Shown: in pieces, positions 1-64,000 of the stretch | Layout of the letters: the number at the start of each line of letters is the position of its first letter | Position numbering within the stretch: position 1 is the stretch's first letter | DNA from: Peptococcaceae bacterium | Lineage (GTDB): Bacteria > Bacillota > Peptococcia > DRI-13 > PHAD01 | Reading direction: 5' to 3' | Length of the DNA stretch: 64,000 bases | NCBI GenBank assembly: GCA_024655825.1 | Contig: JANLFJ010000002.1 | Coordinates: forward strand, 1-64,000 | Made by a program: the position numbers and the translations under genes | The notes under the pieces: model-generated | What the model was told of the DNA's origin: nothing | The model's database searches: none | Seen by the model: only the letters and a program-made list of their open reading frames with translations

Positions 1-1
1 A

Positions 2-460
2 TATAGTGTAGACGAACAAGCCTTTGATGAGCTTAAAAACACTTCCCTCGGCAAGACGATACTTTTTACCGACAGAAACGATTGGCAGGCAGAGGAAATC
101 ATCCTTACATACCGGGATCAGAACAAAATCGAGCAGTCGTTCCGCCAGATGAAAGACCCCTCCTGGGTCAGTTGGGATCCGCTCCTGCACTGGACTGACC
201 AAAAGATCCGCGTGCACGCGTTCTATTGTTTTGCCGCACTGCTTATGTCGGCATTGTTAAAGAAAGAACTGCAAAATAGAAAGGTTGCCATTTCCTTAAC
301 AAGAGCTTTTGAAAAATTGTCCAAAATTCAGGAGGTTACGATTGAATATCCAGCCCCGAAACGTACTCAGGAACCTGTTCGGGTAGTCCTGTTGACTGAA
401 ATGGATTCGGAACAAAAGGAACTTTTTGAGGCTTTAGAGCTGGCTGATTACACTGTTTAG
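2..460 (+). CDS. IS1634/IS4-type transposase, C-terminal part (runs off left edge)
   Basis: An open frame enters from the left edge and ends at a TAG at 458-460. The 152 or so visible residues carry the end of a DDE transposase: the stretch ending in YRDQNKIEQSFRQMK (about residues 37-51) holds the last catalytic Glu in the Y-x-x-x-x-x-I-E-x-S-F-R context typical of IS1634 and related IS4-group elements, followed by an (R)VHAFYCFAALL helix. The start lies outside the window. Its right end runs into the truncated transposase on the opposite strand at 532, so the element may have inserted there. The family level is moderately certain; the exact element is not. Confidence 0.8.
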   Translation, partial: YSVDEQAFDELKNTSLGKTILFTDRNDWQAEEIILTYRDQNKIEQSFRQMKDPSWVSWDPLLHWTDQKIRVHAFYCFAALLMSALLKKELQNRKVAISLTRAFEKLSKIQEVTIEYPAPKRTQEPVRVVLLTEMDSEQKELFEALELADYTV

Positions 461-531
461 TACTACGTTTTTGGCCCTGAAAGCCTTGATATGAAAGGAT
501 TCTAAAAAATAAAAACTAATATTTCGTAAAG

Positions 532-1149
532 TCATGCTAGCGGTAATTCATATGTGGCATCCACGACTAAGTGCAGTTTGTAGCCAAACCATTTTACGAC
601 CTTTTCCCAGGGCCTGCCGTCTTTGTCCTGACCATGGTATTCTTTTCGCCCGTAGTCGGCATCCGTATCCCGCCTGCCATCCGGTGTCTGTTTTTCATTT
701 TTTCGTTTGGCAAATGACGGGATGGCTTTGCTGTCTATAGCCAGGTGCTTCCCGAAGTCAGACAATAGTTCCTGCAGTTCTTTCACCAGCTTTTCGAAAA
801 CATTGTTTATTTCTTCTTCGTGTTTGAATAACTTTTTTATAAATCGCGTATATACCCAGGCCGGCGGCACTTTGTTAAAGAATCCGCACATCTCCCGTAA
901 TTGCCCGTTCCGCGCTAGTTCACGCCGCAGTTTTTCTACAGATTCGTGTTGAAAGACTATTCCTGCCAGGATGGAGTTCCACATAGCCCGCACCGGATAA
1001 TCGTCCCGGCCTTTATAGCGCTCTTTCTCCATCTGCCTCATAAGTTCTTCGTCCGGCATATATTCCAGCACGAGACGCAGCCGTTCTAAATCACCTAATT
1101 CTTCGATTTCTCTCCAGCCAAATATGCGAAGTTGTGGTATAATAGCCAT
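532..1149 (-). pseudogene. Truncated IS transposase (IS5/IS1182-like, DUF772 type)
   Basis: The frame starts at the ATG at 1149, chosen because AAGGAGG lies nine bases upstream; an in-frame ATG 42 bases earlier lacks such a site. It encodes about 205 residues: the N-terminal helical transposase domain (LRLVLEYMPDEELMR, FGWREIEELGD) and the beginning of the catalytic domain with a conserved Asp (HLAIDSKAIPSFAK, and WFGYKLHLVVDATYELPLA at the very end). In full-length relatives the protein continues for roughly another 200 residues after this point, so catalytic residues are missing. It stops in sequence that abuts the IS1634-type element, which suggests disruption by insertion or deletion. Non-functional as it stands. 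Confidence 0.7.
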
Positions 1150-1150
1150 G

Positions 1151-1218
1151 CAGGTAAGCCTCCTTGGTTTAATGTGTGGATTGGTTTTCACTATTTTACC
1201 ATGGAATTGGCTTACCTG
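1151..1218. repeat. 10-bp inverted repeat upstream of the truncated transposase
   Basis: CAGGTAAGCC at 1151-1160 is matched exactly by its reverse complement at 1209-1218, with 48 bases between. It overlaps the ribosome site and leader of the transposase gene, so it could limit translation from read-through transcripts or mark part of the element's terminus. Seen directly; role inferred. Confidence 0.4.
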
Positions 1219-1517
1219 TTTTTCTTTTTTCTATCTTGGGGTTGATTTTTTAGTATCTTATGATCTCCTGCCCCGCAAAACCGTATTTTCCGCTTTTTTA
1301 TGGGGGAAAATTCTTTTTTGCGTTCCTTTCAACGCTTGTGCTGTTTGGCCCCCTGAACATAGCAATTAGCTCTCCTGGAAAATTGTCGTTTCACCGGGAA
1401 ACCGCGGCGACAGTTGATATATTACCACATGCTTTTAAGTGTGTCAACGTACTTCCTGCAACAATCACAGTAAATATTTATTATATCCAGCAGCATTTTA
1501 TTATAATTTTGAACCGT
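1219..1517. other. Non-coding AT-rich spacer
   Basis: About 300 bases between the insertion-sequence remnant and yunB. I see no convincing gene, RNA or terminator; short frames here lack ribosome sites and resemblance to any family. Confidence 0.5.
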
Positions 1518-2228
1518 TCATTCGTTCTTGCTTATACCGGGGTTTAGTCCCCGAAGCAATCCAGATTCCACTCCAAAATAGGTGCTGGGCACCTGGCCGA
1601 CGATAATGGTTTCAGCAATGGGTACCCTGTTGTTGACAGTCACGCTCTTGCTGTCGGTGGGTATAACTATTGTCACGATTGTTTTTATATTTAAATACAA
1701 AATATGGCGAACCTGGTTAATTCCAGCCTGCTGGAACTCATCATCAAACTCTACGTTGACAGTGCCGACTGGAACAATACCGACTTTGATTCTCGGGCCG
1801 TAATTAGCCAATATCCGGCTGCCCAGTGCTTGCCCCATGGGAATGTAAAGGTTTTCGTCTTTTAATCCTTTCAGCATTTCTTTGATTTCAAGCCCTGCCT
1901 GGGAAACAATACGGCTGATTTTTATAGTATTGGCCTGCATCATCGTAATGTGCTGCTGGGCATCTTTATGAACATAAACCAGGTCGTTGTAATTGACGTT
2001 AGCAAGAACCCTTTCATAAAGAATCCGGTGAATGGTTTCCGTGGCGACCAGATTGGCTCTTGATTCGGCCATGGCCATAATCGCTGGTTTAAGATTTCTT
2101 TCCACCATGCTAAATAAAAACACAAGGAAAAGCAGCAGAATAATAACCGGGGTAAACCAGGGAATTTTTACCGGTAAAAAACGCCGCCTCAACCCGTACC
2201 TGCGCCTGCGCCACCCCGCCAAATTCAT
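1518..2228 (-). CDS. yunB: Sporulation protein YunB
   Basis: A 236-residue protein with a basic N-terminus (NLAGWRRRRYGLRRR), one membrane segment at about residues 25-42 (WFTPVIILLLFLVFLFSM), and an extracytoplasmic domain with SRANLVATETIHRILYERV and a GQALGSRILANYGPRIKVGIVPVG segment. This layout and length fit the YunB family, which is expressed in the mother cell under sigma-E in Bacillus and needed for normal spore formation; its biochemical role is unknown. It is transcribed away from the adjacent penicillin-binding protein, so the two genes share an AT-rich divergent region. It supports the view that the host forms endospores. Confidence 0.85.
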   Translation of the reverse strand: MNLAGWRRRRYGLRRRFLPVKIPWFTPVIILLLFLVFLFSMVERNLKPAIMAMAESRANLVATETIHRILYERVLANVNYNDLVYVHKDAQQHITMMQANTIKISRIVSQAGLEIKEMLKGLKDENLYIPMGQALGSRILANYGPRIKVGIVPVGTVNVEFDDEFQQAGINQVRHILYLNIKTIVTIVIPTDSKSVTVNNRVPIAETIIVGQVPSTYFGVESGLLRGLNPGISKNE

Positions 2229-2354
2229 TCACCTCACTTTTAGCGAAGAAATGAATAAAAAATGCCTGTAAGAAAAATATATGTCGCTCAACATGAAAAA
2301 GTGCAAATACTATTAATAGCCAAAAGCTTAAAGTTTTAATTGGCTTGACGAGTG

Positions 2355-2363
2355 TGCTATAAT
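2355..2363 (+). promoter_or_regulatory. Extended -10 promoter candidate
   Basis: TGC directly before TATAAT (2358-2363) gives the TGnTATAAT form of a vegetative sigma-A promoter. It lies 33 bases before the start of the penicillin-binding protein. The -35 region is poor, as is usual for extended -10 promoters. Confidence 0.45.
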
Positions 2364-2395
2364 ATTTCAAGCAGGTAAAGCAAGGAGGTTTTATA

Positions 2396-5218
2396 ATGAC
2401 CCGAAAAAGGCCCCGAACCAGGATAAGATATGGCCGGGTGGTCATTCTGGCTGTTCTCCTGGTCTCATTTATAATTGCGGGTGCCGGCCTGGGATTTGTT
2501 TTCGGAGCAATCCGCAGCATGCCAAAATATGACCTCGAAAATATTACCGGGGCTCTCTCAAGTTTTATCCTGGACAAAGACAACCAGGAAGTTACCATGC
2601 TTAGAACGGATAAAAACAGGGTCCAGCTGGAACCTGCCGAAATCCCGTTAATAATGAAGCAAGCTATTGTTGCTATAGAAGACCAGCGTTTTTATAAACA
2701 TCACGGTTTTGACCCCATTAGATTCATGGGAGCAGTTGTCGCCAACATAAAAAAAGGCTATGGTTCCGAGGGCGGCAGCACTATCACCCAGCAGCTTGTA
2801 AAAATAGCCATCCTGGAAAACCCCGAAAAGAAGTTGAGAAGAAAAATTCAGGAGGCAATCATTGCCTTTAAAGTTGAAAACAAATACACAAAAGACCAGA
2901 TCCTGACCATGTATCTTAACAATGTCTATTACGGGCACGGGGCCTGGAGCCTGGAAACCGCAGCCGAAACGTACTTCGGCAAAGAAGCAAAGGACCTGAC
3001 TCTTGAAGAGGCCGCAATGCTGGCGGGAGTTGTAAATGCTCCGGGGCGGTATTCACCCTACCTGAGCATGGAGAAAGCAAAACAGCGCCAGGCTCTGGTT
3101 CTTAACGAAATGGTTAAAATGAAATACATTTCCCAGGAAACCGCCGATAAAGCCAAAGCCAAGCCGCTCAAGCTCGCCGGTTTAAAAGCTAACAATTATA
3201 AATACCAGTCTTTTGCGGACTATGTCATTGAAGAAGCTGCCGAACAATTAAAACTTGAAGGTTCGGACATCGCCTCTTTATACACGGCCGGATACAAGAT
3301 TTACACAACCATGGATACAAAAGCACAAGATACAGCCGAGGCGGCCTTTGCCGACGACAGTTTTTTCCCGAAAGGAAAAAACGGCAAAATTGTTCAGGGC
3401 GCCCTGGTCATACTGGACCCACACACGGGCGAAATCAGGACCCTGGTGGGGGGCAGGAACCAACAGGGAGAGCGCCAGTTTAACAGGGCCGTTCACGCTG
3501 CCCGCCAGCCCGGATCGGCCTTCAAGCCCATTGCCGTGTACGGCCCAGCCCTGGAAAAAGGCTATGGACCGGCCACAGTCCTTGATGACTACCCCCAGGT
3601 ATATGAAACGCCATTGGGGCCAAAAACATTTGTCAACTATGACGAAAAAACCCGGGGTTACCGGGGATTGATCAGCATGCGCACCGCTATCCAGTGGTCT
3701 GTCAATACGTTCGCCGTGAAAATGCTGGAAAGAATCGGCGTCAGCGAAGGTTTCAATTTTGCGAAAAGGCTCGGTATTTCCACTCTTGTGGAAAGCGGTA
3801 AAAGCAACGACATGGGACTTTCCCTGGCCCTGGGAGGGTTAACCAAGGGGGTATCCCCCCTGGAGATGGCCGGCGCTTATGCGGCCTTTGCCAACCAGGG
3901 CATATACATCAAACCGTATGCAATCCGTAAAATCGAAGACAAGGATGGAAACGTGCTTTACCAGCATAAAACAATTAAAACGGTGGTAATGTCCCCCCAA
4001 TCGGCTTATCTCTTGACAGACATGTTGCGAACGGTTGTTGAAGCCGGCACGGCCACCAAGGCCCAAATGGACCGCCCGGTAGCCGGGAAAACCGGTACAA
4101 CCTCCTTTGATGTGGATGCCTGGTTCTGCGGCTATACCCCCGACCTGGTCGGAGTAGTCTGGATGGGTTATGACAAAGAAGAAGCGATGAGCGGTGTTTA
4201 TGGCGGGACAGTGGGTGCTCCCCTCTGGAAAAAGGTGATGGAGGTAGCCCACCAGGGAATACCAGTCTCTGAATTCCCTGTTCCCGAAGGTATAACGGAA
4301 GTTCAGGTCGATTACAAATCGGGTCTGCTCCCTTCGCCTCTTACTCCCCCTAATTTTATTACTACCGAGAAATTCAACAGTGCCTACGTTCCTACCGAAA
4401 TTTCCAATGTATGGGTACAGCTGCCTGTTTGCCCCGATTCGGGCAAACTTTTAACCGACATGTGCCCTTCCTCCATAACAAGGACATTTCTAAAACGCCC
4501 CATCCCCTGGAGCGGGGAACAGGTCCCGCAGGACGCCGTTCTTGAGCCGCCCACCGAATACTGCCCGGTACACGGCAGTGGAACTGCGGCAGGCCCTGTA
4601 ATAAATTTGCAGGGGTTTCCGGTAATGGACGGTGATAACGTAAAAAGCATCAAACTAATGTGGACCCATTCAGCTCTTAATACCGACATGTTATTCCATA
4701 TTTACCGCTCAACGCAGCCCAACATCATACCCGGTCAGGCAGTGTCCGTGGCAAAAGTAAACGTGGGTTCAACCTCTTGGCAGGACAACGATATTGTCCC
4801 AGGAAGCAAATACTATTACATGATAGTCGCCCAAAATCCCCACACGGGAGAACAATCTCCTCCCTCCAATGCAATCGAGGTGTTCGCCGGTAAAACAGAT
4901 AAGCAAGACATTAAATTAAAAGCTCCAATCTTGCGGGGAGAAGCCCATATTGAGGGTAATAAGGCTACCGTTAAGCTTGATTGGACCAAAGCTTCCGAAA
5001 CCAGGCCGGTTGTCTATTTCGTTTTTCGTTCGGACACTCCAAATTTCGAAGCCGGTCCCGAAAACCAGATAGCAGCCAACCAGTCAATCACAGCGACTTA
5101 TTGGACGGATTCCGGACTGCCCAAGGGTAAGACTTACTACTACCGGGTAATTGCGTTCGATATGGAAACAAAACAACAGAGCCACTCTTCCAATCAGCTT
5201 CAGGTGATCATTCCCTGA
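2396..5218 (+). CDS. Class A penicillin-binding protein (PBP1A family) with C-terminal FN3-like domains
   Basis: A bifunctional peptidoglycan synthase of 940 residues, starting at an ATG with AAGGAGG nine bases upstream. A short basic tail and one membrane anchor (about 15-39) precede the glycosyltransferase-51 domain with catalytic Glu in EDQRFYKHHG (95-104). The transpeptidase domain has the serine motif S374-A-F-K, SVN at 435-437 and K565-T-G-T. From about residue 740 onward there are two fibronectin-III-like repeats (FHIYRSTQPN, YFVFRSDTPN, both followed by YYY-containing strands), a tail common in PBPs of this bacterial group. It polymerises glycan strands and cross-links peptides on the outer face of the membrane. 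All catalytic motifs are intact. Confidence 0.95.
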   Translation: MTRKRPRTRIRYGRVVILAVLLVSFIIAGAGLGFVFGAIRSMPKYDLENITGALSSFILDKDNQEVTMLRTDKNRVQLEPAEIPLIMKQAIVAIEDQRFYKHHGFDPIRFMGAVVANIKKGYGSEGGSTITQQLVKIAILENPEKKLRRKIQEAIIAFKVENKYTKDQILTMYLNNVYYGHGAWSLETAAETYFGKEAKDLTLEEAAMLAGVVNAPGRYSPYLSMEKAKQRQALVLNEMVKMKYISQETADKAKAKPLKLAGLKANNYKYQSFADYVIEEAAEQLKLEGSDIASLYTAGYKIYTTMDTKAQDTAEAAFADDSFFPKGKNGKIVQGALVILDPHTGEIRTLVGGRNQQGERQFNRAVHAARQPGSAFKPIAVYGPALEKGYGPATVLDDYPQVYETPLGPKTFVNYDEKTRGYRGLISMRTAIQWSVNTFAVKMLERIGVSEGFNFAKRLGISTLVESGKSNDMGLSLALGGLTKGVSPLEMAGAYAAFANQGIYIKPYAIRKIEDKDGNVLYQHKTIKTVVMSPQSAYLLTDMLRTVVEAGTATKAQMDRPVAGKTGTTSFDVDAWFCGYTPDLVGVVWMGYDKEEAMSGVYGGTVGAPLWKKVMEVAHQGIPVSEFPVPEGITEVQVDYKSGLLPSPLTPPNFITTEKFNSAYVPTEISNVWVQLPVCPDSGKLLTDMCPSSITRTFLKRPIPWSGEQVPQDAVLEPPTEYCPVHGSGTAAGPVINLQGFPVMDGDNVKSIKLMWTHSALNTDMLFHIYRSTQPNIIPGQAVSVAKVNVGSTSWQDNDIVPGSKYYYMIVAQNPHTGEQSPPSNAIEVFAGKTDKQDIKLKAPILRGEAHIEGNKATVKLDWTKASETRPVVYFVFRSDTPNFEAGPENQIAANQSITATYWTDSGLPKGKTYYYRVIAFDMETKQQSHSSNQLQVIIP

Positions 5219-5312
5219 TTATCTCGCCGGCGGCGACAAAAGTACTTATCTTATATTGTCATCATCCAAATTAAGCTTTTCGCAGTTTAACTCAAATCCC
5301 GTACCCGGCCCC

Positions 5313-7685
5313 CTACTTCTTAAACTCCACTACCGTAACACCGTGACCGCCTTCGTAGTACCCGCCCATACGGGACGAAGCGACAAAACGGTGTCTTTTT
5401 ACAATTTCACTAATGGCTCCTCTGAGGGCCCCCGTACCTTTACCGTGAATGATATATGCCTTAGGGATCCCGGCCAGATAGGCATCATCCAAATATTTTT
5501 CAGCCTCCAGAACGGCTTCCTCCACCGTCATGCCCCTAAGATCAAGCTCATTTTTCATTATCCTGGCCTTTTCGGCGACAATCTCTCCCACGCCTGTGCG
5601 TTCCTGTTTTTTATCTGGTTTTTCTTCCTCCAGCCTGCGGAGGTCTTTCAATTTCACGGCAAGCTTCACAATTCCCGCCTGTACCAGGACCTCGTCGTTC
5701 TTCGGTTTCTCCAGCACCTGCGCTTTCTGGTTCAATTTCTTTAAAAGGACAGTATCTCCCGGTACCAGGTCGGCGGGACTTACCAACCCCTCATCATCCT
5801 CTTTTTCCATTTGCGCCCTGATACGGGCTTCTTCTTCGCGCAGGCGGTCCCGCAGTTCATGAAGCTCTTTCCGTGCTTCCTGCGGCGCTCTTTTCAGTAT
5901 TTCTTTCGCTTCCTTCAGAATAGCTTCGCTTTCCCGCCTTGCTCTGGTAACAATATCCAGCGCCTCGGCCTGGGCTTTTTGCAATACGTCCTGGACCTGG
6001 CTCTTTAGCTCATTTTCCCGTTTTTCCATTTGCAGGAGTTTGGTCTCGGCAATCCTTTTCAACTTTTCCGCCTCCTGCCTTTCTTTTTCCGAAAGCAGCT
6101 GGTTGGTCTCAAGACTGGCAATCAGGTCGGCCACCCGGACCTCCTCCTGCGAAAGAAAACTCCTGGCCCGTTCCACCAGCGCCGGGCCCAACCCCAGCCT
6201 TCTTGATATTTCAAAGGCATTGCTCCTGCCTGGGACACCTATCAAGAGCCGGTAGGTAGGCCGGAGTGTTTCCACATCAAATTCCACGCTGGCGTTTTCA
6301 ACCCGTTCGTGGCTGTAAGCAAAGCTTTTCAATTCACTGTAGTGAGTGGTCGCGATGACTTTTGCTCCCTTTTGAATAAGGTATTCGAGGATTGCCATGG
6401 CCAGCGCCGCTCCTTCCGCAGGATCCGTTCCCGCTCCCAGTTCGTCAAGCAAGACCAGTGTCTGTTCGTTTAAGTTTTCCAGTATATTAATAATATTGGT
6501 CATGTGGGAGGAAAAGGTGCTGAGTGACTGCTCAATGCTCTGTTCATCGCCTATGTCGGCGTAAATCTGATTGAAGACGGCCAGTTCAGTGCCGACCTGC
6601 GCGGGCACGTGCAGTCCCGCCTGGGCCATGAGAGAAAATAGGCCGACCGTCTTAAGAGTTACCGTTTTGCCTCCGGTATTTGGACCGGTAATAACCAGGG
6701 TGTCAAACTCATCTCCAAGATGAATGGTCACCGGGACCACCCTTCCCTGGATGAGGGGATGCCTCCCCTGGATTATTCTTAAATACCCTTTCTGATTCAT
6801 AACCGGCTGCCCGCAGTCCAGTTCAGAACTTAATCTGGCTTTAGCAAAAACAAAATCCAGGCTTGACAAGGCTTGAAGCATAAGCTTTAATTCCTGGCGG
6901 TGGCTGTCCACCTGCACGGTAAGCTGGCGCAGGATCCTTACCACTTCAGCCCGCTCCATGGCTTCACAGCGCTGCGCCTCGTTCGTCAGTTCCACCACGC
7001 TCATAGGTTCAATATATAGAGTGGCTCCGCTGGCCGACTGGTCATGAACAAGCCCCGGCACCTGGTGGCGGAACTCCTGTTTCACCGGCACCACATAGCG
7101 GTCGTTTCTGATCGTGATGAGCGGGTCCTGGAGATACTTCTGCATCCCGGGAGAACTGATCATTGCTTCCAGTTTTTCCTTGGCTTTGCCTTGCAGGCTG
7201 CGCAGTTTTCTCCTGATCCGGCCCAGTTCCTCTGAAGCGTTGTCGCTCACTTCCCCTTCCGGGGAAACGGTTTTCTTGATTTTCTGTTCAAGACCGGGAA
7301 GAACACAAAGATCGGTAGCATAAGAAGACAGTATCCGGTATTTTTTACCTTCTTTTTCAAAAAATCCTTTGATCCTTCTCGAAGCAGCCAGTGTATCAAA
7401 AATCTGTAAAAATTCTTGAGGCTCGATAATTCCTCCCATCTCGGCCCGCCTCAGGGGATTCCTGATGTCCCTGATGCCTCCCAGCGAAAAGCCCGGAAAG
7501 AGCCTGAGTATCTCTTTGGCCTCGCTTGTTTCCGCCAGGCCCAGGTTGACCGTATCCAGGTCTGTCGATGGCTTGAGACATAATGCCTTTTCCTTCCCCA
7601 GTTGAGATGAGCATTGTTTCACCAGCAGGTCAATGATTCTATGAAATTCAAGTTTTTGCAGCACTTTTTCATTCAATTCCATCAT
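5313..7685 (-). CDS. mutS2: Endonuclease MutS2
   Basis: A 790-residue MutS-family protein without the mismatch-recognition domain, as expected for MutS2. Walker A is GPNTGGKT at 334-341 and Walker B lies in TLVLLDELGAGTDP. A long charged coiled coil (about 520-640) is followed by a C-terminal Smr nuclease domain with ELDLRGMT and IIHGKGTGALRG (about 712-785). MutS2 suppresses homologous recombination and also acts on collided ribosomes in some Bacillota. Two adjacent ATGs are possible starts. It is convergent with the penicillin-binding protein and lies 46 bases downstream of the U32 gene on the same strand. Confidence 0.95.
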   Translation of the reverse strand: MMELNEKVLQKLEFHRIIDLLVKQCSSQLGKEKALCLKPSTDLDTVNLGLAETSEAKEILRLFPGFSLGGIRDIRNPLRRAEMGGIIEPQEFLQIFDTLAASRRIKGFFEKEGKKYRILSSYATDLCVLPGLEQKIKKTVSPEGEVSDNASEELGRIRRKLRSLQGKAKEKLEAMISSPGMQKYLQDPLITIRNDRYVVPVKQEFRHQVPGLVHDQSASGATLYIEPMSVVELTNEAQRCEAMERAEVVRILRQLTVQVDSHRQELKLMLQALSSLDFVFAKARLSSELDCGQPVMNQKGYLRIIQGRHPLIQGRVVPVTIHLGDEFDTLVITGPNTGGKTVTLKTVGLFSLMAQAGLHVPAQVGTELAVFNQIYADIGDEQSIEQSLSTFSSHMTNIINILENLNEQTLVLLDELGAGTDPAEGAALAMAILEYLIQKGAKVIATTHYSELKSFAYSHERVENASVEFDVETLRPTYRLLIGVPGRSNAFEISRRLGLGPALVERARSFLSQEEVRVADLIASLETNQLLSEKERQEAEKLKRIAETKLLQMEKRENELKSQVQDVLQKAQAEALDIVTRARRESEAILKEAKEILKRAPQEARKELHELRDRLREEEARIRAQMEKEDDEGLVSPADLVPGDTVLLKKLNQKAQVLEKPKNDEVLVQAGIVKLAVKLKDLRRLEEEKPDKKQERTGVGEIVAEKARIMKNELDLRGMTVEEAVLEAEKYLDDAYLAGIPKAYIIHGKGTGALRGAISEIVKRHRFVASSRMGGYYEGGHGVTVVEFKK

Positions 7686-7731
7686 CCTTTTGTTTTGAAC
7701 TGACGCTTTGACATTGGCGAGTGATATTATA

Positions 7732-10299
7732 TCATAACCCGCCCTGCAACACTCCCCGGTAATAATGCCCTGTGGTAAAGCCTTCCGGGGACAAGCTGCT
7801 CAGCGTTTTCAGTGTTTCTTCCCGCACCCGGTACTTTTGGCCCAGTTCCCGGCACCGCCTTATTTCCTCACCATAAAGGCTAACCACCTTCTTCACCCAG
7901 CCAGCCTCTTCTCTTCTTGCCTCGATGCGCAAGATTTGAATCCCGCATTCCAACAGGGCCGGCAATTGCTCGATCATGGATAAGGTCTTGGGATTGTAAA
8001 CAAGCATACGGCAGTTCTCATCGCTTTCTAAGGGAAACACCATCCTCATCCGGTCTTTTAGCCCGTAAATCCCTCCCGTACACGGGCGCGGGCACCCCCT
8101 GGACTCATGGCCCTTTCCCAAATTGAGGCCGATGGCGCAGTGCTCAGTTATCATGAGAGGGATCTTGCCGTGGACCAGGCATTCCAGCCTGACTGCCGGA
8201 ACAGGATGAATTTGTTTGATTTGCTCTAAGGTCAACTCCAAAGAAAGGGCAAGCTGTTCAAGTCCCTTCTCCGAGAAGAGCCGGACGGTAAAGTCATTAA
8301 AAATATTAAGAGTGTAATCGCCCCTGACCCCCGGCAATCCCATTTCGCGAGCGAGTTGGACCGCTCCGGGGTTTCCCGCCAAAAACCCGTCCACGCCGGC
8401 TTCCTTCCCTTTCTCGCAGTATGCCATAACCTCCCTGGATTGTTCTTCGTGGAAAATACGGGGCAGCAGGAGGACCGCTTCGGCACCCTTTTCGTGGCAC
8501 TCCGCAACAATGGACGGTAACTGTTCCTGTTCAAAACCCTCTTTGCGCCTTAGCTTTTCCCCTCCAAAATAGATAATGCGGGCCCCGCCCTGCAGGGCAG
8601 CCTTCAATGACGGCCTGTCGCCCACCAGTACAGAAAGGACTGTTTCCTTCCCTGGCACCTCTTTCTTGCCGGGCATATTTTCCATGAAAAGGCGAACCCG
8701 CCGCTCATAGACCTCCCTAGAAAGCGGGACTTTGGCAAAACGCGCCAGCCTATTCGCCTCTAGTGCCTCCACGGCCTTGCGGCGCAGGCTGTTTAGCTCG
8801 CTTAAGGGAACCATCATTCCTTCATCGCCTTCTATTTGCAAATCGCGCAGGTAAAACATCGTATTGCCCAATCTTTCCAGCTGCTTCTGGGCCGTTTTTC
8901 TTGATAAAGGGTGCCTGTCTGCTTTTTCCACCAGGTATTTACCCGCAACTTCGGCCGTGCGGCCATCAGCTTCCCTGGCCGCAAGAATCGCCGGCTCGCC
9001 CTCTCTTACCCGCAACATGAAGTCAAGCGGAAATTTTTTGGCCGTATTTGCAAAAAGGAAGGTTGCCCGGGACCTTTCCACCAGCCTGGTGTCAAATGTC
9101 TTAAAAACCCTGTCCCCCTTCCCTGGCCTCCCCTTGCCTGCCTTGAAAGTGACATTGCCCTGCCGGGCTGTTTCCACTACGTGACCGTCAAGTTTCAGGG
9201 ATTTTATCTCACCGGCGAGGCGACCGCCCCTGGTCACCCAAATTTCGTAACCGTCACCCACCTGCAGGGGCTCCTCCAGGGCAACGGTCACTTCCTGCGT
9301 TTCTTTATCAAAAGCAACCACCCTCCCCAAATAAAGCCCGCGGTTATTCGGGCGCTGGTAGCTCATCAGGTGGGCCCCGGGCTTTTCCAGGAAGTAGCCC
9401 GTAGTAAAGTCGCGGTTGAATATCTGCGCCAGTTCCTTTAGAGCTTCAGGCTCCACCCTATAATTACAGGTCCCCCTGTCACAGGCGGCTTCCCTGCCGG
9501 CAAGCGCATCCAGCGCGTTCCGGTAATGGCGGGTTACGGTCGCCACGTATTCCGGCCTCTTCATTCGCCCTTCCACCTTGAGGGAAACAACACCAGAGTC
9601 AGCTAAACGGGGCAAATGCTCAATCATCATGAGGTCCCTTGGAGAAAGAAGGTACCCTTCGGCCAGCTCATCGCCCGCTGCATTGACCAGCGTATACGGA
9701 AGACGGCAGGGCTGGGCGCAGCACCCCCTGTTGCCGCTCCTTCCTCCGATCATGCTGCTCATCAGGCACTGCCCAGAATAAGAAACACATAAAGCGCCGT
9801 GGACAAACACCTCCAGCTGGATCTTGGCCTTCTTACTTATCAATCGAATATTATGGAGCGACACTTCCCGGGCCAGGATTACGCGGTTGAACCCCATCTC
9901 TTCCAAAAAACGGGCTCCGGCGCTGTTGTGCACGGTCATTTGGGTGCTGGCGTGAAGTTCCATTTCGGGCATGATCCTGCGCAGAGCTGCTGCCACGCCT
10001 AAATCCTGCACAATTACGGCATCGACATTCATATGGTAAAGCTCATACAAATAATCCAGGAGATCAGCAAACTCCGCATTGTCGACAAGAATATTAACTG
10101 CAACATATACCTTAACTCCGTAGAGGTGGGCATATTTTACCACCTCTTTCAGTTCCTCCAGATCAAAATTTTTTGCAAAGCGGCGGGCGCTGAACCGTTT
10201 TCCTCCCAGGTAAACGGCATCAGCGCCGTTTTGCACGGCGGCCCGCACAGCTTCTATCGTTCCCGCCGGGGAGAGAAGTTCAATTTTTGAAGACGACAA
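7732..10299 (-). CDS. U32-family protein with DUF3656 (RlhA/TrhP-type RNA hydroxylation factor)
   Basis: The chosen start is a TTG at 10299 with GGAGG nine bases upstream; it places SKIELLSPAGTIEAV at the N-terminus as in relatives, although the frame is open 48 bases further. The roughly 855-residue protein has the U32 TIM-like domain with the cysteine-rich signature around VHGALCVSYSGQCL and GCCAQPC, then a DUF3656 region, then a second U32-like half with HGKIPLMITEHC and CPRPC. Proteins with this layout were first annotated as collagenases but known members are needed for hydroxylation of 23S rRNA or tRNA from a prephenate-derived donor. The conserved cysteines are all present. Confidence 0.85.
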   Translation of the reverse strand: MSSSKIELLSPAGTIEAVRAAVQNGADAVYLGGKRFSARRFAKNFDLEELKEVVKYAHLYGVKVYVAVNILVDNAEFADLLDYLYELYHMNVDAVIVQDLGVAAALRRIMPEMELHASTQMTVHNSAGARFLEEMGFNRVILAREVSLHNIRLISKKAKIQLEVFVHGALCVSYSGQCLMSSMIGGRSGNRGCCAQPCRLPYTLVNAAGDELAEGYLLSPRDLMMIEHLPRLADSGVVSLKVEGRMKRPEYVATVTRHYRNALDALAGREAACDRGTCNYRVEPEALKELAQIFNRDFTTGYFLEKPGAHLMSYQRPNNRGLYLGRVVAFDKETQEVTVALEEPLQVGDGYEIWVTRGGRLAGEIKSLKLDGHVVETARQGNVTFKAGKGRPGKGDRVFKTFDTRLVERSRATFLFANTAKKFPLDFMLRVREGEPAILAAREADGRTAEVAGKYLVEKADRHPLSRKTAQKQLERLGNTMFYLRDLQIEGDEGMMVPLSELNSLRRKAVEALEANRLARFAKVPLSREVYERRVRLFMENMPGKKEVPGKETVLSVLVGDRPSLKAALQGGARIIYFGGEKLRRKEGFEQEQLPSIVAECHEKGAEAVLLLPRIFHEEQSREVMAYCEKGKEAGVDGFLAGNPGAVQLAREMGLPGVRGDYTLNIFNDFTVRLFSEKGLEQLALSLELTLEQIKQIHPVPAVRLECLVHGKIPLMITEHCAIGLNLGKGHESRGCPRPCTGGIYGLKDRMRMVFPLESDENCRMLVYNPKTLSMIEQLPALLECGIQILRIEARREEAGWVKKVVSLYGEEIRRCRELGQKYRVREETLKTLSSLSPEGFTTGHYYRGVLQGGL

Positions 10300-10402
10300 C
10301 CTGTTTATCCTCCAATCTTTTTCCTGCCGGAAATCTATATCCACCACATATTATAACAATAGTCTCCTGCCCATAACATAAATAAATCTATACTGCCTCA
10401 TC

Positions 10403-10423
10403 ATGAGACATCCTGTGTCTCAT
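10403..10423. promoter_or_regulatory. Palindromic activator site (UAS) upstream of the AOR operon
   Basis: ATGAGACA-TCCTG-TGTCTCAT is a perfect 8-bp inverted repeat with a 5-bp spacer, centred about 58 bases upstream of the -24/-12 promoter at 10463. Spacing and symmetry fit an enhancer for a Fis-type sigma-54 activator, most simply the AcoR-like protein encoded just downstream at 13055-14671. Confidence 0.65.
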
Positions 10424-10462
10424 TTTAATACGCGTCAGCCTCATTTTTCGCGCTCTCCAGGC

Positions 10463-10478
10463 TGGCATAATTTTTGCA
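10463..10478 (+). promoter_or_regulatory. Sigma-54 (-24/-12) promoter of the AOR operon
   Basis: TGGCATAATTTTTGCA matches the sigma-54 consensus TGGCAC-N5-TTGCA with GG and GC exactly 12 bases apart; the only deviation is T for C at position 6. A leader of about 215 bases precedes the AOR start codon. Confidence 0.75.
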
Positions 10479-10703
10479 AAAAATATGCATATCAAATCGT
10501 TAAGAAGGAGGCGATAACGCGCGTTCTAAAACAATACCTTAATCCAAAAGATCAGCAAGTCAAAAGAATCCCGAGCCAAAAGGCCTGTGACTTATCGTTA
10601 TGGCCCTTGGCCTGTAGGGTACAGCGGGAAACTGCTGCGCCTCCCATTGCGGAAAGGGATGAGCAGGTCCAAAATTAAGAAAGATTTCAAGGAGGCGATT
10701 CGA

Positions 10704-12431
10704 TTGGCTAAGATCGTAAGGGTTAACATGACTGACAGGAGTATTAAATTTGAGGATGTCCCGGAAAAATACAGGTTTTTGGGTGGGCGCGCACTGACAT
10801 CCAGCATTGTCGTGGATGAAGTTGATCCGGCCTGCCACCCGCTAGGACCAAACAACAAGCTGGTGGTAGCCCCGGGGATGATAGCGGGTACCGCTGCGCC
10901 GAGTTCCGGCCGTCTTTCGGTGGGGGGCAAAAGTCCCCTGACCGGCACGATCAAAGAAGCAAATGCCGGCGGAATCCCCGGCCAATTGCTGGGCAGGCTC
11001 GGCATAAAAGCCATTATCGTGGAGGGACAGCCTCGGGACAAAGAATTTTACCTTTTGAAAATCGACAGCACGGGAGCCCAACTGGTTTCCGCCTCGGAAA
11101 TAAGCGGAAAGGGAATGTACGAGACCAACGCGTTACTTTGGAAAAAATACGGCAGCGGGGCCGGGATCATCGGGATTGGTCCGGCTGGTGAAATGAAACT
11201 TCTCAACGCCGGCGTATCCTGCAACGATTCGGAAAACAGCCCGGGGCGCTACGCAGGGCGTGGAGGCCTCGGAGCCGTGATGGGCAGCAAAGGCCTGAAA
11301 GCGATCGTCGTAAGCGCTGAAAAAGGCTTGCAAGTTCCGCTGGCCGACAAGGAACTGTTTGACCGGGGCCGTAAAAAAATGGTCGATGCCCTCCTTAAAC
11401 ACCCCGTCACTTCCCAGACCCTGCCCACATACGGTACGGCAGCCCTGGTCAACGTCTTAAACGAGGCCGGCGGGCTTCCCACCCGCAACTTTAGCGCGGG
11501 AAGGTTTGAAGGCGCAGCCAAGACCGGCGGTGAAGCGATGGCTGAAATCAACCCGCAGCGCGGCGGGACCATGTCCCATCCCTGCCATCCCGGCTGCGTC
11601 ATCAGGTGCTCCAACATTTATCACCGGCCGGACGGCAGCCACCACGTCTCACCCATTGAATACGAATCTACCTGGGCGTTGGGCGCAAACTGCGGCATAG
11701 ACAACCTTGACGACATTGCCGAACTGAACAGGATCTGCAACGATGTGGGCCTTGATACCATCGAGACGGGCTGCACGCTGGCTGTGGCCATGGAAGCCGG
11801 TCTGGCCCGGTTCGGCGACGGCAAGAAAGCCATTGAGCTGCTGAGCGAAGTAGGCAAAGGCTCTGCTTTGGGACGCATTTTGGGCAATGGAACGGAGTAC
11901 ACAGCCAGGGCCTTTGGTGTCACCCGCTGCCCCACCGTCAAAGGTCAGTCCATGCCGGCTTACGAACCCAGGGTTATTAAAGGAATAGGCGTTACCTACG
12001 CCACCACGCCCATGGGAGCCGATCACACAGCCGGGTACACCATTGCCACGGAAGTGTTGAAGGTTGGCGGCGAGGCCGATCCTTCCGATGTCAATAAAGC
12101 AGACCTGGCCCGCGCTTTCCAGGCCGTTACCATGTTTGTCGATTCTACCGGCTACTGTCTTTTCGTTACTTTTGCCACTTCCGACTATCCCGAAGCACTG
12201 GAGGGAATGGTGGAAACCATTAACGGCACGCTGGGAACGAACTGGTCAACGGCCGATGTCCTCAGGCTGGGAAAAGAATGGCTGAAAAAAGAACGCAAAT
12301 TCAACGAAGCGGCTGGCTTTACGAACAAGGACGACAGGCTGCCTGAGTTCATGAAGTACGAAAAGCTGCCGCCTCATGATGCCGTGTGGAACGTCTCCGA
12401 TGAGATTCTGGACGCCGTTCATAATTATTGA
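10704..12431 (+). CDS. Tungsten-type aldehyde:ferredoxin oxidoreductase family protein (AOR 1)
   Basis: The start is a TTG at 10704 with AAGGAGG directly upstream, giving AKIVRVNMTD as the usual AOR N-terminus and 575 residues; an upstream GTG frame lacks a ribosome site. The protein has the AOR N-terminal pterin-binding region (FLGGRALTSSIV, SSGRLSVGGKSPLTGTIKEANAGG), the middle domain and a C-terminal segment with GADHTAGYT. Cluster cysteines are C294, C298 and C302 plus C485 in DSTGYCLF; the C-x3-C-x3-C spacing differs from the classical C-x2-C-x3-C. Family members oxidise aldehydes, or reduce acids, with ferredoxin. It is the first gene of a sigma-54-dependent operon with two MoaD-like proteins. 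The substrate is unknown. Confidence 0.88.
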   Translation: MAKIVRVNMTDRSIKFEDVPEKYRFLGGRALTSSIVVDEVDPACHPLGPNNKLVVAPGMIAGTAAPSSGRLSVGGKSPLTGTIKEANAGGIPGQLLGRLGIKAIIVEGQPRDKEFYLLKIDSTGAQLVSASEISGKGMYETNALLWKKYGSGAGIIGIGPAGEMKLLNAGVSCNDSENSPGRYAGRGGLGAVMGSKGLKAIVVSAEKGLQVPLADKELFDRGRKKMVDALLKHPVTSQTLPTYGTAALVNVLNEAGGLPTRNFSAGRFEGAAKTGGEAMAEINPQRGGTMSHPCHPGCVIRCSNIYHRPDGSHHVSPIEYESTWALGANCGIDNLDDIAELNRICNDVGLDTIETGCTLAVAMEAGLARFGDGKKAIELLSEVGKGSALGRILGNGTEYTARAFGVTRCPTVKGQSMPAYEPRVIKGIGVTYATTPMGADHTAGYTIATEVLKVGGEADPSDVNKADLARAFQAVTMFVDSTGYCLFVTFATSDYPEALEGMVETINGTLGTNWSTADVLRLGKEWLKKERKFNEAAGFTNKDDRLPEFMKYEKLPPHDAVWNVSDEILDAVHNY

Positions 12432-12447
12432 CCGGAGAAAACGAAAA

Positions 12448-12765
12448 ATGAGCGAAGAAACAGGTAAGCATAACGGGTATATCACAGTATATCTTTATGG
12501 GAAACTCAAAAGTTTGGCCAGGCACAAGACACCCCAGGGCGAACACGTTGCGTATATTCCCTGCAGGGAAGGGGACAGAATAAGAGATATAATCGCGCGG
12601 CTCAAGCTGGAGTCGGCCGAACTTTCACACCTGTTTCTCAACGGCATATACTCCGGTCCGGCCTGCAGGGTAAAACCGGGAGACCGTCTCGGGCTTTTTG
12701 CCAAAGACATGCACCTTCTTTACAGGCAGTACTTTCCCATTGACAAAGGCGATGAGGACCAATGA
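12448..12765 (+). CDS. MoaD/ThiS-like beta-grasp protein lacking the C-terminal GG
   Basis: About 105 residues starting at ATG 12448 shortly after the AOR stop codon. The fold signature is YITVYLYGKLKSLARH at the start and RVKPGDRLGLFAKDMHLL near the end, as in ubiquitin-like sulfur carriers. It ends in DKGDEDQ, not in the Gly-Gly needed for adenylation and thiocarboxylation, so it cannot act as a standard sulfur carrier. Its stop overlaps the start of the next MoaD-like gene by four bases (ATGA), showing coupling. It may be a structural or regulatory partner of the AOR cofactor machinery; this is inference. Confidence 0.65.
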   Translation: MSEETGKHNGYITVYLYGKLKSLARHKTPQGEHVAYIPCREGDRIRDIIARLKLESAELSHLFLNGIYSGPACRVKPGDRLGLFAKDMHLLYRQYFPIDKGDEDQ

Positions 12766-13004
12766 TCACAGTCGAGGTAATCGTTTATGCCACCCTGGTC
12801 GATTACGTGCCGGGCTCCAGGCCTGGGGCGCCGCTGGCGGTTAGGCTGGAAAAAGGCAAAACGGTCCTTGAACTGCTTGAGCAGCTAGGAATACCCGGAG
12901 AAAAAACAAAGCTTGTTTTTATAAACGGCGTATCAAGGAACATGGACCACATACTCAATGACGGCGACCGGGTGGGAATTTTCCCGCCTATAGCCGGGGG
13001 CTGA
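12762..13004 (+). CDS. MoaD/ThiS-family sulfur carrier protein
   Basis: An 80-residue beta-grasp protein: ITVEVIVYATLVDYVPG at the start, KTVLELLEQLGIPGEKTKLVFINGV in the middle and DGDRVGIFPPIAGG at the end. The terminal Gly-Gly is the site that MoeB/ThiF-type enzymes would activate for sulfur transfer to molybdopterin. Its place in the AOR operon suggests a supply of dithiolene sulfur for the tungstopterin cofactor of that enzyme. It is followed at once by a bidirectional terminator. Confidence 0.8.
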   Translation: MITVEVIVYATLVDYVPGSRPGAPLAVRLEKGKTVLELLEQLGIPGEKTKLVFINGVSRNMDHILNDGDRVGIFPPIAGG

Positions 13005-13009
13005 AAAAC

Positions 13010-13048
13010 AAAAGGGCCGGTAAACCGAACGGGTTGACCGGCCCTTTT
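13010..13048. terminator. Bidirectional intrinsic terminator
   Basis: AAAAGGGCCGGT at 13010-13021 pairs perfectly with ACCGGCCCTTTT at 13037-13048 across a 15-base loop. A/T runs on both sides let it end both the AOR operon and the convergent activator gene. Confidence 0.85.
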
Positions 13049-13054
13049 GCCGTT

Positions 13055-14671
13055 TTATTCAGGTCCCGGTAATCTCGGGTTGAAATTGTACTTTACCAGC
13101 TTCCTGTACAGTGTGGCCCTGCTGATGCCCAGTAAGCCGGATGCTTTTTTGATGTTGTTGCCTGTTTCGGCCAAGGCCCATTTAATCAGGTTGATCTCCG
13201 CTTCCTCCATGGGCGGAAGGCTGTCAACGACAAGAAAGGAGCTTTTGACCTGCCTGGGGAGGTGCTCCGGAAGAATCAGGTCATCGTCGCTGATGTGCAT
13301 GGCCCTCTCCAGCACGTTGATAAGTTCGCGAATATTACCCGGCCACTGGTAACTGAGAAAAATTTTCTTCACTTCGGGCGAAACTTTAACTGCAGTTCTC
13401 TTGAATCTGTGCCCCAGTTTTCCAAGGTAATGCTCGGTTAATAGCTCAATGTCGTCCGTCCTCTCCCGGAGAGGAGGTATTTCTATGCTTATTACGTTAA
13501 TCCTGTAATACAGATCCAGCCTGAAACTGCCTTTCTTCACTTTTTCATATAAATCCTTGTTCGTGGCTGCTATGACCCTGATATTAACGCTCCTGGTTCT
13601 GGAACCCCCTAGACGCGTCAGGCAGCCGTCCTGCAGAACACGCAGCAGCGCCGTCTGGGAATCAAGGGGGAGCTCGCCTATCTCATCAAGAAACAGAGTG
13701 CCGCCGTCAGCCGCTTCTATCTTTCCTTCCTGTCCCTTGGCTTTAGCCCCGGTAAAAGCGCCCGGCTCATAACCGAAGATCTCGCTTTCCAGCAAAGTTT
13801 CGGGTATGGCTCCGCAGTTAAGCGCTACAAACGGCCCGTCTTTCCGGCTGCTGTAATTGTGGATGGCCTGGGCGAACAGTTCCTTGCCTGTGCCGCTTTC
13901 TCCCTGAAGAAGCACCGTACTGTCGCTTTGCGCGGCCCTTTTGGCCAGCTTTATAGCTTCTCTAATCTTGTAATTGTTCCCCAGAATATAACTGAAATCA
14001 TACCTGGCCGAATAAGTGTGCGGTGTCACCGCGCCAGCCCGGCCCTTTTTTACCAGCAGGTACCTGTTTTGAATGGCTTTAGCCGCAGCAAGGGCCAAAC
14101 CCAGGTTATGAGGATGCGCCCTTTCGAAATTTCCTGATATATCCAATATGCCCAGCAAATTATAGTCTTCATCGAACACTGGAGCTGCCGAGCAGGTGAG
14201 AAAATGATTTTCCCGGTGAAAATGCTCAGCGGCATAAACAGTGATCGGGCATTGTTCCTGAAGAGCAACCCCAATGGCGTTCGTCCCTTTGAAATTCTCA
14301 TGCCAGTTTACTCCTTCAGAAAGCTGCACCCTGTCAGCCCTGTCAACAAAACCGGCATCACCAATCCTTTTTAGAATGTATCCCTCGCTGTCAGTCAAGA
14401 TAACCGAAAACCCGGACCCCTTTATTGTCTGGAACAGGTCCTCCATGATCGGTAAGGCTGCATCGACAAACAAGCGGTTTTTTTCTAATCTCTCCTTATA
14501 CCTGGCCTGTTCCAGTTTATCAAGGGGAGCTCTCTTTAACGGGCTGTGCTTTTCCTGGCATCTCATCCAGGACTTGACTATTTCCGGCGCTATTTCGCTT
14601 CCCACTTCGCCCGTCCTAATAAACTTTTTCCAGGCCTTCTCCACAATAAGGTGTTTCTCATTGCTGCCCAT
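13055..14671 (-). CDS. AcoR-type sigma-54-dependent transcriptional activator
   Basis: The start ATG at 14671 has GGAGGTG nine bases upstream. The roughly 538-residue protein has an N-terminal GAF-like sensor region (about 60-210), an AAA+ domain with Walker A GESGTGKE (257-264) and the sigma-54 contact loop GAFTGA (304-309), and a Fis-type helix-turn-helix at the end (IKKASGLLGISRATLYRKLVKYN). The architecture is that of AcoR, which senses a small metabolite. It lies next to and convergent with the AOR operon, which has a sigma-54 promoter and a palindromic upstream site, so it is the probable activator of that operon. The inducer cannot be read from sequence. Confidence 0.9.
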   Translation of the reverse strand: MGSNEKHLIVEKAWKKFIRTGEVGSEIAPEIVKSWMRCQEKHSPLKRAPLDKLEQARYKERLEKNRLFVDAALPIMEDLFQTIKGSGFSVILTDSEGYILKRIGDAGFVDRADRVQLSEGVNWHENFKGTNAIGVALQEQCPITVYAAEHFHRENHFLTCSAAPVFDEDYNLLGILDISGNFERAHPHNLGLALAAAKAIQNRYLLVKKGRAGAVTPHTYSARYDFSYILGNNYKIREAIKLAKRAAQSDSTVLLQGESGTGKELFAQAIHNYSSRKDGPFVALNCGAIPETLLESEIFGYEPGAFTGAKAKGQEGKIEAADGGTLFLDEIGELPLDSQTALLRVLQDGCLTRLGGSRTRSVNIRVIAATNKDLYEKVKKGSFRLDLYYRINVISIEIPPLRERTDDIELLTEHYLGKLGHRFKRTAVKVSPEVKKIFLSYQWPGNIRELINVLERAMHISDDDLILPEHLPRQVKSSFLVVDSLPPMEEAEINLIKWALAETGNNIKKASGLLGISRATLYRKLVKYNFNPRLPGPE

Positions 14672-14877
14672 TTGCCCGTCCACCTCCCATATTAAAAGTG
14701 GAAAATGCAGAAGATTTTAAAAACATTTCCACCGCTTGTTGATCGTTTTGCTAATTTTCTGTATTCTTCACTAACATAATTATAACATTTCTTCCCAGCC
14801 ATTTGAAGCTGGTTGCCGCTCCAAGCGGGATATTTCTTCCCGCCCGGAGCAAGGTAGCGTTCATGCGTTTTTCGAGA

Positions 14878-15837
14878 TCACTTTTTGGATCGGACAACCC
14901 GGATCAAACCCGCGCAGCTCAGGACTTTCACGCCGTTTTTTTCCAGTTCGTCCAGTAGAAGATTAATTCCCAGGGAGTCGCTGGCCATATGACCGGCAAT
15001 AACGACATTTATATGGTTCTTTTCCGCTTCCTTGCGGTGTTTCTCACCTATGTGCATACCCACAACGGTGCCGACACCGGCAACGGCCAGCCTGGCAAAG
15101 GCATCCTCGGAGCCCCCCGTGCCGCCGGTCATATCCACGAAGATCTTGCCGGCCCGCCTCTTCCCTTCACCAACCACGATTCTAGGCCCGGCATTGATTA
15201 AAGCCGCTCTCCGGTATTCCGGAATTTCCTTTAATACCCTGATAACATCGTTAAGAGTATCCGGCTTTTTCTCCTCAAAATAACGGGTAAGAAAAGCGGC
15301 CACCATGTTGTCCGCGGGCGTGTGGACACACATGAAAGGAATATTTAAAAGCCTTGCCGCATCCACAGGACGGTCATGATTAAGCGGCATAAGCCCCCTT
15401 TCCACTTCGCTGATCCGGGAAGCCAAAATCCCCTCAGCCACATTGATTGGTACTCCCAGTTCAGCCAAAATGTCCTCCTGCATGTGCATAACCTGGTGAA
15501 GAGCCGCAAGCGCTTTCCCTTCCGGGTGATGGGCCAGGAGAAGGTCTATCTTTTCCCCCTTTTCGCGCAGCCTGTCGGCCAAAAGCACCTCCGGGGTCTC
15601 CATATCGATCCCCGCCAGCACTTTCCTTATTTCCGAGCCGGGATCTCCATAAAGTATTCTTGTATCGTTGTAAGGATGCCCAAGGTTTTCTCCGTCGAAT
15701 ATTTCCTTTTCGTCCTCTTTCAGCTCATCATACTGCTTCTTCCTTCTTTCAATCACTTTTTCAATTTCCCCGGCCGGCCTGGGATCGTTTTCCTTCCCAA
15801 GCCTGATAAAAAGCTCGTATATCTCGGACAGTTTCAC
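14878..15837 (-). CDS. NIF3/DUF34-like metal-binding protein
   Basis: A 319-residue protein beginning with GTG, with AGGAGGG seven bases upstream. It has LLLAHHPEGKAL with the His pair typical of NIF3-like metal sites, LMPLNHDRPVDAARLLNIPFMCVHTPADN, and a C-terminal GTVVGMHIGEKHRKEAEKNHINVVIAGHMASD with further candidate metal ligands. This is the longer NIF3-type variant found in many anaerobes. The function is unknown; the family has been linked to cofactor or nucleotide metabolism. It sits 31 bases downstream of zapA and probably shares its transcript. Confidence 0.75.
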   Translation of the reverse strand: MKLSEIYELFIRLGKENDPRPAGEIEKVIERRKKQYDELKEDEKEIFDGENLGHPYNDTRILYGDPGSEIRKVLAGIDMETPEVLLADRLREKGEKIDLLLAHHPEGKALAALHQVMHMQEDILAELGVPINVAEGILASRISEVERGLMPLNHDRPVDAARLLNIPFMCVHTPADNMVAAFLTRYFEEKKPDTLNDVIRVLKEIPEYRRAALINAGPRIVVGEGKRRAGKIFVDMTGGTGGSEDAFARLAVAGVGTVVGMHIGEKHRKEAEKNHINVVIAGHMASDSLGINLLLDELEKNGVKVLSCAGLIRVVRSKK

Positions 15838-15868
15838 AGTAAACCCTCCTGTTTGGTGAATAAATTTT

Positions 15869-16162
15869 TCACCTATTATTTTTGTCCTGGTCCAAAAGTT
15901 TAATCAGTTCATCGTAATCACTGGATAAGCGCAAATACTCATCGGCAATGTTAATTGCTGCCAGGACGGCAACTTTGCCCGGCGACAGGTGCGGGTATTT
16001 CAGGGTCAGCTGCTTCATTTTAAGGTCGACATAGGAAGAAACCTTTTCAATATGTTTGGTATCAGCGTCCCCTTTTATCACATAATCCTCGTTGAGAATT
16101 CGAACGTTTACCCGGTTGATTTTGTCCTTTGACCCTTTAGCTTCCCTGTCTTTGAGACTCAT
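15869..16162 (-). CDS. zapA: Cell division protein ZapA
   Basis: The start at 16162 follows AGGGAGAGG at a good distance; a longer in-frame reading lacks a ribosome site. The 97-residue protein has the ZapA globular head (INRVNVRILNEDYVIKGDADTKHIEKVSSYVDLKM) and the C-terminal helix (VAVLAAINIADEYLRL) that forms the dimer coiled coil. ZapA cross-links FtsZ filaments at the Z ring. It lies directly downstream of pheT, a frequent arrangement in Bacillota. Confidence 0.9.
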   Translation of the reverse strand: MSLKDREAKGSKDKINRVNVRILNEDYVIKGDADTKHIEKVSSYVDLKMKQLTLKYPHLSPGKVAVLAAINIADEYLRLSSDYDELIKLLDQDKNNR

Positions 16163-16257
16163 AAATACCCTCTCCCTCTTCAAGTGAGAAGCCTCTACCC
16201 TTTCTTTCGTCATTTCGACATAAACTCCTGCCAAGCGGCAAAGAAATATTTTCGTTT

Positions 16258-18696
16258 TTACGCCTGGCGTATCCGGGCGCCGAACCTCTGTTCAAGGGCA
16301 GCCAGAACTTGCTGGTGAAGGGTATTTACCTCCTCATCAGTGAGCGTCCTGTCCTCAGCCTGCCAGCTTAAAGAAAAAGCCAGGCTCTTAAATCCCTTTT
16401 CAATCTGTTTCCCTTTATAAACATCAAACAGTTTGACCTGCTTCAGAGACGGCTGTCCCGTTTCTTTAATTATCCGCTCGACAGCCGCCGCTTCAACTCC
16501 TTCCGGCACTATGACAGCCAGATCGCGTGTCACCGCCGGATACCTGGGAAGCGGGGTATACTGAACCTTTTCCTGGGCCTCCTGGGTCAGTATATCCATA
16601 TCCAGCATGAACGCGACCGTCTCCTGCTCCAGCTCGTAGTTTTCAAGAACGAGAGGATGCAACTCGCCCAGCCAGCCGGCATTTTTGCCGTTAACCAAGA
16701 CCCTTGCAGCCCGCCCCGGATGAAGGAAAGGCCTGCCGCTGTCGCTTTTAAATTCCCGGTTATTAATTCCCAGGCCGGACAGCAGGTTTTCAACAACTCC
16801 TTTCAAATAATAGAAGTCGTAAAACCTACCGGGATAGGCCCACGATTTTTCCTCTGCGCCGGTCGCCGCCCCGCCGAGAACCCATTTTTCCAACGGCAGC
16901 GGGGAATGTTCAGGGAACCCGTCCTGTTGATAGATCTTCCCCAATTCGTATACGGCTATATTATGGTTTCTCTTAGCTATGTTATTCCTGACCGTCTCCA
17001 AAAGTCCCGGCAGGAGAGTGGTCCGCATTATCCCCTGTTCTTCGGAAAGAGGATTCTTCACCACGACCGCCTGGCGAAGCTCATCTCCTTCCGGCAGTCT
17101 CAACCAATCAAGATGGCGTGGATTGACAAAGCTGAATGTAACAATCTCGTAAAGACCCTGGGCGCTCATCAAGGAACTGACCCGGCGCCGCACCCGCTGC
17201 GCCCAGGCCCTGCCCCCCTGTGTTACCGCACCGTAAGGCAGCGTGGTCGGTATGCGTTCGTATCCATGCAGCCGCGCAACTTCCTCTATCAAATCAATCT
17301 CTCTTTGTAAATCCCTGCGGTGAGAAGGCGTTTCAACCGTCCAGCCGCCATTCTCCTTGTTGATAACCCTTACCTGGAGAGAATCCAGGACAGTTTCCAC
17401 GGCTTTTTCATCAAGAGAGGTTCCCAGTATTTTATTGACCCGGTCCAGGCGAAGCCTGAGCGGTTCTTTTCTTTCCGGATTCGGAAAGCAGTCCACATTT
17501 CCGGAAACGGGCACACCCGCCCCAAGCAGAGCAATGAGTTGTACGGCCCTGTCTGCGGCCAAGCTCACCCGCTCCAGGTCCACTTCCTTCTCAAAGCGTA
17601 ACGAGGCCTCGCTCTTAAGCCCCAGGGTCTGGGATGTCCTGCGGTTATTTGGACCGTTAAAGAAAGCCGCCTCCAGCAGAACAGTCTTTGTTTCCTCCGT
17701 AACTTCCGTCTCCAAACCGCCCATTACCCCGGCAATGCCTACAGGCTTTTCGGCATCGGCAATGACCAGCATTTCCGGCCCCAAAACCCGTTTTTGCCCG
17801 TCAAGGGTGGTTATTTCCTCACCAGGACGGGCCTTTCGCACCACAATCCTGTTTTCAACAAGGCGGTCATAATCAAAGGCATGCATGGGCTGGCCCATTT
17901 CCAGCATAACGTAGTTTGTCACATCCACGATACTGTTAATGGGCCTGATTCCTCCAGCCAGCAGGCGGTGACGCATCCACAGCGGCGACTTCCCGACATG
18001 CACGTTCTTTATTATCCGGGCCACATATCTCCTGCATAGTTCAGGTTCCATGATTTCCACACTGGTGAGCGAAGCGCACTTGCCTCCTGTTTTTGATTCT
18101 TCAATGACTGGAAGCTTAAGCCTCCCCCCCGTCAAAGCGGCAACCTCGCGGGCAACATTTACCATGCCCAGGCAGTCCGACCTGTTGGGAGTAAGGCCAA
18201 GCTCCAGGATAATGTCGTTCAAGCCCAATACATCCACCACATCTTGACCGACAAGAACGTCCGCAGGCAAAAGATATATACCTTCCTTGTCTTCCGCGGG
18301 TAGTTTATCAACATCAAGGCCCAGTTCTTCAGCCGAGCAGAGCATCCCTTCCGACTCCACCCCTAAAAATGATGCCTTCCCTACCCTGACACCTCCGGCC
18401 AAAGAAGCACCCGGCAGCGCAACTGGTACTTTTTGCCCGGTCTTTAGGTTTTGGGCCCCCGAAACAACCGTAATGGAGTTTCCCTCACCGGTTTCAACCC
18501 TGCAGACCAGCAGCCTGCCGGCCTGCGGGTGAACCCGGACCTCCCGGACAAGCCCCACCTTAACACCCCCAACCCCTTTGTTGAGGCGTTCTATCGCCTC
18601 GACCTCCAGCCCCGACATGGTCAGGAGGTGAGCGAGTTCCTCCGGTTCAATGTTGAGTTCCACCAGTTCTTTTAACCAATTCCACGAAACGCGCAT
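16258..18696 (-). CDS. pheT: Phenylalanine--tRNA ligase beta subunit
   Basis: An 812-residue PheRS beta chain with an N-terminal EMAP-like tRNA-binding domain (GVKVGLVREVRVHPQAGRL), B1/B5 domains with the editing region, the catalytic-like core (GYERIPTTLPYGAVTQGG, RTTLLPGLLETVRNN) and the C-terminal anticodon-binding FDX-ACB domain (YPAVTRDLAVIVPEGV, LFDVYKGKQIEKGFKSLAF). It forms an alpha2-beta2 enzyme with PheS and charges tRNA-Phe. Thirteen bases separate it from pheS, and its AGGAGG site is well placed. Length and domains are normal. Confidence 0.97.
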   Translation of the reverse strand: MRVSWNWLKELVELNIEPEELAHLLTMSGLEVEAIERLNKGVGGVKVGLVREVRVHPQAGRLLVCRVETGEGNSITVVSGAQNLKTGQKVPVALPGASLAGGVRVGKASFLGVESEGMLCSAEELGLDVDKLPAEDKEGIYLLPADVLVGQDVVDVLGLNDIILELGLTPNRSDCLGMVNVAREVAALTGGRLKLPVIEESKTGGKCASLTSVEIMEPELCRRYVARIIKNVHVGKSPLWMRHRLLAGGIRPINSIVDVTNYVMLEMGQPMHAFDYDRLVENRIVVRKARPGEEITTLDGQKRVLGPEMLVIADAEKPVGIAGVMGGLETEVTEETKTVLLEAAFFNGPNNRRTSQTLGLKSEASLRFEKEVDLERVSLAADRAVQLIALLGAGVPVSGNVDCFPNPERKEPLRLRLDRVNKILGTSLDEKAVETVLDSLQVRVINKENGGWTVETPSHRRDLQREIDLIEEVARLHGYERIPTTLPYGAVTQGGRAWAQRVRRRVSSLMSAQGLYEIVTFSFVNPRHLDWLRLPEGDELRQAVVVKNPLSEEQGIMRTTLLPGLLETVRNNIAKRNHNIAVYELGKIYQQDGFPEHSPLPLEKWVLGGAATGAEEKSWAYPGRFYDFYYLKGVVENLLSGLGINNREFKSDSGRPFLHPGRAARVLVNGKNAGWLGELHPLVLENYELEQETVAFMLDMDILTQEAQEKVQYTPLPRYPAVTRDLAVIVPEGVEAAAVERIIKETGQPSLKQVKLFDVYKGKQIEKGFKSLAFSLSWQAEDRTLTDEEVNTLHQQVLAALEQRFGARIRQA

Positions 18697-18709
18697 GCTT
18701 TAAATCCTC

Positions 18710-19732
18710 CTAAAACTGACGTAAGAACCTGATATCGTTTCCAAACAGCAGTCTCATATCATCCAGGTCATATTTCAACATGGTGATGCGTTCCACTCCC
18801 ATGCCGAACGCAAACCCGCTCACTTTTTCCGGATCATAACCTCCCATCTCCAGCACCCGTGGATGAACCATGCCCGAACCAAGTATCTCCAACCAGCCCG
18901 TATGCTTGCACGTCCTGCACCCGTTACCCCCACAAACTCCACAGGAGACATCGACTTCCGCGCTTGGTTCTGTAAACGGGAAGAAGCTGGGGCGCAGCCG
19001 GATGCGGCGGTCCGCTCCAAACATCTGCCTGGCAAATGACAGCAGCGTTCCTTTCAGGTCGCTGAATCTTATATTTTCATCGACCACCAGCCCTTCCACC
19101 TGGTGAAACATGGGCGAATGGGTGGCATCATCGTCACGCCGGTATACTTTGCCTGGCGCAATTATCTTAATAGGAAGCCGGGGGCGCATTTTTTCCATAG
19201 CCCGCGCCTGTACAGGAGACGTTTGCGTGCGCAGCAGAACTTCGGGGGTAATATAGAATGAATCTTGCATATCCCTGGCCGGGTGGTCCTTGGGGATATT
19301 CAAAGCCTCGAAGTTATAATAATCAAGTTCAATATCCGGACCTTCTTCAATGGTATAGCCCATGCCGATAAAAATTTCCTCAATCCTGTCCAGCACCTGG
19401 TGAAGCGGGTGCTGCCGGCCGGGAGCCGGAGCAGATCCGGGCAAGGTGACATCAATGTTTTCCCGGCTCAACCTTTTTTCTATTTCTTCAGCCTTAACTC
19501 TTTTAATCGCTTCTCCCAGCTCTTTTTCCAGGTTGTCCCTGATCTCATTGGCCAACTGTCCCACCAGGGGGCGTTCCCCAGGCGGCAGCCGCCCCATGCC
19601 GCGCAAGATTTGGGTAAGCTCCCCTTTTTTACCCATGTATTTTACCCGGAATTCATTGAGAGCCTCAATAGACGCGCAGCTCGACAGCTCTTGCCGGGCT
19701 TTTCTTTCCAGTAAACGCAGTCTTTCCCGCAT
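18710..19732 (-). CDS. pheS: Phenylalanine--tRNA ligase alpha subunit
   Basis: A 340-residue class II synthetase subunit: an N-terminal coiled coil ([14 protein letters not shown]), motif 2 ([19 protein letters not shown]) and motif 3 ([18 protein letters not shown]). [15 protein letters not shown] segment carries the Cys-x2-Cys-type pairs often present in this protein. It is first in the pheST operon behind a T-box leader with a Phe (TTC) specifier. Confidence 0.97.
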
Positions 19733-19769
19733 TTTTTCATTTAACCTCCTGTCGTTTTTTTAAGCTGAA

Positions 19770-20090
19770 TAAAAACAGCTCCCGTCACGCAAGGGACGGA
19801 AGCTGGCTTCCGCGGTACCACCCTATTTAACCCAGCTTGTGGATTCGCTCATAAAGCCGTAACGGAGGCTCCGGCCAGGTTTTAGCGTTCACTTTTGTTT
19901 AGGCCTGGCAACTCCCGGGTGAACAACATTTCGTCATCTTAACGCGGTTTTCAGTCGCGACCGCGCTCCCTGTTTAAGACAACATCATGACTCCCGTTCA
20001 TCGTTTTTACTGCGTAAGCGTTCTTTTATAAAGAATATAAAACATGATTGAACCCGTAGCTTCAAAAAGCCGCCAAAATAATTCGCTGTC
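19770..20090 (-). ncRNA. T-box leader of pheST (Phe specifier TTC)
   Basis: On the minus strand the conserved antiterminator sequence GGGTGGTACCGCGG is at 19823-19810. The terminator hairpin follows at 19804-19777 with a U run. The specifier codon TTC reads at 19923-19921 within TTGTTCACCCGGGAG, the equivalent place to that in the thrS leader. Uncharged tRNA-Phe should stabilise the antiterminator and allow pheST transcription. The 5' limit is approximate. Confidence 0.9.
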
Positions 20091-20149
20091 GAGCTGCATG
20101 GTCCACACCCTCTCAGGTGACATGTTTCTAGTGGGATTATATCATAATT

Positions 20150-21025
20150 TCATTTAGAGTGACAAGGCTTACCGCTTTTTTGCCTGATGATCTCATAAAA
20201 AAGTATGCTTCCGGCTACAGCAGCGTTTAGCGACTCAACCCCGTTTCTCAGGGGGATCCTTACGCAAAAATCGACCTCATCCCGGGGAACATTGACTAGA
20301 CCATGCCCTTCGCTGCCAATGACGAGAGCGATTTTACCTGGATAAGCGACGTTAAAATACTCTTCTCTTCCCAGCACATCTCCTGCTGCAAACCGGTAGC
20401 CCCGGCTGCGGCACCAGTCCCGCACAGTCGGCCAGTCCTGTCCGGTAACCACCGGAATCCTGAAAATGCTTCCCATCGTAGAGCGAACCGACTTACCGTT
20501 ATACGGGTCAACCGTTCCCGGCAGGCAGACCGCTCCCAGGCCGCCGCCAGCCCAAACGGTGCGCAGCAGTGTGCCCAGGTTTCCGGGGTCCTGCAGCCCG
20601 TCGATGATCGCCAGAATGTCCTCCTCCCTTTTTTCCAATATGGAGGACAGCGAAACGGTATTCATCCGGGCAACCGCTACAATCCCCTGAGGGGTTTCCG
20701 TTTCGGCCAGTGTGCGCAGCACTTTTTCAGATACCTGGAAACAGCCGCTTTTGGTTTGCGCTGCGTATTCCCTTATAGTATGCCAAAGCCCCTCCCCCCG
20801 TTTTGTTTCCCGCAGGGAGAGATTGTAAAAAAAACAGGTCAGGCTGCCAGCCCTGATGCCTTCTTCCACCATCCTGACGCCTTCCACCAGGTACTGGCCC
20901 CTTTCTTCACGGTATTTTTTTTGCTGCAGTTTTTTTGCTTCTTTAACCGCGCGATTCTGCAGGGAATTTATTGTTTCCACAACCGTCTCATCCCTTTTAG
21001 CAAGTGTTCTCTTCCCGCTAGGCAT
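20150..21025 (-). CDS. TrmH/SpoU-family RNA 2'-O-methyltransferase
   Basis: A SPOUT methyltransferase with the N-terminal L30e-like substrate-binding domain (LQNRAVKEAKKLQQKKYREERGQYLVEGVRMVEEG) and the three SPOUT motifs: LQDPGNLGTLLRT, VIGSEGHGL and IPLRNGVESLNAAVAGSILFYE. These form the knot that binds S-adenosylmethionine. The start is uncertain: ATG 21025 gives 291 residues, and GTG 20980, after AAAAGGG, gives 276, closer to relatives. The frame stays open further but then overlaps rplT. It is probably an rRNA methylase of the RlmB/YsgA group; location next to rplT is common in Bacillota. Confidence 0.9.
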   Translation of the reverse strand: MPSGKRTLAKRDETVVETINSLQNRAVKEAKKLQQKKYREERGQYLVEGVRMVEEGIRAGSLTCFFYNLSLRETKRGEGLWHTIREYAAQTKSGCFQVSEKVLRTLAETETPQGIVAVARMNTVSLSSILEKREEDILAIIDGLQDPGNLGTLLRTVWAGGGLGAVCLPGTVDPYNGKSVRSTMGSIFRIPVVTGQDWPTVRDWCRSRGYRFAAGDVLGREEYFNVAYPGKIALVIGSEGHGLVNVPRDEVDFCVRIPLRNGVESLNAAVAGSILFYEIIRQKSGKPCHSK

Positions 21026-21083
21026 TTCATGTCCAGTTACGTACTGACAAGAAAAAGATGGCTGTACGGCCATCTTCTCATCG

Positions 21084-21437
21084 CTATTGATTCTCCCTGG
21101 CCACGGCAACCAGCTGGCTGAATGCCGGCATATCGTTAACCGCCATGTCAGCAAGAATCTTACGGTTGACTTTTACCCCCGCCTTTTTCAGCCCGCTGAT
21201 GAAACGGCTGTAAGACAAGCCGTTCATGCGGGTGGCGGCATTGATCCTGGCTATCCACAGTTTGCGGAAGTCGCCTTTGCGTTTGCGGCGATGGGCAAAA
21301 GCATAGGCCAGGGATTTCATTACCTGTTCATGGGCCGGTCTGTATAACTTTGACTTTGCCCCCCTGTAACCTTTCGCCAGCCGAAGTATCTTTTTATGTC
21401 TGCGGCGTGTTTTGTAACCGCCTTTCACCCTTGGCAT
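21084..21437 (-). CDS. rplT: 50S ribosomal protein L20
   Basis: A 117-residue basic protein, [17 protein letters not shown] at the start and [19 protein letters not shown] near the end, of standard L20 length. L20 binds 23S rRNA early in 50S assembly and in Bacillota represses its own operon through the leader upstream of infC. AAGGAGG precedes the start. Confidence 0.98.
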
Positions 21438-21469
21438 ATCAAAAACCTCCTTAGCAAGTTCCTGCCTGA

Positions 21470-21667
21470 TTATTTATAGGGGATCAGTTTGACAACACGT
21501 TGAGCATCCGCTGCGCTCATGATTACTGCTTTCCTGAGATTGCGCTTTCTCTTGGCCGATTTTTTAGTCAGTATATGGCTTTTGAAAGCATGATTTCTCT
21601 TGATTTTACCGGTTCCGGTAACCCTGAAGCGTTTTGCCGCTCCACGATGCGTTTTCATTTTTGGCAT
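21470..21667 (-). CDS. rpmI: 50S ribosomal protein L35
   Basis: A 65-residue basic protein, [23 protein letters not shown] at the start and RVVKLIPYK at the end, of normal L35 length. It lies between infC and rplT, the usual operon order. Confidence 0.98.
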
Positions 21668-21690
21668 AATCGTGGCCTCCTCTCTGCTGT

Positions 21691-22206
21691 TTAGTGCTGT
21701 TTCGGTGACAGGACCATGGTCATGTTCTTGCCTTCCAGCTTGGGGTCTTTTTCTATTATGGCCATTTCTTTGACAATTGCCGCAACCCTGCTTAAAAGCT
21801 CACGGCCAAGTTCGGGGTGGGAGAGTTCCCTGCCCCTGAACATAATGGTCACCTTTACCTTATCGCCATCCTGGAGAAAGCGAATGGCGTTCCTGGCCTT
21901 AACCTGAAAATCGTGTTCCTCTATATTGGGCCGCAGTTTGACCTCTTTCACATTTATAATGCGCTGTTTTTTGCGAGCTTCCCTTTCCCGTTTGCTCTGC
22001 TCATATTTGTACTTTCCCAGGTCCATGATCTTGCAGACGGGCGGTTTGGCATTGGGGGCAACCTCTACCATGTCCAGTCCTTTGGAGAGGGCAATTTTCA
22101 AAGCCTCTTTGGGAGACATTATGCCCAGCTGTTCCCCCGTCTCGCTGACCAATCGCACTTCTTTGGCCCTTATCTCCTCATTCACACGCAACTCGTCTTT
22201 ACTTAT
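21691..22206 (-). CDS. infC: Translation initiation factor IF-3
   Basis: A roughly 171-residue IF-3 with the N-domain ([25 protein letters not shown]), basic linker ([15 protein letters not shown]) and C-domain ([20 protein letters not shown]). Relatives begin at ISKD, which here is ATA AGT AAA GAC; GGAGGTG sits six bases before that ATA, while the only upstream ATG (22221) overlaps the ribosome site itself. So the likely start is a non-standard ATA, matching the AUU/AUA starts by which IF-3 represses its own synthesis. Annotators may instead use 22221, adding five residues. Confidence 0.93.
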
Positions 22207-22229
22207 GTTGTACACCTCCATAGAATTAA

Positions 22230-22390
22230 TAACAAAAAAAGCGGACTTGAACCCATCCGCTTGAAAGACGATTAGCTTCGGCTTTATAACCGTGACCTTA
22301 CTGGCCGCGCCGTAAGGTGAGAAGCGGACGGCTTCTGCTTATTGCCAGTGTTTGCGCTTATCGCTTCTATAGTATAACAAACTCCCGTGA
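22230..22390 (-). promoter_or_regulatory. infC-rpmI-rplT leader with attenuator
   Basis: The leader of the IF-3 operon holds paired segments near 22280-22345 and ends in a hairpin (AAGCGGA at 22239-22245 against TCCGCTT at 22256-22262) followed on the minus strand by seven U. This fits the L20-controlled transcription attenuator known in Bacillota. I could not confirm the L20-binding pseudoknot by eye. Confidence 0.65.
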
Positions 22391-22396
22391 AATGTG

Positions 22397-24304
22397 TCAA
22401 TTTTTTCTTTGCCTGATTTCCTCCAGCAAATCCCGTTTAAACGCATGATAGTCCACAGTCCCTTTGTCCCCTTCGCCTCGCGTGCGCAAAGAAACTGTGC
22501 CGTTTTCCATTTCCTTGTCCCCCACCACCAGCATGTAAGGAACTTTTTCCAGCTGGGCCTCCCTGATCTTGTAGCCTATTTTTTCACTCCGCCTATCGAT
22601 TTCCACCCTCACCCCGGCAGCAAACAAATCGTCATGGAGGCTCCCGGCGTACTCGACTTGCCTTTCGGTAATGGGGATCACCTTCACCTGAACCGGCGCC
22701 AGCCACACGGGGAAGACCCCGGCATAATGCTCGGTAAGAATGCCGATAAAGCGTTCCATGCTCCCGTAGCATGTGCGGTGAATCATAACCGGGCGGTGCT
22801 TCTGCCCGTCCTCGCCGATATATGTCAGCTCAAATTTTTCCGGAAGCTGGAAATCAAGCTGGATGGTGCCGCACTGCCATGTGCGGCCGATTGAATCCTT
22901 CAAATGAAAGTCGATTTTCGGCCCGTAGAACGCCCCGTCGCCCGGATTTATCCTGTAGTCCATGCCTTTTACCTCCAGGGCTTTCTTTAACGCCTGCGTG
23001 GCCATTTCCCATTCCTCATCGCTGCCCATAGCCTTCGCGGGCTTGGTGGAAAGTTCCACCCGGTATTCAAAACCGAACGTGCTGTAAACCTCGGTAAACA
23101 GGTCAAGAACACCGGTGATCTCCCCGGTTATCTGCTCAGGAAGCATGAAAATATGGGCATCATCCTGGGTAAAGTTGCGCACGCGCATCAGGCCGTGGAG
23201 CACTCCGGACAGTTCGTGCCTGTGCACCAGCCCCAGTTCGCACATGCGTATTGGTAATTCCCGGTAACTGTGCAAATCCGAATTGTAAACCAGCATTGCT
23301 CCGGGGCAGTTCATGGGTTTGATGGCATAATCTTCCTCGTCTATAACCGTAGTGTACATGTTTTCCCGGTAGTAAAACCAGTGGCCGGAACGCTCCCACA
23401 ACTGGCGGTTGAGAATAATGGGCGACTTGATTTCCTGGTACCCTGCCTTCCTGTGGACCTCACGCCAGTAATCCTCAAGCTCGTTGCGGATCACCATTCC
23501 TTTAGGAAAAAAGAAGGGAAACCCCGGCCCTTCGTCCATAATGGCAAAAAGTTTCAACTCTTGTCCAAGCTTGCGGTGGTCGCGCTTTTTTGCCTCCTCC
23601 AGGCGGTGCAGGTATTCGTCCAGTTCGGTTTTATTCGGGAAAGAAGTGCCGTAAATCCGCTGCAGCATTTTGTTTTTCTCGCTGCCGCGCCAGTATGCGC
23701 CCGCCAGGCTCAGGAGTTTTACGGCCTTTACCCGGCCGGTGCTGGGAATATGGGGCCCCGCGCACAAGTCGACAAATTCCGCCTGTTCATACAGGGAAAT
23801 GGGAACACCGGGCGGCAAGTCTTCAATCAATTCCACCTTGTAATTCTCGCCTCTTTCCCGGAAATAGGCAATGGCCTCCTCCCGGCCCATTTCTTTTCTT
23901 ACCAGCGGCAGGTCTTCTTTAACGATCTTTTCCATTTCCCGCTCAATCTCTTGCAGGTCATCGGGCGTAAAGGTGTGTTCGGAATCAAAATCATAATAAT
24001 AACCTTCGGCAATTGCCGGGCCTATCCCCAGCTTTGTGCCGGGAAACAACCGCAGCACCGCCTGGGCCAGGATATGTGAAGTCGTGTGGCGAAAGGCGTT
24101 CTTGCCCTCCTGATCGTCAAAAGTAAGGATTTCCAAAATCCCGTCTTCCTCCACCCGGTAAGAGAGGTCCACCACTAAATTGTTGAACCTGGCAACCAGC
24201 GCATCTTTTGCCAGTCTCCTGCTGATGTTTTCGCTTATCTCGGCTACCGTTGTCCCCTTCTTGTACTCACGTACCGAGCCGTCTTTCAGCGTGATTTTCA
24301 CCAT
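22397..24304 (-). CDS. thrS: Threonine--tRNA ligase
   Basis: The chosen start is the ATG at 24304, six bases after GGAGGG; another ATG two codons earlier touches the ribosome site. The 635-residue enzyme has the TGS domain (MVKITLKDGSVREYKKGTT), the N2 editing domain with HTTSHILAQAV and FVDLCAGPHI, the class II core with zinc ligands in MNCPGAM and HRHELSG and motif 3 (RTCYGSMERFIGIL), and the anticodon domain. It charges tRNA-Thr and clears mischarged Ser. A T-box with a Thr specifier controls it. Confidence 0.97.
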   Translation of the reverse strand: MVKITLKDGSVREYKKGTTVAEISENISRRLAKDALVARFNNLVVDLSYRVEEDGILEILTFDDQEGKNAFRHTTSHILAQAVLRLFPGTKLGIGPAIAEGYYYDFDSEHTFTPDDLQEIEREMEKIVKEDLPLVRKEMGREEAIAYFRERGENYKVELIEDLPPGVPISLYEQAEFVDLCAGPHIPSTGRVKAVKLLSLAGAYWRGSEKNKMLQRIYGTSFPNKTELDEYLHRLEEAKKRDHRKLGQELKLFAIMDEGPGFPFFFPKGMVIRNELEDYWREVHRKAGYQEIKSPIILNRQLWERSGHWFYYRENMYTTVIDEEDYAIKPMNCPGAMLVYNSDLHSYRELPIRMCELGLVHRHELSGVLHGLMRVRNFTQDDAHIFMLPEQITGEITGVLDLFTEVYSTFGFEYRVELSTKPAKAMGSDEEWEMATQALKKALEVKGMDYRINPGDGAFYGPKIDFHLKDSIGRTWQCGTIQLDFQLPEKFELTYIGEDGQKHRPVMIHRTCYGSMERFIGILTEHYAGVFPVWLAPVQVKVIPITERQVEYAGSLHDDLFAAGVRVEIDRRSEKIGYKIREAQLEKVPYMLVVGDKEMENGTVSLRTRGEGDKGTVDYHAFKRDLLEEIRQRKN

Positions 24305-24343
24305 CGCCATCCCTCCAAAAAAATATTGATAACAAATCATGGT

Positions 24344-24610
24344 AAAAAATTTAAACCCGTCCCTGAAAAGGGACGGGAAATAAACCCGCGGTTCCACCCT
24401 TGTTGAAAGACCTGTATTAAGGTCTTCCCGCTTTTTTATCCCGTTAACGCCGGAAATACGTTTTTCCTTACTGTTTTCAGGAAAAAAGCTCCCAGGCGGT
24501 CTCACCGCAGCCTTCCCGGAGATGCTTCCAGCCAGGGCATCACCTCTCTGGATGGAGACACTGCGGCAGTTGTCCCGGTCACAGCTCATGCAGGCTAACA
24601 CTCACTTTTT
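24344..24610 (-). ncRNA. T-box leader of thrS (Thr specifier ACC)
   Basis: On the minus strand the T-box sequence GGGTGGAACCGCGG lies at 24399-24386. It is followed by the terminator hairpin CCCGTCCC/GGGACGGG at 24377-24356 and a U-rich tract. Stem I carries an AGAGAGGTGATG segment like the AG bulge region. The specifier ACC is at 24500-24498 in GAGACCGCCTGGGAGC. This predicts induction when tRNA-Thr is uncharged. Confidence 0.92.
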
Positions 24611-24658
24611 AGACTGCTACACAGATTATAATTATAATAGATAAAAAAGTCACCTGTG

Positions 24659-25282
24659 TCAATTGCCGGGAATAACGCGCAAAGTTATCAGGCCCTGGAT
24701 AATGCCGATAATAAAACCCAGTACGCCGCCCATCAACTCAATGTGCCCCAGTTCCCTGCCGGCCAGGCGGTAAGTGATCTTTTCCAGCTGCTCCACGTCG
24801 AAAGCAAAAATCTTTTCCTCTACTATTTTCCTGATCTCTTCCCGGACATCTTCCAATTCATTTTCATTCAGTATTCCCTGGGGGTTTTCCAGGAAAGCCA
24901 AAGTTTCCTGGTACAATGTTCTACCGGCATACTTGGCCAGGGTATTTTGCATAGACCCAGGGATGATGGACGGGAGCCTCTCTTTGACCCGCTCCTGGAC
25001 CACGCGCCTGACCTTCCAGGCGATTTTTTCCTTAATGTCCTGGCGCGCAAGGCTTCGTGCCACATCCTGGCCGGTGATCAATTCCCTGCTGACCACTTCT
25101 CCCAAAGCCGCGGCGATGTCTTTTCGCCTTTTGGGGATAAGCCCCTGCAACGTCCAGTTTACAAGCGCTGTTCGATAGGCCCTGTACGGTCGAAAAAGCA
25201 GCCTTATTGCGGCGACATTAGTTATCCAACCTATCCAGGCTCCGATAAGCCCCATGACCAATAGATACCCTGCGGTTTTCAT
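24659..25282 (-). CDS. DUF445 family membrane protein
   Basis: About 207 residues from the ATG at 25282, after GGTGGAAG. An N-terminal membrane helix (GYLLVMGLIGAWIGWITNVAAIRLLFRPY) carries the G-x2-G-W-x-T-N-x2-A motif of DUF445. A long helical region and a C-terminal membrane helix (ELMGGVLGFIIGIIQGLITL) follow. Relatives such as YheB are membrane proteins of unknown function. It lies downstream of ytxC, and thrS with its T-box follows on the same strand. Confidence 0.8.
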   Translation of the reverse strand: MKTAGYLLVMGLIGAWIGWITNVAAIRLLFRPYRAYRTALVNWTLQGLIPKRRKDIAAALGEVVSRELITGQDVARSLARQDIKEKIAWKVRRVVQERVKERLPSIIPGSMQNTLAKYAGRTLYQETLAFLENPQGILNENELEDVREEIRKIVEEKIFAFDVEQLEKITYRLAGRELGHIELMGGVLGFIIGIIQGLITLRVIPGN

Positions 25283-25383
25283 GCTTCCACCCGATACCTT
25301 CAATATGCTCTGTTCTGACCAAAAAACCTTCCCTATGTCAAAATACCAGAGAACACCGGAACAAGCAAGCCTTTAGAAATTTA

Positions 25384-25417
25384 AAAGCAAAACCAGCCTG
25401 CAGTTGAAGCAAGCTGG
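25384..25417 (-). terminator. Intrinsic terminator after ytxC
   Basis: On the minus strand CCAGCTTGC (25417-25409) pairs with GCAGGCTGG (25401-25393) over a 7-base loop and is followed by TTTTGCTTTT. It lies directly after the ytxC stop codon. Confidence 0.75.
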
Positions 25418-25418
25418 C

Positions 25419-26306
25419 CTACTCTTCCCAGTCGGGCCTGCAGTGCCGGCAGCCGCCGCATTGGGTCGCCTTCCGGCCAAAAACATTGAGAATTGTTCTT
25501 ATGGTGTCACCCGGTTCCACTCCTTCTTCCAGGTGCAGTTCAACTTTGCGAGGGGCCAGGGTTATAAGCGCACTAATCAGCAGATCGTCATAATTGATGT
25601 CGTTTTCAAGTAAATCCACCATTAAACCGTTCAGGCACTCGTGGATAAACGGCCTGTCATGGGCATCAAGCATCATGAATTTACCATTTTTTTTAAAAAT
25701 AATTTTTATCTTATCAACCCGTGGTTCCTGGATCTCCACAAAATATTTTAATAGCCGAATAAATTCCATGTACTCCTTTTCCAGCATGAATTCGTCAACG
25801 GCTGAATTTACAATTTCCTCCAGTTCGTTCTGGTATTCCTTGAGACGAAAATTTATAAAACCTTCCAGTATTAAATCTTTATGAATTTCAAAATAACCCA
25901 GGATTTTTTCCATCACCTTTTCTTTGCGCTGCCGGATTTGAAATGAATCGTACCCGCCGGGGTTAAGGACCTCCCTGGCCTTGTTCAGAATGGCCTGCTT
26001 CTCTTCGTCGTTATAATAAAAGTAGTTCACCCGCACAATTCTCCTGATAATCCTGGCTTCCCACTCTTCCACGATAATGTCCGCCAGGCAGCTGGCAATT
26101 GAGTTTTTGATTAAATCGAAAGCCTCTTTATTGTTTTTGCCCTGCCGTTCCTGGAGACGGCAATCCATAAAAGTGAATTCTCCTATTTTATCCACGCCAA
26201 TATTCAAGGGAAAACCTTCTTTTTGCAGGCAGCCGAGTTTATCCATGAGCCTTGTGTATAAGAGGCCGGGCATGGTACTTGTTCCTATTGAAATCGGTTC
26301 GGTCAA
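25419..26306 (-). CDS. ytxC: YtxC-like sporulation protein
   Basis: About 295 residues, taking as start the TTG at 26306 nine bases after AAAGGAG; the frame extends seven codons further. It has the YtxC-type central region (IIRRIVRVNYFYYNDEEKQAIL, ILEGFINFRLKEY, VDEFMLEKEYMEFIRLLKYFVEIQEPRVD) and a C-terminal QCGGCRHCRPDWEE segment with a Cys-x2-Cys-x2-Cys cluster that could bind metal. The family is found in endospore formers, often near thrS as here. Its role is unknown. Confidence 0.85.
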   Translation of the reverse strand: MTEPISIGTSTMPGLLYTRLMDKLGCLQKEGFPLNIGVDKIGEFTFMDCRLQERQGKNNKEAFDLIKNSIASCLADIIVEEWEARIIRRIVRVNYFYYNDEEKQAILNKAREVLNPGGYDSFQIRQRKEKVMEKILGYFEIHKDLILEGFINFRLKEYQNELEEIVNSAVDEFMLEKEYMEFIRLLKYFVEIQEPRVDKIKIIFKKNGKFMMLDAHDRPFIHECLNGLMVDLLENDINYDDLLISALITLAPRKVELHLEEGVEPGDTIRTILNVFGRKATQCGGCRHCRPDWEE

Positions 26307-26373
26307 AAGCACCAGCTCCTTTCGCAAAACTAGTATATGAGAGGAATTTATTAATATACAGGTGTGTTTATAG

Positions 26374-26418
26374 CAAAAAAAGCAAAAGAAGGGAACTTAT
26401 CATCAATAAGCTCCCTTC
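26374..26418 (-). terminator. Intrinsic terminator of the coat-protein operon
   Basis: On the minus strand GAAGGGAGCTT and AAGTTCCCTTC (26418-26408 and 26398-26388) form an 11-bp stem with one mismatch, followed by TTTTGCTTTTTTT. It ends transcription of the two coat genes. Confidence 0.85.
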
Positions 26419-26442
26419 TTATTTTTACAGTACACATGGCCT

Positions 26443-26796
26443 TTACATTGTCAGCTGTCCTTGGGGAAACTGGGTCTGGGCGTATTGTTGGTACTGCTGC
26501 TGGGATTGCTGTATTTTTTGCTGGTCCTCGACTTCCAGTTTATAGTAACCTCCTTCGAACATGACGTTAAAAAACTCCCTGGCGCACTGGTGCGTCTCAT
26601 TGAGGATAACCGTCAGGTCCTGGAAAAGCTCGCGGTGGCTTGCTTCCCTGACCATCACGTTAAAGTTGTCGGTGAGCCATTTTTCCGTGCTCAGGCAATC
26701 ATTGAGCCTGTCCTGGTCGGTCATTTCCGGTCCTTTGGCCTGAGGTTCCCCCGGCATTTTGGGGTTTTGAATTACATTGGGCTGCTGCTGTTGCAT
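26443..26796 (-). CDS. CotF-like spore coat protein
   Basis: A 117-residue protein with a Gln/Pro-rich N-terminus, a ferritin-like helical core (DRLNDCLSTEKWLTDNFNVMVREASHRELFQDLTVILNETHQCAREFFNVMFEGGYYKLE) and a Gln/Tyr-rich tail. These features match the CotF family of small spore coat proteins. It is the second gene of a two-gene operon with a related coat protein and ends in an intrinsic terminator. Confidence 0.85.
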   Translation of the reverse strand: MQQQQPNVIQNPKMPGEPQAKGPEMTDQDRLNDCLSTEKWLTDNFNVMVREASHRELFQDLTVILNETHQCAREFFNVMFEGGYYKLEVEDQQKIQQSQQQYQQYAQTQFPQGQLTM

Positions 26797-26808
26797 ATCG
26801 CTCTCTCC

Positions 26809-27102
26809 TTACTGTTTTAATTTGGCGGCTGAATTTGCGGGATTAAGATGTTTCAACAGGATGCCGTAATGTTTTTGATGAACCTGGACCGCTTTTCTCA
26901 TCAGGTTTTTTGCCTTGGCGTCCTGGGTTTCCTGCGCGAAACGATTAAACTTTTTGATCACGCCAAGCTCCCAGGAAAGAGCATCCGTCAAATACTGGTG
27001 GTCTTTGGTGGTGATGACCTGCGGCGGTTCAGGCATCCTGTTTTGCAGTCCGGCCTGCTGCTGGTTATGCATTGCTTGGGGATTATACTCCTGCGGCTGC
27101 AT
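26809..27102 (-). CDS. Small CotF-like spore coat protein
   Basis: About 97 residues from the ATG at 27102, preferred over the ATG two codons earlier that abuts AAAGGAGG. A Gln/Asn/Pro-rich N-terminus is followed by a helical segment (TTKDHQYLTDALSWELGVIKKFNRFAQETQDAKAKNLMRKAVQVHQKHYGILL) like the other half of the CotF fold. It lies 12 bases upstream of the second coat gene. The two small proteins together resemble one longer ferritin-like coat protein and may pair. Confidence 0.75.
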   Translation of the reverse strand: MQPQEYNPQAMHNQQQAGLQNRMPEPPQVITTKDHQYLTDALSWELGVIKKFNRFAQETQDAKAKNLMRKAVQVHQKHYGILLKHLNPANSAAKLKQ

Positions 27103-27169
27103 ATTCATTCCTCCTTTTTGTAATAGTGGTCCTTTACTAGCATGATTATTTTTTCGTCTGTTTATGTAT

Positions 27170-30100
27170 TCATTCTTCCAATTTCTTTAAGTTCTTTTTC
27201 AGTATGCGGATGGCCCTTTCCGGATCAAGCCTGCCGTAAAGACCACCAACTGTCGAAACAAGGTAAGAGGCATCCAGGAGAACCTGGCCGTTGGGTCGCA
27301 GCACCGTGTATTCGTCATCGGTAAAGAGGGCTCCCTCGGTGATCAGCTTAAGGTCTTCCAGGTTATAGGCCAGTCCCTCTTTGCATTTATGGTATATGGT
27401 CCCGCCGATGAGCAGCAGGTTTGTCTTATTCGTATAAAAGTTGACCCCGTACTGCAGGAAATAGGTGTCCGTTTCCTTGACGTAACCCACATTGTTGCGG
27501 GTGGCTACAGCCATTATTTCTCTCGCCAGGCAGGAGCGAACGGCTGTCTCTTCCCTGGTCTCCGGCAAGTGGTGAGGATTGGCGTGAATCCACTTGAGGT
27601 ACGGTTCCAGGACAAGCGTAAGGCCTTCTTCCGCCATCTTGAAGAAGCTTCCGAAGTGGTCTTTGCCCGGTTTAAACCCGGGAAACTTGGCCCGGAAAAA
27701 GGCGGCCAGTTCTTTTTCCATCTTGCCGCTCTTGAATTTTTCTAGTTCCAGGAGATTTTCGGCGTTGTAGCTAAGACCATATTTCCCTTCCACACGGCGG
27801 TAAGCCAGCGGCGCATTAGGCGTTTTCAAAATGGTCCTCTTGACTTTTCTTTTCGGGTCGTCATAGGGGAAAACATAAAGCGGGTTTTCCCTGACGTTGG
27901 CGAAAAAGTCGGTGGTGCAGCCGCCGATATCAAGAGCCACGATGTTGCCAAGCCCTTCTTCGCTGCCGTAACCCTTGGCCAGGAGATTGATACCCAGGAA
28001 GGCTGCTCTTGGCGTGGGCAAGAATTTGGCGCTCATGTATTCTTCGACCACGTCAAAGCCCTTGCCCCTGATGATTATCGTCTGGAACAACTCCCGGATT
28101 ACCTCGTTGACCGCTTCGATATTGAACCTGTTTACTTCGGGCATCACGTTGTCGGTAATGCGGATATCGACGCTTTTGGCGGTAAAGATTTCCCTTACCC
28201 TGCCGGCTGCGTCCTTGTTGCCGGCATATATCACGGGAACGCCGTACTTTGCGTAGACAGCCAGCCTGGAGCCTTCAGCCAGCATCCTGGCGTTATGAAG
28301 CTGGGTTTCCGTATCTCCACCGTCGTCCACACCGCCGGCAATCAGTATGATTTCGGGCTGGTCAACTTCGTAAATGGTCCGTACATCTTCCTCTGTCAAT
28401 TTCCCTTCATAAGAATTCAAGAGCTTTGCTCCCGCCGTAAGAGCAGCCAGGTCGGCGGCAAACCCGCTCTCTTCTTTGCACAGAGCCACCGTGACCATTT
28501 TCAGCCCGCCTTTGGCGCTGCTGCAGGGAAGCTTGACCTCAAACCTGTCCATGGCTTTTTTCAAAGGTTCCCAGCTTCCCTGGGCCTCGCACTCCGCCAG
28601 GCAGCCGAGCCCGTTGGCCAGTCCAATCCGGATGTCATTGGGCGTGGTGGGCACGTATTTCAAGTCAACCTCCTCGGAAGAAGTGTTAAACACGGCTATT
28701 TTGGTATAAGTGCTCCCAAAGTCCACGGCCAGTACCCACTTGTCTTCCAAATCCTTAATTCCCAGCTCTTCCCTGAATTTTGCCACCGTGTCGCTTTCGA
28801 TCTTTTCTTCCAGTTCCGTTATGTAAGACTCATCATTGGCCATGGAAACATCCTTGAAGAAATACCAGGGAAATCTCTGCCTCACCAGGTCCACCCGGTG
28901 AATCTCGTCTTTGACCTTGATCCCGTCAAATTCGTCGATCTTGCAGGCGCCGTTTACTATCTTGGTGCGGCACTTCCCGGTCAGTTCGTAGCGCTTATCG
29001 ACAACTGTTATCTGTGGAGCCTGGAAGAGGCCGATCTGAAGAGCAAGGTCAAGGTTATCGGCGCTGATCAGGGCGCATGTTTTTGTCGGGTAGTTTTCCT
29101 CATCAATGAGATCCAGGAGCAGGGAAGCATAATTCTTATCCTGGTCATGCCCCCGTTCTCCCGCTTCTTCTTCGCTCACCGCATATAGTTCATAATTATC
29201 CAGATTTACCTTTCCTTCGTAGCCTGCCATCATAGCCAGGTGCAGCATGTTGTACATGACGCCCTTTTTCAGTTCCCTCTTTCTTTCGACAACCCGGGGG
29301 TCATTCCAGACATCGGGCTGTGCGCCCTTGTAAAAATCCTTGAACACCTGTTTGACAATATCGGCGCTTTCGATAATATCCTTGGCCCTCGCTTCATGGT
29401 GGGCCTCCGGGTAGCTGACCACGTGCACAATGTCCGGTTCCATATACATCTGCCAGTAGGTGGAGACGGCAAGGTGTCCCTTAGCCATATCCAGGTTCGG
29501 CGGGAAGCTGGACAAACCGCCCCTTGTTTCCCTGATAATGTTGTAATCAAAATACCTGGTCAGCGGCTCAATAAGCTCATAAGCCGCCTTCATTTTCGCC
29601 AGGTCGCACAAGGGAGCAATTTCCGGCGGCAGGTCGAACATCAACTGCATCACATAGTTTTTTATCCCGCACTTTAACGCTACAACACCGGCAATGACAT
29701 GGTCGGTCACGTACATGTCGTCGGAACAATTGCGCAATTGCCATTGATGGGGATCGTTGATTTCCAGGGGTTTATTAATTGAAGCCCACCAGCGCATGAC
29801 CTCGAAGTGTTCATCGATGCCTTCCCTGATGGGCAGCGGTCCTCGACCGTCCAGCTGGTTGTAAAAAAAGATAGGCACAGCTGGAAAAGGCATATTGAAG
29901 GCCTCTTCAAAGTATTTGGCCAGCTCGAGAAGTTCGTCGGTACCTGAATAAATGCGGGTCATGGGGAAATTCCCGCACTTGGTGGCTTCTTTTAAAGCCT
30001 TCAAGTCTTCTTTTGTCCTGATGGGTGCCCCGCCCTGGCCCCGTAAATACTTGTCCGGCTTTTCTTCTCCCCGGATAAACTTGGCCAAAAATGCCTGCGA

Positions 30101-30823
30101 CGGCTGGTCCGGCGCCAGGGAGACGATTTCAATAGCCTCAGCCTCGCAGACTTTTTTAATGTCTTCGAGGGTCGGTTCCAGGCTTTCCGAAGCGATACCG
30201 ATATGGGCCCTGATGATGGGACGGTTTTCCAGCTCGCGGACCTGTTTAATCCTTGGAAGCAGGTCGTCTGACCACTCAATTTTTCTGGCAGCGGCTCCTG
30301 TTTTCTTTTCGGCAAATTCTTCCAGTTCTTCCATGGTAACAAAATCATCAACGATCATTTCAAAAAAGTTTTTAAACTCAGCCCGTTTCTCGTATTCCCT
30401 GGCAATAGCCTCCAGGTCGTAATTGCGTTCCTCTTCCGAGGAGAATTTGTCAGGCAGCACCGGAACGCCGGTCATAGCCCGCACCAGGTTGGCCGCCGGC
30501 CTCAACCCCCCAAAGGTATAGCGAATCCCGCTCTCCTTCGAATGAAGTCCGTGTTTGATGGCTTTTTCCATGAATTCCCTGATCATTTTATCAAGGTGAA
30601 GGTCTCCCAGCCTGAATGATACACCCACCACTTCGGGGCGCGACTCCCTGATCTTGTTAATCAGGTCGTCGATCTGCACTGCAGGTCCCAGCTTGACCGC
30701 GACATAACCCACCCCTTTGTCCTCCATCCACTCCGCAAAAGTTTCCACGCCGAGGGAATGAACGCAATCGCCGATCGAACCGGCTAACACCCTCCTTTTT
30801 TTCACATTCTTCTGCTCTTTCAA
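27170..30823 (-). CDS. Fused B12-dependent mutase: B12-binding domain + barrel + GlmL/MutL-type reactivase
   Basis: A 1217-residue protein with a TTG start eight bases after GGGGTG. Residues about 10-145 form a cobalamin-binding Rossmann domain with D19-C-V-H22-S-L-G25 (a D-x2-H-x2-G variant of D-x-H-x2-G) and a GG turn in YTFGG. Residues about 180-600 look like a mutase TIM-barrel (PMTRIYSGTDELLELAKYFEEAF, INDPHQWQLRNCSDDMYVTDH). Residues about 690-1217 are an ASKHA ATPase of the GlmL/MutL type: phosphate-1 loop VLAVDFGSTYTKIAVFN and second loop VALDIGGCTTDFF near 960. GlmL-type proteins accompany glutamate mutase and are thought to maintain the coenzyme. Catalytic part and chaperone fused in one chain is unusual. 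It follows the opine-dehydrogenase-like gene by 37 bases. The substrate is unknown. Confidence 0.8.
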   Translation of the reverse strand: MKEQKNVKKRRVLAGSIGDCVHSLGVETFAEWMEDKGVGYVAVKLGPAVQIDDLINKIRESRPEVVGVSFRLGDLHLDKMIREFMEKAIKHGLHSKESGIRYTFGGLRPAANLVRAMTGVPVLPDKFSSEEERNYDLEAIAREYEKRAEFKNFFEMIVDDFVTMEELEEFAEKKTGAAARKIEWSDDLLPRIKQVRELENRPIIRAHIGIASESLEPTLEDIKKVCEAEAIEIVSLAPDQPSQAFLAKFIRGEEKPDKYLRGQGGAPIRTKEDLKALKEATKCGNFPMTRIYSGTDELLELAKYFEEAFNMPFPAVPIFFYNQLDGRGPLPIREGIDEHFEVMRWWASINKPLEINDPHQWQLRNCSDDMYVTDHVIAGVVALKCGIKNYVMQLMFDLPPEIAPLCDLAKMKAAYELIEPLTRYFDYNIIRETRGGLSSFPPNLDMAKGHLAVSTYWQMYMEPDIVHVVSYPEAHHEARAKDIIESADIVKQVFKDFYKGAQPDVWNDPRVVERKRELKKGVMYNMLHLAMMAGYEGKVNLDNYELYAVSEEEAGERGHDQDKNYASLLLDLIDEENYPTKTCALISADNLDLALQIGLFQAPQITVVDKRYELTGKCRTKIVNGACKIDEFDGIKVKDEIHRVDLVRQRFPWYFFKDVSMANDESYITELEEKIESDTVAKFREELGIKDLEDKWVLAVDFGSTYTKIAVFNTSSEEVDLKYVPTTPNDIRIGLANGLGCLAECEAQGSWEPLKKAMDRFEVKLPCSSAKGGLKMVTVALCKEESGFAADLAALTAGAKLLNSYEGKLTEEDVRTIYEVDQPEIILIAGGVDDGGDTETQLHNARMLAEGSRLAVYAKYGVPVIYAGNKDAAGRVREIFTAKSVDIRITDNVMPEVNRFNIEAVNEVIRELFQTIIIRGKGFDVVEEYMSAKFLPTPRAAFLGINLLAKGYGSEEGLGNIVALDIGGCTTDFFANVRENPLYVFPYDDPKRKVKRTILKTPNAPLAYRRVEGKYGLSYNAENLLELEKFKSGKMEKELAAFFRAKFPGFKPGKDHFGSFFKMAEEGLTLVLEPYLKWIHANPHHLPETREETAVRSCLAREIMAVATRNNVGYVKETDTYFLQYGVNFYTNKTNLLLIGGTIYHKCKEGLAYNLEDLKLITEGALFTDDEYTVLRPNGQVLLDASYLVSTVGGLYGRLDPERAIRILKKNLKKLEE

Positions 30824-30860
30824 AACAAATCACCCCATTTTATTTTTATCTAAACAATAT

Positions 30861-32042
30861 TCAAAATACTATCCTGCATAAACTGTCCATGTTCACAATT
30901 CCGTAATTCTGAGGTATCGGGGTTTCTCCCAGGTCCTTGCCCTCCAGCTTACCGCCTGCCAAGTACTCTTTCCCCATCCACCTGCCGGCAGCGGTAATAA
31001 CTTCATCCATCATCGGAGTAGCCACACCTGCCAGTTCGGCCAGGCCCCGGCTTACAACAAGCCCATAAGGGACATCCTCCGTCAGGTAGCGGCTGGAGAA
31101 ATCCGGCACATACCCCTCATTCCCCCGTTTTCTAACCGGAGCTTTTAATCCCCGGTAACCCTTATTGGTATTAAAGCACTTCATTAAAGTTGAACTGTCT
31201 TCTATTGACCCTCTGTAAGAATTGATTATCCATTCCCGGATTCCGGTGACACCTGTCAGATCAAACCCTCCATCTTTTTCCAGAACGGCTTTAATCTCCA
31301 ATATCTCAAAACTGAGCCTTTCCAGTATGCCGCACATTTCTTCCGTTACGCCCTGGTAAAAGAGGGGGATTCTGTTTTCAGGGAAAGGCTGCCCGTCCCA
31401 TTGGCGAAATAACCCGTACATTATCCCGGGATGGATTACCTGGCCCATATTGGCCAGGGAAACTGCCAGCATGTTCGGCATAGGCAGCACCGGAAGGCCA
31501 AGCAAATCCTGGAGAGCGTCGCAGAGAACAGCTGCTTGATTTGCCGGCAAGGACGCCGCCGCGACCTGGTTTTTCGTCCCCAGTATCTCCACCTGCTTGC
31601 CGTATTCTTTAATTCGGCAAGCCCAGGGAAGCGTCTGCAACCCGAAAATAGTGACGCCGGGCGGCGCCAGGCTGCAGGCCAAAAACTCAAAACCGCTGCG
31701 CGAAGGAATTGCTCCCACTATGGTACCCGGTGACAGGTGCTCGCTCATCCTGGCAAACAACTGCTTGTGGGTAAAAGCCGGAAGCACAAACACGACCGCC
31801 TCGCTTCCCGGAATAACCTTTTGGGGGTCACTGTCGATACGAGCAGGCAGGCCCAAGGAAACCTGTCCTTCCGCGCTTACCGCCTTAATACCTCCCTGCT
31901 GTGCCGTACCCTGCCTGATAAGCTCCGCCTCTTCCGGGAGCGGGGCCCATATCCTTACCTCCAGCCCCCTTGCGGATGCCAGAGCCGCCAGGGCATGCGC
32001 GCCGTTACCTCCTCCAACCACAGTAAGCGAACGAATTTTCAT
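30861..32042 (-). CDS. Opine (octopine/nopaline) dehydrogenase-like NAD(P)-dependent enzyme
   Basis: The start ATG at 32042 is preceded by GAGGAGG. The 393-residue protein has a Rossmann N-domain (VVGGGNGAHALAALASARG at about 6-24), AVVFVLPAFTHKQLF, and the C-terminal opine-dehydrogenase domain with NMGQVIHPGIMYG containing the His-Pro of the active site. Members form or cleave a secondary amine between an amino acid and a keto acid. It directly precedes the B12 mutase fusion in one transcript and has its own leader hairpin with U run. Together they suggest breakdown or rearrangement of an amino-acid-like or opine-like compound; this is inference. Confidence 0.75.
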   Translation of the reverse strand: MKIRSLTVVGGGNGAHALAALASARGLEVRIWAPLPEEAELIRQGTAQQGGIKAVSAEGQVSLGLPARIDSDPQKVIPGSEAVVFVLPAFTHKQLFARMSEHLSPGTIVGAIPSRSGFEFLACSLAPPGVTIFGLQTLPWACRIKEYGKQVEILGTKNQVAAASLPANQAAVLCDALQDLLGLPVLPMPNMLAVSLANMGQVIHPGIMYGLFRQWDGQPFPENRIPLFYQGVTEEMCGILERLSFEILEIKAVLEKDGGFDLTGVTGIREWIINSYRGSIEDSSTLMKCFNTNKGYRGLKAPVRKRGNEGYVPDFSSRYLTEDVPYGLVVSRGLAELAGVATPMMDEVITAAGRWMGKEYLAGGKLEGKDLGETPIPQNYGIVNMDSLCRIVF

Positions 32043-32080
32043 AAGACCTCCTCGTCTTAAGTCGAACAAAAACTAAAATA

Positions 32081-32163
32081 AAAAGAAAAGACAGCCAGAA
32101 CTTAAGGAATTCCCTCTCTTCTGGACTGTCGGCCAAGTCGTTGCCCAGTCAGCAGCCTCTATA
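32081..32163 (-). promoter_or_regulatory. Structured leader B with terminator (copy of leader A at 35058)
   Basis: On the minus strand GACAGTCCAGAA (32130-32119) pairs with TTCTGGCTGTC (32100-32090), with one bulge, and is followed by TTTTCTTTTTATTTT, an intrinsic terminator before the opine-dehydrogenase gene. Just upstream, GACTGGGC (32150-32143) can pair with GCCGACAGTC, which includes the terminator's 5' arm, so a competing antiterminator is possible. About 31 of 41 aligned bases upstream of the loop match leader A. It begins at the stop codon of the Com-like gene. Confidence 0.65.
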
Positions 32164-32350
32164 TTCTTATGAGATTGATCATTTTACAGTCCCGGTTATG
32201 GCATTTGATTTCAATGTACCGCGCAGGTTTTAACACTGGCTTGTCAGGAACGGTACCCACCAACTTAAACAGTAACTTGCCGCAGTTGCCGCAGGTAACA
32301 CGCACGTGGTCACTTTTTCCTCCGGGGGCAACCTGGTATGCTGCCTCCAT
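32159..32350 (-). CDS. Com-like zinc-finger protein (phage Mu Com family)
   Basis: A 63-residue protein with two Cys pairs: VTCGNCGKLLFK and YIEIKCHNRDCKMIN. The C-x2-C-x-KLLFK and IEI(K/R)C arrangement is that of Com from phage Mu and Mu-like prophages, a zinc-binding RNA regulator that opens a hairpin in the mom mRNA so it can be translated. Here there is no phage around it: the gene sits at the head of the opine-dehydrogenase/mutase unit and its stop codon overlaps a structured leader RNA. Regulation of that RNA is a plausible role. The N-terminal 16 residues may or may not be translated. Confidence 0.7.
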   Translation of the reverse strand: MEAAYQVAPGGKSDHVRVTCGNCGKLLFKLVGTVPDKPVLKPARYIEIKCHNRDCKMINLIRI

Positions 32351-32390
32351 ACCTTACCACCCCTTAGCATTAAAGTATTATACAATGTAT

Positions 32391-32430
32391 TGTTAATATG
32401 GTAATAATGTGTTAATACCGGTTGTTACCA
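32391..32430. promoter_or_regulatory. TGTTA-type repeats upstream of the Com-like gene
   Basis: TGTTAATATG at 32391, TGTTAATACC at 32410 and TGTTACCA at 32423 lie in the promoter region of the Com/opine-dehydrogenase/mutase unit. Similar 10-base repeats occur at 35138 and 38446, so a shared regulator, probably the GntR-type protein at 38714, may bind here. Confidence 0.45.
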
Positions 32431-32487
32431 CTTAATATATTTATTCAACGTCTTTTTAAAAAATCCTCCTGGAAAACAGTAACCATG

Positions 32488-32525
32488 CAAAAAAATAGCC
32501 CGGGAAAAAGCCGGGCTGTTTTTTT
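32488..32525 (-). terminator. Intrinsic terminator after the TRAP-like permease operon
   Basis: AGCCCGG at 32497-32503 pairs with CCGGGCT at 32511-32517, with A/T runs on both sides. On the minus strand it ends the operon that includes 32547-35002. Confidence 0.85.
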
Positions 32526-32546
32526 ATAACGCTTAAAACAATTCTT

Positions 32547-32840
32547 TTAGGCCGAAACGGAATTAACTTCCCCCGTCTCTTCCTCCTCATTTTGATCAAT
32601 TGTCAAGTGGTGTTCTTTCATCATATAAAAGTCGATTAAGCCGAACAGGATGGCATAACAGGCTAATTTTTTACTGAAATTCATTACCTGCATGTTAAAG
32701 TTGGAAATCACGGCCGCCGCAGTTCCATCAACAATAAAGGCGGCAAGGAATAAAACCGCAACCATAGCTCCGGCCAGGACGGCCACGGCTACCGCGACGG
32801 CATAGACAGTCACTAAAAAGGCGTGGATTTGCTGTTTCAT
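32547..32840 (-). CDS. Small membrane protein next to a TRAP-like permease
   Basis: A 97-residue protein with two or three hydrophobic segments (FLVTVYAVAVAVAVLAGAMVAVLFLAAFIV and LACYAILFGLIDFYMM) and an acidic tail (DQNEEEETGE). AAGGAGG precedes the start, and it lies 18 bases after the permease gene. TRAP systems normally have a small membrane subunit (DctQ), but this protein is shorter than the usual 160 or so residues and I do not recognise the DctQ pattern. It may be a non-standard small subunit of the adjacent transporter. Confidence 0.6.
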   Translation of the reverse strand: MKQQIHAFLVTVYAVAVAVAVLAGAMVAVLFLAAFIVDGTAAAVISNFNMQVMNFSKKLACYAILFGLIDFYMMKEHHLTIDQNEEEETGEVNSVSA

Positions 32841-32858
32841 ATCCGGATACCTCCTTCC

Positions 32859-34235
32859 TTAATGCACGAACAGAGGTAAAATGCCGAGCAGCAGGATCAC
32901 GCTCATCACAGCATGTCCCGCTATCCAGACATACCCTAATTTGGCCGTTTCCTTAAATCCCGATTTGGCAATGCCCATGGCCGCATACATGCACAAGGCC
33001 ATCGGCGGTGTCATCCCCTCCATGCATCCGGTAATTGCCGGCATTACCGCCGCTACGACGAAGGGGTCAAGACCTACCGCGGCTCCCGTCGAAATGATGG
33101 CACCGCCTAGAATGGCAACCTGGGCCGAACCGGGCATAACCATTCCCAAAAACGCTGTAAAAATTACAACCAGCAGAGCCCAACCAAAAGGCCCCAGTCC
33201 GAAGCTCAAAAACCACTGCTTGACAGCCTGCTCCATGGCGATTTCCTTAAATACCACGGAAATGGCATAAGCGAAATAGATGGTTGCCGATACCGGCACA
33301 ACGCCTTTTAAGGTGTTTTTGAAAAGAATCATCAAGCTGGAATAGTTTAATCCACCCTCAATGTTTTTTCGGCCTATGTAAAGGGCATAAATGCAGGCCA
33401 CGCCAGCCACAAACATCAACAGCGTACCGGAAAAAACCTTTTGCCCGGCTTCTCCCAGGCGAGAAACAACAAACGGCTTCATCGTAGAGTCCATAAGCAA
33501 GGGCAGCAGTATCAGAACGGGTATCAACAGGGAAGTCCAACCCTCTTTTAAAGACTGCCCAAAGGAAGGCCTTTCCGCCTTAGGAATTGGATCTACATGG
33601 TAGTATTTAGCAAAACCGTACAGGAAGATGGCTCTCTGTATGACGAGCCATGCCCCGACCACCCAGAGGGCCAGCCAGAAGGTTGAAAGCTCGTATTTGT
33701 TGGGATACAGTGCAGCCAGAATCCCGAAACCGACCAGGTTAAGACCGGGACCCATCTGGTTGCCCAGGGTGCTGCAGGACATTTCTGTCGTTGCCGCCAG
33801 GGCCCTGGGAAATCCCGTTTTAATCATAGCAGGGATCGTGAAAACCCCGGTGGCTGCCACGTTTCCAGGCCCCGTCCCCGACATCATGGCCATGGCGCTG
33901 CTTCCCAGCAGCGAAACATAGCCCGCGCCGCCGGGGAGCCCGCCGAACACGGCGACAATAAGGTTAATAAGCTTCTCAACTACCCTGGTCTGGTTGAGAA
34001 TATGGGCCAGCACCAGGAAGGTGACGATGATGTAAAACAGGGAACTGGTTGTAGGATAAATCAGGTACTTCCAGAACAAATCATAGCGCTGCGTCATGAT
34101 AATCGTGAAAGGAAAGCCTAAAGCTATTGCTTCGTAAATAGGCCGTTTAAATACTATAAAAACAAGCATGATAAACAACAGGAGTTCAACGAGGTAGAAA
34201 ATTTCCAGTGGTATCCCGCCAATAGTAATATTCAT
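32859..34235 (-). CDS. TRAP-type large permease (DctM-like) family protein
   Basis: A 458-residue membrane protein with about 12 hydrophobic segments. The signature stretch SAMAMMSGTGPGNVAATGVFTIPAMIKTGFPRALAATTE and the repeated VMPAITGCMEGMTPPMALCMYAA match the two pseudo-symmetric hairpin regions of TRAP large subunits. TRAP carriers import organic acids with sodium and a binding protein. No binding-protein gene is seen in this operon, so the partner is elsewhere or absent. The start overlaps the stop of the upstream hydrolase by four bases. Confidence 0.75.
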   Translation of the reverse strand: MNITIGGIPLEIFYLVELLLFIMLVFIVFKRPIYEAIALGFPFTIIMTQRYDLFWKYLIYPTTSSLFYIIVTFLVLAHILNQTRVVEKLINLIVAVFGGLPGGAGYVSLLGSSAMAMMSGTGPGNVAATGVFTIPAMIKTGFPRALAATTEMSCSTLGNQMGPGLNLVGFGILAALYPNKYELSTFWLALWVVGAWLVIQRAIFLYGFAKYYHVDPIPKAERPSFGQSLKEGWTSLLIPVLILLPLLMDSTMKPFVVSRLGEAGQKVFSGTLLMFVAGVACIYALYIGRKNIEGGLNYSSLMILFKNTLKGVVPVSATIYFAYAISVVFKEIAMEQAVKQWFLSFGLGPFGWALLVVIFTAFLGMVMPGSAQVAILGGAIISTGAAVGLDPFVVAAVMPAITGCMEGMTPPMALCMYAAMGIAKSGFKETAKLGYVWIAGHAVMSVILLLGILPLFVH

Positions 34236-35002
34236 TTTTCCATCTCCTTTCTTTTTCTTGCTTGCGCGGCACGGAGCTTGAATGCCTGAAATAGTTTATT
34301 CCAGGTTTCGTCCTTCTTTACCAGGATTTCCGGGTGAAATTGGGTCAAGAGAACAAAACTGTTCACCTCGCTTTCTATGGCCTCAATTACCTGATCCCGG
34401 GAACGGCCGACCGCCCTGAATCCTTGTCCCAATTCCTTGACAGCCTGACTGTGCCAGCTGTTAACGCGGAGTTCTGTTTTCCCAAATATCCTGGCAAGGT
34501 GACTTTCCTTTTCAACGGTAAGGTCATGATAAGGTTCCTCAAGCCCTATGCCCAATTTAACCTGGTTATGTTCCAGGGAACCGGGGATGTTTTCTGAAAT
34601 CTTCAAGTAAAGGCTGCCTCCCATTACTTCATTCATCATCTGCATTCCCCGACACATCCCTAAAACAGGCAGGTCCAGTTCTAACACTTTTTCGAAAAGC
34701 CTTTTTTCAAAACGGTACCTGTCGGGGGCCGTTTCCGACAATCCCGGTATTTCTTTTTGGTTTAAAATACGGGCGGGAATCCTTCCTCCACCGGTGCAAA
34801 GCAAACCGTCTATCTCCTGCAACAACCGGGTAATGTATTCTTCGTTCTCGTTCACGGGTATCAAAAAAGGCAGCATTCCGTTATTTATTAAAATGTCTGA
34901 ATATGTCCGGTCAATGTAGTGCAGGGCTCTTCCCGGAAAAATGTCTTCCTCGCCTCCGGTATCGGCATGGCATGTGACTCCTATCAACGGCATTTCCTTC
35001 AC
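34232..35002 (-). CDS. Class-I glutamine amidotransferase-like hydrolase (peptidase C26, gamma-glutamyl-GABA hydrolase type)
   Basis: A 256-residue protein starting at GTG with AAGGGG upstream. The catalytic Cys is in VLGMCRGMQMMNEVMGG and the His/Glu of the triad in LTQFHPEI; LLCTGGGRIPARI is the oxyanion-strand segment. The layout matches PuuD-type hydrolases that free an amine or amino acid from a gamma-glutamyl conjugate. Being co-transcribed with a permease, it may process an imported gamma-glutamyl compound. Leader A precedes it. Confidence 0.8.
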   Translation of the reverse strand: MKEMPLIGVTCHADTGGEEDIFPGRALHYIDRTYSDILINNGMLPFLIPVNENEEYITRLLQEIDGLLCTGGGRIPARILNQKEIPGLSETAPDRYRFEKRLFEKVLELDLPVLGMCRGMQMMNEVMGGSLYLKISENIPGSLEHNQVKLGIGLEEPYHDLTVEKESHLARIFGKTELRVNSWHSQAVKELGQGFRAVGRSRDQVIEAIESEVNSFVLLTQFHPEILVKKDETWNKLFQAFKLRAAQARKRKEMEK

Positions 35003-35057
35003 CGGATTTATACCCCTTTCTTGATAAAATAACCGGCAAATGCTGAATGTAAAGGTA

Positions 35058-35131
35058 CAAAAAAGACAGCCCAGAATATGGTGCTTATTCCGGACTGTCT
35101 GCGGAATCGTGCTCCATCGGCAGTCTCATGA
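35058..35131 (-). promoter_or_regulatory. Structured leader A with terminator (copy of leader B at 32081)
   Basis: On the minus strand GACAGTCCGGAATA (35099-35086) pairs with TATTCTGGGCTGTC (35078-35065), with two mismatches, and six U follow at 35064-35059. Upstream, AGACTGC (from 35126) can pair with GCAGACAGTC, sharing the terminator's 5' arm. The conserved upstream part (GAGnCTGCnGA..TGG.GCA.CGA) also occurs in leader B. It precedes the hydrolase/permease operon, with its U run ending 57 bases before the GTG. Confidence 0.65.
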
Positions 35132-35137
35132 TGTAAA

Positions 35138-35157
35138 TGGTATTACATGTTATTACA
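35138..35157. promoter_or_regulatory. Tandem TGnTATTACA repeats
   Basis: TGGTATTACA at 35138-35147 is followed at once by TGTTATTACA at 35148-35157. They lie just upstream of leader A, where a promoter or operator for the hydrolase/permease operon is expected, and resemble the repeats at 38446 and 32391. Confidence 0.45.
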
Positions 35158-35236
35158 AAGTAAAACTTCTACGTGAATGCTAAAATTCCTCCTGTAATTT
35201 AAAATATTTTTAATTTAAAATAAGACTTCCTCAGTT

Positions 35237-35560
35237 TTAAGTCAAAGGTATCTCAATATCCAAAAGAGGCGGGTACTGCTGGCAGCCAAAAATATCGGTT
35301 TCCCCGGGACTCCCGCTTGGCCGCTTTCTATTAATGGTAAATTTAATCGCCTGGGCAGGATCAAACGCAACAAGGTCAGCGATGTCTTTTTCTTCCAGGC
35401 CGTAAAGTTTGCAGAGCAGTTGTTTATTAATTACATCGCTTTTTTTTACCAACTCGTAATTTTCTTTTTCCCCGAAAATAATATCGAACGTGATCCTGTC
35501 GGTCCCGGCATTTTTGCTCCTGATGGTTTTAGCAAGTTCAGCCAGCTTTTTTGTCGGCAC
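35237..35560 (-). CDS. DUF4387 family protein
   Basis: A 107-residue protein from a GTG at 35560, six bases after GGGAGGG. KKLAELAKTIRSKNAGTDRITFDIIFGEKENYELV and the downstream VAFDPAQAIKFTINR segment match DUF4387, a small family nearly always encoded with an AtuA/DUF1446 partner. The start overlaps the end of the AtuA-like gene by 23 bases, so the two are translationally coupled and probably form one enzyme. The reaction is unknown. Confidence 0.8.
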   Translation of the reverse strand: MPTKKLAELAKTIRSKNAGTDRITFDIIFGEKENYELVKKSDVINKQLLCKLYGLEEKDIADLVAFDPAQAIKFTINRKRPSGSPGETDIFGCQQYPPLLDIEIPLT

Positions 35561-36941
35561 AAGAATCCCTCCCTTCAATACCTGCTTCAATGATCCCGGT
35601 TTTAAACAGCTCCAGGGGATCATCAACACATACGGCGTGGTTCATCGTCCACGTGTAAGCCGGTGTGGCCTCCAGAACTTCATCCACTACAAAGGCTGCC
35701 GCTCCCGCCGTTCCTTTGACTTCTGGCAGCCGGGCGTAAAACATCTGGCGTGTGCCGATCAGGGTTAATTCCCGGGCCATCTCCTTCGTTGGAGCAATGC
35801 CTTCCACAACAATACCCAGTTCATGTGACCTGATTTTCTTCACCGGCTCCAGGTCCCCCATCACGCCGTTCTTGCCGTATATCCGGTAACTCAACTCGTA
35901 ACCGCCTTCGCCAAATCTTTCTCGGACCTGACTTCTTGCCCACTCAACGACCCTGTCAATATTTTTAATCGTATATGGATCGCGGATGCCGGCAATGCCT
36001 ATGAAACGCTCTCCCACTTTGCCGGAACCTTCCAGCTTTACCTTGATTTTGTCCTCGATGGGATAAAACCTGGAGCCTGTAATGCGGCAGGTTTTTTCAT
36101 CATACTGCTCATAAACGCAGTTCGACATGTCCAGCATCCCTCCCGCCACGTATTCATAATATGGATTGCTCCGCTCATACATGGCATGCCCGGCTACGGA
36201 AGCAATTGTGCACCTCTGGTGGGGATGCATTGCCTTTACTTTGACATCGTTTTCGCTGATCATGCCCAGAACCGACTCCTTGCCGGCATAAGGTTCCGCG
36301 CAAAAAGAAGCGCATTCCAGCACTTTCCCCAGGTAATAGGCCAGGTCGGCAGAAAAACCGTGATGCAGGGCCGGAGCTGCGAATATTGCGCAGTCGCTGG
36401 ACCGGCCGCCAATGATCACCTCGGCTCCACTTTCCAAAAGTTTAAGATACGGGTGTACTCCGGCTACCGCCACAATGCGATCGGTCTTCTCCAGTTCATC
36501 CCTGGACAGGGGATGCCGCCCATCTAATCCTTCAATGATTTCACCATTTTTCATTTTGGTTAATACATATTCTTTTTCCACTTCCGAATAAAAATAACCG
36601 ATTTTAAACCTGGGAATCCTGTGTTTTTTGGCCAGTTCGGCAATAAACTTAACATACATATCGACCCTGCTGTTAGTACCGGTATCCCCCGCGGAACCAA
36701 CGATCATCGGAATTCCAAGCCTTCGCGACTCTACCAGCATCAGCTCCAGGTCATGGATCTGGGTTTCTTTTAGACTGGTGGAAATATCAGCTCCCAGCGG
36801 GACCGGGCCGATGTCGTCGCTTCCTGAATCGCATAGAATAAAATCGGGGTTTTCTTTCACGCCCAGGTAAAAACTGCCTTCTTTGGTAGGTGCGAAACCC
36901 AGGTGCCCGTTAGGGCAAAGGAATTTTAATTCTTTCTTCAC
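35538..36941 (-). CDS. AtuA family (DUF1446) protein
   Basis: A 467-residue protein from GTG 36941, after AGGAGAGG. It has the DUF1446 N-terminal region (ILCDSGSDDIGPVPLGAD), VIGGRSSDCAIFAAPALHHGF in the middle and the C-terminal GTRQMFYARLPEV segment. The family is named after AtuA of acyclic terpene breakdown in Pseudomonas, but most members are uncharacterised. With DUF4387 downstream and a sodium symporter upstream, it probably acts on an imported carboxylate or a derivative. Confidence 0.8.
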   Translation of the reverse strand: MKKELKFLCPNGHLGFAPTKEGSFYLGVKENPDFILCDSGSDDIGPVPLGADISTSLKETQIHDLELMLVESRRLGIPMIVGSAGDTGTNSRVDMYVKFIAELAKKHRIPRFKIGYFYSEVEKEYVLTKMKNGEIIEGLDGRHPLSRDELEKTDRIVAVAGVHPYLKLLESGAEVIIGGRSSDCAIFAAPALHHGFSADLAYYLGKVLECASFCAEPYAGKESVLGMISENDVKVKAMHPHQRCTIASVAGHAMYERSNPYYEYVAGGMLDMSNCVYEQYDEKTCRITGSRFYPIEDKIKVKLEGSGKVGERFIGIAGIRDPYTIKNIDRVVEWARSQVRERFGEGGYELSYRIYGKNGVMGDLEPVKKIRSHELGIVVEGIAPTKEMARELTLIGTRQMFYARLPEVKGTAGAAAFVVDEVLEATPAYTWTMNHAVCVDDPLELFKTGIIEAGIEGRDSCADKKAG

Positions 36942-36979
36942 AAATTGTCCTCTCCTTTTACCAAATTTGCCAATTAAAC

Positions 36980-38422
36980 TTAATAACTCTTGTTTCCCTT
37001 GTTCTTAATAGGCGCCGTTCTTACAAAATGGAGTTCTCCTTTTTTCCGTCCTGTGATCATACTTAAAACCACCGTGCTTACTGCGGCAACCGCTACGGAG
37101 GCATAAGTCTCAGAGAGGCCCGGCACCGGATAATACCCATAAATGGCGTTGTATGCTACCCAGAAAAACCCAACCAGGCTTGTCACAATCATCGCCCAAA
37201 GAGCGCCTTTGGGCGTTGTCCTGCGCCAATATATCCCCAAAAGCAGAACCACGAACAGCGACCCGCGTATGGTATAGGCAAAATAAACCATGTCCAGTAT
37301 TCTTGCGCCGCCATAAAGAAAGACGGCCAAAAAGATGCACACTGCACCTGCCATCCCGGTCATGAGCCTTGAAACGAACAGCAGCTCCCTGTCGGTCGCA
37401 GCTGGTTTAATGATCCGCTGGTAGATGTCCTTGGTAATCATTGTCCCGGAGGCCAGGATGATGGGTGAGACCGTAGAAAGGATGGCCGCCATTATCGAAG
37501 CCAGCACAATACCTCCGGCAACCGGCTGCAAATTCATCATCAGGACCGGCAGGGCGAGTTTCGCATTGGCCAGCTGCGGGAACTGCGCTTTGGCCGCCAT
37601 TCCCAGCAGTGCTGTCAGGATTCCGAAAGGAGCAACCGCCAGGGCCGTGATAAAAGCCGCCTTCCTGGCCACATTTACGTCTCTGGCGGCCAAAATAGGT
37701 TGAATACCGGCTTGAGCGGTACAGGCCCCCAAGATGGAAGCGATCACCCAGGAAGCCACTTTGGCCTTCCCTATGCTGAACCAGTTGAAATAAGGTTCTG
37801 TGGGCAGCGCCGCAACAAGACCGCCAATTCCGCCGCTCCCGGTCCCCACCAGGACAATTGCAAGTATCACGCCGCCGTACATGGCCATAAGGTGCATGAT
37901 ATTCGTGTATCCTACCGCATTCATGCCTCCCGCCAGGGTATAGATGATAAACCCCAGGCCCAGGACAACAACGGCTGTCTCGTACCTCAATCCCAGCACG
38001 GTTACCCCAAGGGTCCCGGCGGCAATGACCTGCGCTGTGCCAACTGCGATCATGACAAAAGTTAAGAGTATGCTGGACACAACCCTGGCTTCTACCCCGA
38101 TATACTTCTCAATAATCCCTGGTATCGTAACCGTTTCCAGGCTCCTGTAGAGTTTGGCAAACAAGACGGCCAAAAAAACGATGCCTATACCGTTGGCAAT
38201 TGTGTACCATGCCCCTGAAAGACCGAACATATAGCCGTATTCGGACACTCCCGTAGTGGACGTTCCACCCAGCCACTCTCCGGTCCCCGCGGCAACGCAC
38301 ATCAAGACCCCAAGCCCCGCGCCATGAAAAGAACCGGCCGAGGTAGATTTGCCCCTGGCCATTAGGCCGATAAACACTGTTAAAACAAAATAGCCAAGAA
38401 TAATCAGCAGCTGAATCGTCAA
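36980..38422 (-). CDS. Sodium:solute symporter (SSS family)
   Basis: A roughly 480-residue protein with 12-13 membrane segments. The likely start is TTG 38422, nine bases after GGAGGGG; a GTG six codons earlier overlaps that site. GTGEWLGGTSTTGVSEYGYMFG at about 45-70 is the sodium-binding TM1 region and GYTNIMHLMAMYGGVILA lies further in. SSS carriers couple sodium entry to uptake of sugars, amino acids or carboxylates; the substrate cannot be told here. It leads an operon with AtuA and DUF4387 and is divergent from the GntR-type gene. Confidence 0.85.
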   Translation of the reverse strand: MTIQLLIILGYFVLTVFIGLMARGKSTSAGSFHGAGLGVLMCVAAGTGEWLGGTSTTGVSEYGYMFGLSGAWYTIANGIGIVFLAVLFAKLYRSLETVTIPGIIEKYIGVEARVVSSILLTFVMIAVGTAQVIAAGTLGVTVLGLRYETAVVVLGLGFIIYTLAGGMNAVGYTNIMHLMAMYGGVILAIVLVGTGSGGIGGLVAALPTEPYFNWFSIGKAKVASWVIASILGACTAQAGIQPILAARDVNVARKAAFITALAVAPFGILTALLGMAAKAQFPQLANAKLALPVLMMNLQPVAGGIVLASIMAAILSTVSPIILASGTMITKDIYQRIIKPAATDRELLFVSRLMTGMAGAVCIFLAVFLYGGARILDMVYFAYTIRGSLFVVLLLGIYWRRTTPKGALWAMIVTSLVGFFWVAYNAIYGYYPVPGLSETYASVAVAAVSTVVLSMITGRKKGELHFVRTAPIKNKGNKSY

Positions 38423-38445
38423 AGCTTTTATCCCCTCCACATATT

Positions 38446-38475
38446 TGTTATATCATGTTATATCTTGTTATGTTA
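38446..38475. promoter_or_regulatory. Three tandem 10-bp TGTTATATCA-type repeats
   Basis: TGTTATATCA, TGTTATATCT and TGTTATGTTA follow each other without gaps, in phase with one DNA helix turn. They lie just upstream of the symporter start and within the symporter/GntR divergent region. They are a good candidate operator for the GntR-type regulator. Confidence 0.55.
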
Positions 38476-38713
38476 TCTATATTATACTTCCATCTTTCCT
38501 CCCGTGTAAATACTTAATATATTTTTTTTAAATTATACATTACATTTATCTGATTATAAACTTTAACCGCCGTTTATAGCTTAAATCTTTTTACCTTCAG
38601 CTAACTTACAGTCGTTAGAGCAACTCTTGCGAAAGGTTTAGTAAAGTGGTATTGTAATAAGCGAAGTGGTTATGATCTCTCATCACCCATAAACACAAAA
38701 AGGAACAAGGAGG
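38476..38713. other. AT-rich divergent intergenic region
   Basis: The region is very AT-rich from 38476 to about 38580. It must contain promoters for the symporter operon and gntR, but I could not pick a clear -35/-10 pair for either. No gene or structured RNA is seen. Confidence 0.5.
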
Positions 38714-39481
38714 GTGTTAAAACTGGAACACGAACTGCAAAACAATTCGCTTCCTCTCTACCTGCAATTGAAAAATATCATTTCGGGCCAAATAAAAGAC
38801 GGTGTGCTCAAGCCTGGAGAAAAACTGCCCTCAGAAAGAGAACTCTGTGAAAGATACGGGGTCAGCCGCATAACTGTGCGGCAGGCCTTGAACGAATTAA
38901 GCAATGAGGGTTTGATTGACCGTTCCCACGGCAAGGGCACATTTGTCTCCCGGACGAAGGTGGAACAGGACCTCTACTCCATAACTCCCTTCCAGCACTT
39001 TATCCTCAGCAAAGGGATGAAGCCGCGAACCATGTACATAGAAGGCAAAGTGATACCCAACTCCTATCATCTCAGCAAAATACTGAATGTTCCGCTTTCG
39101 GAAAACCTGGTGGAAATGGCCCTCCTGGGGCTGGGCGATGATATGCCCATGTCCTTTTATACCAGTTTTTTCAGCTACGAACTCGGCATCAAGATGCAAG
39201 AACTGGCCCAGAGAGCCGCAAGCGAAAACCGTTCTTTCACAACATTTGACCTGTACAAAGAAATACCCCAGATCACTCTGGGGGTAATAAACCAGACTTT
39301 TGAGGCCTCGATTGCCGATGCGTACATTTCCAACATCTTAAAAATTAAAAAGGGAAATCCCATTCTCATTGCCGAATCCATAATCTATTCCCACGATGAC
39401 CGTCCCCTGGAGTATAAAACTACTATCTACCGGGGAGACAAGTACAAATTCTCCCTGATTCGCAAGCCCGGCAGCGAATAG
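38714..39481 (+). CDS. GntR family transcriptional regulator (HutC/UTRA type)
   Basis: About 250 residues. The winged helix (LPLYLQLKNIISGQIKDGVLKPGEKLPSERELCERYGVSRITVRQALNELSNEGLIDRSHGKGTFV) is a textbook GntR domain, and the rest is a UTRA effector domain (GMKPRTMYIEGKV, SFTTFDLYKEIP, EYKTTIYRGDKYKF). The start is unclear: AAGGAGG (38707-38713) touches the GTG at 38714, while a CTG at 38723 has ideal spacing. It is divergent from the symporter operon, where tandem 10-bp repeats lie, so it probably represses the 27-38 kb catabolic units until an inducer appears. Confidence 0.88.
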   Translation: MLKLEHELQNNSLPLYLQLKNIISGQIKDGVLKPGEKLPSERELCERYGVSRITVRQALNELSNEGLIDRSHGKGTFVSRTKVEQDLYSITPFQHFILSKGMKPRTMYIEGKVIPNSYHLSKILNVPLSENLVEMALLGLGDDMPMSFYTSFFSYELGIKMQELAQRAASENRSFTTFDLYKEIPQITLGVINQTFEASIADAYISNILKIKKGNPILIAESIIYSHDDRPLEYKTTIYRGDKYKFSLIRKPGSE

Positions 39482-39505
39482 CGGACTTAATAAAGGTCTA
39501 CCGAC

Positions 39506-40147
39506 CTAGTAGCCCAGTTCTTCACCAACAATGAGCACGTTGATGTTTGACCGCGGGGGGTTCTTCCTTATTATGGTGGTAATATTGCATATCCGGGTGC
39601 CGTTCGGGCAATCCTGGCATATGCCGCTTTGGGTGCAAGGATTAGGCTTATTCATTCGTTTGTTGTTCAACGGCGCCACGTACATTTCTATCCTTTCCAA
39701 AGCGGCTTCGATGTCTTTAACAACTTTATTGATCCCCGCTATGACAACTACCTTTCGTGGACCAAAAGCCATTGCTCCAACACGGTTGCCGGTACTGTCC
39801 ACGTTTACCAGCTTGCCGTCCAGGGTCACAGCATTGGTGCTGCATAAAAAGCAGTCACAGGTCAACTGACGGTGACGAATCAAAATATCTTCTTCCGGTT
39901 TAAACCCGGGTAGAGTTGCGTCCAAAATTTCCCTGCCTTCCTTTTCCAGCTGCTCAATGATCCCCAGTTCCCTTATTGTCATAGAACCGCCAACGCCTAT
40001 GCTGCGGCTGTCGCCAATTATGGCGAAGGCTCTTTGCCGGGCTTCTTCCTTGGTGGCGACATATTCGGCATGAAAATTATTCTTCCTGAGCGCTTCTGCA
40101 ACCTTTCGGCCAACAACCTCAGAATACCATTGTTTAGGGGTTTGCAT
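39506..40147 (-). CDS. LUD domain protein (lactate-utilisation LutC-like)
   Basis: A 213-residue LUD-domain protein: GGSMTIRELGIIEQLEK, TCDCFLCSTNAVTLDGKLVNVDSTGNRVGAMAFGPRKVVVIAGINKV and a C-terminal CTQSGICQDCPNGTRICNITTII cysteine group. The family includes LutB/LutC-type subunits of lactate oxidation, but single-gene members such as this one are widespread in anaerobes with unknown roles, perhaps cysteine-mediated redox chemistry. It is convergent with the GntR-type gene and is the last gene of the leftward run from the second island, 26 bases after the AbrB-type gene. Confidence 0.8.
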   Translation of the reverse strand: MQTPKQWYSEVVGRKVAEALRKNNFHAEYVATKEEARQRAFAIIGDSRSIGVGGSMTIRELGIIEQLEKEGREILDATLPGFKPEEDILIRHRQLTCDCFLCSTNAVTLDGKLVNVDSTGNRVGAMAFGPRKVVVIAGINKVVKDIEAALERIEMYVAPLNNKRMNKPNPCTQSGICQDCPNGTRICNITTIIRKNPPRSNINVLIVGEELGY

Positions 40148-40172
40148 GTCACTTCACTCCCATTTTAATAAT

Positions 40173-41258
40173 TTACATTAATTTAACGATAAACGGAATT
40201 AATATTTTGATAGTCAGGAGCCTGGTCAAATGCAGCAGCGTAACCTCCAGCGGCTTGGCGCCAAGTTCATAAGCCAGAATGGTCATTGGCGTGAATCCAG
40301 ATGGAGCTGCCGCTATCAGACAGGCCGTATTATCCCATCCGGTCGTTTTTTTAATAACCCAAGCCATAATTAATGATGTGGATAATACAAAAAAAGAAAG
40401 AACAGAAATAGGTACTAGCATTTCACGGAAAAGAAAAATTGTTTCATGAGTGATATTGAAACCTATCATTACTCCTATGCCAATCTGCATAATTCTATGG
40501 ACAGGCACCGGGGGAGTTTCCAGCGGAACCCCTCCAAGAGATACCGCTGATACTGCAAACAAGGCCCCCAGCATCCCTCCGGCCGGCAAGGATAAAAACT
40601 CCCCCAGCAGGCCCCCGGCGACAGCGACGGCAACAGCGAAAATGACCCTCCCGGATTTTAATTTGGTCAAGTCTTTTATAATAAATTTTAGGTAAGCGTA
40701 TGAAAACTGTTCTTTATAACAACTATAGATACGGTCCTTCAAGCTCGGGCGAACGGTTTGTTTTTTCCCGCCGGTCTTGCTTCGCCTTGCTAAAAAGGGA
40801 AATATGAGCAAAGTCAGCATTAACCTGTACACCTGAAGAAAAGAAACGCTGCCCACATCGGCTCCAACGGATAAGGCCACAATGCTCATTTCAGCAAGTC
40901 CAGCCGGGCTTGCCCCTAAAACAGCAGTGCTGATATCCATTCCGGTAATGAGCGAAAGCAGATAACCCACCCCCAGCCCAATGCTTAAAGCCCATAACGA
41001 CATAAACCCGGCGGGCAAAATTATCTTTTTGATCTCGTTATAAACACCGGGGGTAATCTTTGCTCCGACAAACAGTCCCAAAAGCATTTGCATTATAATA
41101 TTAAACTGCGGAGGCGGGGGCGACACGGGAATAACGCCCAGCAGATTTGCCGTGCCAACTATGGCGAGCGTCCCCAGTAATGCAGGCGCCGGCAAAGAAA
41201 AGACGAAAAACGCCAAATAACCAATAGAGCCTAAGAGCATTAGAAAAGCTATATTCAT
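40173..41258 (-). CDS. AbrB-type (AbrB duplication domain) membrane transporter
   Basis: About 361 residues, with ATG 41258 or TTG 41267 as start. Two homologous halves of about five hydrophobic segments are visible: NLLGVIPVSPPPPQFNIIMQMLLGLFVGAKITP in the first and VSLGGVPLETPPVPVHRIMQIGIGVMIGFNIT in the second; each half then carries a GASPAGLAEMSIVAL or AAPSGFTPMTILAYELGA motif. This is the membrane AbrB duplication family, often misnamed a regulator or ammonia monooxygenase. In this operon it is probably a carboxylate carrier. Confidence 0.75.
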   Translation of the reverse strand: MNIAFLMLLGSIGYLAFFVFSLPAPALLGTLAIVGTANLLGVIPVSPPPPQFNIIMQMLLGLFVGAKITPGVYNEIKKIILPAGFMSLWALSIGLGVGYLLSLITGMDISTAVLGASPAGLAEMSIVALSVGADVGSVSFLQVYRLMLTLLIFPFLARRSKTGGKKQTVRPSLKDRIYSCYKEQFSYAYLKFIIKDLTKLKSGRVIFAVAVAVAGGLLGEFLSLPAGGMLGALFAVSAVSLGGVPLETPPVPVHRIMQIGIGVMIGFNITHETIFLFREMLVPISVLSFFVLSTSLIMAWVIKKTTGWDNTACLIAAAPSGFTPMTILAYELGAKPLEVTLLHLTRLLTIKILIPFIVKLM

Positions 41259-41289
41259 TACCGCCAATGGAGGTCCTCTCTTTTCTGAA

Positions 41290-42663
41290 TCAGTTGACAA
41301 GCAGCTCCATAAGCCGGGATACGTCTTCCAGCTCCTCGATTCTTTCAATCGCTTCAACTAGCCGGAAGATATTTTTTTCGGGCATTAATCCGGAAGCGCA
41401 CTCGAAAAATTTCTGGCAAATGATATCCCAACCCACCGGCATTTCAGGCGAACCCTTCAAAACATAAATGGTCTTTTCAAGCCTTGTCCCGTCTTTAAGA
41501 AAAACTTCCACCCGGGCGCCCCTTTTACCCGGAAACATCCTGTTGACTTCCTCGTCTACCGTTACTTCAACCAGCCGGGCTGTTTTCTTTAAATCCGGAT
41601 CGGATAAATACCTTGGTTCCAGGTGCCGCATGCCGACTGATCCTTCCCGTAAAACAACCGCGCTGATGAAAGGTATGCTGAAACGCGCTCTCGCGGAATC
41701 TTCCGGCTCATAAATGTGCCCGGTCAGGTTCATTGCAACCTCATGGGTCCCCACGGCCACCCTGGATACATCTTCCGCCGAAAAACCGCATTCTTCCTTC
41801 AGGGCGGCAATGCTTTCGATGACCGGGTGGATGTGGCGGCAGGTGGGATAAAGCTTGGTATATGTATCGACAATTTCAAACCTTTTGCCCAGGTCCCCGG
41901 CAGCGCTTACACAATCCACTTCTTCCGACATGGTGTTGAAAATGCCGTATTGCCCTTCTAAGATGGACCTGGGACCGACCAGACCCTCTTTGGCCAGCCA
42001 GGCGGAAACAATGCCGGCAAAAGCGGCATGACCAACCATCACGCACTTGGAAGCCTGACCGGAAAGGGTTGCCTCCATCAGGCCCGCTGCCTGCATCCCC
42101 GAAAGCCCAAGCGCGGCTGCAGTTTGTTTATCATCAAGACCCAGCAGACTGGCGGCTGCCGCGGCCGCGCCAAACGTCCCGCAGGTGGCGCTGGGATGGA
42201 ACCCCTTTTTGATCTGGGCGGGATTAACGCTTCGCGCGATACGGTAAACGATATCATACCCAAGAACGATTGAAGCGAGAACATCCTTGCCGGTAGAGCG
42301 CAGCGCTTCGCCTACGGCGAGAGCGGCCGGCACAACCACCGTACCGGCATGAACTCCCGCGTTTTTATGCCCGTCGTCCAATTCCACCGCATGGCCGAAA
42401 GCGGAATTAACCATGGCGGCGGCAGGGCAGGATAAACGTTCGCTTCGCCCAATGACCGTCGAAAAACCCATAGCTACGTCTTTTAAGCCTTTGACCAGTT
42501 CGGCGCCATATTCCCAGCCGCGTGAACCCGCTATGCAGGCCGCCATGATGTCCAGAACGCGCTCCTTTGTATAGGAGGCTATATTTGCCGGAATATCGTC
42601 AAAATCCGTGCCGGCAACAAAACCCGCCAGTTTCTCCGAGAGGCTCATTCCCGGATCATCCAT
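41290..42663 (-). CDS. MmgE/PrpD family dehydratase-like protein
   Basis: The start ATG at 42663 is preceded by GGAGGGG; upstream in-frame codons lack a site. The 457-residue protein has the PrpD helical fold signatures AAMVNSAFGHAVELDDGHKNAGVHAGTVVVPAALA and GFHPSATCGTFGAAAAAASLLGLD. Family members dehydrate 2-methylcitrate (PrpD), decarboxylate cis-aconitate, or epimerise iminodisuccinate, so the name alone does not fix the reaction. In this operon, beside a PrpF-type isomerase and an aconitase-type hydratase, it most likely handles a branched di- or tricarboxylate. Confidence 0.85.
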   Translation of the reverse strand: MDDPGMSLSEKLAGFVAGTDFDDIPANIASYTKERVLDIMAACIAGSRGWEYGAELVKGLKDVAMGFSTVIGRSERLSCPAAAMVNSAFGHAVELDDGHKNAGVHAGTVVVPAALAVGEALRSTGKDVLASIVLGYDIVYRIARSVNPAQIKKGFHPSATCGTFGAAAAAASLLGLDDKQTAAALGLSGMQAAGLMEATLSGQASKCVMVGHAAFAGIVSAWLAKEGLVGPRSILEGQYGIFNTMSEEVDCVSAAGDLGKRFEIVDTYTKLYPTCRHIHPVIESIAALKEECGFSAEDVSRVAVGTHEVAMNLTGHIYEPEDSARARFSIPFISAVVLREGSVGMRHLEPRYLSDPDLKKTARLVEVTVDEEVNRMFPGKRGARVEVFLKDGTRLEKTIYVLKGSPEMPVGWDIICQKFFECASGLMPEKNIFRLVEAIERIEELEDVSRLMELLVN

Positions 42664-42707
42664 CAAAAACCCCTCCAATACCGCATTGTTAAAAGCACCT
42701 GGTACGT

Positions 42708-43862
42708 TTACTTCTGAATGTATACCCATCCTTCCATTATGCGCCTTGCGGTCCGGCTGAACGTGGCACTTTTCACGCGAGACACCCCGTCTGTTTCTTC
42801 CAGCCGGGCTTCAACCGTCATTATCCCAAAGGGGTGTCCGATGCGAAGCCTTTTCACTTTATTTCCCAGCCTGGGGCTTACTATCTCGTTTATGACCGTG
42901 CCGGGTATATTCGCGGCCGTTATCGTACACACCGCGCCTGTCCCCATATAAGCATGGATGATTTTGCCCATGGAAAAGAGCCGGCCGACTATGTCGATTT
43001 GCTCCGGGCCAACAACTCTTCCCGTAGCGTCCGTATATTCTGCCGGTGCAGCATAAAAGCCTATCTTGGGAAGAGTGGGACTAAGAGTAGCCGCTTTGGA
43101 ACGATCTTCAACCATCCCGATCATCTCCGCCGCCGTTCCTCTTATTTTTTCAGCCAATGCCATGATCCGTTTCGCGTCCGCTTTTCTTTCCACTTCCCAG
43201 GGCAGTTCCGTACCCTTAAGCCCCAATTCCTCGGCCCTGATAAAGACGATCGGGTTTGCCGCGTCAACAATGGATATGTTATATTTTGCTCCCTCAATTT
43301 CCACCACTTGCTGGGGAACTCCCGTGGGAAGCAGCTTGCCTGTCGCCGCCCCGCCAGGGTCTTCAAACTCAAGGTCAATTTTGGCTCCTGTGCCCGGCAC
43401 TCCGTGGATCTCATAATCCCCTTTGGTCACGGCTTTCCCGTCCTTCACCGGAACATGGGCTACAATTATTTTTTTAGTGTTCGTATTGAAAATCCTTACA
43501 ACCGTTACCGGTTCCACTGCTTTAACCAGCCCTTCGTCAACGGCAAAAGGCCCTACGGCGGAAGAGATGTTGCCGCAGTTCATTTCTTTGCCGACCAAAG
43601 GAAGGTCCAGGCTGACCTGGCCGAAAGTGTAATCTATATCGGCATCAGGCCTCTTGCTCACGCCGATAACAGCAACCTTGCTTGTTGACGAATTTGCTCC
43701 TCCCAACCCGTCGATCTGGCGAATGTCCGGGCTCCCGAAAGCTTTCAGGATCACGCTGTCCCGCTCTTTTATATCTGACGGCAAATCGTTTTCATGGAAA
43801 AATACCGCTTTGCTGGTTCCCCCGCGCATAATCACACATCTCACTCTTTCCTGATCGTACAT
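42708..43862 (-). CDS. PrpF/methylitaconate-isomerase family protein
   Basis: Starts at ATG 43862, eleven bases after AAGGAGG; 384 residues. Two diaminopimelate-epimerase-like halves are present: VRCVIMRGGTSKAVFF, GSPDIRQIDGLGGANSSTSKVAVIG, EMNCGNISSAVGPFAVDEG (C96, a likely catalytic residue), AATGKLLPTG, and the C-terminal SRTARRIMEGWVYI. The family shifts C=C bonds in carboxylates: PrpF with 2-methylaconitate, and Mii converting 3-methylitaconate to dimethylmaleate in nicotinate fermentation. Flanked by LeuC/LeuD-type hydratase and an isocitrate-lyase-type enzyme, as expected for either route. Confidence 0.9.
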   Translation of the reverse strand: MYDQERVRCVIMRGGTSKAVFFHENDLPSDIKERDSVILKAFGSPDIRQIDGLGGANSSTSKVAVIGVSKRPDADIDYTFGQVSLDLPLVGKEMNCGNISSAVGPFAVDEGLVKAVEPVTVVRIFNTNTKKIIVAHVPVKDGKAVTKGDYEIHGVPGTGAKIDLEFEDPGGAATGKLLPTGVPQQVVEIEGAKYNISIVDAANPIVFIRAEELGLKGTELPWEVERKADAKRIMALAEKIRGTAAEMIGMVEDRSKAATLSPTLPKIGFYAAPAEYTDATGRVVGPEQIDIVGRLFSMGKIIHAYMGTGAVCTITAANIPGTVINEIVSPRLGNKVKRLRIGHPFGIMTVEARLEETDGVSRVKSATFSRTARRIMEGWVYIQK

Positions 43863-43878
43863 GGAAACCGAGGCCTCC

Positions 43879-44412
43879 TTAAATACTGTTATTGTTTTGC
43901 TCTTTGGCCAGCTGTTCAAAGACACCCGGACCATACTTCTTTAAACACTGGACCATCCCGCCTTCCCGGATTATTTTCATCATGAAACCGGGAGGAGGAG
44001 TAACCCTGATGACAACCCCCCTGGTAATGTTTTCCACGCTCGAAAAATCCGGCGCTACTTTTATATAGTCTCCCTCTTTGATCGCCGTTGTATCGCAGGT
44101 CAGCACCGGCAAACCCAGGTTCACCGAATTACGATAAAAAATCCGGGCGAAAGATTTGGCCAAAACGGCTGAAATACCGGCCAGCTTGATGACAAGAGGC
44201 GCGTATTCCCGTGATGAACCGCAGCCGAAATTTTCATCGGCCACAATAAACCCGCCGCTTTTTATCTCGTCATAAAAGCCGGGCCTGATGTCTTCCATAA
44301 TGTGCCTGGCCAGGTCATTCCAGTCCAGAGTCTTTGCCCTGTGCCTGCTGCCCATAATGTAATCGGTGTTTATATCCCGGCCGAACCTGTATGAAATCCC
44401 TTGCAGTTCCAT
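43879..44412 (-). CDS. Aconitase-family hydratase small subunit (LeuD/DmdB-like)
   Basis: A 177-residue swivel-domain subunit: YRFGRDINTDYIMGSRHRA at the start, NFGCGSSREYAPLVIKLAGISAVLAKSFARIFYRNSVNLGLPVL in the middle, and a tail slightly longer than usual. The GCGSSRE loop contacts substrate in isopropylmalate isomerase, homoaconitase and dimethylmaleate hydratase. AGGAGG precedes it, and it lies five bases from the large-subunit gene, so the two form one enzyme. The substrate is inferred from the operon, not from the sequence. Confidence 0.9.
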   Translation of the reverse strand: MELQGISYRFGRDINTDYIMGSRHRAKTLDWNDLARHIMEDIRPGFYDEIKSGGFIVADENFGCGSSREYAPLVIKLAGISAVLAKSFARIFYRNSVNLGLPVLTCDTTAIKEGDYIKVAPDFSSVENITRGVVIRVTPPPGFMMKIIREGGMVQCLKKYGPGVFEQLAKEQNNNSI

Positions 44413-44417
44413 CTGTT

Positions 44418-45677
44418 CTAAACCTCCATCAACGTTCTGGGGTCCGTAATTCTTCCCATTATAACGCTTGCCGCTACAGTAAGCGGGGAAGCGAGGTATA
44501 TGCTGGCCTTAGCGTTGCCCATCCTGCCCTTAAAATTGCGGTTCGCTGTGGAGATGACATTTTCCCCGTCGCCGGGGATTCCTCCGTGTCCTCCCACGCA
44601 CGGGCCGCAGCCGGGCGGGAGTACCATGGCCCCGGCTTCAACCATGGTTTCAATGATCCCTCTCTTTATCGTCTCGAGCAGAACTGACCTTGAGGCGGGC
44701 ACTACCAGGAGCCTTGTGTTTTTGGCCACTTTTTTCCCTCTCAGAAGGTCTGCCGCCGCCTGCAAATCCTCCAGCCTCCCGTTCGTGCATGTGCCAATCA
44801 CCCCTTGCGATATGGGCACATTCTCCATTTCAGAAACCGGCATTACGTTTTCAACCGTATGAGGGCACGCCACCTGCGGGGTGATTTCGAAAAGGTCGTA
44901 CCGCAGTCTTTGGCTGTATGCGGCATCCGGATCTGGAAGGTAGCTGCTGTAATCAGTGATTCCCCTTTCATCCAGCCACTGCGCTGCCGTTTCGTCTGTC
45001 TCCATTAGGCAGGCCTTAGCGCCCATTTCTATTCCCATATTGCAGACAGTAAACCTTGCATCCATCGACAAGCTGGAGATTCCCGGGCCGCCGATTTCAA
45101 GGGCCATGTATGTAGCGCCGTCGGCCCCAAGATCTTTGGCCATTTTGAGAACCAGGTCCTTGGACATGACCCCTTTGGAAAATGCTCCTTCCAGATCAAC
45201 GCGGATCGTTTCAGGCACCTTGAGCCATGTTTTTCCCGTAGCCAAGACAATAGCCGCATCCGTTGACCCCATTCCCGTAGCAAACGCGCCAATGGCGCCA
45301 TATGTGCATGTGTGTGAATCTGTCCCGATCACGACGGTGCCCGGCCTCACCCTGCCCTTTTCAGGGAGGATCTGATGACATATTCCTTCGCCCGCCTCAA
45401 AAATCTCTATTCCCATTTCCCTGGCAAATTCTCTCAAACCATCCTGCATCCTCGAATATGTCTCTGCCGGGCTGGGTACAAAATGATCCATCACTATTGA
45501 TACATCACTGGCGCGGCATACTTTATCAACCCCCGCTTCCCTTAAAGCCTCAACAGCGAGAGGCCCGGTGGCATCATGGAGCATGACCCGGCTCACAGGT
45601 GTTATCGTCAAGTCGCCGGCCTTTACCTCACCACCTGTAACGGCTGAAAGCAGCTTCTCCGCAATAGTCCGGCCCAT
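44418..45677 (-). CDS. Aconitase-family hydratase large subunit (LeuC/DmdA-like)
   Basis: A 419-residue [4Fe-4S] subunit with the cluster ligands C297 (GTCTNG), C357 and C360 (GCGPCVGG), plus IGTDSHTCTYGAIGAFATGMGSTD. The length fits the LeuC-type two-subunit enzymes of archaea and anaerobes that act on isopropylmalate, homoaconitate or dimethylmaleate. No leuA or leuB lies near, so leucine synthesis is unlikely. Together with the PrpF-type isomerase and the lyase it suits hydration of dimethylmaleate to 2,3-dimethylmalate, or of 2-methylaconitate. Confidence 0.9.
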   Translation of the reverse strand: MGRTIAEKLLSAVTGGEVKAGDLTITPVSRVMLHDATGPLAVEALREAGVDKVCRASDVSIVMDHFVPSPAETYSRMQDGLREFAREMGIEIFEAGEGICHQILPEKGRVRPGTVVIGTDSHTCTYGAIGAFATGMGSTDAAIVLATGKTWLKVPETIRVDLEGAFSKGVMSKDLVLKMAKDLGADGATYMALEIGGPGISSLSMDARFTVCNMGIEMGAKACLMETDETAAQWLDERGITDYSSYLPDPDAAYSQRLRYDLFEITPQVACPHTVENVMPVSEMENVPISQGVIGTCTNGRLEDLQAAADLLRGKKVAKNTRLLVVPASRSVLLETIKRGIIETMVEAGAMVLPPGCGPCVGGHGGIPGDGENVISTANRNFKGRMGNAKASIYLASPLTVAASVIMGRITDPRTLMEV

Positions 45678-45691
45678 CGAGTTTATACCCC

Positions 45692-46630
45692 CTATCTCCC
45701 CAGCGCCTTTTCCTCACGCAGTTTTTCTACCGTTCCATACTTCGTTTTAATAATCTCTTCGGGCAAAAACATTTCTTCCAGCTCCCTTATTTCCTGCAGG
45801 CCTATTAATTTGTTAAATTCACTAAAGGGAATAATTTTATCGTCCAGATTAGCATTGGTTCCCTCCTTCATAAGCTGGGTGACCCCTTCAACAATCCCTT
45901 TCGCGGCTGCGTACACAGTCATCACCGGTACGCTGCACCTCGCGTAGCCCATCTCTTCCAGCTCCTTGAAGGTTACAAGGGGTGTCCTTCCGCCATCCAG
46001 CATATTGGCGCTCAAGAGTATTCCCTTAGGTACCAGTTTATCGGCATAATATTTCAGTTCTTCGACGGATTGGGGCGCTTCCAGAAAAATCAGGTCGGCA
46101 CCCGCCTCCCAGTATGCCTCCGCCCGGCGGATCACTTCCTCCGGGCCGAATACGGCCCGGGCGTCGGTACGGGCGTTGATCACGAAATCAGGGTCTCGCC
46201 GCGCCCACACTGCGGCTTTGATTTTGATCACCATTTCCTCAAGCGGTATAACTTCCTTCCCCGACATATGCCCGCAGCGTTTTGGCCAGACCTGGTCTTC
46301 CAGGTTAATGCCCGCAGCGCCTATTGTTTCAAATTCCCTCACCGTCCTGATGACATTGATGGCATTCCCGTACCCCGTGTCCCCGTCGGCCATTACCGGT
46401 ATATCGACGCTGTTAACAATATTTTTCGTGTGCTCGAGCACTTCGCCGAAAGTCAACAAACCGACATCAGGTTTTCCCAACAGGCAGGCCGAAAAACCGT
46501 AACCGGAGCACTGAATCGCTTTAAACCCGGCCTTTTCAATGATTTTTGCCGAAAGGCAATCATAGGCCCCCGGCATCACAAGGATTTCCCGGGCTTTCAA
46601 TAGTTCTTTGAGCTGAGTGGTTTTTTTCAT
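45692..46630 (-). CDS. Isocitrate lyase/PEP mutase family lyase (dimethylmalate or methylisocitrate lyase-like)
   Basis: The start ATG at 46630 follows AGAGAGG; 312 residues. The metal-binding ADGDTGYGN, EDQVWPKRCGH with active-site C119, and INARTDA motifs identify a true C-C lyase of this superfamily, since the K(K/R)CGH cysteine is missing from PEP mutases. Candidates are 2,3-dimethylmalate lyase (to propionate and pyruvate) and 2-methylisocitrate lyase (to succinate and pyruvate). It is 14 bases upstream of the LeuC-like gene. Confidence 0.88.
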   Translation of the reverse strand: MKKTTQLKELLKAREILVMPGAYDCLSAKIIEKAGFKAIQCSGYGFSACLLGKPDVGLLTFGEVLEHTKNIVNSVDIPVMADGDTGYGNAINVIRTVREFETIGAAGINLEDQVWPKRCGHMSGKEVIPLEEMVIKIKAAVWARRDPDFVINARTDARAVFGPEEVIRRAEAYWEAGADLIFLEAPQSVEELKYYADKLVPKGILLSANMLDGGRTPLVTFKELEEMGYARCSVPVMTVYAAAKGIVEGVTQLMKEGTNANLDDKIIPFSEFNKLIGLQEIRELEEMFLPEEIIKTKYGTVEKLREEKALGR

Positions 46631-46748
46631 GTATATTACCTCTCTTTGCAGAATTACTGGAATTTCTTTAAAAATAAAATGCATCCGCAGAATTAAACTT
46701 AGCGCCGATCCCTTGTTTCATTAGTCACTGGAAGAATAATTGCAATAA

Positions 46749-47927
46749 TTACATATAAGCGTCTTTGAGAATATTAATAAAGTCTTCTTTTGTTGTTTGG
46801 CGCGGATTAATATATTGATAATGTTTTTCATACGCTTTTAAGCAGTCTTCAGCCAAAGGTTCGAAAACATCTTCTGAACAATTAAAATCCTTGAGCTTTT
46901 TACGCATATCGACATCAATACAGAGTTTCTCTATGGCTTTTATAGCTTTTTCGCCTGCTTCGTATTCGTTTATTCCCCGAATATCCTCTCCCATTGCTTG
47001 AGCAACTTGTGCATATTTCTCAGGGCAGGCAGGAAGGTTGAAACGGGCTACAGAAGTGAGCAATATGGCGTTTGAAAGACCATGACTCAAATGAAGCGTT
47101 GGCCCCAGATGCCTTCCTATGCAGTGTACATTGCCGGTGCCTGTTGTAGTGTAAGCCATACCGCCCATAGTGTTGGCGGCAAGCATATTTGTTGCCGCAT
47201 ATGCATTTTTCCGGTTAGCATACAAAGCGCGCAAATTGCTGCTGATAAGTCTTATCCCTTGAAGAGAAAGAGCTTCAGTATGAGGATTTGCTTTTAAAGA
47301 AATAAACGATTCGAAAGCATGAGTAAAAGCATCTATCCCGGCTTCAGCCACTACTTTGGGAGGGCAGCTTTCCAGGCTTTGGGGATCAAGAATTGCTATT
47401 TTGGGACAATTCAATTCTTTATGGCCTATCGTAAATTTAAAATTTCTTTCTTCATCGGTAATTACAGCTATAGAATTGACCTCGGAAGAGGTGCCGGCTG
47501 TTGTAGGTATGGCAATCAAAGGCACGGGAGGAATTTTGAACACCTCGTACCCAGCATAATCCTGGGGCTTACCACCGTTTGTCGCCATGACTCCAGCAGC
47601 TTTAGCCGTATCAATACAACTGCCTCCACCCACCGCGATCAACAGGTCACATTTTTCTTTTAAAATCATATTACACGCCTTCATAACCACTTCAACTGGA
47701 GCTTCTGGCAGAACCCCGTCAAAAATCACATATTGCGAATTGGATTCTTCGATGTGCCGGATGCATTTTTGATAAATATCCGTTTTCTTAACATTCTTAC
47801 CGGATATTAACAATATTTTATTGGGTTTTATATTTATCAATTCCTCAGTAAGCTTTCTGATGCTGTTATAACCCATTATAATTCTCGTATGTGTTTCATA
47901 TGTGGTAATATTGAACGGATAATTCAT
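46749..47927 (-). CDS. Iron-containing (group III) alcohol dehydrogenase
   Basis: A 392-residue enzyme with the NAD-binding AVGGGSCIDTAKA, PTTAGTSSEV, and metal ligands in DAFTHAFE and HCIGRHLGPTLHLSHGLSNA. All four usual ligand positions are present. Members interconvert alcohols or hydroxy acids with aldehydes. In this operon it could interconvert a hydroxy- and an aldehyde-carboxylate that the neighbouring AOR then oxidises. AAGGGGTG precedes the start. Confidence 0.9.
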   Translation of the reverse strand: MNYPFNITTYETHTRIIMGYNSIRKLTEELINIKPNKILLISGKNVKKTDIYQKCIRHIEESNSQYVIFDGVLPEAPVEVVMKACNMILKEKCDLLIAVGGGSCIDTAKAAGVMATNGGKPQDYAGYEVFKIPPVPLIAIPTTAGTSSEVNSIAVITDEERNFKFTIGHKELNCPKIAILDPQSLESCPPKVVAEAGIDAFTHAFESFISLKANPHTEALSLQGIRLISSNLRALYANRKNAYAATNMLAANTMGGMAYTTTGTGNVHCIGRHLGPTLHLSHGLSNAILLTSVARFNLPACPEKYAQVAQAMGEDIRGINEYEAGEKAIKAIEKLCIDVDMRKKLKDFNCSEDVFEPLAEDCLKAYEKHYQYINPRQTTKEDFINILKDAYM

Positions 47928-47951
47928 AAAACACCCCTTCTTTCCATCATG

Positions 47952-49847
47952 TCATCTTATTTTTTCGCAAACCCAATCCAGGTCAAGCTCATTCAACCTT
48001 GATTCCTTTGGCTTACCGTCCTCATCCCAGCCGGCAAGCTCATAGAACGTAGCCAGCGCCCGTTTATACGCGGCTTCGTCAATAACCTTTCCGTTGGTAC
48101 CCCCGCCAACCAGCGGTTCGTACATGCGCGGCGGCAGCATATCATCCTCTTTAGTTAACCCGGCGGCAATATTAAAGGCGCGCATCATCTGCAGGCGGCG
48201 CTCGCCCAGCTGGACCAGTTCCCAGAGACTTGTTTCCCAGCCGGTAATGGCATCGACCGCGGCAACCAGTTCATTAAAATCGAGCGCGCGGGCAGGTGCC
48301 ATGCAGAACAGGCAGATGTCCAGGCTGCTGTACACGCTGAAAATGAGATGCGTTTGATAAAAGAACTTCACCTTTTTGGGTCCCAGGTCATCCATCTCAA
48401 GCGGTTCATATATGCCCAAAGGCTTAAGTCTCTCTGTAACCAGAGCCGGAGCGGACGGTGAATTGATGCCGTCATGCAGGCTGGACATGTGGTCTGCGCC
48501 GATGGGCGTCAGGCCGTACGCCAAGGAGAGCGATTTTTTCACGCGCGGTTCATGGGCCGGGAATTCCACACCTTTGCAATGGACGGCAAATTTTTGAGCT
48601 TTCGGCCCCAGTTTTTCCGCCATTCTCTTCACGCCTTCCGCCAGCAGATCTCCAATCCCCTCGCGTTTCGCAATTTTTTCGACAAGCGGCAGCAGCGCTT
48701 TGCTGTTCCCGAACCTCAGCTCGATGCCGTCCGTATCCTCCAGCGAAAGTATCCCGTTTTCATAGCACTCCATGGCGAAGGCAATCGAAGCCCCCGCAGA
48801 AATGGTATCCAGCGAATACTTATTGCACAATTCGTTGGCCTTGCAAACGGCGTACAAGTCGGAAATTCCGGTATAAGAACCGAGTGCCGCAAGGGATTCG
48901 TATTCCGGGCCGCCGTATCGCGGATCGATTTCATACGGCTTGTCGGATTTAACGCTTTTTTTGCATAGCACGGGGCAGGCGAAACACCCCTCGTCTCCGG
49001 CAGCGATGGTCTCCTTTATCTTCGCCCTGCTGATTTCCTCCGCTTTCTCAAAATAACCTGTTTTCCAGTTGTATGTCGGCAACTGGAACGTCTGATTCTG
49101 TGAACTGACCAGCCTGCTGGTGCCGTTCTCGCGAAGTCCCCTGCTGCCGGGATAATCCATAAATTTACTCGCAAAACTCCGGGCAATCGCTTTTACCGCC
49201 TCGGGAGCCGCCGCTTCGGGGAAAAGATTTCCCCGGACGGCAAGGGCTTTCAAGTTTTTTGAACCCATTACCGCCCCGTGCCCGCCTCGCCCGTTAATAT
49301 GTTTAAGTTCGTTAACCACGCAGGCGTAACGCACCATGTTTTCACCGGCAGGCCCGATACCAAGAACACGGATCCTGTCATCGTTATTCTCTTGGCGGAT
49401 CAGGTCCTGGGCTTCGCCGGTCACCTTGCCCCACAGGTGGGAAGCGTCTTTGAGTTCAGCACGGCCATTGTTTATCCATAAATAAACCGGATGCGGCGCT
49501 CTACCCTGGACGACAACAGCATCAAAGCCCGCCGCTTTGAGTTCCCTGGCCCAGAACCCTCCTGCTTCACTGTCGGCAACACCGCCGGTTAGCGGAGAAA
49601 CGCTGGTTATGGAATGGCGTGTAAACCCGGCTATGGGAAACCCTGAGACAATGCTGCCGCCGAAAACAATCACGTTTTCAGGCTCAAACGCATCGGTCCC
49701 CGGTTTTACGTTTTGCCAAACATAATACGCTCCCAGCGCCCCGCCGCCCATATAGCGGCGGAAAAACAGCTCGTCCTTTTCTTCCGTCCATATCTCGCTT
49801 TTGCTTAGATTTACCCTCAATATTTTGCCGTGATAACCATAAGGCAT
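47952..49847 (-). CDS. Tungsten-type aldehyde:ferredoxin oxidoreductase (AOR 2)
   Basis: A 631-residue AOR with the normal N-terminus (GYHGKILRVNLSKSEIW), RYMGGGALGAYYV, GRGGHGAVMGSKNLKALAVRG, and cluster cysteines C288-x2-C291-x3-C295 with the last ligand C512 or C515 in DICLFCMAP. The spacing is the classical one. GADHMSSLHDG and the C-terminal LTKEDDMLPPRMYEP are also typical. It oxidises an aldehyde to an acid with ferredoxin using a tungstopterin. It lies between the C-GCAxxG protein and the alcohol dehydrogenase. Confidence 0.93.
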   Translation of the reverse strand: MPYGYHGKILRVNLSKSEIWTEEKDELFFRRYMGGGALGAYYVWQNVKPGTDAFEPENVIVFGGSIVSGFPIAGFTRHSITSVSPLTGGVADSEAGGFWARELKAAGFDAVVVQGRAPHPVYLWINNGRAELKDASHLWGKVTGEAQDLIRQENNDDRIRVLGIGPAGENMVRYACVVNELKHINGRGGHGAVMGSKNLKALAVRGNLFPEAAAPEAVKAIARSFASKFMDYPGSRGLRENGTSRLVSSQNQTFQLPTYNWKTGYFEKAEEISRAKIKETIAAGDEGCFACPVLCKKSVKSDKPYEIDPRYGGPEYESLAALGSYTGISDLYAVCKANELCNKYSLDTISAGASIAFAMECYENGILSLEDTDGIELRFGNSKALLPLVEKIAKREGIGDLLAEGVKRMAEKLGPKAQKFAVHCKGVEFPAHEPRVKKSLSLAYGLTPIGADHMSSLHDGINSPSAPALVTERLKPLGIYEPLEMDDLGPKKVKFFYQTHLIFSVYSSLDICLFCMAPARALDFNELVAAVDAITGWETSLWELVQLGERRLQMMRAFNIAAGLTKEDDMLPPRMYEPLVGGGTNGKVIDEAAYKRALATFYELAGWDEDGKPKESRLNELDLDWVCEKIR

Positions 49848-49918
49848 AAATCTTACACCTCTCTTTGACGCTTCAGTATGCTTTTGACAGAATCAGCGTT
49901 TAAGTTTCTCATTGTCAC

Positions 49919-50446
49919 TCACAGCTGTTTTTCATCTTCAAGCAGGAACTGGGCAGCAATACGCGCTGCAGTCTCCGGAGGAACACGACACTTTTTTCTG
50001 CCCCCATCCTTAATAAACTGCTTGCGTTCTTCCGGAATAATGGTGTCGTAGTCTCTACCCATTAGCAGCGGTCGGATAACACCGCACATTGTGCTGCCGA
50101 ATTCCTCCTTGAAGGCTTCATAATACCGATAGGCTTTCAGCCGACACTCGTTGTACTTCTCAATCGCCTCCGGAGTATCCCCCATGGGGTCAAAAATATT
50201 CTCTCTGCCATATGCAAGGCCCAACGCCATCAGTCCGCCAAGCAGCGCGCCGCAGGTCTCTTTATGGCTCGCAACACCTGGAAAAAAGGCTGCTGCTTTT
50301 AATAATTCCTGGCCGCCAGGAAGGCCAAACTCTTCCTGCAGCGCCGCCAAGGTTCCCTGCGCGCAGTTTCCGGATAATTCTTCATAGTCTCCGGCCTTTT
50401 GCGAAACCCTTCTGATTCTCTCTTTTTTACGGTCATTAAATGCCAA
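49919..50446 (-). CDS. C-GCAxxG-C-C family redox-like protein
   Basis: A 175-residue protein from TTG 50446, nine bases after GAGGAGG. The signature is GNCAQGTLAALQEEFG (C-A-x2-G), GVASHKETCGALLGGLMALGL, GSTMCGVI and a last Cys in KKCRVP. The family is predicted to be redox-active or metal-binding and is common beside AOR and other anaerobic oxidoreductases. Here it directly precedes AOR 2 in the operon. No reaction is known. Confidence 0.85.
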   Translation of the reverse strand: MAFNDRKKERIRRVSQKAGDYEELSGNCAQGTLAALQEEFGLPGGQELLKAAAFFPGVASHKETCGALLGGLMALGLAYGRENIFDPMGDTPEAIEKYNECRLKAYRYYEAFKEEFGSTMCGVIRPLLMGRDYDTIIPEERKQFIKDGGRKKCRVPPETAARIAAQFLLEDEKQL

Positions 50447-50494
50447 GATACCTTACCTCCTCAATCATTAATCACTTGCATTAATCGCTTGACC

Positions 50495-52483
50495 CTATAA
50501 TTCCTTTTTTTCTGAAATGTCCTTAAACTTAAACACCCCAAGTTTTCTTATCCCTGCCACGACCAACAAAAACGCCGCCGCGGAAAGAACAATATTAACA
50601 TGCAAAGGGTATTGATATACCATCATCGATAACCCCAAGGCAACCAAGAGTATGTTGGGAATTTTTTTCATCCCCCTGAATTCCACAAATAGCCCCATTG
50701 AAATTAAGAACATGGCCGATAACATAAAGAGAAACACTACATAATCCAAACGCAGGATGGACGGGAAATTTAAGAACACCAGCGGCATTAGTATCAACCC
50801 CTGGGCCATCTTCAGGCTTGTTACGGCTGACTTTACAAAACTGCCCTGAGCTAATTTTGCCGCAATTGCGCAGGCCGGGGCAATCGGAGGGGTGATCGGC
50901 GCTAAAGCCGAACCGTAAAATACGATAAAATGCGCCGTTAAGGGATCAATTCCGATTTGTCTAAAGGCTATCACCACTATTGACGCCACCAACAAATAGG
51001 TTGCCAGTCCGGAAACCGCCATGCCCAACAACACGCATAAAACCACAGTCACCAAAAGCAGCAGATACGGTTCGCCGTGGGCTACTCTTACCAGTTCGGC
51101 TCCCAGCTTGTAAAGAAGCCCTGTCCGCAAGAGCGTGCTCGAAATTATGCCGAGAGCCGCCCCCAATAAGATAACTTCGGAAACGCTTTTCCCGGCTTCA
51201 TTGAGAGCGTTAATGCCGCCTTTAATAAATCCTTTTAAGTTCTCCTTAGATTTAGCCCAAACATCCCCTCCTTGAGGGTTTTTGATATAAGAAACAAGCA
51301 GCGGGATGAATAATTTAAGCAAATAAAATATATAGAATGAGACAATGGTGTTTACCCCGGCGACGAGGATGCTCGCCCCTGTCAAAAGATAGTACATAAG
51401 GACAATGATGGAGGCAAGTATGCACCACAAAATAAGCGGGTCATATAGTTTCTCCATTTCTTTCATTTGCTTTTCGATTAGCTGCTCATCTTTTTTTACC
51501 AGCCCCAGCGCTTCTTTTCGCATTTGGCGAAGCCTTATCCAGTGCGTATTTAAAAAAGTGGTAAAATAAAACACCAGCGCGGGAAGAATGCCGGCAGCAA
51601 TTATGTTGAGGTAACTGGTCCCCAGCAGTTCAGCCATGATGAAAGCCGCCGCTCCCATAATCGGAGGCATTATTGCTCCCCCGGTGGAAGCAACCGTTTC
51701 CACGCTCGCCGCATCTTCCGGTTTCATCCCTCTCATTTTCATCATGGGGATGGTAAACGTCCCGGTGCCGGCCACGTTCGCGATTGCGCTTCCAGAAAAA
51801 GACCCGAACATCATACTTGACACCGTGGCTACCTGCGGGAAAAACACCTCGTGTTTTCCAAGCAGTCTGATGAAAAATGCAATCATGCTTTCCAGTCCGC
51901 CAAAACCGCGAACTACCGCCGCAAAGATAACAAAAATACCTACGTACGTAGCCATTGCCTGGGTAAGCGGCCCCCAAATCCCCGCCAAATCCAGGCTAAT
52001 AGAAGCCACAAACCTTACAAAACCAATTTTTCCAATCGTAAACGGTTGCGGCAAATACTGTCCAAAAGCCACCAATAAAAACGGCGAGCAAATCACTATG
52101 CCAAAAATCACTCCTAGGGTTTTAAACGCCAGGTAAATAACGAGGGGTATGGTAATGTATATAAAGAAATAGTCCAGTGTGGTGTAATTTGATACCCTGA
52201 ATTGCATCATTTCGTAAATCTCCATCCAGTAATAAACGGCTGAGATGAACATTATTAGAGATATGGTCCAGATGATAATCGTTATCAAGCGGTTGTGCTT
52301 AATTTTCTTTTCGTTGTAATAGAGATTTAGCAGCGTTACAATCAGCGCTATTGGCAGTATAGTAGCAGTAAACTTGGCGCTTGTGCAAAAAAAGGTCAGT
52401 GCAAATAATATCGTGAAAACTGTTAAGGAACAACTTAAAATAGTTATTATTGTTTTCGCTTGATTATTGCTTATTCTTGCCAT
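50495..52483 (-). CDS. TRAP transporter fused permease (4TM/12TM)
   Basis: The start ATG at 52483 follows GGGGGGAG; 662 residues. The N-terminal four-helix part is DctQ-like and the rest DctM-like, with MFGSFSGSAIANVAGTGTFTIPMMKMRGMKPEDAASVETVASTGGAIMPPIMGAAAFIMAE as the conserved core and APITPPIAPACAIAAKLA in the second half. Fused permeases work with TAXI receptors, and such a receptor is encoded directly upstream. The pair imports a carboxylate, driven by sodium or protons. Confidence 0.92.
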   Translation of the reverse strand: MARISNNQAKTIITILSCSLTVFTILFALTFFCTSAKFTATILPIALIVTLLNLYYNEKKIKHNRLITIIIWTISLIMFISAVYYWMEIYEMMQFRVSNYTTLDYFFIYITIPLVIYLAFKTLGVIFGIVICSPFLLVAFGQYLPQPFTIGKIGFVRFVASISLDLAGIWGPLTQAMATYVGIFVIFAAVVRGFGGLESMIAFFIRLLGKHEVFFPQVATVSSMMFGSFSGSAIANVAGTGTFTIPMMKMRGMKPEDAASVETVASTGGAIMPPIMGAAAFIMAELLGTSYLNIIAAGILPALVFYFTTFLNTHWIRLRQMRKEALGLVKKDEQLIEKQMKEMEKLYDPLILWCILASIIVLMYYLLTGASILVAGVNTIVSFYIFYLLKLFIPLLVSYIKNPQGGDVWAKSKENLKGFIKGGINALNEAGKSVSEVILLGAALGIISSTLLRTGLLYKLGAELVRVAHGEPYLLLLVTVVLCVLLGMAVSGLATYLLVASIVVIAFRQIGIDPLTAHFIVFYGSALAPITPPIAPACAIAAKLAQGSFVKSAVTSLKMAQGLILMPLVFLNFPSILRLDYVVFLFMLSAMFLISMGLFVEFRGMKKIPNILLVALGLSMMVYQYPLHVNIVLSAAAFLLVVAGIRKLGVFKFKDISEKKEL

Positions 52484-52538
52484 TGATTGTCTCCCCCCTC
52501 TTATAAGCGAATAAATCACACCTCACATAAAACCAGGG

Positions 52539-52592
52539 AGGAGCCTTCAATATGCCTTTCAACCAAACAACCGCCATATATTGAAGGCTCCT
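52539..52592 (-). repeat. 15-bp stem-loop between receptor and permease genes
   Basis: AGGAGCCTTCAATAT at 52539-52553 is perfectly complementary to 52578-52592, with a 24-base loop. It follows the receptor stop codon and has no strong U run, so it may protect the receptor mRNA end or partly stop transcription, giving more receptor than permease. Confidence 0.6.
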
Positions 52593-52602
52593 TCTGAATT
52601 GT

Positions 52603-53703
52603 TTACTGGTTTACTTCGCCTACGAGCCAGTTGTCATGCCACACTTTTTGCTCTTTCAGCCATTTGGCAAACCCCGGATGAATTGGTATGCCCGCCTTGG
52701 CCGCTACCTCGATATGCCTTTCCTGGACTCCCAGGGCATCCTCCGCCCAAATGCAGTGAGCCGGGTGTACCTCTCCAACCTCTTTTCTGTGTTCATAAAG
52801 AGCTACCATTATTTCGTAAACGGCCTGTTCCGGAAGGTCCGGTGAAAAGACCCAGTACGTTCCCAGGACCGGTGACCAGCTCGTCTCTGGTCCTTTCAGC
52901 TTTGTGGAAAACTTTTTCAGGCTCAATGGCGCTGCAGCTACTCCCTCCACCTTGCTGGCGATCAATTCAGCGTCTTCTTTAGAAAAGGGCACTACCTTCG
53001 CATCCAATCTCATCTCCAGTTCTGTCATCCATGAAGGAACGCCTACGCTGGACAGCACATATCCCCAAGTGGCGTCGATCATCCCATTCTTCAGGGCATC
53101 GCTGATCGCACTCATTTCCACATAAACCATTTGGACAGGTAAATCAAGCTTTTCATGAATCATCTTGGATACCACTTCAGTAACATATCCCGGCAGTGTG
53201 GGGCAAACCTTTTTTCCCTTCAGGTCCCATATGCTTTTCAAATCGTCCCTGTCCGCCCTTGCCAGCAACACATTCTGGTGTTCCCAAAGACAAGGACCAA
53301 GCAGCGCTTTATTTTGCTTGGGAATGGGGTCTTTGGCAAAATTTCCTGTATCTTTCCAGAGTTCTACCATCTGGGGAATGTTTGAATAGGTGCCTTCACC
53401 TTCGCGCGACTGGATCGCTCTAAAACCGGCATATGGCCCTGCTGACGGAATCGTAGTAACGTCCTTCCAGATTTCTGGTTTGTGGTTTCTGATAATTCCA
53501 GTTATTGCCGACATCGAAACATAGGTCATACCGGACTCGCCAGCAGAAAACATTCTAAGAGAATACGGTCCTGCCTGGGCTTTGGCCGGCTGTCCTTCTG
53601 ATTTGGTTCCTTCCGGCCCTTTTGTACTGCATCCCGCAAAAAGCATTAGAATCACCGATAAAACTAAAATCAATGAAATCAGAGATAATCTGGATTTTCT
53701 CAC
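52603..53703 (-). CDS. TAXI family TRAP substrate-binding lipoprotein
   Basis: A 366-residue protein from a GTG at 53703. The signal peptide ends in a lipobox (LFAGC, C25), and the mature part has the TAXI fold (YSLRMFSAGESGMTYVSMSAITGII, GSxxGTYSNI-like YSNIPQMVELW, WEHQNVLLARADRDDLKSIWDLKGKKVCP). It captures the substrate outside the membrane and passes it to the fused permease. It is first in the long catabolic operon and has a sigma-54 promoter upstream. Confidence 0.92.
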   Translation of the reverse strand: MRKSRLSLISLILVLSVILMLFAGCSTKGPEGTKSEGQPAKAQAGPYSLRMFSAGESGMTYVSMSAITGIIRNHKPEIWKDVTTIPSAGPYAGFRAIQSREGEGTYSNIPQMVELWKDTGNFAKDPIPKQNKALLGPCLWEHQNVLLARADRDDLKSIWDLKGKKVCPTLPGYVTEVVSKMIHEKLDLPVQMVYVEMSAISDALKNGMIDATWGYVLSSVGVPSWMTELEMRLDAKVVPFSKEDAELIASKVEGVAAAPLSLKKFSTKLKGPETSWSPVLGTYWVFSPDLPEQAVYEIMVALYEHRKEVGEVHPAHCIWAEDALGVQERHIEVAAKAGIPIHPGFAKWLKEQKVWHDNWLVGEVNQ

Positions 53704-53954
53704 CCTTTTATCCCCCTTTAAATTTGGATTTTTTTCTTTGTTTATTTAAATTTCATTTCTGCTATTTTTCATGTATCACTCCTTTCTGCCGTGTATCTCT
53801 CTTTCCATACATTTCTTACCATCCCCTTTTTACGCTATTTCATAATTATTTTTAAAACCATGAAATGTTTTTATCATAATACTTTTTATTTTATATACAA
53901 TAGAGGTTGGTATTATGATAACACATAACAATTATTAAGACATTTTATATCCTA

Positions 53955-53970
53955 CGCAAGTATCGTGCCA
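53955..53970 (-). promoter_or_regulatory. Sigma-54 promoter of the TAXI-to-AbrB operon
   Basis: On the minus strand TGGCACGATACTTGCG matches the consensus TGGCACG-N4-TTGC at every fixed position. Transcription would begin near 53943, leaving a 240-base leader before the TAXI receptor gene. The leader is AT-rich and shows no clear hairpin. Confidence 0.8.
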
Positions 53971-54120
53971 ATCAGCAGCTCCCTTGATTTCGCTGCTTTC
54001 TCTGGATTACATGTTTTCAAATGTTGCAGTATTACCACATGCAAGCTGGCTGCCTTTATTTTGCCGAAGTTTATGCGTTTCCTCTTTGCAACGCTCGGCT
54101 GCGTCTTTGACGCCCGTACA

Positions 54121-54160
54121 AAAGCGGCGTAAAGTGTACTCCATAACTTTGCGCCGCTTT
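54121..54160. repeat. Strong hairpin between PrpR-type gene and its target operon
   Basis: AAAGCGGCG at 54121-54129 pairs with CGCCGCTTT at 54152-54160; the stem extends by AAAGT/ACTTT after one mismatch, leaving a 10-base loop. No U run of normal length follows on either strand. It could still end read-through from the regulator gene or be a protein site upstream of the sigma-54 promoter. Confidence 0.55.
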
Positions 54161-54195
54161 GTGAAACACGCCCGCGATTGAGGCAAACGATTTTG

Positions 54196-54221
54196 AATTT
54201 CGAGCATCGAAACTCGAAATT
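54196..54221. promoter_or_regulatory. Candidate PrpR-type enhancer palindrome
   Basis: AATTTCGAG, an 8-base spacer and CTCGAAATT form a perfect 9-bp inverted repeat that ends at the stop codon of the activator gene. It lies about 230 bases upstream of the sigma-54 promoter at 53955-53970, within the range for an activator binding site. Confidence 0.5.
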
Positions 54222-56118
54222 ACTGCTTTAATTTCCGCCATAAAGTGGTGCGATCTATCCCTAGCATTTTGGCGATTTCCTGTTTTTCCAGGCCGCTTTC
54301 GATCAGGGTCTCAATCAGGTTCTTTTCAAAATGCAGCCCTATTTTTTTAATATCGAGACCCTTTATATCAATGGCGTTAATCTTTTGATTTTTTTGCGGG
54401 ATCAAGTCCTCCATGTCTTTAACGCCTATTTCCTTTTTCTGCATTATCACCATGTTTTCCGCGACATTTTTTAATTCCCTGACATTGCCCGGCCAGTTGT
54501 AGGAAAGGAGTATTTCTTTAACCCCTTCGCTTATTTTAGGTACATTCAGCTTATACTCGCGGGCAATGGCGCTGACAAAGTGTTCCAGCAGCAGCAAAAT
54601 ATCCTTCTTTCTCTCTCTCAGCGGCGGGATAACCAGCTTCAAAACATTAAGCCTGTAATACAGGTCCTCCCTGAACTGCTGTTTTTTTACCAGATCGATG
54701 AGGGGTTGGTTGGTAGCCGCAATAACCCGGACATCTACGGGAATGATTTTGTCGTCCCCCAGCCGCATAACCTCTTTTTCCTCGATAACCCTTAACAGGC
54801 CCAGCTGCAGTTTGGTCGTTATCCCGCTGATCTCATCAAGGAAAATCGTCCCTCCGTGGGCCAGTTCAAAAACCCCCGCCTTCCCTTCTTTTTTGGCGCC
54901 AGTGAAAGCGCCTTCCGAATAGCCGAACAGCATGCTTTCAAGAAGGCTTTCGGTCAGCGCGGAACAGTTTATGGCCACAAAGGGGCCGTTTTTCCTTTTA
55001 CTGTTGTTATGGATGCTTTGGGCTATCATCTCTTTGCCGCTTCCGGTTTCGCCTTCGATTAAAACAAATGAGTCAAAGCGGCTTATGGTCTTGGCTTTTT
55101 CAATTGTTTCCTTCATTTTGGGACTCTGATGAACTATATCGTCAAAAACAACTTTGGCCTGCAAGCCGCGTTTCCGCATCTTTTCCCTGAGTCCCTGTTC
55201 CAGCTCCTTTATTTTGGTGATGTCCTTCAGGGTGATTACGCAGCCGAAAGTATCGCCTTTATAAACAAGCGGCACCTTGTTTACCACAATCGTTTTCCTG
55301 TTAAGCTCAATTAATTCGTTTAATCTCTCCTCCGGTTTTTTCAACAGGTTCCTAATCTCATGCGGGCAAGACACATCCTCGAGTTTATGCCCTATCAAAC
55401 CCCTGTTCTCCAGGTCCAGTATGTCGATGGCGTTGGTATTGCACACTGTTATCCTGCCTTGTTCGTCAGTCGACATGATTCCTTCAAACGTGTAGTTCAT
55501 TATTGCCTGAAACAACGAACTTTTCTTTCTTTCCTGGCTTTTGATCTGCAGAACATTAGCCGCCTGTTTAAGCGCTTCTTTGACACTCTCCCTGCTGGAT
55601 TCGATAATCACCCCCTTGAGCCCGTGTGACTCGGCCAGCTGGCAGGACCCAACCCCGCCCACAATACACCTGAATCCTTTGTCCTTGGCCGTTAATATTG
55701 CGGACTCAATGTCTTTTTTAGTATCACATACATACATTTCCAGGGAACTTTTAAAAATATGGCGAAGGTCATTTACCTGGGATATTTGCTGCAGCAGGTT
55801 GTTGTACCCGACCACACAAATCTTCTCTCCTAATTCTTCGGCCCGCAATATCGCCTTAATAATATCGAAGCCGGTAAGAGGAATATCAACAACCGATATA
55901 TCGCTGCTGAGGCTCCTCAACGCTTCAGCAGTGCCACCCCTGGCGACAATCACCTCCACTTCTTCAAATTTTGCCAGTTCAAGCCCTTTTTCTACCAGGC
56001 CTTCGAATACCTGGACGTTCAGCCCCAAGTTTTTGGCCTCGAATTGAATATCTTCCACCATTTTGGGATACGGAGCAATAAAATAAATTGAAGTTTTCGG
56101 GTTAGTCGTTTGTTCCAC
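54220..56118 (-). CDS. PrpR-type sigma-54-dependent activator
   Basis: A 632-residue protein from GTG 56118, with AAGGAGGTG eight bases upstream. Residues 1-190 are a PrpR N-terminal sensor domain (FIAPYPKMVEDIQFEAKNLG, EVIVARGGTAEALR, VVDIPLTGFDIIKAI). A PAS domain follows (about 205-310), then the AAA+ domain with Walker A GETGSGKE (356-363) and GAFTGA (403-408), and a Fis-type helix-turn-helix (KQEIAKMLGIDRTTLWRKLKQ). PrpR senses 2-methylcitrate in propionate catabolism. Here the target is very likely the operon just downstream with its sigma-54 promoter; the inducer may be a similar branched carboxylate. Confidence 0.92.
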   Translation of the reverse strand: MEQTTNPKTSIYFIAPYPKMVEDIQFEAKNLGLNVQVFEGLVEKGLELAKFEEVEVIVARGGTAEALRSLSSDISVVDIPLTGFDIIKAILRAEELGEKICVVGYNNLLQQISQVNDLRHIFKSSLEMYVCDTKKDIESAILTAKDKGFRCIVGGVGSCQLAESHGLKGVIIESSRESVKEALKQAANVLQIKSQERKKSSLFQAIMNYTFEGIMSTDEQGRITVCNTNAIDILDLENRGLIGHKLEDVSCPHEIRNLLKKPEERLNELIELNRKTIVVNKVPLVYKGDTFGCVITLKDITKIKELEQGLREKMRKRGLQAKVVFDDIVHQSPKMKETIEKAKTISRFDSFVLIEGETGSGKEMIAQSIHNNSKRKNGPFVAINCSALTESLLESMLFGYSEGAFTGAKKEGKAGVFELAHGGTIFLDEISGITTKLQLGLLRVIEEKEVMRLGDDKIIPVDVRVIAATNQPLIDLVKKQQFREDLYYRLNVLKLVIPPLRERKKDILLLLEHFVSAIAREYKLNVPKISEGVKEILLSYNWPGNVRELKNVAENMVIMQKKEIGVKDMEDLIPQKNQKINAIDIKGLDIKKIGLHFEKNLIETLIESGLEKQEIAKMLGIDRTTLWRKLKQ

Positions 56119-56167
56119 AGCCCGAACACCTCCTTATTTCCAGGCGAATAGTTTTGTACCTCGGGAA

Positions 56168-56194
56168 TAAAAAAGCTGCTGCCAACACAGCAAC
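56168..56194 (-). terminator. Intrinsic terminator after the MoaD-like gene
   Basis: On the minus strand GTTGCTG (56194-56188) pairs with CAGCAGC (56181-56175) over a six-base loop, followed by TTTTTTATT. It separates the MoaD-like gene from the activator gene. Confidence 0.75.
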
Positions 56195-56228
56195 TCTTTA
56201 TTGTCAGTCCACATGAACCGCAGAAGTT

Positions 56229-56492
56229 TCAGCCGCCCTCCATCAGGGGCAGCAGTAATATCTCTTCGCCGGGTGATATTTCTTTGTTCAGGGCTTCCCT
56301 GTGTTCCAGCAGCCTGCCGTTATAACAAACCATCAGTCCTTCCAGCTCCCTGTAAAGCGTTTCAATGCCTTCCTGCTCCCGGGCCAGCTCATAGAGTTTT
56401 TTTATGCTGACAGGACCTTCAACCCGCACGACAATTTGTTTTTTTCCGGCGCTAACACACAGCTCATCTACAAAATTAATTGTAACGCGCAT
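56229..56492 (-). CDS. MoaD/ThiS-family sulfur carrier protein
   Basis: An 87-residue beta-grasp protein: RVTINFVDELCVSAGKKQIVVRVEG, KLYELAREQEGIETLYRELEG and a C-terminal SPGEEILLLPLMEGG that ends in Gly-Gly. The diglycine tail allows activation by a MoeB/ThiF-type enzyme. It may supply sulfur for the cofactor of AOR 2 in the neighbouring operon, though it is separately transcribed and followed by a terminator. The preceding gene is a degraded remnant. Confidence 0.75.
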   Translation of the reverse strand: MRVTINFVDELCVSAGKKQIVVRVEGPVSIKKLYELAREQEGIETLYRELEGLMVCYNGRLLEHREALNKEISPGEEILLLPLMEGG

Positions 56493-56567
56493 ATAAACCC
56501 TTCTCTGAAAATATACAGGTTTGGCAGTATTATTTTATCACGTTTTTTAAAAAAAATCAGCCGCCCG

Positions 56568-57025
56568 TTAATGCGTGACGAATTCGCACTCGTGGCTGCC
56601 GACATGGGAATAAAAAACTCCTTTTTCTATCCAGGACGGTTTAATAACCGGCTCTTTTGTCACCGTGGCCGTGACAAAGGCATCAGCGCCGGCGACAGCG
56701 TCAAGAGCCGATTCAACTGCCTCAATTTTTTTGCCGGTCCATTCCCCCATTTCCCTGGCAAACGCAGAAGCCCTGTTATTATCCAGTCGGAACGCAGCTG
56801 CCTCAATACTTCGCGGCATTCCAGTGCTCCGCCGGTCCTACCGGGGTGAAGAACGACAACCTGGTTTTCCTGTAACAGGCAGCAGAGCTGCTGCATAATC
56901 TCACGGTGAGCAAAAGCCGGAGTCACCACCATAATAAGCCTGGCCTGCCCCCGCCCCACTAATCCACGCGCCTCATCCTGCAGAAGCAAACAGTTCTTAA
57001 TCTGGTCATCCGCACCGGGCATCAT
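56568..57025 (-). pseudogene. Remnant joining opine-dehydrogenase and ornithine-cyclodeaminase fragments
   Basis: Two reading frames carry pieces of different enzymes. The first, from 57025, includes LIMVVTPAFAHREIMQQLCCLLQENQVVVLHPGRTGG, which resembles the AVVFVLPAFTHKQLF...LSPGTIVGAIPSRSG part of the intact opine-dehydrogenase-like protein at 30861-32042. The second, from about 56820, has RASAFAREMGEWTGKKIEAVESALDAVAGADAFVTATVTKEPVIKPSWIEKGVFYSHVGS, typical of the NAD-binding half of the ornithine cyclodeaminase/mu-crystallin family. Neither is complete, so a deletion probably joined two neighbouring genes. No function is expected. Confidence 0.6.
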
Positions 57026-57143
57026 GTTCCCACCTTTTAACCGGAATCACCTGAATCTTTAACTAAAGTATAACAAAATTTAAAACACCAAAACATGATT
57101 TATAATTGCGACCAGACAGATTTACTCTGGATAGGAGAAAACC

Positions 57144-57972
57144 ATGTTTGCCGGAGCAAGAATAATCAAGACAGGCCTGGCTGTTGCCCTGAGCCTGTTT
57201 ATATGCGATTATTTCAACATTCAGCCGTCCCTTTTCGCCGGAGCCGCCACCGTGCTGAACATGCAGCCTTCGGTGGAGCTGAGCCTTTACAACGCCAAGG
57301 AACAGTTGCTGGTTCATTCCCTTTCCGTTTGCGTAGCCATCCTGCTGGGGCTGACCATCGGCACCAACCCCCTGAGCATGGGTATTGCGACCATTATCAT
57401 CATCCAGTTGTGCCAGGTTTTCAAATGGCGGGGCGGCGTCTCCGCCGGAGTTATGGCCGCCATATTCGTCCTGGCTTCGCCTCATGCGGAGTTTCTCAAC
57501 CACGCGCTGGTCCGGTCGCTGGCCATCTTTGTCGGGGTCAGCGTGGCCCTGGTGGTCAATTTGACGATTGCTCCTCCCCGGTATCGCCAGCCTTTGCAAA
57601 AAAAGCTGGTCGAGTTAAACATCCATGTTTCCCGGCTTTTTTATGAAGCCGTGCAGGCTTTCCTCCGCCTGTCGTTGCCCACGCCGGAGGAAAAGGAAGC
57701 CATGACCAAGAAAACAGAAGACCTCTTCCGGGGAAACCCAGCGCCTTTATGACCTGTACCGGTTCGACATCGGCCCTCATGCTGAAAAGCAGGAAAACAG
57801 GCAAGAGGCTGTCATCCGGTACTTTAACGAATACCTGGCCTATAACAAAGGGCTCTGGCAAAGAACGCGCGACGTACTCTTCCTACTTGAGTCTTGTTTC
57901 TATAAAGAAGGAAATAATCAGTATTTATCGAATTATCCCGACAGAGATATCTCGAAGGAGTGTCGAGGATGA
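57144..57972 (+). pseudogene. FUSC/ArAE-type aromatic-acid exporter, frameshifted in a G run
   Basis: The first frame (57144-57752, 202 residues) has six hydrophobic segments like the FUSC/ArAE_1 family (FAGARIIKTGLAVALSLFICDYFNIQPSLFAGAATVLNMQPSV). It then stops early. Removing one G from the GGGG run near 57729-57732 restores a frame that reads RETQRLYDLYRFDIGPHAEKQENRQEA and goes on to a TGA at 57970-57972, overlapping the start of the next gene as ATGA. So the full product would be about 275 residues. It could be a real mutation, a sequencing error in the homopolymer or a slippage site. Confidence 0.7.
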
Positions 57973-60077
57973 TTCGGGTGCAGATGCTCGGTCGCTTCGC
58001 TATTTACACACCGGATGGAGAGGTTAGCCTTCCCACCGCCAAGGTGCGTGCCCTGGCGGCCTACCTGTTCTGGCAGCAGGGACGCTGGGTTCGGCGCGAG
58101 TTGCTGCGAGGTATGCTCTGGGGGGATATTGGTGAAGAACGCGCGGCGGGGAATTTAAGGACCGCCCTTCATTTATTGCGACGTTCCCTTGCCGGTGTGG
58201 ACGCTGGCAACGAGCTTCTGGAGGTGAGACGCGATATTGTAAGGATTTCTCCCCGCCCTGACTGCCAACTTGACGCCCATGAGTTTGAAAAAAAGGCCTG
58301 GGCTGGCTTGGAAAAAGACACGCTCGAGGTCGAGCACCTGATGGCGGCTGCTTATTTTTACCGGGGGGGATTTCTGGAGGACCTGGACGTAGAATGGTGT
58401 CTCCCAGAACGCCGGCGTCTTGCCGATTTACACCTTGCCGTACTACGTTCGCTGGTGGAGCGGCTGGTCGGGCTGAACCTTCACGAAGCTGCCGCATCCT
58501 ATGCTTCCCGGTGGTTGGCTGTAGATCCGCTGGATGAAGCGGCACACCAGTCACTGATGCGCATTTATGCTGCCCTTGGCGAGCCGGGTCGGGTCGTGGA
58601 GCAGTATGAACAGTGCCGTCAGGCGCTGGAAAAAGAGCTGGGCATAGCCCCGAGCGAGTCCACCAGGCGCCTGCTGCAGGAACTATCCCCTGCGGTTAAG
58701 GAGCGGACGGAAAGGTCTCATCATAAATATACCAAACAACGCGCGCAGAGCAGCTTTCGTTTTTTATCCGCCCGTCAGACCTCGGATATTTTATCCGACG
58801 GGAAAAAGCTATCCCAAGACCCGTTGCGCAACGCCCGGCTGCTCCTGGTCTCCGGCGAGGCGTTAGCCTTGCTGGGGGAAACGGCGGGCGGAATCAAATC
58901 ACTGGAAAAAGCCCTCACCCTCTACGAACGATATAGCGGCCCGGCTGCCAGGGCCCGCCTAATACTGGGGGAAGCGCTGATCTGGCTTTCCATTCCTCTT
59001 ACTCCCAAAATGGAAAGCTCGTTTCGCGAAAAAGGGCTCCGCTACATCGAGCAAGCCCTGGAATATTACCGTGTCAACGGCCCCCCTGCGGATCTGGGGC
59101 GCGCCCTGCAGTTGGGTTCTCAGGCTTGCTGGGTAGTTGGCCTGAACAGCCGGGCTGTTGCGCTGGCCGAAGAAGGTCTGGCCTTGGTCACAGCTCTTGG
59201 CGATCGGGAGGCGGAAGCTCGCCTGGCAGCCCTACTGGCCATGTCGCTTCGCGAGAAATATCGCCTGGCTGAAGCGCTGGCAGCTTTTGACCGCGCTGTC
59301 AAGAACGTGCCGTACATGAGCACTCCCTGGGAAGTGCTCTGGATTATTTTCCAGCGGGGTATCCTTTCCTACATTATTGGCGACCTGGCAAAGGCAGAAT
59401 CCTTCCTGCGTGAAGCTCTGGCGCTCTGCCGGATGACAGCCTTTCCTTCGCTGATGATCAAGATTGGTGAATGTATGACACGCTCCATGATGATCGTACT
59501 CCTCCACTACCAGGACAAACCCGGGAAAATGGACGAATTTCTCAAACCGGAAATGGGTAAATACAACCCGGAACCCTTCATCTATTTAAATCAGTTGTTT
59601 GCCGCGGGGGAGGACCGACGGTCCCTTTTGCCCGGGGTGGAAGGATGGTTGCGAGCACGCATGTTCAGGCTGCCTAGCCCCATGATCGCCTGCACCATCC
59701 GCTGTGTGGCAGAGGAAATGCTGGCGGCGGGTCTGTTTAAAGAGGCAGCCCGCTGGGCTGGAGTGGGAGTGCGCCTGGCCAGGGTTCGTGAATGGGGCGC
59801 TATTGAGGCGTTATTTTATAGCCACCGGGCTGTGGCCTTGCTCAAACTGGGACGATCCGGCGCGGCGGAGGTCTGCAGGCGGCGAGCTTCAGAAATGGCT
59901 GATCCGATTGATCGGTGGGTTCCAGCTTGGCTGGCCCGGGTCGACGGTTTAATGGCCTTACGGCAAGGCGACAAGGCAGCATCTAAACGGCACCTGACGC
60001 GGAGCAGGCGCCTTTTTCTACAGAACGGCAGCCGCTACGATGCCCGGCAGGTGGAAAATGACCTGAAGAGGATTTAA
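57969..60077 (+). CDS. SARP/BTAD-type transcriptional regulator with TPR-like region
   Basis: The start ATG at 57969 follows AAGGAG and overlaps the exporter's stop as ATGA. The 702-residue protein begins with an OmpR-like winged helix (RVQMLGRFAIYTPDGEVSLPTAKVRALAAYLFWQQGRWVRRELLRGMLWGD), then a bacterial transcriptional activator domain (YRGGFLEDLDVEW, LVGLNLHEAAASYASRWLAVDPLDEAAHQSLMRIYAALGEPGRVVEQYEQCRQALEKELGIAPS), then about 450 residues of helical TPR-like repeats. It lacks the NB-ARC ATPase of the larger SARPs. It probably controls the adjacent exporter or nearby genes; the signal is unknown. Confidence 0.88.
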   Translation: MIRVQMLGRFAIYTPDGEVSLPTAKVRALAAYLFWQQGRWVRRELLRGMLWGDIGEERAAGNLRTALHLLRRSLAGVDAGNELLEVRRDIVRISPRPDCQLDAHEFEKKAWAGLEKDTLEVEHLMAAAYFYRGGFLEDLDVEWCLPERRRLADLHLAVLRSLVERLVGLNLHEAAASYASRWLAVDPLDEAAHQSLMRIYAALGEPGRVVEQYEQCRQALEKELGIAPSESTRRLLQELSPAVKERTERSHHKYTKQRAQSSFRFLSARQTSDILSDGKKLSQDPLRNARLLLVSGEALALLGETAGGIKSLEKALTLYERYSGPAARARLILGEALIWLSIPLTPKMESSFREKGLRYIEQALEYYRVNGPPADLGRALQLGSQACWVVGLNSRAVALAEEGLALVTALGDREAEARLAALLAMSLREKYRLAEALAAFDRAVKNVPYMSTPWEVLWIIFQRGILSYIIGDLAKAESFLREALALCRMTAFPSLMIKIGECMTRSMMIVLLHYQDKPGKMDEFLKPEMGKYNPEPFIYLNQLFAAGEDRRSLLPGVEGWLRARMFRLPSPMIACTIRCVAEEMLAAGLFKEAARWAGVGVRLARVREWGAIEALFYSHRAVALLKLGRSGAAEVCRRRASEMADPIDRWVPAWLARVDGLMALRQGDKAASKRHLTRSRRLFLQNGSRYDARQVENDLKRI

Positions 60078-60468
60078 AATAAAAAGAATATCAACAAAAA
60101 ATGTCAACAAATACGAATAAACCCCTGGGAACATCCAAAAGGCGGGGCCTGCTTTTTTTATGCTTTTTAACGATTTTTAAACGATACATTGATATCTTAA
60201 AGGCATAATTGGCTGTATTACTTTTCCAGATGAGGTCGTACTTGCCGGTAATGAGAGTGGGGGCTTATTATTTTAGCCATCCCTGATGTTCCCGTTCTGG
60301 CATCTCCCGGCGGGACTGGTCCATTGGCCGCAGGTAGTCCCACACCGTCGGCCGGAACTGAATCCGAAGCAGCAGGTATTTAATCACACGCATGTTCCAG
60401 GGAGCTGGATTGCCGCTGGTAGTTGTCGGCCTGATCACCAGTATGGGCGCCAGGAGGAGGTGATGACA
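60078..60468. other. Intergenic region before the lipoprotein gene
   Basis: Nearly 400 bases without a supported gene. A T-rich stretch at about 60150-60157 follows a GC-rich, self-complementary segment (GGCGGGGCCTGC) and may serve as a weak terminator for the SARP gene. The lipoprotein gene has AGGAGGAGGTG at 60452-60462; no clear promoter was found. Confidence 0.4.
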
Positions 60469-61212
60469 ATGAAAAGAGTATTGGTTTTTTTGATTGTGCT
60501 GTTCGTGGTTATGTTCTGCCTGGTAGCTGCCGGTTGCGGCGGGGGTGGGCAGCAAAATGCCGGGCAACAAGCCACAAAACAGCCGGCTGCGCAAGAAAAG
60601 GCCGGTCAGCCGGCAAAAGAAGGGTCGGTAGCCGAGTTGTTCGCAAAAGGTCAAAAGGCAAGAGGAATGTCTTATGAGTATGTTTTAACCGCTTCCGCCG
60701 GGGTGATGAAGGGGAAGGTGTGGCTGCAGGGCAACCGGATTAAGACGGACGCGACCGTTGCCGGAAAGCGAATGATCAGCTTTTTTGATGGGGACACAAA
60801 TACCATTGTCACTTATTATCCGGACCAAAACAAAGCTGTTAAACTATCCGCTGATAAGCAGCCGAAAACGGTCCTGACCCCCGGTGAGTATACAGGCGGT
60901 GTTGACCCGGATAAGGTGAAAGTCCTGGAAACCGTTGACTATGAGGGCGTTCGTTGCCGGGTGGTGGCAGTCTCCGGGGCAGGCAACGGGGAAGAGGTGC
61001 GCATGTGGGTACGTGAGGACTACGGTCTGCCTGTGCGGGTAGAAGTCGCTTCCGCTGCCGGCGGAAAAACGGTAATGGAGTACAAGAATCTGCAGGTGGG
61101 GCCCCTGCCGCCTGATACTTTCGAGCTACCTTCAGGCATAGAAGTGATGGACATCAATAAGATGATGGAACAGCTTCCCTCACGCCCGCTGGGACCTGTG
61201 AAGCAGCCTTGA
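60469..61212 (+). CDS. LolA/DUF4412-like lipoprotein
   Basis: Starts at ATG 60469, six bases after AGGAGG; 247 residues. The signal peptide ends in LVAAGC with lipidated C23, followed by a Gln/Ala/Lys-rich linker and a single domain (VWLQGNRIKTDATVAGKRMISFFDGDTNTIVTYYPDQNKAVKL, VKVLETVDYEGVRCRVVAV, EVRMWVREDYGLPVRVEV) with the half-barrel pattern of LolA-like or DUF4412 proteins. Such proteins in Bacillota have no settled role; binding of a hydrophobic ligand is possible. Confidence 0.75.
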   Translation: MKRVLVFLIVLFVVMFCLVAAGCGGGGQQNAGQQATKQPAAQEKAGQPAKEGSVAELFAKGQKARGMSYEYVLTASAGVMKGKVWLQGNRIKTDATVAGKRMISFFDGDTNTIVTYYPDQNKAVKLSADKQPKTVLTPGEYTGGVDPDKVKVLETVDYEGVRCRVVAVSGAGNGEEVRMWVREDYGLPVRVEVASAAGGKTVMEYKNLQVGPLPPDTFELPSGIEVMDINKMMEQLPSRPLGPVKQP

Positions 61213-61349
61213 GGTTTTAAGCATCCGGAATTATTAAGGAAGAAAAATGAATATGATTTGGAATAAGGGAAAAAGTCATATGTGTTAATGCTGCAACAGA
61301 AGTGGTTTATAAATATATTTATTAAATAAGAAATAAGGAGAGTAAGGGC

Positions 61350-62006
61350 ATGGGAAATCGTTTGTTTGCGGCGATTATCTTATTATCTGTACTGATCTCC
61401 GCAGTATTCTGTGGTTGCGGCGGGGAGAAAAAGGCCCCGTCTACCGGCGCGTCCGCCAGCAATCAGCAGGCAGCATCCGAACCTGCAAAATCTCAACCTT
61501 CCGCCAAGCCAAGCAACTCTTCCGAAGAGTGGATGCCATGGGCAGGTCCGAAAACACTGGGTCCCGAAAAACCTTTGCCTTCCATGTGGTGTCTGACTCT
61601 TACCCACTGTTACAAAGCGGGTTCCGGCTATGTGATCCAGGTTAACTCCAAAGGTGAATGGTATGATGCGACGGTCCGCAAAGAGGGCGGCCAACTAAAA
61701 GGTACGCTTACCGCCGACGAGTTAGCAAGTGTAAAAGAGGCTGCCGGCAAAATCAACTGGGATCAATTGCCTGAGAAATCCACAAAAGATTATGTTGATT
61801 ACACCGCTGAAAAGAAAACTCCTGCCGGGCCTGTTGGTTTCGTTGGCTACATCATTGACTATTACCAAAACCAGACCAATGCAATTCCGAATTACAAAGG
61901 GAAACGGATATATGTGGATTTTAAGGTTGCCTGCGCCCCCGAAGCCAAAAACCTCATCGAAGCTATGAAACCATTGCTGGAAAAGTATATTCCCCCTCAG
62001 AAATGA
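61350..62006 (+). CDS. Putative lipoprotein of unknown function
   Basis: A 218-residue protein with AAGGAG ten bases upstream. An N-terminal hydrophobic segment ends in FCGC, a plausible lipobox, and a Ser/Ala/Pro-rich linker (about 27-58) follows. The rest has YVIQVNSKGEWYDATVRKEGGQLKGTLTADELASVKEAAGKINWDQLPEKSTKDYVDY. I do not recognise the family. It shares lipoprotein layout and strand with the gene upstream, 137 bases away, and may be a related surface protein. Confidence 0.65.
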   Translation: MGNRLFAAIILLSVLISAVFCGCGGEKKAPSTGASASNQQAASEPAKSQPSAKPSNSSEEWMPWAGPKTLGPEKPLPSMWCLTLTHCYKAGSGYVIQVNSKGEWYDATVRKEGGQLKGTLTADELASVKEAAGKINWDQLPEKSTKDYVDYTAEKKTPAGPVGFVGYIIDYYQNQTNAIPNYKGKRIYVDFKVACAPEAKNLIEAMKPLLEKYIPPQK

Positions 62007-62073
62007 TCAGGTGTAATCAGTATACCGATCTATAATTTCGAGTAGTTTCGAAAACATTATGGGAGGGTTTTGC

Positions 62074-62523
62074 ATGTATTGTCCCAAATGCGGAAGAGGT
62101 TTAGAAGATACGGCGAAATTTTGCCCGAATTGCGGAACACCCGCTGCACCCGGAGCATCACAGGCTGCCAGCGCCTCGACAGGTCTGCCGGAAAACCTGG
62201 CAGGATTGTTCTGTTATATCCTCGGTTGGCTCACCGGATTGGTTTTCTTTCTCATTGACAGGCGGTCTTTCGTGCGTTTTCATGCCATGCAGTCAATAAT
62301 TACCTTCGGGTGCGTAACCATTCTCAATATCCTAATCAGCGCCCTGTCAGTGATAGGGTTCTGGTCTCTCTTTCACCTGCTGAACAATATCATCATGCTG
62401 ATCGCCATGGTTGCCTGGGTCCTCTGCATGTTAAAGGCATACCAAGGCCAGCGCTATAAGCTTCCCTTCTTTGGCGATCTGGCCGAACGCTATGCGGGAA
62501 CACAAACCCAAGTCGGGCAATAG
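62074..62523 (+). CDS. Zinc-ribbon membrane protein (DUF4870-like)
   Basis: Starts at ATG 62074, six bases after GGGAGGG; 149 residues. A zinc ribbon (MYCPKCGRGLEDTAKFCPNCGTPAAP, two Cys-x2-Cys pairs) is followed by three or four membrane segments: NLAGLFCYILGWLTGLVFFLIDRRSFVRFHAMQSIITFG, then NILISALSVIGFWSL and NIIMLIAMVAWVLCMLKAYQGQ. The second part fits the DUF4870/YtpI-like small membrane family. The function is unknown. It lies just upstream of the CARDB-type gene, probably in one operon. Confidence 0.8.
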   Translation: MYCPKCGRGLEDTAKFCPNCGTPAAPGASQAASASTGLPENLAGLFCYILGWLTGLVFFLIDRRSFVRFHAMQSIITFGCVTILNILISALSVIGFWSLFHLLNNIIMLIAMVAWVLCMLKAYQGQRYKLPFFGDLAERYAGTQTQVGQ

Positions 62524-62539
62524 GCGGAGGGGGGGACAA

Positions 62540-64000
62540 ATGAAAAAATTGCTTGTCTTTGTATTGATAATGCTTCTGATGTTTGCTACTTTTACAATTT
62601 TTTTGATTCCGGCCCTGAGTGTTGCTCTCCCAGAAAGACTGGAAAACCAAGCCTTAAGCGCCAGACTGACCTGGACACCGCAGGAGCTTGTTCCCGGAAA
62701 TAATGCCACTTTCACTCTATCTATCAAGAGTACAGCCGCATCAACCGTTTCCAACGTAAAGGTCAGGATATCAGGAAATTATTACCCGTTTACACCCGAA
62801 GAACTCGGAAAACAACCGGCGCTTGCCGATACCTTTGACCTCCTCCTGCCCCAATTGACAGATGCTGAACGCAACAAGCTAACAGCCTTCAATATAGAAA
62901 AAATCCTGCCCATACTGGCCGCGAACAGCCAGGAAAGTATCAGCCATACCTACAAGCTTCCTTCCACGAACCTGCTGCCTACACTTGTGGTGAGGGTGAA
63001 AATCGAAGGCCTCCCAGATAAAGAGGAAAAACGCTATATAATCCCCGTACAGGCTCCCGGGGTTAACGCAAAGATCTCATCATTCACCTCATCCAAGACG
63101 ACCGGCCTTACAAAAGGCCAGACCCTTACCTTTTCCGCCACTGTTAAAAACCTATCTAAAAGCTTATTCCCCGGGGTCCTTGGCCTCTATGCCGGTGATG
63201 CCCTGCTGCTGGAAAAGCCGCTGCTGCTGTCGGGCAATCAATCTTCCGTTATCGGGGCCTCCTGGACTGTGCCGGGACCAGGAGCATATAACATCAAGGC
63301 CGTTTTCAACAAGGCTTTCCTGCCGGAATTTCTCCATAGCCTGGCGGATTCACCTTCTTCTTTGACTCTGACGGTCCCCGATCTTAAGCCCGACCTGACC
63401 ATCACAAAGATCGAAACAGTCCCTGCCGGTGTGGTCCCGGGCTCGACTGCCAATATACAGGTTACTGTGCAAAACAAGGGGGGCACGAGCTGTCCTGCCG
63501 GAAGCAAATTAACACTGACGGCAGGCGGACAAAGTTCTGAGGCAAATCTTCCGGCCCTAAACAAAAATGCCAGCAAAACTGTCAACTTCAACAAATTTTT
63601 ATTTCCTTCCACGGAGAACTTTGTTATATCTGCCAAGGTAAATCCCCCACCCGGCACAGTTGAATCCGATGAAAAAAACAACTTCCTGGAATACACCCCT
63701 AATCTCCTTTTCCCGGATCTGGCGATTACAAAATTGACCATGACCCCATCCAGCGCAGCGCCGGGAGCCCCGGTAAAAATAACTGCCAGTGTAAAAAACA
63801 CCGGGGCCGGGCAGTGCCCCGCGGGGGGGGTATGTTGAACTCCTCTGCGCCAGCCGGGAGCCGGTGAGACTGATGCTCCCTGCCCTTGGTAAAAACTCTT
63901 ACAAAGACCTGGTCTTTAACAATTATCCCCTGCCTTTGAATGCGGTTGATGCAATCACAGCGAAAGCTTACCCCCCGGAAGGGATTAAAGAAATCTCCAC
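62540..64000 (+). CDS. CARDB-type secreted/surface protein, frame interrupted by an eight-G run (continues past right edge)
   Basis: Starts at ATG 62540 after GGCGGAGGGGGG. A signal/anchor segment (LLVFVLIMLLMFATFTIFLIPAL) precedes several beta-sandwich domains; at least two are CARDB-like (LKPDLTITKIETVPAGVVPGSTANIQVTVQNKGGTSCPAGSKL and PDLAITKLTMTPSSAAPGAPVKITASVKNTGAGQCPAGG). The uncorrected frame stops at 63836-63838. With seven instead of eight G at 63823-63830 it reads on as YVELLCASREPVRLMLPALG to the window end without a stop. So the gene is either phase-variable, mutated or miscalled. It is probably involved in cell-surface adhesion or structure. Confidence 0.75.

Follow-up and report, generated by a model that had tools for sequence, protein, structure and literature searches.

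In the window, that is, the whole stretch of 64,000 nucleotides analysed here, two operons on the minus strand are each preceded by a short leader containing a strong terminator. Leader A (32159-32080, minus strand) is flanked by a 63-aa ORF and an opine dehydrogenase gene, leader B (35127-35059, minus strand) by a DUF4387 gene and a peptidase C26 gene. The genes that bear on the two leaders are the following:

32162-32350, minus strand: Com-like zinc-ribbon ORF of 63 aa, its stop codon 2 nt before element A (from the sequence, with weak family matches)
30861-32042, minus strand: opine dehydrogenase family gene, first long gene past leader A (Pfam Octopine_DH, 3.8e-36)
27170-30823, minus strand: B12-binding/mutase/MutL (GlmL family) fusion, second gene past leader A (Pfam MutL, 4.4e-87; TIGR01319 above cut-off)
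34232-35002, minus strand: peptidase C26, gamma-glutamyl hydrolase-like, first gene past leader B (Pfam, 7.1e-53)
32859-34235, minus strand: DctM-type permease, second gene past leader B (Pfam, 3.4e-45)
38714-39481, plus strand: GntR/UTRA regulator (Pfam GntR, 4.2e-23; UTRA, 2e-20)

The families found agree with a preliminary description of this DNA, which had placed opine-dehydrogenase and B12-mutase genes after leader A (Octopine_DH and B12-binding/MutL) and hydrolase and permease genes after leader B (Peptidase C26 and DctM permease). Across other genomes, the mutase gene usually follows the opine dehydrogenase gene, and at two loci (L021 and L025) the C26 gene lies directly ahead of both. 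Since orthologs of the downstream genes cluster elsewhere, the two operons probably serve one pathway, which, judging from these gene neighbourhoods, would be an opine-dehydrogenase/B12-mutase breakdown pathway.

Each leader opens with an element of 36-37 nt, and both copies of this element precede functionally linked genes only. Elements A and B share 27 of 36 bases over 37 alignment columns with one gap. Both segments, and the conserved upstream part attributed to them, were recovered where the preliminary description had put them. Across the 64-kb window, A and B are mutual best non-self matches, with a local score of 24 in the scan and of 26 for the full pair, while unrelated matches score at most about 20. 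The 3'-most eight bases of each element, GACAGUCC, double as the 5' arm of a strong terminator, whose arms are nearly alike in the two leaders (GACAGUCCRGAA ... UUCUGG(G)CUGUC). The parts of the leaders are laid out as follows:

32123-32159, minus strand: element A, predicted antiterminator hairpin (MFE fold of the isolated element, same columns as B), with 5' strand GGCUG at 32157-32153, 3' strand CAGUC at 32128-32124, an inner stem and loop CAACGA
32090-32130, minus strand: terminator A hairpin, 41 nt, -19.5 kcal/mol, its 5' arm GACAGUCC common to element A
32080-32089, minus strand: T-rich run past terminator A, TTTTCTTTTT, read from the sequence
35092-35127, minus strand: element B, predicted antiterminator hairpin (MFE fold, same columns as A), with GACUG at 35125-35121 facing CAGUC at 35097-35093, an inner stem and loop CACGA
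35065-35099, minus strand: terminator B hairpin, 35 nt, -19.6 kcal/mol, its 5' arm GACAGUCC common to element B
35059-35064, minus strand: T run past terminator B, TTTTTT, read from the sequence

The terminators claimed earlier are present in both leaders, as strong hairpins followed by a T run.

Folded in isolation, the two elements gave an identical MFE hairpin in identical alignment columns: an outer stem GRCUG/CAGUC, a bulged middle, an inner stem of 5 bp and the loop C(A)ACGA. In the fold of A itself, which pairs 24 of the 37 columns, all nine substitutions between A and B fall in paired columns (chance 0.014). They alter eight pairs, and seven of these can still form, one of them by a change at both partners (U-G to G-C); these counts refer to the structure of A only. 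In simulations that gave A random mutations matched in number and type to the observed ones, 2e-5 of the trials left 11 of 12 pairs canonical with at least eight pairs altered; when every mutation was forced into a paired column, 0.015 of the trials left 11 of 12 pairs canonical. An alignment-based variant of the fold keeps all 12 pairs, with one double change; sliding the partners of this variant by 1-3 columns lowers the kept pairs to 23-46%, and its unpaired columns are conserved except for two bulge positions and the one-base gap. The copy A hairpin does not exceed its shuffles in stability (z 0.11), and its inner stem leans on three G-U pairs. The covariation sample consists of two paralogous copies from one genome, and a shuffle control is powerless with two rows. 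At the level of these two copies, the pair-preserving changes support the predicted antiterminator hairpin and are of the sort to be expected in a functional RNA hairpin. The antiterminator proposed earlier, a pairing of an upstream GACTG with the CAGTC of the terminator arm, is hence retained as a hairpin and corrected in copy A: the GACTG chosen there (32150-32146) is not the homologue of the one in B. That role falls in copy A to the GGCUG at 32157-32153, which pairs with CAGUC via one G-U, and this pairing is the MFE choice in both copies.

Because CAGUC belongs to both structures, the antiterminator hairpin and the terminator are mutually exclusive. Folding of the growing chain agrees with the possible antiterminator put forward in the preliminary description: the first structure to form is the hairpin, at -9 and -10 kcal/mol, or a local fold resembling it, and the switch to the terminator comes only after the 3' arm of the latter has been transcribed (-26.8 and -24.1 kcal/mol at full length). 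The terminator being far stronger than the hairpin, some factor would have to hold the hairpin in place for read-through to occur.

We analysed the place of the elements in their transcripts with an operator consensus, a palindrome near GTAATAACNNGTTATTAC, read from promoters in other genomes, those of the orthologous opine-dehydrogenase operons; by reading and scan, the promoters at four such loci (L022, L025, L033 and L059) match the palindrome at 13-15 of 16 positions. The sites found around the two leaders are these:

35139-35156, minus strand: GntR-type operator before element B, GTAATAACATGTAATACC, 13/16 to the consensus, second in rank within 22-64 kb of the window
32401-32418, minus strand: GntR-type operator of element A's operon, 14/16 (consensus scan)
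32411-32428, minus strand: second, overlapping GntR-type operator of element A's operon, 12/16 (consensus scan)
32377-32404, minus strand: promoter-like site of element A's operon, TTACCA-16-TATAAT
35137-35164, minus strand: possible promoter of leader B, TTTACT-16-TACCAT, 8/12 (read by eye, below the promoter-scan threshold)
35053-35026, minus strand: promoter-like TTTACA-16-TATTTT between terminator B and the C26 gene

Within 22-64 kb of the window, the top five operator scores include both A sites, the B site and one before an SSF/AtuA operon (12/16). The GntR/UTRA protein encoded at 38714-39481 would probably be the one that reads them. With operators upstream of both elements, both elements should be transcribed within regulated 5' leaders; the start predicted for leader B, at about 35130, would place element B at the extreme 5' end of the RNA.

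The best-surviving alternative, which we hold to be possible although doubtful, is that A and B are plain intrinsic terminators that close the upstream units (the DUF4387 operon and the Com-like ORF), that the genes downstream have promoters of their own, and that the shared upstream part is no more than a relic of local duplication. The promoter-like site downstream of terminator B keeps this explanation alive, the spacing of 3 kb between the two copies is compatible with duplication, and such leaders are absent from orthologous operons. Three observations oppose it. Firstly, a GntR operator lies about 12 nt before element B, and because it precedes the element the regulated start should fall upstream of terminator B. 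Secondly, fewer than 50 nt separate the terminator A hairpin from the start of the opine dehydrogenase gene, with no promoter-like site between. Thirdly, the substitutions track the antiterminator pairing, which is superfluous for a terminator.

We favour, as rather probable, the view that A and B are copies of one transcription attenuator whose antiterminator hairpin is stabilised by a trans-acting factor. Polymerase leaving a GntR-controlled promoter would first make the 36-37 nt element, whose imperfect hairpin would fold and sequester the CAGUC needed for the 5' arm of the terminator. Without the factor, the terminator (about -20 kcal/mol) would displace the hairpin (about -10 kcal/mol) and transcription would stop. 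With the factor stabilising the hairpin, transcription would enter the opine dehydrogenase and B12 mutase genes (A) or the C26 hydrolase and permease genes (B). Regulation of read-through in this manner is our inference, as is the protein nature of the factor; the likeliest kind would be an RNA-binding protein that recognises those conserved bases left unpaired in the hairpin.

We assessed the distribution of the element with a pattern search, a sequence-only model (R1) and a structured model (R2), against which the E-values of A and B themselves hold by construction. None of the three gave a convincing third copy in the organism's own genome, where the whole-genome search ran through the search tool's first-look filter only; a third R2 match there (15.1 bits) was judged on reading to be chance. 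No further copy was found in 396 relatives with R1 and R2, none in 21 genomes carrying the orthologous mutase with R1, and nothing convincing at 44 orthologous loci with either model. The weak matches that were read (L017-L020 and L071-L076) fall within apparent coding sequence or are not followed by a terminator, and were taken as chance. The covariance-model search of related genomes that the preliminary description had suggested thus added no copy among the 396 relatives, and the scattered mobile repeats that it had named as a contrary outcome were not what was found, the element being present in two copies only. At 29 orthologous loci, covering 32 upstream regions, no terminator adjoining the gene was found; several of these loci carry operators, yet none a gene-adjacent leader terminator. 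Since these orthologous operons have no leader terminator, the attenuator would be dispensable for the pathway elsewhere, and the two attenuators look like a lineage-specific layer beneath an older GntR control.

The statement that no known riboswitch class is recognisable here held against Rfam 15, where no match reached the gathering score and none was found at either element up to E = 10; readings as a PyrR site, a T-box or a riboswitch of known class, having no Rfam score, were dropped. A small metabolite riboswitch, in which the 36-nt hairpin would be the aptamer and the ligand would stabilise the antiterminator as an on-switch for a catabolic pathway, seems to us unlikely. Most unpaired residues are invariant between the copies while the stems vary, and one element type stands before two operons of an apparently single pathway, as such a switch would have it; however, the hairpin is very small, has no evident tertiary anatomy, matches nothing in Rfam at any threshold used and is confined to one genome, which is unusual for an aptamer class.

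The targets of BglG, SacY and LicT (RAT) are single short imperfect hairpins with conserved bulge and loop bases, which overlap the 5' arm of a terminator before catabolic genes; their terminator is far more stable, so that a bound factor is needed. Elements A and B are alike in the layout of a hairpin over a terminator arm, in the far stronger terminator and in the catabolic genes downstream. To what we take to be the RAT consensus they bear no obvious resemblance, and no protein with a CAT_RBD domain (PF03123) was found in this genome by a search that did detect the domain in 4 of the 14 control genomes. The overlap of the hairpin with the 5' arm of the terminator is also shared with the ANTAR (EutV/NasR/AmiR) antiterminators. 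ANTAR RNAs consist of two tandem stem-loops with hexanucleotide loops bearing A at position 1 and G at position 4 (PMC3369931). An ANTAR target was rejected for A and B, as the MFE and consensus structures have a single hairpin, whose loop, C(A)ACGA, is 5-6 nt long, and not dual hairpins; the one dual-hairpin alternative considered for the elements has 7- and 8-nt loops, a linker of 1-2 nt and almost no pair changes. The genome encodes one ANTAR protein (L014, G000:C22; 76.3 bits), unlinked to this locus. A synteny survey described many 5' terminators without a known sensor, some with antiterminator potential, and some premature terminators common to non-homologous genes (PMC2965389); unlike those, leaders A and B are not conserved across species. 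In all likelihood, A and B are genuine copies of a transcription attenuator that is of a known general kind but belongs to no described class. The structural support goes beyond what the preliminary description could offer; the control by a ligand or protein that it suggested is kept here as a proposal.

The product of the 63-aa ORF ahead of element A is a Cys4 zinc ribbon (CGNCGKLLFK...IEIKCHNRDCKMIN). It resembles a protein on a viral contig and weakly matches phage Com (E 0.43) and translational-regulator (0.027) families; a search of the other 59 relatives did not find the ORF. Com of phage Mu is an RNA-hairpin-binding regulator that acts on translation, with the loop motif CC(N)2-3GAG (PMC6483171). 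As in Com/mom, a Cys4 zinc ribbon of similar size is encoded just ahead of a hairpin RNA on the same transcript; in contrast to Com/mom, the role proposed here is in transcription, and the ORF has weak homology to Com. The elements were rejected as a Com target, since on reading their sequences the CC(N)2-3GAG motif is absent from both. We consider it quite unlikely that the Com-like protein binds both hairpins, which would make it a phage-type translational regulator turned dedicated transcription antiterminator, with its gene within its target operon. The ORF is a candidate for the factor, and we treat it as a lead rather than a finding.

The Com-like ORF also enters a translation-coupled attenuation, which we judge very unlikely: a ribosome ending this ORF at UAG would cover GGCUG and favour terminator A, and a tiny leader ORF (35129-35085) would act likewise in B, and indeed the Com-like stop lies 2 nt before element A and leader B holds an ATG...TAA spanning the element, but no ribosome site is evident for the ORF of B, which would be leaderless, there is no run of regulatory codons, the frames of A and B are not kept across the one-base gap, and a third-position bias of the changes is by inspection not compelling. 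A reading of the likeness as peptide conservation, from three synonymous differences in one frame, was also judged not compelling.

If the attenuator is confirmed, A and B would be an operon-pair-specific device outside Rfam, added in one lineage under an older GntR switch that is used alone elsewhere, and would offer a small, testable case of new RNA regulation being recruited. They would tie two operons to one uncharacterised opine-dehydrogenase/B12-mutase pathway, and could lead to an RNA-binding regulator of anaerobic clostridia that is as yet uncharacterised.

The antiterminator hairpin predicted ahead of the peptidase C26/DctM permease genes (element B) is covered entirely by a small reading frame that runs into the terminator; its counterpart ahead of the opine dehydrogenase/B12-mutase genes (element A) can also be read as D-x-A-D-S-P-E, part of that 14-codon frame.

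35129-35085, minus strand: ATG...TAA frame of 14 codons, MRLPMEHDSADSPE

Element A shares a transcript with a second short frame, which weakly matched phage gpCom and translational-regulator families in a profile search and to which a protein of a viral contig (L066) aligns with 51% identity.

32162-32350, minus strand: Com-like Cys4 zinc-ribbon ORF, 63 aa

Known RNA families lie elsewhere in the window.

24366-24591, minus strand: T-box leader ahead of thrS (Rfam RF00230, 108.6 bits)
10557-10675, plus strand: molybdenum/tungsten cofactor riboswitch (Rfam RF01055, 63.1 bits)

The GntR/UTRA gene (38714-39481) probably controls a small regulon made up of three operons, each preceded by a shared GntR-type palindrome.

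32401-32428, 35139-35156, 38447-38464: palindromes, about GTAATAACNNGTTATTAC, ahead of the three operons

In several further MAGs from Bacillota the palindrome recurs at the opine-dehydrogenase promoters of orthologous loci, as it does at that of locus L033, labelled Desulfovibrio.

A distant opine dehydrogenase paralog lies immediately 3' of a permease-like gene elsewhere on the same contig.

G000:C2:74094-75098, minus strand, outside the window: second opine dehydrogenase
27170-30823, minus strand: 1217-aa single-chain fusion of a B12-binding domain, a mutase-like middle and a MutL/GlmL reactivase

Across 44 orthologous loci (Bacillota, Chloroflexota, Atribacterota and others), opine dehydrogenase usually adjoins the gene for this fusion protein, and together they look like an uncharacterised pathway.
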